A DNA stretch of 24,983 bases from Spirogloea muscicola. Lineage: Eukaryota > Streptophyta > Zygnematophyceae > Spirogloeales > Spirogloeaceae. Positions 1-24,983 of this stretch are shown here, in pieces. The position numbers and the translations under genes are program-made. Below the pieces are notes generated by a model that searched no databases, had not been told where the DNA came from, and saw only the letters and a list, made by a program, of their open reading frames with translations. Positions within the stretch are counted from its first letter, which is position 1, and each line of letters starts with the position of its first letter. Location of the stretch: contig WELB01000119.1 in assembly GCA_009602725.1 (NCBI GenBank), positions 216,409 to 241,391 on the forward strand. The letters are read 5' to 3'.

Positions 1-16
1 AAAAAAAAAAAAAAAC

Positions 17-808
17 TGGATCACCTCACACGCCGTGGCCAGCGCCTTCAGCATCAGCTCCGAGGCCTTTCGGACGTTGCTTCAACTCTTCCTCGGCCTC
101 CCACCTGACTGCCTGATTGGGGTGCGCCAGTGTGAGTGCGGCTTCCGTGCAGAGAGTGCTGAGCTCGCCGCTCACATGCTGCGATGCCCCACTGGACCAG
201 AAGTGGTGGGCATCCAAAACCTCCTCCGTGATGCTCTGGCGGGTTTGATGCGCGACGCGGGGTACCGTGCGGTCGTGGAAGTGAACAACATCATGCCTAT
301 CACCACGGATGCCCAGGGACGTCATCATCGCCGCACGCTTGACATTGTGGGCGTGCAACCTGGTGGAGGACCAAGGGCTTTGGTCGATATTGTGGTTACG
401 GAGGCCCATAAAATTCCAGCATCGACGCACATCGTTGGCCACGCAGTGGGCAGTGCTGAACAAAGAAAGTTGCAGCACTACTCCGATTACCCCCGATGTG
501 ATCAGCTCTTGCCAGCGGCAATCGACATCTTTGGCTGCTTAGGTCCTCGTTTCCTTACTCTCCTTCAAAAGATAGCCAATCTAGGCTACACACGACATGC
601 AGATATATTCCCGGCTGAGATGGGCTTGCCAGCGGCTTATCTGTCGTTGTTGCGACGACGAGTTTCGGCCTGTTTGCAGCGTGCTCAGGCTAATGCTTTG
701 CACCAGAAAGCTGGGCGAGCTCTAGTTGGTGGCAGAAGGGCTTCGTATCTGCCATCTAGTATCCAGGCATCGGTTAGCGACCTTTATGTTTTGACCCGTG
801 GTTTCTGA
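17..808 (+). CDS. C-terminal part of a non-LTR retrotransposon polyprotein (CCHC-like motif + restriction-like endonuclease)
   Basis: The frame is open from the poly(A) run at the window edge to the stop at 806-808, so this is the 3' part of a longer ORF; no true start is visible. Counting from the GTG at 35, a motif C33-x-C35-x11-H47-x3-C51 is followed by an RDAL...AGY helix, then E82, D103 (TLDIVG) and D118 (VDIVVT). A K/Y-containing segment (QRKLQHY, about 143-149) comes next, and the protein ends SDLYVLTRGF. This order (Cys/His motif, then a PD-(D/E)XK-like nuclease, then an Arg-rich tail) is what I know from RLE-type LINEs, where the nuclease nicks the target DNA. The same C-terminus recurs elsewhere in the window. 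The reverse transcriptase itself would lie upstream, outside the window. Activity of this copy cannot be judged. The exact clade (R2-, NeSL- or Utopia-like) is not decided. Confidence 0.8.
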   Translation, partial: WITSHAVASAFSISSEAFRTLLQLFLGLPPDCLIGVRQCECGFRAESAELAAHMLRCPTGPEVVGIQNLLRDALAGLMRDAGYRAVVEVNNIMPITTDAQGRHHRRTLDIVGVQPGGGPRALVDIVVTEAHKIPASTHIVGHAVGSAEQRKLQHYSDYPRCDQLLPAAIDIFGCLGPRFLTLLQKIANLGYTRHADIFPAEMGLPAAYLSLLRRRVSACLQRAQANALHQKAGRALVGGRRASYLPSSIQASVSDLYVLTRGF

Positions 809-895
809 GCGGGTCAATTTACTGTCGGTTATGTAAGTCTTAAGATGTGCTTGCCTTTGTACTTGGCAATTTGGCCTTCGTTTGTTTCAAATACA
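809..895 (+). mobile_element. 3' UTR tail of the LINE copy at 17-808
   Basis: The sequence after the stop (GCGGGTCAAT..., then AGATGTGCTTGCC...TTGG...GGCCTTC) aligns by eye with the tail of a second, minus-strand copy inside the CtpA gene (about 8088-8213). Shared sequence before and after the stop shows that both are 3' ends of the same LINE family. The 3' limit near 895 is where similarity fades. This tail ends about 160 bp before the CIR1 start codon, so it probably overlaps that gene's promoter or 5' UTR. Confidence 0.55.
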
Positions 896-1052
896 GGAAA
901 TTCCCCTCTATCCCCCCCTCTCCCAGCTCTCTCGCACTTGACCCAGCGGCTGCGTACTCAGCTCCACGTCCGGCGCTCAAGCTGGTCACAGGCTCTGGAT
1001 GGCCAGCGAGCTCCCCATGTGAGCCTGCTGTAATTCTGTCCGACCCACAAGC

Positions 1053-4044
1053 ATGGCCGCCGCACCTACTGCCGACGCCGGCGTCGGCGTGCGGGACAAG
1101 CGGAAGCCGCCGCCGCCGCGCGCCGAGGCGGACGGCAAGACCAAGTCGGGCACGGCGTGGAGCCATGGGTACCTGAACCAGAAGCCGTGGCACCCGCTGT
1201 CGTACCAGAACCAGCGCCGCAAGTGGATCGCCGAGCAGGAGCACGCCGAGGGCCTCCGCCGCTCCGACGAGGTCGCCAAGGAGTTTGCGCAGGAGCAGAG
1301 CTTCTTCAGCCACGCCGCGCAGCTCTCCAAGGCGCAGAAGGCCAAGGTGAGTTCCCCCTTGCTAACCCTCGTTGAATTGTTACCGCCACACTTATGCCAC
1401 CATCAAAGCAGGTCGTGATGGGCACCCACAAGCCCCCGGCTTCTGCAGGTGGAAGCCATGCAGGCAGTGAGCTTCATGTACATCCGGCCGCCTGGCTACA
1501 ACGCGGAGGGGGCGCGCGCCGCGGAGCTTGCTGATGAGCAGCGGCGGCTCCGAGCCGCCGCCAGTGATGGCAACGGCGCCAGCGCTCCTGAGGCTGAGGC
1601 AGAGTACGTGGCTGCCATTGCTGAAGACCCCGCCAGTGCAGTGGCCTCCTATGTCGTGCTCGCCTTTCTTTAGGAGGGTTCCTGAAGCTGCGCTGCACCT
1701 GGAAGCTATGCCTGAGCATGGCCTCCTTCCTTGCCCTCCTTCGCTCATTCGCTGGCGGCCTACCTTGTAGTCCGCTGGCAGCAGGCAGCGGCGCAGGTGG
1801 TGCCGCGGCAGGGGCAGCCGAGGAGGGCCAACCACGGCCAGCACGTGCCAAGGATGCGTTTGGTCGCACGGTGGCTACTGAGCAGGACTTTCCGCAGCTC
1901 AAGGGCGCTCCCAGGTGACGGCAGTGGCGCGCTTGAGTGCGCCCTCCCTCGTCAACTAGCGCTCTTAAGAACCCCAGAGCCTGACTAGATAGCGATAATA
2001 ATGTTTTGATGCTTTATCCTACATGCTTAACGGTTCAAATAGCTACGTAGCAACTTGCATGCCGGCTTTGCATATGGGAGCCCAAGTTGCCACGCCTCCC
2101 TCATTGGCTGCCTGGCCACCAATTTGTGCAGGCTGGACACGGGCGTGGTCGGGCGTGCCAAGCCGTTTGGCGTCGAAGTCCGCAACGTGCGGTGCGCGCG
2201 ATGTGGGGCGCTGGGCCACCAGGCAGGCGACCGCGAGTGCCCGCAGCGCGATGTCATCCTACCCGGCGAGGAGGAGCGCCGCCGACGCGAGGACCCCCTC
2301 ACGGTCTTTGCCGCCGCCCACGGTGGCCCCGAGGAGGTGATTGTCTGGCATCAGGCCCTCGCCGGGGTTGCCAGACACATCAAGACGCACATGAGTGGCT
2401 GGATTGCAAAGATTCCGAGAAGGGTTTAGGCTTTAGGCTTCACGTTTAGGGTTTAGGTTTACGGTGTAGGGTTTAGGGAGAGGATTAACCAATTTGGCGG
2501 CATTTTGTCGCGGTCAAGATCCTCGGCAGCCATGCCCAGCCGCTGACCTTGCTGGCACGCCCGCCTGCAGCCATTGCGCTGGGAGCTCAAGGTCGCGCCG
2601 GGGAGCCTCAGCCCAGCGCGCGGTGGCTTTCGTCCCGACGACCCCAATCAGCAGATACTTGCCTCCGACCACATTTTTGACGAGTACGGAGGTATGCGCA
2701 CGCTGTCCTGAGCTGCCATGTGCACCGACGCCGCTGCCAGCGCTGAGATCTGGAGAAGCACAAGGACTCTAGCAAGCACACAATATTTATGAGGGTTCAG
2801 CTTCCATGCTTTGTGTTTGTGAGGAGGAATATGACGAGAACAGAGGCCACCGTTTGTCTCTCAAAGTGATCAACTGCGTGGGTGCCCGTGTGCCTGTGAG
2901 CTGTGGTTGAGCAGGATTCCTGGAGAGCGGCGGTGGCGGCGGTGGCTCGGGAGTTGCAGATCAGGAGGAGGGGGCCTCGGCGACAGCGGCCATCCCGGCC
3001 GCTGTGATGATGCAGCTGACGAGCCGGCAGCGCAAGCGCCTTGCGCGTGCTTACGAGGGGCGCGACGATGAGGCTCGTCGCAAGCGGCGGCGTAGGCGGA
3101 GGGATGACCGGAATAAGCAAGAGGAGGAGGAGGCTCGGGGCACAGAGAAGAGGGTGCACAGCAAGAAGAGGAGGAAGGAGAGGAGAAGGAATGCAAGCAG
3201 CAGCTCCAGCAGCACCGGCAGAGGTGGCGAAAGGGATCGCAGCCACGGCTGCTGCAGCAGCGGCAGCAGCGGCAGCAGCGGCAGCAGCGGCAGCGCCAGC
3301 AGCGCCAGGAAGGTCAGGCGGGAAGGCCAACGGAAGGAGCGGAAGCATGTACGCAAGCGGCGCCGGGCGCAGGGCAGGGGCGAGAGCCTGATGGAGAGCC
3401 TGACGATTGCCGGCGCTGGCCGTGGCAATGAGGTCATGGCGCTTCATGCATCAGGGGCTAGGAGGAAAGAGGTTGACGGGGAGGACGGAGGTGCTGAGAG
3501 GGATAACGTGGGCGACGACAACGTGGCAGCCCGTTGCAAGCGAGAGGAAGAGGCAGGAGGCAGGAGGGAGGGTGGGTGTACGCCGGCACTGAAGGACCAG
3601 AGCAAGGGCAAGCGCAAAGCGGCCGCCGACGAAAGCAGCGACAAGTCCGACACGGCTGCAGAGCCAGCAGGTCGTCAGAGCAGGCTCAGCGGAAGGGCGA
3701 GCAGCAAGCGGAGGAAGGGCATGGAGGAGGCCGGCCCACGTGGGGAGCACCGCAGCAGGAAGCGAGTAGTGAGCAGCAGCCACGGTGGAGGTGATGACAG
3801 CAACAGTGTGAGGCGGAAGAGAAGGCGGAGGGCGAGGGGCAAGAAGAGCGAGGAATGTAGCAGCAGCAGCAGCAGCGCTGGCGTTGTCAGGCGTGACGGT
3901 GGGAGCAGGCGGCGCTTGGAGGGCGGCTCTGTATGCAAGCGCAAGCGGCCTGCAGACGCCGGCAGCGGCTCCTCTAGCAGCGACAGCTTGAACAGAAACC
4001 AAGTGCCGAGTGCCCCCCTCGCTTCTGCTTTAGTACCATCGTAG
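1053..4044 (+). CDS. CIR1: CIR1-like protein (CIR N-terminal domain, zinc knuckle, Lys/Arg/Ser-rich tail)
   Basis: Spliced model: exons 1053-1346, 1449-1603, 1771-1914, 2132-2336, 2571-2691 and 2915-4044, all GT-AG and phase-consistent, 2049 nt, 682 aa. The exon 2/3 junction is the least certain. Residues about 36-98 form a CIR_N-type domain (LNQKPWHPLS...RRKWIAEQEHAE). FMYIRPPG follows in exon 2. GAPR is split across exons 3 and 4. Then comes PFGVEVRNVRC with a knuckle C219-x2-C222-x4-H227-x6-C234, the same spacing as in human CIR1. Exon 5 holds WELKVAPG and DPNQQILASDHIFDEYGG. Exon 6 starts with FLES and TSRQRKRL, then becomes a basic Lys/Arg/Ser tail with Ser runs coded by AGC repeats. In animals CIR1 is a corepressor that binds RBPJ and is also associated with splicing. 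An alga has no Notch pathway, so a nuclear splicing-related role is my inference. The human protein is shorter (450 aa); the difference lies mostly in the tail. Intron 4 carries telomere-like repeats. Confidence 0.85.
2422..2478 (+). repeat. Interstitial telomere-like tract (TTTAGGG and variants) in CIR1 intron 4
   Basis: Within intron 2337-2570 there are about eight head-to-tail units of GTTTAGG/TTTAGGG type, some with single-base changes (for example TTTAGGC, TTTACGG, TGTAGGG). TTTAGGG is the plant-type telomere repeat also used by many trebouxiophyte algae; Chlamydomonas uses TTTTAGGG. The degenerate state points to an old internal tract rather than a chromosome end. Unique exons flank it on both sides. 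Confidence 0.8.
3195..3305 (+). repeat. AGC/GGC trinucleotide repeat coding a Ser/Gly run in CIR1 exon 6
   Basis: Repeated GCAGCAGCGGCAGCAGCGGC-type units translate in the CIR1 frame as Ser-Ser-Gly repeats. The reverse frame gives poly-Ala/Leu ORFs, which are shadows. Human CIR1 also has a long Ser run in its basic tail, so the composition fits the family although the sequence is not conserved. Confidence 0.7.
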
Positions 4045-5666
4045 TACAAGGGTCGGACAATCTTTTCGTGGCCCCAAGCTCCGGTTGCGGGGGCCGTGTT
4101 TTTCACCTCGCTGACTGAGCTCTTGCTGTGCCTCCCTAAGCTTATACTTCATTCTCTAGACCCCTTGTCCTTATCCTCCATGAAGAGGTATGTCATTTTG
4201 AAGTGCTTGCCATGCCAGACTCGCCCTGTACGCTGCCCATGTGGAGATGCTTGGTCGCTCCGCCGGGCAACAGGTCCTTTCCTCTGCAATGACTTGGGTG
4301 TTTGGTGCTGAGGTTTCATATCTAACGACTCTCAATGTTGCAACTCTTGGCTGCATACAACAGCCTCAGCTTCACTTGTCTATCCACTCAGAGTCCTCAA
4401 CTGGGCGTGTGCCCTTCTTCAGGTCTTGTGTTCTACTACCGCCTGCGTCTATTTATGTCCCTCTAACAATTTCAAGCGCTTCATTCGCACCACCAAGTTG
4501 GTCGTGCATTGCAGCAGCCTCTGGGTTGCGCAGCAGGGTTGCTCTTCCTCCCCTCAGCTCATCATGACTTCCTATTGCCGACACGGAGGTACTAAGAACG
4601 CTCAGTCTGCCTAACCTGTGGTTCTGCCAGTGTAGTCAAATGCACTCCGTATGCCTGGCTGGCTTTTACAGCCGCTCTTCTGATATCAGCAGCCGCATAG
4701 CTTCTTTAGAGGACCAGCAGACCGCCCTTGTCTCAGCTTGACAGACGTAGATCTGCTCATGGCAGCACACAAGAATCAGACTAGCACAGCCTCCGCCCTC
4801 TCTCAGTGGGTGGCAGCCATAACCAGGGCGCACCGTAGAAGCAGCACGGTGGCCTCAGATTCGGGGTCAAGCTCGATGATGCCTGGGCAGCCCTTTTCAC
4901 GTTCGAGCACTTCCACGGCCATTAGACCGAGACAGATGGTTTCCCAGCATAAGTTGCTATTACAACGTATTACTACAATAAACACTAGATGACACCAGGG
5001 CTTCTGCCCCTGCTTAGAGACAGTCAACAACTTGGTGCAGGGTTGAAGGTCAAGACGATGGGCTTTGTGGTGTCCAGAACAGCACAGATGCCGCTGCCCT
5101 GGTCTGCTCGCTGCCGCCCCCAGTGGTCCTCATGAGCCCACTCCGGCTGCCCGCCCCCACCTCACTCAGAGTGATGGACTGCAAGGCACAAAGATCATGG
5201 CCTGTACATCCACGATATCTAAGAAGCTCATAAGCTCCTTCTAGGAGGAGGCGGCTTGCAGATTGCAAGCAAATAAAGAAACGCGAGCTACTAGGAAAGC
5301 AATGGGCTATAGTCTAACAGGTCAAACGGCCTCTGCACACGGAGGCGCAGAGACCACCAGCTATCTACTCAAGCGCGGGGCACAAGCGACAACGGCGTGC
5401 ATTTAGCACGACTTCCAATCTATGTACAGGAGCAGGGCATCAGGTCTACGCTAGCAATTAAGATACATGACTGAAATCTATAAGCTGGCTGAAGAGGAAG
5501 ATCAATTCCTAAGTATATCTAAAACGCAGCCGGTCAATCTATACCGGTTGTGCTCAAATTCACCTAAGGAGATAATAAACTTTGTGGGCAAAGTGAGTGC
5601 TATGTGCCAGATATGTACAGCAGCAAAGGGCTGCACCTGTACAGGTTGGTAGTGGAGGCCAGCAAC
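4045..5666. other. Intergenic region between convergent CIR1 and CtpA genes
   Basis: This 1.6 kb stretch should hold the 3' UTRs of CIR1 (+) and of the CtpA gene (-). I see no conserved protein, tRNA or rRNA. Short ORFs on both strands lack recognisable motifs and splice context. No TGTAA follows CIR1 nearby. A minus-strand TGTAA lies at 4964-4960, about 700 bp past the CtpA stop, and could be its polyadenylation signal. A perfect 10-bp palindrome CCTGTACAGG is at about 5636-5645. Confidence 0.5.
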
Positions 5667-8787
<3,121 letters not shown>

Positions 8788-9370
8788 CGGCACCGGCGGC
8801 GACGGCGACGGCGGTTGCGGCGGCGGCGGCGGCGGCGGCGGCGATCAGTGGCGGCAATTGGAGACCAGCGGCCGGGAGGGCGGGGACCTCCCTCCTCCCC
8901 CACCGGGCCCACCTCCCTCCCCGCTGGGCATAAAGTAGCGTGACCAGGCCACTCGCTTCGCGGCCCCGCAGCGCTAAAGCGGCTCTTGGCGCGCGGGCGG
9001 GCCTCTTCTTGTCGGTAGACCCCCGTGGGGGCTCCGCGGCCCATGTCCCCCACCCGGCAGACGGTACCAGCCGCCGTTCAAGCCGTGCCCAAGCCGTCGC
9101 GGCGGGCGCTGCACATGGGCCGTGCCGGCAGGAGCCTCGTTACGCCCCTCCCCCGACCCCGTGGGTCCACGTGATTGAGGCAGCCCCGGTGCGTCAGCGC
9201 GCGCCGACCCGCCACCCGTGCCTGACGCCATGACGAGGTGACGCGGTGATGCTTGCACCCAGATAAGTGACTCCTCCCTCCCAGAAAGAGCTCGCCCATT
9301 GTTGATAGGGGCTCCCTCCCTACTACCCTGCGACTGCCCCCCTGCGCCTTCCCGCCCTTTCAGACCTCCA
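8788..9370. other. GC-rich upstream region of the CtpA gene
   Basis: The region begins with CGG/GGC repeats (about 8797-8845) just upstream of the protease start and continues as GC-rich sequence to about 9240. Several ORFs cross it on both strands, but none shows a conserved motif or codon pattern. It most likely holds the CtpA promoter and 5' UTR. I see no convincing TATA box. Confidence 0.4.
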
Positions 9371-10905
9371 AATTCATTTTTTGGGCTGGCCAAGAACAGC
9401 CATCGCCCTCCACTGGAACAGGATTTCTTCGTCTTCATTGAGCGAGGATGACTCATCCAGTAAAGGGCGTCGGCTGTGGGCTGGCCTCTCACAGCCATCG
9501 CCGGTATGTGCTTTCCGATCCTTCTGGACCTTGTTCGTTTTGTTCGTGGGCTAACTTTCCAGAGCCTCGCTCCCCTTCATAGAGCTGCTTCATTCTCACT
9601 GCAGGCCCGAATATCAGCTGTGCAATTGGGATACTCTCATCGACGTCTATAAACTTGACGTCTGACTTCTATGTGTGTCTACGATTTGCAGAACTGGTAG
9701 AAATTCGGCTGAACTAGTGTGAGCGTTTTGAAACAAGAGCGGTAGGTGACGCCGGCCCCAAAGCTCGGACAGAGTGGAGTAAACAGCGACGGCGCACAAG
9801 GCCTCAAGAACAAGAGTGTCGCTTCTATCAAACGGACTCGACAGAGCAGCAGTTCTTTCAATTGGGGCGAGGACTACAAAGGGTCAGCCCACAAGCAGAA
9901 GACAAGGTTGGGCTGGCCTCTCACATTGCTGTACATTACATTGGTAGAGCTGCTTCTCTTACTGTCCAATCTTTTCGGACCTAATTCAGACCTTATTTCT
10001 GGGCTGGCCATTCTCAGCGATCGCCTCTACGTTCTCTTTTGTTCATTACTTGAAGTATGTGGCTCAGTGATATTGAAACAGCTTTGCAATGTAAGTTAGT
10101 GGCTGTGAGAGGTCAGCCCCTGATATTGTTCAAGGTCTTGAAGTGATAGACAGTAAGAGGAACAAGAAGAAGAAAGTGGCTCTCACAAAGGGGGTGAGGG
10201 GCTGTGAAAATCAAATGTGAGGAATAGCTCTTCAATCAAAATTAACGGCTGTGAGAGGCCAGCTCAAGAATGGACATAATGGACTACTTATGTCCAGGCC
10301 TGGGGGTGGTTACGGCTGCTCAAGAGGGGAGGGCTCGCCCACAAAAAAAAGAGGGGCTAGCAAAAGCAGCCCAAAAAGAGGATACTGACCAGAGAGGAAA
10401 TTGAGCACCCAGTGGCCACTTGAGTCGCTGTGTGCACTAAAGCTTTTCTGGCCCCTTCGACCTTTGTTCATACTTTTCTGGGCTGGTCAATCCCAGCCTC
10501 GCCCAACAGGAAACGGCTTTCTCTTTCTTCTCCGTCATTGTGGCACCCTTCGACCCTTAGTCAATTCTCTTCGGGCTGGCTTTTCACAGCCCTTGCCCCC
10601 GTTGGGAGAGCCACTTCTTTCTCTTGTTAGGAGGAGACGCTCTTCCGAAGGAGGGCGATGGCTGTCATTGGCCAACCCAGAAACTTATGAACAAAGGGGC
10701 CGGAAAAGAGAGAGAAAGTGCGCGCCCATAGATAGGAAGGGCTGGCAAAGCCAGCCCAAAAAAGAATGGGCAATGTCCAAAGCCAAAGAAAGAGGAGCCG
10801 GAAAAAGCGAGAAGTGCGCACCCATAAAGAAGAGGGGCTGGCAAAGCCAGCCCAAAAAAGAATTGGACAATGTCCAAAGCCAAAGAAAGAGGAGCCGGAA
10901 AAGGA
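9371..10905. repeat. Cluster of dispersed hairpin repeats (LINE 3'-tail family)
   Basis: Twelve stem-loops of GGGCTGGC-loop-GCCAGCCC type lie here. Plus orientation: 9383-9401, 9478-9496, 9910-9925, 10001-10020, 10480-10498, 10573-10592. Reverse orientation: 10101-10119, 10248-10264, 10353-10372, 10660-10678, 10740-10757, 10835-10853. Better copies are flanked on the 5' side by GGCCCCTTCGACC...CTTTTC and on the 3' side by CTTGCCCC..TTGGGAGAGCCACTTCTTT. The same unit forms the 3' UTR of the LINE copies at 21.4-23.4 kb. The mixture of orientations suggests repeated independent insertions of short LINE tails into one another. No protein gene is supported here. Confidence 0.75.
10708..10901. repeat. 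Tandem duplication of a 97-bp hairpin unit
   Basis: Two head-to-tail copies (about 10708-10804 and 10805-10901) share GTGCGC-CCCATA, the perfect stem GGCTGGCAAAGCCAGCCC, AATGTCCAAAGCCAAAG and GAGGAGCCGGAAAA, with only a few differences. The high similarity shows a recent tandem duplication or two insertions at the same point. They precede the LINE C-terminus at 10953 and read as its 3' UTR on the minus strand. Confidence 0.75.
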
Positions 10906-10952
10906 CTACACTACAAAACACTGCAGAACACAGAGACGATGCAGAGGGAAGC

Positions 10953-11165
10953 TCAGTACCCACGAGTGAGCAACATCAGGTCTGAGTAGCTCGCTGCAGT
11001 TAAAGAGGCACTCCGCCGAGACCCAGAGGCGGCGGCCATAGCACGGCCTGCTCGCGTGTGGACGGCGTGGGCAAGGGAGCGTTGAAGCGATACGGCCAGG
11101 CGCATGCGGAAGACTTGTGCGAGCGAACCGGCGGCGTTGAAGCCGGGGCTCGGCCCCTGGCAGAC
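10953..11165 (-). pseudogene. Truncated LINE C-terminus (LLTRGY end)
   Basis: On the minus strand this codes FNAAGSLAQVFRMRLAVSLQ, then RSLAHAVHTRAGRAMAAASG, and ends SDLMLLTRGY. It matches the C-terminus of the LINE copy at 21738-21910 (FNAAGSWAQVYRMRLSVSLQ...) almost residue by residue. Nothing of the nuclease or reverse transcriptase remains, so it is a 5'-truncated copy or a broken relic. The frame itself is intact to the stop. Hairpin units lie directly downstream (lower coordinates), as expected for its 3' UTR. Confidence 0.75.
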
Positions 11166-11221
11166 CCGACCCGGAAAAGCATTCATGCACATAGCGACTC
11201 AACTGGTCACTGGGTGCTGTG

Positions 11222-11356
11222 ACCACTTCTTAGCAGCCGCAGGTCAGAGATTCTAGTTTCCGGGTGACGGGTCCCTGACTATAGCCAGGAGGCTGCAGCC
11301 GAAGCGAGACTGGTACGCAGATGCACCGCGCGTGCCATTGACCTCTGCAGCGATAG
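11222..11356 (-). pseudogene. Second truncated, frameshifted LINE C-terminus
   Basis: The minus strand codes LSLQRSMARAVHLRTSLASA up to a stop. After a frame change it codes ISDLRLLRSG, matching SLQRSMAHALHLRAGRALAA and SDVRLLTRNY of the copy at 21738. It sits about 60 bp upstream (in element orientation) of the relic at 10953-11165, so two LINE ends lie head to tail here. The stop and the frameshift mark it as dead. Confidence 0.65.
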
Positions 11357-11365
11357 GAAAAAAGG

Positions 11366-11725
11366 AAACCCTTTTAGATTTTGGAGGCGGGACCCGCCCT
11401 GCCCCACGTGCGCAGCTTGCCGGCGGCCTGCCTTTTGGCCCCCCCCTCCCGGTTTGTCGAAAATTTGAGCAGTCCTCCCCTGAGGGGTCCCGCCACCGAG
11501 CCGCCAGCGTGGCGCCGACGTGGCGCCACCGTGGCATCCCCCTCGCTCCGTCGTGGCGTCACTTCCCCCCAGGCAGACGCGGCCGCTGGCCCGGCTGCGC
11601 CGCCGCCGCATTCCCGCCGCCGCCGCCGCCCCGCCGCCGCCGCGAGCAGCGCCGCCGCCGCCGCGAGCGGCGCGCCCCGCCATTTCCATCCTCTCCCCTG
11701 CCGCCGCTCTGCGAGGACGCCGGCG
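11366..11725 (+). other. GC-rich 5' region of the FUSC-like gene
   Basis: This stretch just before the ATG at 11726 contains repeated GTGGCGCC/GGCGCCAC words (about 11509-11540) and long CGCCGC runs (about 11595-11670). The frame of the first exon is open upstream but has no earlier ATG, so the stretch is more likely promoter and 5' UTR. The GTGGCGCCAC palindrome at about 11520-11529 might bind a factor; that is a guess. Confidence 0.4.
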
Positions 11726-14700
11726 ATGGCCCGCTCCGTGCACTGGCGGCTCTTCCAGCGGCGCTGCGCCGTGGCCCTGCGCACCGGCCTGGCCGCGCTC
11801 CTGGCCGGCGTCCTCGTCTCGCTGGGCAGCCTCAGCGCCTGGATGGTCGTCCCCTTCTTCTCCGCCGTACTGGCCATCCTCATCACCGGTGCGACGTCCA
11901 CTTCCTCTGGCTCGACTTTGGCCAGGGCTTGAGCCTTCTTCTGCTTCTGGCGTCGCTCTCGAGGGCGGGCGACAGACGGGCAACGGCTCCCACGGCTGTG
12001 TCAAAACGACGTTGAATGACGACTCGCAGTATTACTGCAAAGGGGTGGTGCTGTCTCGGAGGTGCTTGTTGGGACGCTGCTCTTGGGTCCCTGCCAAGAT
12101 CAGCCATCCATCATCTAAAGTCCCACTTCTTAAGAGCTTGACAGCAACCTCGGCTGTTCGATTCACGGTTGTCACTCAGTGACTGCTTCTGTGGCAGATG
12201 AGACTCTTGGGAAGGCACTGAAGAACGCTGTCCTGCTCACCTGGGGCTGCTTGGGAGCTGCGGTGAGCACTCCCTCGCTGCTGCTAAAGACACTGGCTCT
12301 GTTTGAGATCCTCATCAAGTACCTCGAGATGGCACCAAAGATTGGAATGAGAAAGACCTCTTGGAGTCCAGCACATTCTGTCCTCCCAATTCAATGAGTG
12401 TTGCCTGTCTTGACACCTTCTATGTTGCTTTGCGCTTGTGTGAGATTCCAGTTTATGACAATCACAGTGCGTCTGCACGCTTTACTGTTGCCGGTAACAA
12501 TGTTGCAATATCTTGTGCTCATATATGTGCCAGTTGACGGCGCTGCTGGCACGTCGAATTCTTGGGCCATCTCGGGGCGCAATGCTTAGTACTCTGGCTG
12601 CAACCAGCTTCTTGTTCTCCTAGTACGCTCTCTTGCCTTGCCGCCAACTTGGATAGATATGCACCATGGCACATCGTGGCTTGCTCACATCAGGCTCGGC
12701 ACTTACATGCCGATACACTTAACTTGCTAAACCTTAGTACTTTGAAGTGGTTTATTAAGCTCCTGCTGCCACTCTTGGGAGCTATGGCTCATCAGCCCCC
12801 CTCTGCACTGCCAGCCCGGACGTGGACGTGCTGGTAAAGAAGATTGCTCTGGCATTTGGAGCCATCACATATGTCATGTTCGCCTCTGTCCAGTCCACCC
12901 CACTGCTCTTTCCCCTTCGTCTGGTGGGTGCCTTTGCTTATCTGCTATCGCAACAGTGGTCCGAGCTTGGCGCACTAATTCAAGCTTACATCTATGAGCG
13001 ACTAGAAATTTAGACTGATGATACTCAGTCAAGCTCTGCTACACTTTGCTCATAAATCAGGGTTACGTCACTCTTGTTGTTTCTAGACTTGTGTGCCTTC
13101 CTTGGTTCTTATATTGGGCCCCCCAGAAGCTTGCCGGTGAGGCTCAGCAGTGAGTGCAATGGGTCCAAACATTGTTTCTCTGTGAAGCTCACCAAAAGTC
13201 TGTCCATAGAATAAAATGTGTTGCTGTGGCTGCAGTGTGCAACTGGTCTGGCTGGTGCAGCATGCGCAATCGTAGCGATGCTCCTGCCTATTCCACAGCT
13301 AGCATATGTGGAGGTCAGCACTCTTTACACGTCCTTAAGCAAAACAGCTCAGCCGATTCCTCCTTTCTACTGATCAGATCAGATTGCTTCTACTGCACTT
13401 GCTACCTCTATCTAAGTGTCTACTCCTCTCAGCGATGCTGATCAGATTGCTGTCTACTCTCTTGATATCTCCAATCTTGTGCATCTTTTCCTTCTGTAAG
13501 TCCACTGCAAGTCTATGACAATCAATTGAACAATGAGAACACTGTTGACTATATGGGATCTGCATGTTCATTTGAAAGTCTCAAAGTAAGGTCAACTCAC
13601 AATACCTCCTGCAATTTGCGAGCAACTTTGCAGGTAAAGAAGCGCTTGTTGTTTGCAGCCCAATGTGAATCTGCCCTCCTCAAAACTCTATTGGTAAACT
13701 GAAATCGTATGGAAACCCTCTGCTCTTGGAAGACTGCCCTGATCTTAATCACCTTCCTCTATCACCATCCAGCCCTGACTACAAAGAGCATTCATCTGGC
13801 TAATTTCATTTCCAAGTGTGCAGCCTTGGTAGGTCAATTGGCACAAAAGTGAGACATGCATAAAGAAGCAATGTACACTTGTAATTTTCTCTAATCACAT
13901 GTACCCAAGATTCAATCTTCCAGGATGCCTTTGGGGCCGATGATGCTCGGGCGCTTGCCTTCATTGAGATGCACGTCAAAATCCTAAGCAAAACTGCATC
14001 CTCAAATCTTGTCAGCTTGAAGGTACTTTGTAAGTGCAGCTTCTAGGCATCAAGCAAGTGCGCTCTGAGCTGCACAACATGCGAAAGGCCTCATGCAGCA
14101 AAATCAAATTTTGGAGCATCTGATGCATCTGATAGCTTTAGGTGGTGCCATTGAATTATGGGCGCTGCAGCATATATGTGTTGCTTACTAAGGTCTTTGC
14201 ATCGGCCAAGAACATGTAGGAGCGCGATTTGGACCTGAGCTGGGAGCTTTGGTTGTATCAGAAACCCCTTCAGTCATTCCGGCGTCTTATGAAGGTGTCA
14301 ACCCCTCTTCTCACCTTCATCATTTTCGTCTCCTGCCCCTTGCCTTGTCTCATTGTCCTTGATTGAGCACATGGGTTTTGCCAACCAGTCCAGCTAAGAT
14401 AGCCATTGAGCGCACCCTGCCATGCAAAGATCTGCCTCTAAGAAGGTACAGTGGAGATGATGCTGATGCTGATCAAGAAGCGCATGCAAAGCTCTCTTTG
14501 TGGAGTTGCCCACCTGACATTACTTCCACTTTGCCACGCTTTCCTCCTTCCTTGCAGTTGCTTGATGCTCTGATGATGCATTCAGCTGGTATGGAGCTGG
14601 CTCTAGCTAAAGGAGAGATTCTGCACAGTCCTCGGGCATTGCGGTGCCTCTTGCGGGAACCTCTAAGTGACCTCTCCAAGTTTGGAGCGCTTGCTCTGGC

Positions 14701-17700
14701 AGCTGCCATCAATGATTTTTGGAAACCCCACTGTAGGTGCTATCATCCCTGTCAAGTCCAACTTTTGCAGTCTCGTAGGTGTCGGCCGTTGTATCGAAAA
14801 CGGAGCAGCAATAGCCTTCTTATTATAGGAGTCTCACTTTGAGCAAGTTCATCTTGGCAAATTGCAAGCTGTAATTTTGCACAAATGCTTCTTGCCCACC
14901 TGATGAGCTAGCATGCCTATGAAGCAGCTGCTATTCATTGTTGTGCTTGGCTCTTCTTGATCCACTTGCACTTCCCGCCGCAGCCAGGGTGAGGGCAATC
15001 GAGGTAGTGAGGCTAGGAAACGAGCTACTGCAACAGTTTAATCACGCACTCAGGCGGGCCAGGGAAGTAGCTTACTATCATCTACCAGCTGACAAGGAGG
15101 ACAGTCCCGTTCAAAAGCCAGCTGCAAAGGGTAGCGACCAATGTGAGGAGGAGACCGCGCCCACAAACACACCCAGGTTTGGTGTCCAACTTCAGCTCAT
15201 TCACTTGTCAGAGGCAAAAGGGGCGTGTCTGAACCATGAAGTTGCAATTGTGTGCAGCCCTCTTGCTGCGTCTGAAATCTATGCAGCAGGCAAGAAGCTG
15301 GGCCTGATTGCTAACGACATCATCAATGTGTCTGCTAACAGCAATCCTCACCGTGGCTTCTCAGTCTGGTAGATTCACAATTTTTCATCTTCAATGCAAA
15401 GCACTTTGTGATGGAAATCCTGCATTTCCTGGAAGAGACAGCTCTACCAGGAGAGCCTTCTGGTGAAATACGCTATGTCAGCCTGTCAGCAACAGCAGTG
15501 TAGTTTGTAACATGAAGGCTATTGCACAACTGTCTTCCACCACCTTCTTGAAAAGGGCGCTGTATTGTACTTGAGGACGTTGGCTTACTGTTGACTATGT
15601 ACAGTACATTGATGCTAGAGTCTTGGCTAAGATCTGGGCTTTTCCACTGCATGCCAGGCAAGCGGAGAGAACTTCACGTGGTCGACTCGATGTACGACCT
15701 GCAAAACTCTGAGGTTCCAGTTACTGTCAGGCCTGAGGTGGAGGAGCCCTCAACTCTAGGGTCATCCAGTCATAATTCAGCTGGAGCAGCAGAGACTCAC
15801 TACTGCGAAGGGAGCAGGTGGCACCAGACAAGGAGAAAACCACAACAACCATGGCGGACATGGTGGCAGGCGCGCAAGTGGCCGCAAAAGATGACCTTCA
15901 AGCTCAATACGAGACGACTTAAGGTTGGCAACTTTCACTTGTTCCCAGCCTGTATGTCCACTCATGGTTGCCCATCGTGAGAAAGTTGTCTTCAGCAGCA
16001 TAATAATGTTGTAGGAGGATCTCTTGTGCAGCATACACATATTTGAGACTGAGATTGTTGAGCAAATTCGGACAACTGGTTGTCGGTGTGCTATGATGAT
16101 ACTACAGCCTCCAGCAACACAAAGCAGGATACGCTCCATATATCTTGACGAGTAAGTGTTGTATTGAGATTCTTTCATGGGTTGCTGTGCAGTCCTCTGC
16201 AAAGATTGCGGTGTCCATGGTCATCTCAGCTATCTTGGGGGACCTCATTACCAAGCCTGGCTTCTGGGCTCCTGTGACTGTTGCGTAAGCATGTTGCAAT
16301 TACATATTCACAAAAATACCCTCAAGTAGCCTCAGGTGCAGGCAGTCGTTCTTTGTATACGTCTGCAGAAGAGCAATACACCAGATTGACCTTTATTCAG
16401 CTTGCAGGCAGGCATTCATGAGCAGTCGGTCTCCAGTAAGTAAAGTATGTCCTGCTGAGGTTGTGCTTGCTGCACTCAGCTCTGATGACGACCCTGCAGG
16501 TTCGTCATAGGGGGACACCAGGGAGGTTCTTTTCAAGTGTCACTGCTGCGTCTCCAAGTAAAGCTCATCTTGCCTTCTTCACCACTGGGCCTCACCTTCC
16601 TTCGAGTAATTATCAAATATTGAAATCTTTGAGGTCTGAAAAGCCAACTAACATTGTATGCAAACCTCATCAGTTGTCAATTACTGGCAGATGATTATAG
16701 ACGGCAATCTAATCGCACTGAGTTCTCTGCTTCGAGCCCTACAGGGGACAGTAGCTGGAGCTGTTTATGGCTATCTTGCGATCCTGCTTACGCACACTAG
16801 TCAGTGGTTGATCCTTGCGGCCCTTGTTCCATGGGTGGTGCTCTCTTCCTACATACGGTACAGGTAAGAATATCTTGCCCATGCGGCTTATCCATCCCTC
16901 CCCTCTTTGTCTTTCAGCCATGCCTATTAGCCGAAGCTTCACATGTGACAGATGGGGCTCTTTGTCACTGGGCATTGCAAGGCAATGAATGTTGCTAGAG
17001 AATGTCATTGCATTTGTGCTTCTCTTCACTGATGGACAATTTGAACAATGTGGTGGATTGTTGTGCAGTAAGGCTGTCGGCTATGCTGGTATTGTTTCAG
17101 CTTTCACAGCTGCCATTATCATGCTCGGATATAGAACAGCTGCACTGAACGTCCACGACTATGCTCTCAATCGCATTTCTGAAGTATCAGCCAATCTTTT
17201 GCATGCACCATGAGATCTACTACAAGTAGTACGCCTGCTTAGCCTTGTAGCAAATGCCTGATCGTTCATTTGTCCTGCAAGGGCCGCCAGAGGCGTTTCT
17301 GTCATTAGCATGGAGTGCAACATTATACTTTGCTGAGTGAATGTATGAGATTGGCTTCATCTTGGCTTCTGTGCTTATCAATTAGATGCTGTTCTGAAGG
17401 CTATGTACACCTTACATCATTCTTTGTCTTGGCAGACATGCACAGGAATCACGTGCTTCATTGTGATAGAGGCTCTGCTATGGCCCCACCGAGCAGTCAA
17501 GCTGGTCAGGCAGGAACTGGTGTCTTGTCTATCAAATGCGAGGCGTTGCTTTTCAGCAATTGTTGCCTCCTACATGGGCCAAAACTGTTCCAGGTTTGTT
17601 GACTTTGTCGGACCTGGTCAAGGTGGTGCTTGAGGTGATCTGGTCTTCTGCAGTTGTTTATTGAGTGGAGGATGCACCGCTGCTTCCTTTGCAGAATGGT

Positions 17701-19985
17701 CGTGTTGTCGTCCATAGCCTTGCACACAGTGTTTAATCCTTTCCTTGTAAAGCTGTGCAGCTGCCACAGTAGGTCCATCGAGATGGTGGCAGAAGTGGAG
17801 GAGGAAGTGAGCAAGAGCATTCTGCTTCAGGTTAGATGAATGTGCTCTACAATCTGCACTGACCTCTTTAAATGGAACTCCTCCTTAGTGAACACCTACT
17901 CAGGGCATCTTTGTGGGCTGCAGACCATCTTGACGGAAGAAGCAGCCGCTGAGCCAGATCTCTGGCATGCACCTTTTGCAGCGCAGGTGATTTTTGCCCC
18001 CTATGTCATATCCTTCCAAGTAGGTATATGCTCATGCTCAGAGATGTGTAATTTGAAAGGTTGTAATTTGTTGCCCTGTCATCCAGATCTACAGCCAGCT
18101 CGTCAGCAGCGAAGGTCGCATCTTACGCATGCTTGTGAGTGATACTTCTAACCAACTCTCAGCTTCATCATCAGCCGTTTACTTGTTAGAAGCAGATGGC
18201 CAGACGGTTCTCCTGCAAGAGGCCTCAGACTGCTTCCCTTTTGCAGTTTTTCATGGACTGTTGCTTGAGGGCAACTTGCAGCTGGTCTGCGGACGGTCAC
18301 TTTGAGAAACTCGTATACCCTCTCAGGTATAAGATATTGATATGAAGTTCGACTTGCTGATGCAAACCCCTGCTAATCTGTGCTGCTATGAAAAGTTCCT
18401 GGTCTAACCACGTCTCTCAGGTCATTCAAGTTTGGCGGATGTGAGCATACTCTTACCACTGCCTGTGCAGGTCTTCACTGCTGACATTAGAGGCCGAAGT
18501 ACTCCAGGTTCTGGACCGCCTGCTCCAGGCACTGGAGCCCAGCCTCACCCCCTTTGGGTCACCCTCATTGCCGCATACACTGGCAGCAGGCCAGCAGCCA
18601 TGTCCGCCAGGAATTGAGACTAGTAGTGATGCAGCATGCCAGTTGCAAGATGGTAGGCTGCAACATGACCTCGGTGGCCACTCTCCTCCAGCATCAGAAA
18701 GGAATCCTGGGGCTGCAGGCTCCAGGTCATACAGGGGAGCAAGCTCCCGCGGCAGAGTCAAGAGAAGGGAGGTGACTGTTAGTGTCGCAGCAGATGCTCA
18801 CCCGCTCCTCCTCCTAGGGCAGCAGAAGGCCTCCCGTCCACTAGAAGCTGAATCGGGTCATGACGCTGCAGTGGATGCCCTCCAGGCCTTTGAGCTCAGG
18901 TTTGTGAGCAGCAGCACTTCTCTTGTTCTTTGCTTTGCTTGCATGACTTGCTGTCTTTTTATTCATTATGTTCTGGCAAAGTCTGCATCCTTGTGGCGTG
19001 AAGTCGCGGAGCCTGCATTTAGAAAGAAAACTTTGAGTCACCTTACCTACAGAGATTGAGCAGACTGATGAGTCTTGTGGGACCATTGAGGTTGCTCAAA
19101 TCTATTATATAACCCATTGCTTGACCTCCATGTAGATTTATGCTTTTTGCAGGTACAATGAGGTCATTGGTGGTCTGATTGCAGCAAAGAGGGAGGATCC
19201 AGCTGCTCAGATTGTCAACAATTCTGTTATGCTCTCCTTCAACGCCCTGGTTTTCAGGTTGCCCTGGCCGCAGTCTTCGACTCCTCTAATTAAGTCATTG
19301 AAGTCTACAATTGGATCCTGGCAAGTTGCGGCAGATAATTTCACAGTATCTCTCACAAGAACGTGTGGGCATACGTCGCAGCATGCGCACGCTGATTAAG
19401 GAGACAGTGGATTTGGAATATGGCATCTGTGAGCTACTCCAGGTACGGAGTATCGCAACATTGCACCTTACTTATAGTCAACTTGGCGTCAATTGGGTTG
19501 CTTGTCAGCCTTTTTCATTTCCTACTTTACATCCTCAGCCAACAATAATGTTCTTCAGCTATTATACAGGTACAGGTTGAGCAAGTTTGTCGGCATGGTT
19601 GGGCCAGTCAAATTCACGTGGCCCGTTGACAATGCAGGTGGAGAGGCCTGTGAATCTGGACGAATTGTCTGCTGCTTATACCGCAGAGACCTTGCTTCCA
19701 ACCTATGCACCCAGTGCTCAGCAAGAGGACAATTGATCCGTTACGTATGACTGATCTTCTGAGCATTTGACAGGCGCTCTTCATGTGGAATCCGATGCCA
19801 AAGTCATTCTGCAGCTTTGGCTTGGTTATTTGGCTTCCTTGTAAGAGAAACCACATCCCATGCCAGCCTCAAAGCCACCGCGCATCTGCCCTTGTGATCA
19901 TACTGCAAACACATAGTCTCCAGGGGTCTGCAGAATGACATATGACAATGTCTTGGGGAGCTCAATTTCCAGCCCACAACCCTAG
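11726..19985 (+). CDS. FUSC/ALMT-like multi-spanning membrane protein (aromatic-acid exporter type)
   Basis: Exons: 11726-11888, 12198-12262, 12534-12622, 12815-12923, 13236-13313, 13634-13693, 13787-13828, 13924-14022, 14220-14294, 14558-14732, 14984-15176, 15365-15462, 15658-15923, 16193-16284, 16500-16557, 16745-16863, 17069-17183, 17436-17593, 17770-17830, 17924-17986, 18087-18134, 18247-18326, 18471-18899, 19153-19257, 19304-19442, 19559-19637, 19774-19840, 19934-19985. Every junction is GT-AG and in phase, 3177 nt, 1058 aa. The least sure starts are exons 7 and 25 and the last exon. Module 1 (residues 1 to about 165) has hydrophobic segments in exons 1-5, ending LLPIPQLAYVE. A soluble stretch follows. 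Module 2 (about 505-650) has KIAVSMVISAILGDLITKPG, WAPVTVAFVIGGHQGG, GTVAGAVYGYLAIL and IIMLGYRTAALNVHDYALNR, then EALLWPHRAVKLVRQEL. This two-module plan is typical of fusaric-acid-resistance/AaeB/ALMT relatives. Substrate and membrane are unknown. Confidence 0.8.
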
Positions 19986-20800
19986 AGGTATAGTGCTCTT
20001 CTCATATTATCATAACTGCTGTATGTGTAGATTAAGCACAAGTTGAGAGCATCAACCTGGCACATTATCTGCTTGTTAGCCAAGCACTTATGAATCTCAA
20101 CCACAAGGAGGGCTACATAATCCACCATCATGTGCTTGATCTGGAGGAGCTGCCAGTCAAAATGCTGTCAGCTGGCTTGGTGAGCATTTGCTTATCAGCT
20201 AAATTGTGCTTCTTGGTGGTTGAGTGTATTGATACAGTACCCAGTCATATTGGGAGTTGTATGACAGAGTGAACTTTGCAAGGTTGACAGTCAGACTGTT
20301 TGTGTAAGGTGAGATTGCAAGAGCTCCAACTTAAGCAGGCCGGGATTGCTTTGATGATGCCAATGCCTTTTCTGGCTAGAACGACTTCAACCACTTTAAC
20401 TTTACGACCCTGTCATCGCTGCATCCTTTGTACTATATCTCAGAAGTACAGAACACAACAAGCCTGGCTCTTATGCCCAGCCACAGTGGATCCGTGCTCT
20501 TCCGACTTCTCTACCCTAGCAAGGTAACCAATACTGCCAGCTCACTGAAATTGCTCAAAGGATGATTGATGAGCATTTTTCAGCAAACTATACAAAGGCC
20601 AATCCAGACTGGTACTGGCCAGTCAATGTGTTCCAACGGATGACCTTGGCAACAAGCAGCACTGTCAAGGCTAACAATATCATGCCTCCGCTTGAGCGAA
20701 AGGGTATTGACAAACAACAATCTTGGCCATGCTTATTCTCACCAGCGAGATTACGTTGGCAGTTGTGACCAATCCCTAACAAGTTATACCATGTACCAGA
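19986..20800 (+). other. 3' region of the FUSC-like gene with unassigned exon-like ORFs
   Basis: The first part is probably 3' UTR of the upstream gene; a TGTAA lies at 20303-20307. Three exon-like pieces do not fit that gene: 20090-20179 (starts MNLNHKEGY, ends at a GTGAGC donor), 20380-20523 (NDFNHFNFTTLSSLHPLYYI..., ends at GTAACC) and 20541-20768 (LTEIAQRMIDEHFSANYTKA...). I do not recognise them. They could be a small unknown gene, decayed exons or chance ORFs. Confidence 0.35.
20303..20307 (+). terminator. Candidate polyadenylation signal (TGTAA) of the FUSC-like gene
   Basis: TGTAA is the usual green-algal polyadenylation motif. This one is the first in the plus orientation after the stop at 19985, giving a 3' UTR of about 330 nt. 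The pentamer is short and can occur by chance. Confidence 0.35.
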
Positions 20801-21600
20801 TTTTGATGCTTCGGACCTTGTCCATTCCCTTGGGCTGGCCTCTCACAGCCACCACTGCATCTTGGAAGCACAGTTTCTTTTCTGCGTGGCACAAGCGTTT
20901 CGGTAGTGACAAATCTTGGTGGTAATACAACACCATCTTGAAGTCAGAAATTTGGCGGCGATTGAACAATGTACTGGTTATTGCTCATGGATCGAATCAC
21001 ATCATGCGTTGCTTTGATTGTGAACGTGGTAGTCGTTTTGTTCCTTGACCTCCAGCCAGCAAATGCCGATCGCAGTACAATTTTGGGCTTGCCTTTCGGG
21101 CTGGCTGCTGACAGCCATTGCCCCCTTTGGGAGAGCCAGTTTCTTCCACAGCCATCGGCCTACTTTGGAAGACCTGCCTCTCATTCTTCTGTTGCTCGCC
21201 ACCCCGCGGAGCTGCTGCGAAGAAGCGCGGGCGGCCTGAAGCGGGCGGGGGGACGGTGCGCGCGGCAAAGGGGCGGAATCGGCTGGCGCGCCCACTGGCA
21301 GTTGGGGGCCAGCGCCGCTGCGCCGCGTGGCCGCCGGCCCGCCGCGTTGCCTTTCAGAGAATACGTGGCACTCCCAATGGGGGCAAGGGCTGTGAAAAGC
21401 CAGCCCGAAAAAGAATCGACAAAGATTCGAAGGGGCCAAATGATGGAGGGGCCTAAAAAGGCGCTAAGCAGCTACGAAGGGGCCTGAAGATGCTGTCAGA
21501 ACGGGGGAGGATGGACCACTAAGTAGTTACGAGTGAGGAGTTGCAAAGGACAGACCAGCTGCCGAAAAAGTATCCCCCTGACGAAAGAAGAGGAAGAAGT
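20801..21600. repeat. LINE-tail hairpin units and a decayed LINE end
   Basis: Hairpins lie at 20832-20850 and 21098-21116 (plus orientation) and 21387-21406 (reverse). The first is preceded by CGGACCTTGTCCATTC, also seen before the hairpin at 24085. The third belongs to a minus-strand LINE tail whose coding end survives at about 21515-21590 as degenerate sequence (CTCACTCGTAACTACTTAG). A GC-rich block at about 21190-21350 interrupts the series and matches nothing I know. No cellular gene is supported. Confidence 0.6.
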
Positions 21601-21805
21601 GGCTCTCCCAATGGGGGCAAGGGCTGTGAGAAGCCAGCCCGAAAAGAATTGACAAGGTTCGAAGGGGCCAAACTACGAGCTAAGCAGCGACTGCGGGGCC
21701 TGAAGAGGCTACGGCAGAACGGGGGAGGATGGACCGCTTAGTAGTTACGAGTGAGGAGCCTCACATCCGACAGACTAGCTGCCGGTAAACTATCCCCCTG
21801 ACGAA
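21372..21805 (-). repeat. Tandem pair of LINE 3' ends (about 230-bp units)
   Basis: Unit 1 (about 21372-21590) and unit 2 (about 21606-21805) each contain CCCAATGGGGGCAAGGGCTG, the reverse hairpin (21387-21406; 21621-21640), TTCGAAGGGGCC, GAACGGGGGAGGATGGACC, AGTAGTTACGAGTGAGGAG and TATCCCCCTGACGAAAG. The offset is 234 bp at one end and 220 at the other, so small indels separate them. Unit 2 is the intact end of the LINE at 21738; unit 1 is a diverged copy. Read on the minus strand, one LINE 3' end follows directly on another. Confidence 0.75.
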
Positions 21806-21847
21806 AGCCGGAGGCCGCAGCGAGAGCACGGCCAGCACGCAGATGCA

Positions 21848-22425
21848 AGGCGTGGGCCATGGACCGCTGGAGGGAGACGGACAAGCGCATACGATACACC
21901 TGAGCCCACGAGCCAGCGGCGTTGAAGTCAGCCGGCTCACCGCGCCTGCGGGACACAGCGCGCCGTGCAAGCCTGGCCAACAGGTCGAGCCAGTGGGATC
22001 CGAGAGCCCCATGCACGTCCACAGCCAGGGGGACGAACTCGTCGGCAGCCGGGTGGTCGGCGTGTTTGGCCGCCTTGCTGCGAGCGGCCTTTGCCGCAGC
22101 GTGGCCAGCCCGCGAGGCAGAAAGCCCCGGGTTGGAGCGGTCGACCACATCAGTGGTGACCACATCGGCAATGATGCGCCCGCCACCGCCCGTCGTGGAC
22201 GCCACCAGAACGCCACCAGGCGTGGGCCATGGATCGCTGAAGGGAGACAGACAACCGCATACGATATACCTGAGCCCACGAGCCAGCGGCGTTGAAGTCA
22301 GCCGGCTCACCGCGCCTGCGGGACACAGCGCGCCGCGCAAGCCTGGCCAGCAGGTCGAGCCACTGGGACCCGAGAGCCCCGTACAAGTCCACGGCCTGGG
22401 GTACGATCTTATCTGCAGCCGGGTG
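21848..22425 (-). repeat. Internal direct duplication in the LINE (two 208-bp copies, 370 bp apart)
   Basis: Segments 21848-22055 and 22218-22425 align without gaps, with about 19 differences in 208 bp (roughly 91 percent identity by hand count) and a 68-bp identical core (21898-21965). Both code HPAAD..VP.AVD..GALGS, WLDLLARLARRAV and FNAAGSWAQVYRM. Many differences are silent or conservative, so the two may derive from different active elements rather than from one recent duplication. The 370-bp offset is not a multiple of three and breaks the reading frame. Confidence 0.8.
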
Positions 22426-23193
22426 TGACGCGGCGCGTGTGGAGTCCGTCGGCCCTCTGGAGGATGGGCATGACCAAGAATTCTCCATGGCCACCGTGTA
22501 TCCGGCCTCCTGGAAGATGCCGAACATTGCATCTCGGAGGAGGTCGCGAGCACTGTACGTTCGCGTCCAGTGGCGCAGCGGAAGATAGGACAGGGCGGGG
22601 GGAGACCCAACAGGCGATGGGTGGTCGTACGGAAGAGTTCATCCGGCTTCCTGAGGGCGTCGTACAGGGGGAGCGCGCAGAGCCAGGCTGCCACGCCAGG
22701 GGACGCGGCCGACAGCAGTCGAGCATGGCCTTGCACGTCTGTAGGAGGGAGGAGCTGCAGCGTGGCCGTGAAGGACGCCTTGTCGACTGCCGCCATGTAC
22801 CGCGCCTGCGCCTGCGAGTCGGTGGAGTGGGCAAGGTGGGCAAAATTTTTTTAAAAAATGTGGGCAAACGGGACCACGCTCTCAGGGCAGGGTGCTCCGC
22901 AAGTAACTCGTCTTGAGCTGAGCGGAGCGCCACCTGAAAAGGCAACGAGCCGGTCGCCACCTCCGCCACGGCCTGCTGCAGCATGGGCCGCCCATCGTGG
23001 AGGAAGCGCTGTGCCACCGACGTGGCGACCTGAGCCCAACTGCCGAGGAACGCTGGCCTGCAGATGCGAGTGAGCGAGCGGCAGCTGAGGCCGCCATGGC
23101 CGGGGGCAGAGTGGCCTGGTGCGCCGCAGCGGGCGAGTCGAGGAAGCTCGGGTGACGGATGAGGGCCGCCACGCTCTCCATGACGCCCGCGTC

Positions 23194-23406
23194 GAACTTG
23201 GTGTAGAGAGAAGGGCTCGCCCATTGAGGATAGGGGCTGGAAAAAGCCAGCCCAGAAAAGAGAACAAAGGACGAGAAGGGGCCAGGGGAAGTACGAAGAA
23301 CAACAAGCACTAAAAGAAACGAAGCAGCTACGAAGCACTCAGTAACCCCTGCTAAGTAGCCTCAGGTCAGAGAGACTGGGTTGCTGGAAGCGGGAACTTG
23401 GTGTAG
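23194..23406 (-). mobile_element. 187-bp tail-only LINE insertion with 13-bp target-site duplication
   Basis: GAACTTGGTGTAG occurs at 23194-23206 and again at 23394-23406. Between them (23207-23393), read on the minus strand, are the last dozen or so codons of a LINE (SLSDLRLLSRGY, stop), about 60 bp of 3' UTR, the hairpin (23234-23253) and the 3' end TCAATGGGCGAGCCCTTCTC. The target is the RT-bearing LINE; its frame codes YTKF at both copies of the duplication, as expected if the element landed in an intact ORF. There is no poly(A) tail. This fixes the element's 3' terminus and shows severe 5' truncation. Confidence 0.88.
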
Positions 23407-24022
23407 GCCTCCAGCACCTCGGGGCAGGGAGGGGTCGTCTGCGCCAGGCAGTGGGCACGCTGCACAAAGCATCTGGTGAGCATAGCAAGCGCCAGCTGCG
23501 TATCCTGCAGGGGAGGCGGGCCACCGGCTGGAGGTGCTCCAGGAGCCAGTCGCGCAGTTGCCCGTCGACGAAAGACGGTGTGCCGACTGGGACCCCCAGG
23601 ATGGTGAGGCCGCCTGGGGGAGTCTGGCACCCGGGCGGCAGGGGCAAGGGGGCAGGGAGGCCACGCGGGAACCACGCGATGCACTTCTCGGGCCGGGTGG
23701 ACATGCCGAGGGCGGCCAGCTGCTGCTGGAAGGTGGCGGTGGCTGCTGACACAACCCCTGGGCCGACCAGTGTGGTGTCGTCGGCGTAGGACGGCAGGAG
23801 GACGCCGGGGTGCGCTGCCGCAGTGGCCTTGAGAGCGCGGTTGTGAGCCAGCTCAAAGAAAAACCCTGCCAGAGTATCCCCCTGGCGTGTGCCAGTCCTC
23901 GACTGCAGCGTCTCCACCTCGCCACTCCCTGTCCGGCAGAGAAGGTCGTTGGGCTGGCCGTAGCCAAGGCGGAAGAAGGGAAGGAGGGAAGGGAAGGCCG
24001 CTCGCAGCTACTCGGCGATGGC

Positions 24023-24125
24023 GCAGCGCTTACTGCTGTCTAAGTCCTTAGCACTCCAACTCCTTCAGACCTTGTCCATTCTTTTGGGCTGGCCTCTCCC
24101 AGCCACCAGTTAATCTGGCAGCGCT
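24023..24125 (+). mobile_element. 87-bp hairpin element with 8-bp target-site duplication in the RT region
   Basis: GCAGCGCT at 24023-24030 and 24118-24125 flanks 87 bp (24031-24117) that contain CAGACCTTGTCCATTC and the hairpin GGGCTGGCCTCTCCCAGCC (24085-24103). The host sequence on the minus strand codes FNSVER before the insertion and CAIAE after it, which join in frame once one duplication copy is removed. The insert lies opposite in orientation to its host LINE. It carries no coding part that I can see, so it is a non-autonomous or extremely truncated copy. Confidence 0.75.
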
Positions 24126-24485
24126 CTACGCTGTTGAAGGCGTTTTGGACATCGACAGCCAGGACCATCCAGTCAGGGTGGAGATCCAGGGCCGCGCGGA
24201 CGCCGTGGACGACAGCCTCCCCGCCGCTGCGTAGCCCAGCGCCATATTGATGTGGGGCAAGGTGGGTCTGCGCCTGCCCGAGATGTTGCTGCCACAGCGT
24301 GCGGGCCACCAGCCAGTACAGAACCTCGCCGATGGCGGTGGGGCGGACTCCGCCATTGGCCTTGGCGATGGCGAGGAGGTTGCTGGAGCGGAGCACCGAG
24401 CGGGTGGCAGCAGGGACTTTGTCCTGGGCCACGAGCTGACAGACTTGGAGCAGCGCCTGGAAGTCGGAGGCCCATCTAACGACAC

Positions 24486-24657
24486 ACTGTTACCTTGGCC
24501 ACCTTAGCATTGCTTAGCATAGGGCTTCGTTTCACGTAACACCATCACTTTGCCCCCGGCGTGGGCAGAGTTTCCCCTCTCGCGGCAGCGCGATGACGCG
24601 ACCGCACCATTTCTCAGCACCAGCGGCCAAGGCCCGCCGCCCCTCGTGTGCCCGCCG

Positions 24658-24698
<41 letters not shown>

Positions 24699-24726
24699 AG
24701 CGTCTGAAGCGGGCTGGCGGGCACAG
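24486..24726 (+). other. Non-coding stretch with a CCG repeat before the deSI exon
   Basis: It lies between the RT start of the LINE and the acceptor at 24726. It contains (CCG)n at about 24651-24697 and ends CGGGCACAG, the presumed 3' splice site. No part of the missing N-terminal half of the peptidase (with the catalytic His) can be read in any frame. Confidence 0.5.
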
Positions 24727-24983
24727 GTGTTCGAGGAGGAGTGGTCGTTCGGGTACTGCGAGGCCGGGACGGGCGTCTTCGCGTGCGCGCCGCGGCGGAA
24801 CCCCATGTACACGTACCGCGAGTCCGTGCACCTGGGCGTCACGGCGCACAGCGCCGCCAAGGTGGCGTACCTCGTTGTGGAGCTCAAGCGCGAGTGGCAG
24901 GGCCGGCAGTACGACCTCCTCAAGCGCAACTGCAACCACTTCTGCGACGCCTTCTGCCAGCGCCTCGGCGTCGGCCGCATCCC
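24727..24983 (+). CDS. PPPDE/deSI-type thiol peptidase (DUF862), C-terminal exon, partial
   Basis: After an AG acceptor at 24726 an open frame of 85 codons runs off the window. It reads VFEEEWSFGYCEAGTGVF, PMYTYRESVHLG, VVELKREWQG, then YDLLKRNCNHFCDAFC and GVGRIP, a close match to plant deSI-like proteins. These are cysteine peptidases that remove SUMO or ubiquitin; the Cys of RNCNHFCD is the catalytic residue (codon 69 of this exon). The partner His lies in the N-terminal part (GVEVYG-type motif), which is not visible. That part must be in an exon beyond the LINE nest or be lost. Codon use is GC-rich, like the other cellular exons. Family assignment is firm; intactness of the gene is not. 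Confidence 0.82.
   Translation, partial: MFEEEWSFGYCEAGTGVFACAPRRNPMYTYRESVHLGVTAHSAAKVAYLVVELKREWQGRQYDLLKRNCNHFCDAFCQRLGVGRI

Follow-up and report, generated by a model that had tools for sequence, protein, structure and literature searches.

Hairpins in the 3' tails of Spirogloea muscicola LINEs as probable insertion targets for the same LINEs

Our analysis of a hairpin family in Spirogloea muscicola supports the hairpin as a fixed component of the 3' UTR in several related LINE families (F1-F4, subfamily names coined here), and its loop doubles as a preferred landing site for new insertions, a role absent from the earlier reading of this DNA. We put the probability at roughly 0.7 that LINEs with such a 3' UTR use target-primed reverse transcription to insert into their own hairpin loops; sequence probably guides them more than the strength of the stem does. 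The window analyzed is a stretch of 24,983 nucleotides (contig WELB01000119.1, positions 216,409 to 241,391).

In the window, the pattern GGGCTGGC-N(0-12)-CAGCC matched 13 times, equivalent to 11 distinct sites because two palindromic sites match both strands, against a mean of 0.06 in shuffled sequences. A covariance model (R1), built from 98 hairpin copies, some of them from the window itself, gave 22 matches at E<1. All 15 with E<0.01 lie inside or overlap two clusters (nine at 9.38-10.85 kb and six at 20.83-24.10 kb), where four weaker matches bring the total to 19; three weak matches fall outside both. The initial annotation's figure of at least 18 stem-loops in these intervals therefore holds when weak matches are counted, as does its description of copies in both orientations with conserved stems and changing loops: the arms are nearly invariant and the loops variable. 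Genome-wide, three exact hairpin variants alone total 5671 copies.

In the 9.38-10.85 kb cluster we saw tails but nowhere the end of a LINE ORF. It contains old tail copies (9365..9427, plus strand, R1 E 0.0041; 10076..10134, minus, E 0.0016; 10222..10278, minus, E 5.6e-6), a hairpin alone that matches the pattern exactly (9478..9497, plus, E 0.028), an F3-like tail copy (10328..10388, minus, E 4.1e-5), a tail copy, one arm of which is the variant GGGCTGGT (10463..10521, plus, E 5.9e-4), an F1b tail copy (10557..10616, plus, E 2.1e-13), a further tail copy (10634..10695, minus, E 2.3e-5), and a tandem pair of F3 tails (10715..10774, minus, E 2e-12, with a perfect 8-bp stem and a fold z of -4.9; 10811..10871, minus, E 1.6e-11).

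The other cluster opens with two tail-only copies on the plus strand (20817..20876, R1 E 3.2e-7; 21082..21141, E 2.6e-9), followed on the minus strand by the 3' tail and hairpin of an F1b LINE fragment (21351..21428; R1 at 21363-21423, E 1.3e-13, and predicted fold) and by an F1a LINE 3' UTR with stop, hairpin and CTTCTTC end (21585..21740; R1 at 21597-21656, E 3.1e-15). Adjoining it is an interrupted F1a LINE (21738..24432, minus) with a reverse-transcriptase region (RVT_1 at 23339-23917, E 1.4e-6, and 24040-24432, E 0.012), a direct duplication (21848-22055 / 22218-22425), and an endonuclease-like C-terminus that has 170 matches across the genome; read by eye against another locus (L030), its pieces appear to form a single copy. 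Two hairpin-bearing tails lie within this LINE: a 187-nt F4 3' end (23207..23393, minus, R1 E 3.1e-12), flanked by the 13-nt duplication GAACTTGGTGTAG (23194-23206 and 23394-23406), and, inside the reverse-transcriptase region, an 88-nt F2 tail (24030..24117, plus, E 4.6e-11), flanked by the duplication GCAGCGC (24023-24029 / 24118-24124; 8 nt counting the next T). The hairpin lies after or within the minus-strand LINE ends with stops at 21738 and 23339 and the 3'-end fragment at 21351-21590, and this much remains of the original statement that the hairpins sit immediately downstream of four distinct LINE ends. As worded it was wrong, since no R1 match follows the LINE end at 808 (plus) or its weak inverted relative near 8158 (minus), and only tails were seen in the 9.38-10.85 kb cluster.

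Across the genome, the hairpin occurs 99-100 nt past the stop in 27 of 29 LINE loci (one being the window's own), compared to 2 of 660 random 150-nt windows, confirming both that it forms part of the LINE 3' UTR and that it is strongly associated with LINE ends. Sequence similarity among the loci stops near 150 nt past the stop, and the F1 LINE ends in a pyrimidine tail, CTTCTTC, 28 nt past the hairpin. The 5' ends are variable in F2, F3 and F4 and the 3' end is fixed, which, along with the target duplications, supports the proposal that tail-only copies are 5'-truncated insertions, by-products of the LINEs. Short, numerous, palindromic and present in both orientations, these copies could suggest an element bounded by terminal hairpins, such as a DNA transposon, a Helitron or something intron-like; however, the longer ones continue into a reverse-transcriptase ORF, and neither the combination of fixed 3' and varying 5' ends nor the target duplications suit an element of that kind, making this origin scarcely credible.

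A reverse transcriptase domain, target duplications, 5' truncation and a fixed 3' end together mark these elements as LINEs. In the 1097-aa protein of one locus (L071), RVT_1 (E 3.1e-17) is the sole Pfam domain; Pfam recognized no APE domain, though the ORF start lies within a stretch of N. A Cys/His cluster is invariant in five sequences from four families, with the spacing CX1CX11-12HX3C, as compared to CX2-3CX7-8HX4C for the published CCHC knuckle that precedes the endonuclease (PMC5678591, in excerpt). By eye, we also spotted a Cys/His motif near the N-terminus and, in four families, residues resembling a PD-(D/E)XK core, whose distant catalytic K is expected in KX2KY (first D in 3/4, second D in 4/4, K in 3/4, G-x-x-W in 3/4). 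AlphaFold prediction of the C-terminus, based on two window sequences, reached a mean pLDDT of 34, too poor to confirm the fold; PDB searches returned nothing by sequence and two weak, irrelevant matches by profile, and PHROGs gave no match. Compared at E<=1 with Rfam, which includes a UnaL2 family, positions 9000-24983 matched no LINE RNA and gave one unrelated sub-threshold match. Judged by its sequence motifs, the LINE, which looks like a single-ORF element, is likely akin to restriction-like-endonuclease (R2/NeSL-type) elements rather than to eel UnaL2, with which the initial annotation had compared it: the Rfam result, the endonuclease-like motifs and RVT_1 as the one domain recognized by Pfam make that comparison a poor fit.

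Genome-wide, F1a 3' ends are enriched next to hairpin arms: 257 out of 1795 (14.3%) reach the motif CAGCC[AC] of the arm within 0-12 nt. Some of the 257 will be matches by chance, which befall about 2% of sites of any kind, and some come from duplicated loci, few in number. In a displaced control (26-38 nt), 74 of the same 1795 ends did so (p about 5e-27). The motif lies 0-12 nt after any base in 1417 of 81056 cases, and at the displaced distance from CTTC in 17 of 709, above the 0-12 nt value for CTTC itself. F4 ends abut the arm motif in 73 of 1444 cases (5.1%, a figure without a displaced control). This last value could reflect a simple preference for pyrimidine tracts combined with LINE clustering and lacking any hairpin-specific component, as could the T at flank position 1 in 78% of 55 non-hairpin ends and the insertions that hit further pyrimidine stretches of LINE tails (CTTCAGGCCCC, for example). 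But the 14.3% of F1a ends at the arm motif compares with 1.9% after 8-base pyrimidine runs and with 0.2-1.0% after CTTC (1/426 in random loci, 7/716 with the window; a small background), and we consider tract preference an unlikely explanation on its own. Outside hairpins, flank specificity is slight past the first two or three bases, and many insertion sites are LINE tails.

Target duplications place a LINE inside an older hairpin in nine copies in all: five of 29 loci (L012, L023, L027, L029, L031), one of 23 ends (L063, with a degenerate left arm), and three of 20 ends preselected for a juxtaposed right arm (L073, L074, L084), which show TCTCCCAGCC every time and have truncation lengths of 164, 91 and 119. 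In three F2 hairpins the duplication runs from the left edge of the loop through the right arm, GGGCTGGCC^TCTCCCAGCC, with at most 2 nt of ambiguity. The history of L027 is not simple, because its 5' flank contains a whole hairpin plus an extra partial copy of loop and right arm. A left arm without a clean scripted duplication was found by script in L072, L078 and L089 and by eye in L081 and L090. In 12 of the 20 hairpin-juxtaposed ends the left arm is absent at the called 5' boundary; insertions may have been nested, boundaries miscalled or source copies double-tailed, or the template may have been switched. Double tails do exist (L035, L036; at least 16 exact places), so the count of 257 is somewhat inflated; as the entire cause of juxtaposition, double-tailed sources were rejected on that figure of 16, itself a lower bound.

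The main stem shows no compensatory changes beyond shuffles, a result that the initial annotation had set beforehand as refuting its proposed recognition signal. Covariation was 0.038 versus 0.036 in shuffles (140/500 equally high), pairs changed on both sides numbered 2 versus 1.8, and pair types 11 versus 9.1 (41/500 equally high). A short second stem does covary (0.523 versus 0.343 shuffled, 0/500 as high), possibly through few independent changes. The arms are nearly invariant also in copies located via anchors outside them; a second set of 105 copies, chosen less strictly, was left out because its selection required both arms. An outer stem around the hairpin, present in the predicted fold of 32/38 F3+F4, 9/40 F1 and 2/18 F2 copies (sorted into families with a rough scripted rule), was dropped because it is rare in F1 and F2 folds and exchanging halves between families gave no compensation signal. 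Given the lack of main-stem covariation, a role for the hairpin in template recognition is plausible at most.

If the hairpin served template recognition alone, like the stem-loops of stringent-type LINEs, with juxtapositions arising from clustering and template switching, one would understand its presence at 27 of 29 LINE ends, the near-invariant arms of anchor-located copies, the double-tailed copies and the 12 ends lacking a left arm; stem-loops are, moreover, essential in two zebrafish LINEs of this type (PMC4176376, in excerpt). What makes this somewhat unlikely, in addition to the main stem's failure to covary, is that the displaced control, drawn from the same neighborhood, is 3.5 times lower, and that the nine copies with duplications, in which the LINE separates an upstream left arm from a downstream right arm, are not template switches.

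Insertions at the loop might also point to recognition of DNA structure, whereby the palindromic arms would extrude a cruciform cut by a Holliday-resolvase-like endonuclease; archaeal Holliday-junction resolvases have served as the template for a model of the fly R2 endonuclease (PMC3636483, in excerpt). However, hairpins with stronger stems are not used more often per copy: F3, whose 1721 exact copies have a perfect 8-bp stem, accounts for 13 of 34 F1a junctions, about 0.8% of those copies, and F2 CTCTCCC (1793 exact copies) for at least 11 among 100 listed of 257, about 1.6% when scaled, with junctions counted by reading lists and families differing in age. Because per-copy use opposes it, we rejected cruciform targeting as improbable.

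For self-targeting by target-primed reverse transcription, the reading that we favor, we infer that an endonuclease, presumably restriction-like, would act at pyrimidine runs by nicking the purine strand that faces them, and that the freed 3' end would form a few base pairs with the CUUCUUC terminus and prime cDNA. A second nick about 6-13 nt off would generate the target duplication, and most copies would end up 5'-truncated. The pyrimidine loop of the hairpin would be a good target of that kind, such that LINEs would insert into each other's tails, and repeated rounds would produce nested, head-to-tail and inverted tail piles like those in the window. We suggest tentatively, at somewhat less than even odds, that the 3' hairpin is dual-purpose, being both a part of the RNA tail read by the LINE protein and a DNA address for insertion; each insertion would thereby create a new target, and the family would farm nested safe havens.

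Alu elements insert tail into tail, the A-rich tail of an old copy being targeted via the APE endonuclease. Here, too, an older copy's tail supplies the target for newcomers, but that tail is structured and not polyA, and the position hit is a repeated one in the hairpin loop. Nested copies also characterize the Zepp-type LINE clusters of green algae, found at telomeres and centromeres, for which we know of no hairpin-loop targeting. Like stringent-type LINEs (eel UnaL2, zebrafish ZfL2), these elements carry a stem-loop close to the 3' end of their RNA, but they differ in having no Rfam match, no Pfam APE domain (the ORF start being unseen) and a loop that is an insertion target. They resemble restriction-like-endonuclease LINEs (R2, R4, CRE, NeSL/Utopia, HERO) in their reverse transcriptase, target preference and variable 5' ends, and probably in a Cys/His cluster and a putative PD-(D/E)XK-like C-terminus with a K-x2-[KH]-[YH] motif that follow the reverse transcriptase (PMC4640811, PMC5678591, both in excerpt), but Cys/His spacing differs and the target preference is partial. 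R2 proper inserts at a fixed 28S rDNA site. Whereas published targets of that group include rRNA, spliced-leader, tRNA and U2 genes as well as microsatellites, telomeric repeats and transposons (PMC4640811, in excerpt), this LINE prefers the tail of its own LINE superfamily. Self-insertion has been described for Helitrons (PMC5148889, in excerpt), and in the titles and abstract openings covered, mostly outside subscription journals, no LINE is said to target its own tail hairpin.

The known addresses of site-specific LINEs are RNA genes, microsatellites, telomeric repeats and transposons, as reviewed elsewhere (PMC4640811, in excerpt). If our reading is true, a preferred address in the LINE's own conserved 3' tail would constitute a self-made target, with one site added per insertion; genes may escape insertion, and two pressures acting at once could keep the arms invariant. 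With its thousands of copies, this family offers a natural system for studying how recognition of the RNA template and of the DNA target can be coupled.

The hairpin, a stem-loop with inner arms GGCTG and CAGCC, is associated with LINE ORF ends, as the initial annotation had proposed. A LINE C-terminus query from the window gave at least 170 matches in its own genome (a lower bound, with 115 of 22,615 first-look candidates scored); 29 of the best 30 of these have a recognisable C-terminus, the window's own among them, and 27 of the 29 have a hairpin beginning 99-100 nt past the stop codon, compared with 2 of 660 random 150-nt windows. In the two exceptions (L022 and L033) likeness to other copies breaks off before the hairpin, and in the remaining loci similarity mostly stops near stop+150, after GAGAGCCACTTCTTC. 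Related tails fall into at least four subfamilies with a common layout, TTGTC(C/A)ATTCTTTT, hairpin, TGG.(C/A)G.GC and a pyrimidine tail, and with loops TTCTCA and TTTTCA (F1), CTCTCA and CTCTCC (F2), TTT on a perfect 8-bp stem (F3), or TTTT and TTTTT (F4). Because 5' ends are variable in the F2, F3 and F4 copies examined (n=16, 11 and 5) and longer F2 copies extend, as judged by eye, into the end of a LINE coding region, the tail-only copies are truncated LINE ends, in agreement with their earlier description as LINE by-products.

The family is abundant in the genome (153.1 Mb, 471 contigs), of which the window is part (WELB01000119.1, positions 216409-241391). The exact 19-mer GGGCTGGCCTCTCACAGCC occurs 1067 + 1090 times and its backwards-read control not once, and exact hairpin variants with TTTGCCAGCCC and CTCTCCC have 1721 and 1793 copies. 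Within the window, GGGCTGGC-N(0-12)-CAGCC matches 13 times (shuffle mean 0.06), and a covariance model based on 98 copies, collected through flanking anchors, matches 22 times at E<1, including 15 at E<0.01, although such counts include some copies that also served in model building. Nineteen of the 22 fall at 9.38-10.85 kb and 20.83-24.10 kb, where at least 18 stem-loops had been recognised originally. Ten arbitrary 5-kb stretches contain seven matches at E<0.01, spread over five of them, which scales to about 21,000 copies genome-wide (range about 9,000-44,000).

Tails in both orientations make up the 9.4-10.9 kb cluster, among them a tandem F3 pair spaced 96-97 nt. An F1a LINE (minus strand, ~24432 to 21585), below which sits an F1b fragment, carries two inserted tails: an F2 tail of 88 nt with a target duplication of 7-8 nt, and an F4 3' end of 187 nt with a target duplication of 13 nt. 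A 208-nt direct duplication (21848-22055 and 22218-22425, 91%) lies within the LINE C-terminus, and the ORF there is out of frame with intact relatives. Elsewhere in the window, peptidase S41 and PDZ domains, as of a single protease, lie on separate open frames at 5667-7643 (minus strand), a layout like that of a C-terminal processing protease gene with introns; this and the LINEs give the window a eukaryotic look. A long A-run at ~8640-8755 translates to poly-lysine and then an undetermined residue, which may reflect an assembly fault.

Many LINE 3' junctions pass directly into the right arm of another hairpin, and target duplications attribute this to insertion into pre-existing hairpins. 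By that evidence the LINE lies inside a hairpin in 5 of the 29 loci: in L023 it is flanked by GGGCTGG-CTTTG and CTTTGCCAGCCC, L029 and L031 are arranged similarly, L027 has the duplication TCTCACAGCC with a more complex 5' flank, and in L012 the insertion is in the loop's opposite strand. One of 23 ends examined on contigs C1 and C2 (L063) also lies in a hairpin, here with a degenerate left arm. Among 20 junction loci, taken from the 100 matches listed of 257, six (L072, L073, L074, L078, L084 and L089) have a left arm at their 5' boundary by script and two more (L081 and L090) by eye; neither way showed one in the other 12. L073, L074 and L084 each have the duplication TCTCCCAGCC with different truncation lengths (164, 91 and 119), indicating that the same F2 hairpin position was hit independently.

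Arm motifs are likewise enriched at LINE ends: CAGCC[AC] lies 0-12 nt downstream of 257 of 1795 exact F1a ends, as against 74 of the same ends at 26-38 nt (Fisher p ~5e-27), a displaced control from the same neighbourhood that itself includes insertions elsewhere in tails. As background, the motif lies 0-12 nt downstream of 1 of 426 CTTC sites in random loci, or of 7 of 716 once the window is included (displaced, 17 of 709), and after any base in 1417 of 81,056 cases. F4 ends enter the arm motif in 73 of 1444 cases, a figure that stands without a displaced control of its own. Most of the 34 F1a ends reading into GCCAGCCC are also among the 257, and these 34 junctions comprise 13 same-orientation F3 loops and 18 apparent reverse-strand loops. 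In 66 distinct F1a ends, from loci fetched regardless of flank, a rough script called eight into the right arm, four into the reverse strand (two convincing by eye) and one double tail. Double tails might also place an arm after a LINE end, but the exact ones, to which the count of 16 is limited, are too few to account for the 257. L035 and L036 are double-tailed copies in which a second, partial tail (TCACAGCCC to CTTCTTC) comes behind the hairpin tail downstream of the LINE stop. An apparent duplication in L035, seen by eye, is placed outside the second tail, as though a source copy within another tail had been read through, and telomere-like CCCTAAA repeats adjoin the insertion ~220 nt past the stop.

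The initial annotation had also proposed compensatory changes in the stem as a check, and by this measure its structural claim is unsupported: across the 98 aligned copies 80.2% of main-stem cells are paired, with main-stem covariation at shuffle level (0.038 vs 0.036; 140 of 500 shuffles as high). Its top-ranking measure, the pair-type count, was as high in 41 of 500 shuffles. A short second stem does change in concert between families (0.523 vs 0.343 shuffled, 0 of 500 as high), a signal that can arise among related sequences through few events. The inner arms are nearly invariant, though the copy-collecting anchors lay outside them, which fits sequence recognition. Stem-loops of two zebrafish LINEs are read by the LINE protein (PMC4176376), and the present hairpin may likewise be read in the RNA.

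At 55 non-hairpin ends, flank base 1 is T in 78%, with little signal past base three, which fits a model in which the CUUCUUC RNA end would anneal to a primer on the purine strand, nicked across from a run of pyrimidines; the hairpin loops are runs of this kind. Recognition of an extruded cruciform is another possibility, and Holliday-junction resolvases have served as the template for modelling the R2 endonuclease (PMC3636483). Use per copy does not rise with stem strength, however, being roughly 0.8% for the perfect F3 palindrome and at least ~1.6% for the F2 CTCTCCC loop, on a rough count of at least 11 F2 junctions, and we therefore favour sequence over cruciform recognition of the target.

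The open frame of L071/L030 carries a reverse-transcriptase domain (RVT_1, E 3.1e-17), and in the four families compared the C-terminus runs from a Cys/His cluster through a DLV-type strand, GGG-x-R-x3-D-V and K-x2-[KH]-[YH] to G-x-x-W. According to PMC5678591, LINEs with a restriction-like endonuclease are marked by a CCHC knuckle and a PD-(D/E)XK core, whose catalytic lysine lies in KX2KY, together with GXW. Judged by these motifs, the protein resembles that group, but its knuckle spacing differs, one family is without the first D and K and another without the W, and AlphaFold (pLDDT 34) and PDB searches did not confirm an endonuclease fold; our wording is limited to resemblance for these reasons. 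Two further diverged C-termini with the same endonuclease-like motifs lie within one 5-kb stretch at a random locus (L041), so the group looks abundant and diverse.

Retroposon insertion into the tails of older copies is familiar from Alu. LINEs with a restriction-like endonuclease are mostly specific to repeat targets, for example rRNA genes and microsatellites (PMC4640811). A LINE family preferring a position in its own tail's hairpin was not found in the literature surveyed, of which coverage was partial. A related endonuclease-bearing family at 2-808 (plus strand) and 8158-8206 (minus strand) of the window, its ORF ending in LTRGF followed by GCGGGTCAAT, has no hairpin by the covariance model after the LINE end at 808 or after the weak relative near 8158. 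It is a natural control for the question of whether LINEs of this group must carry the hairpin.
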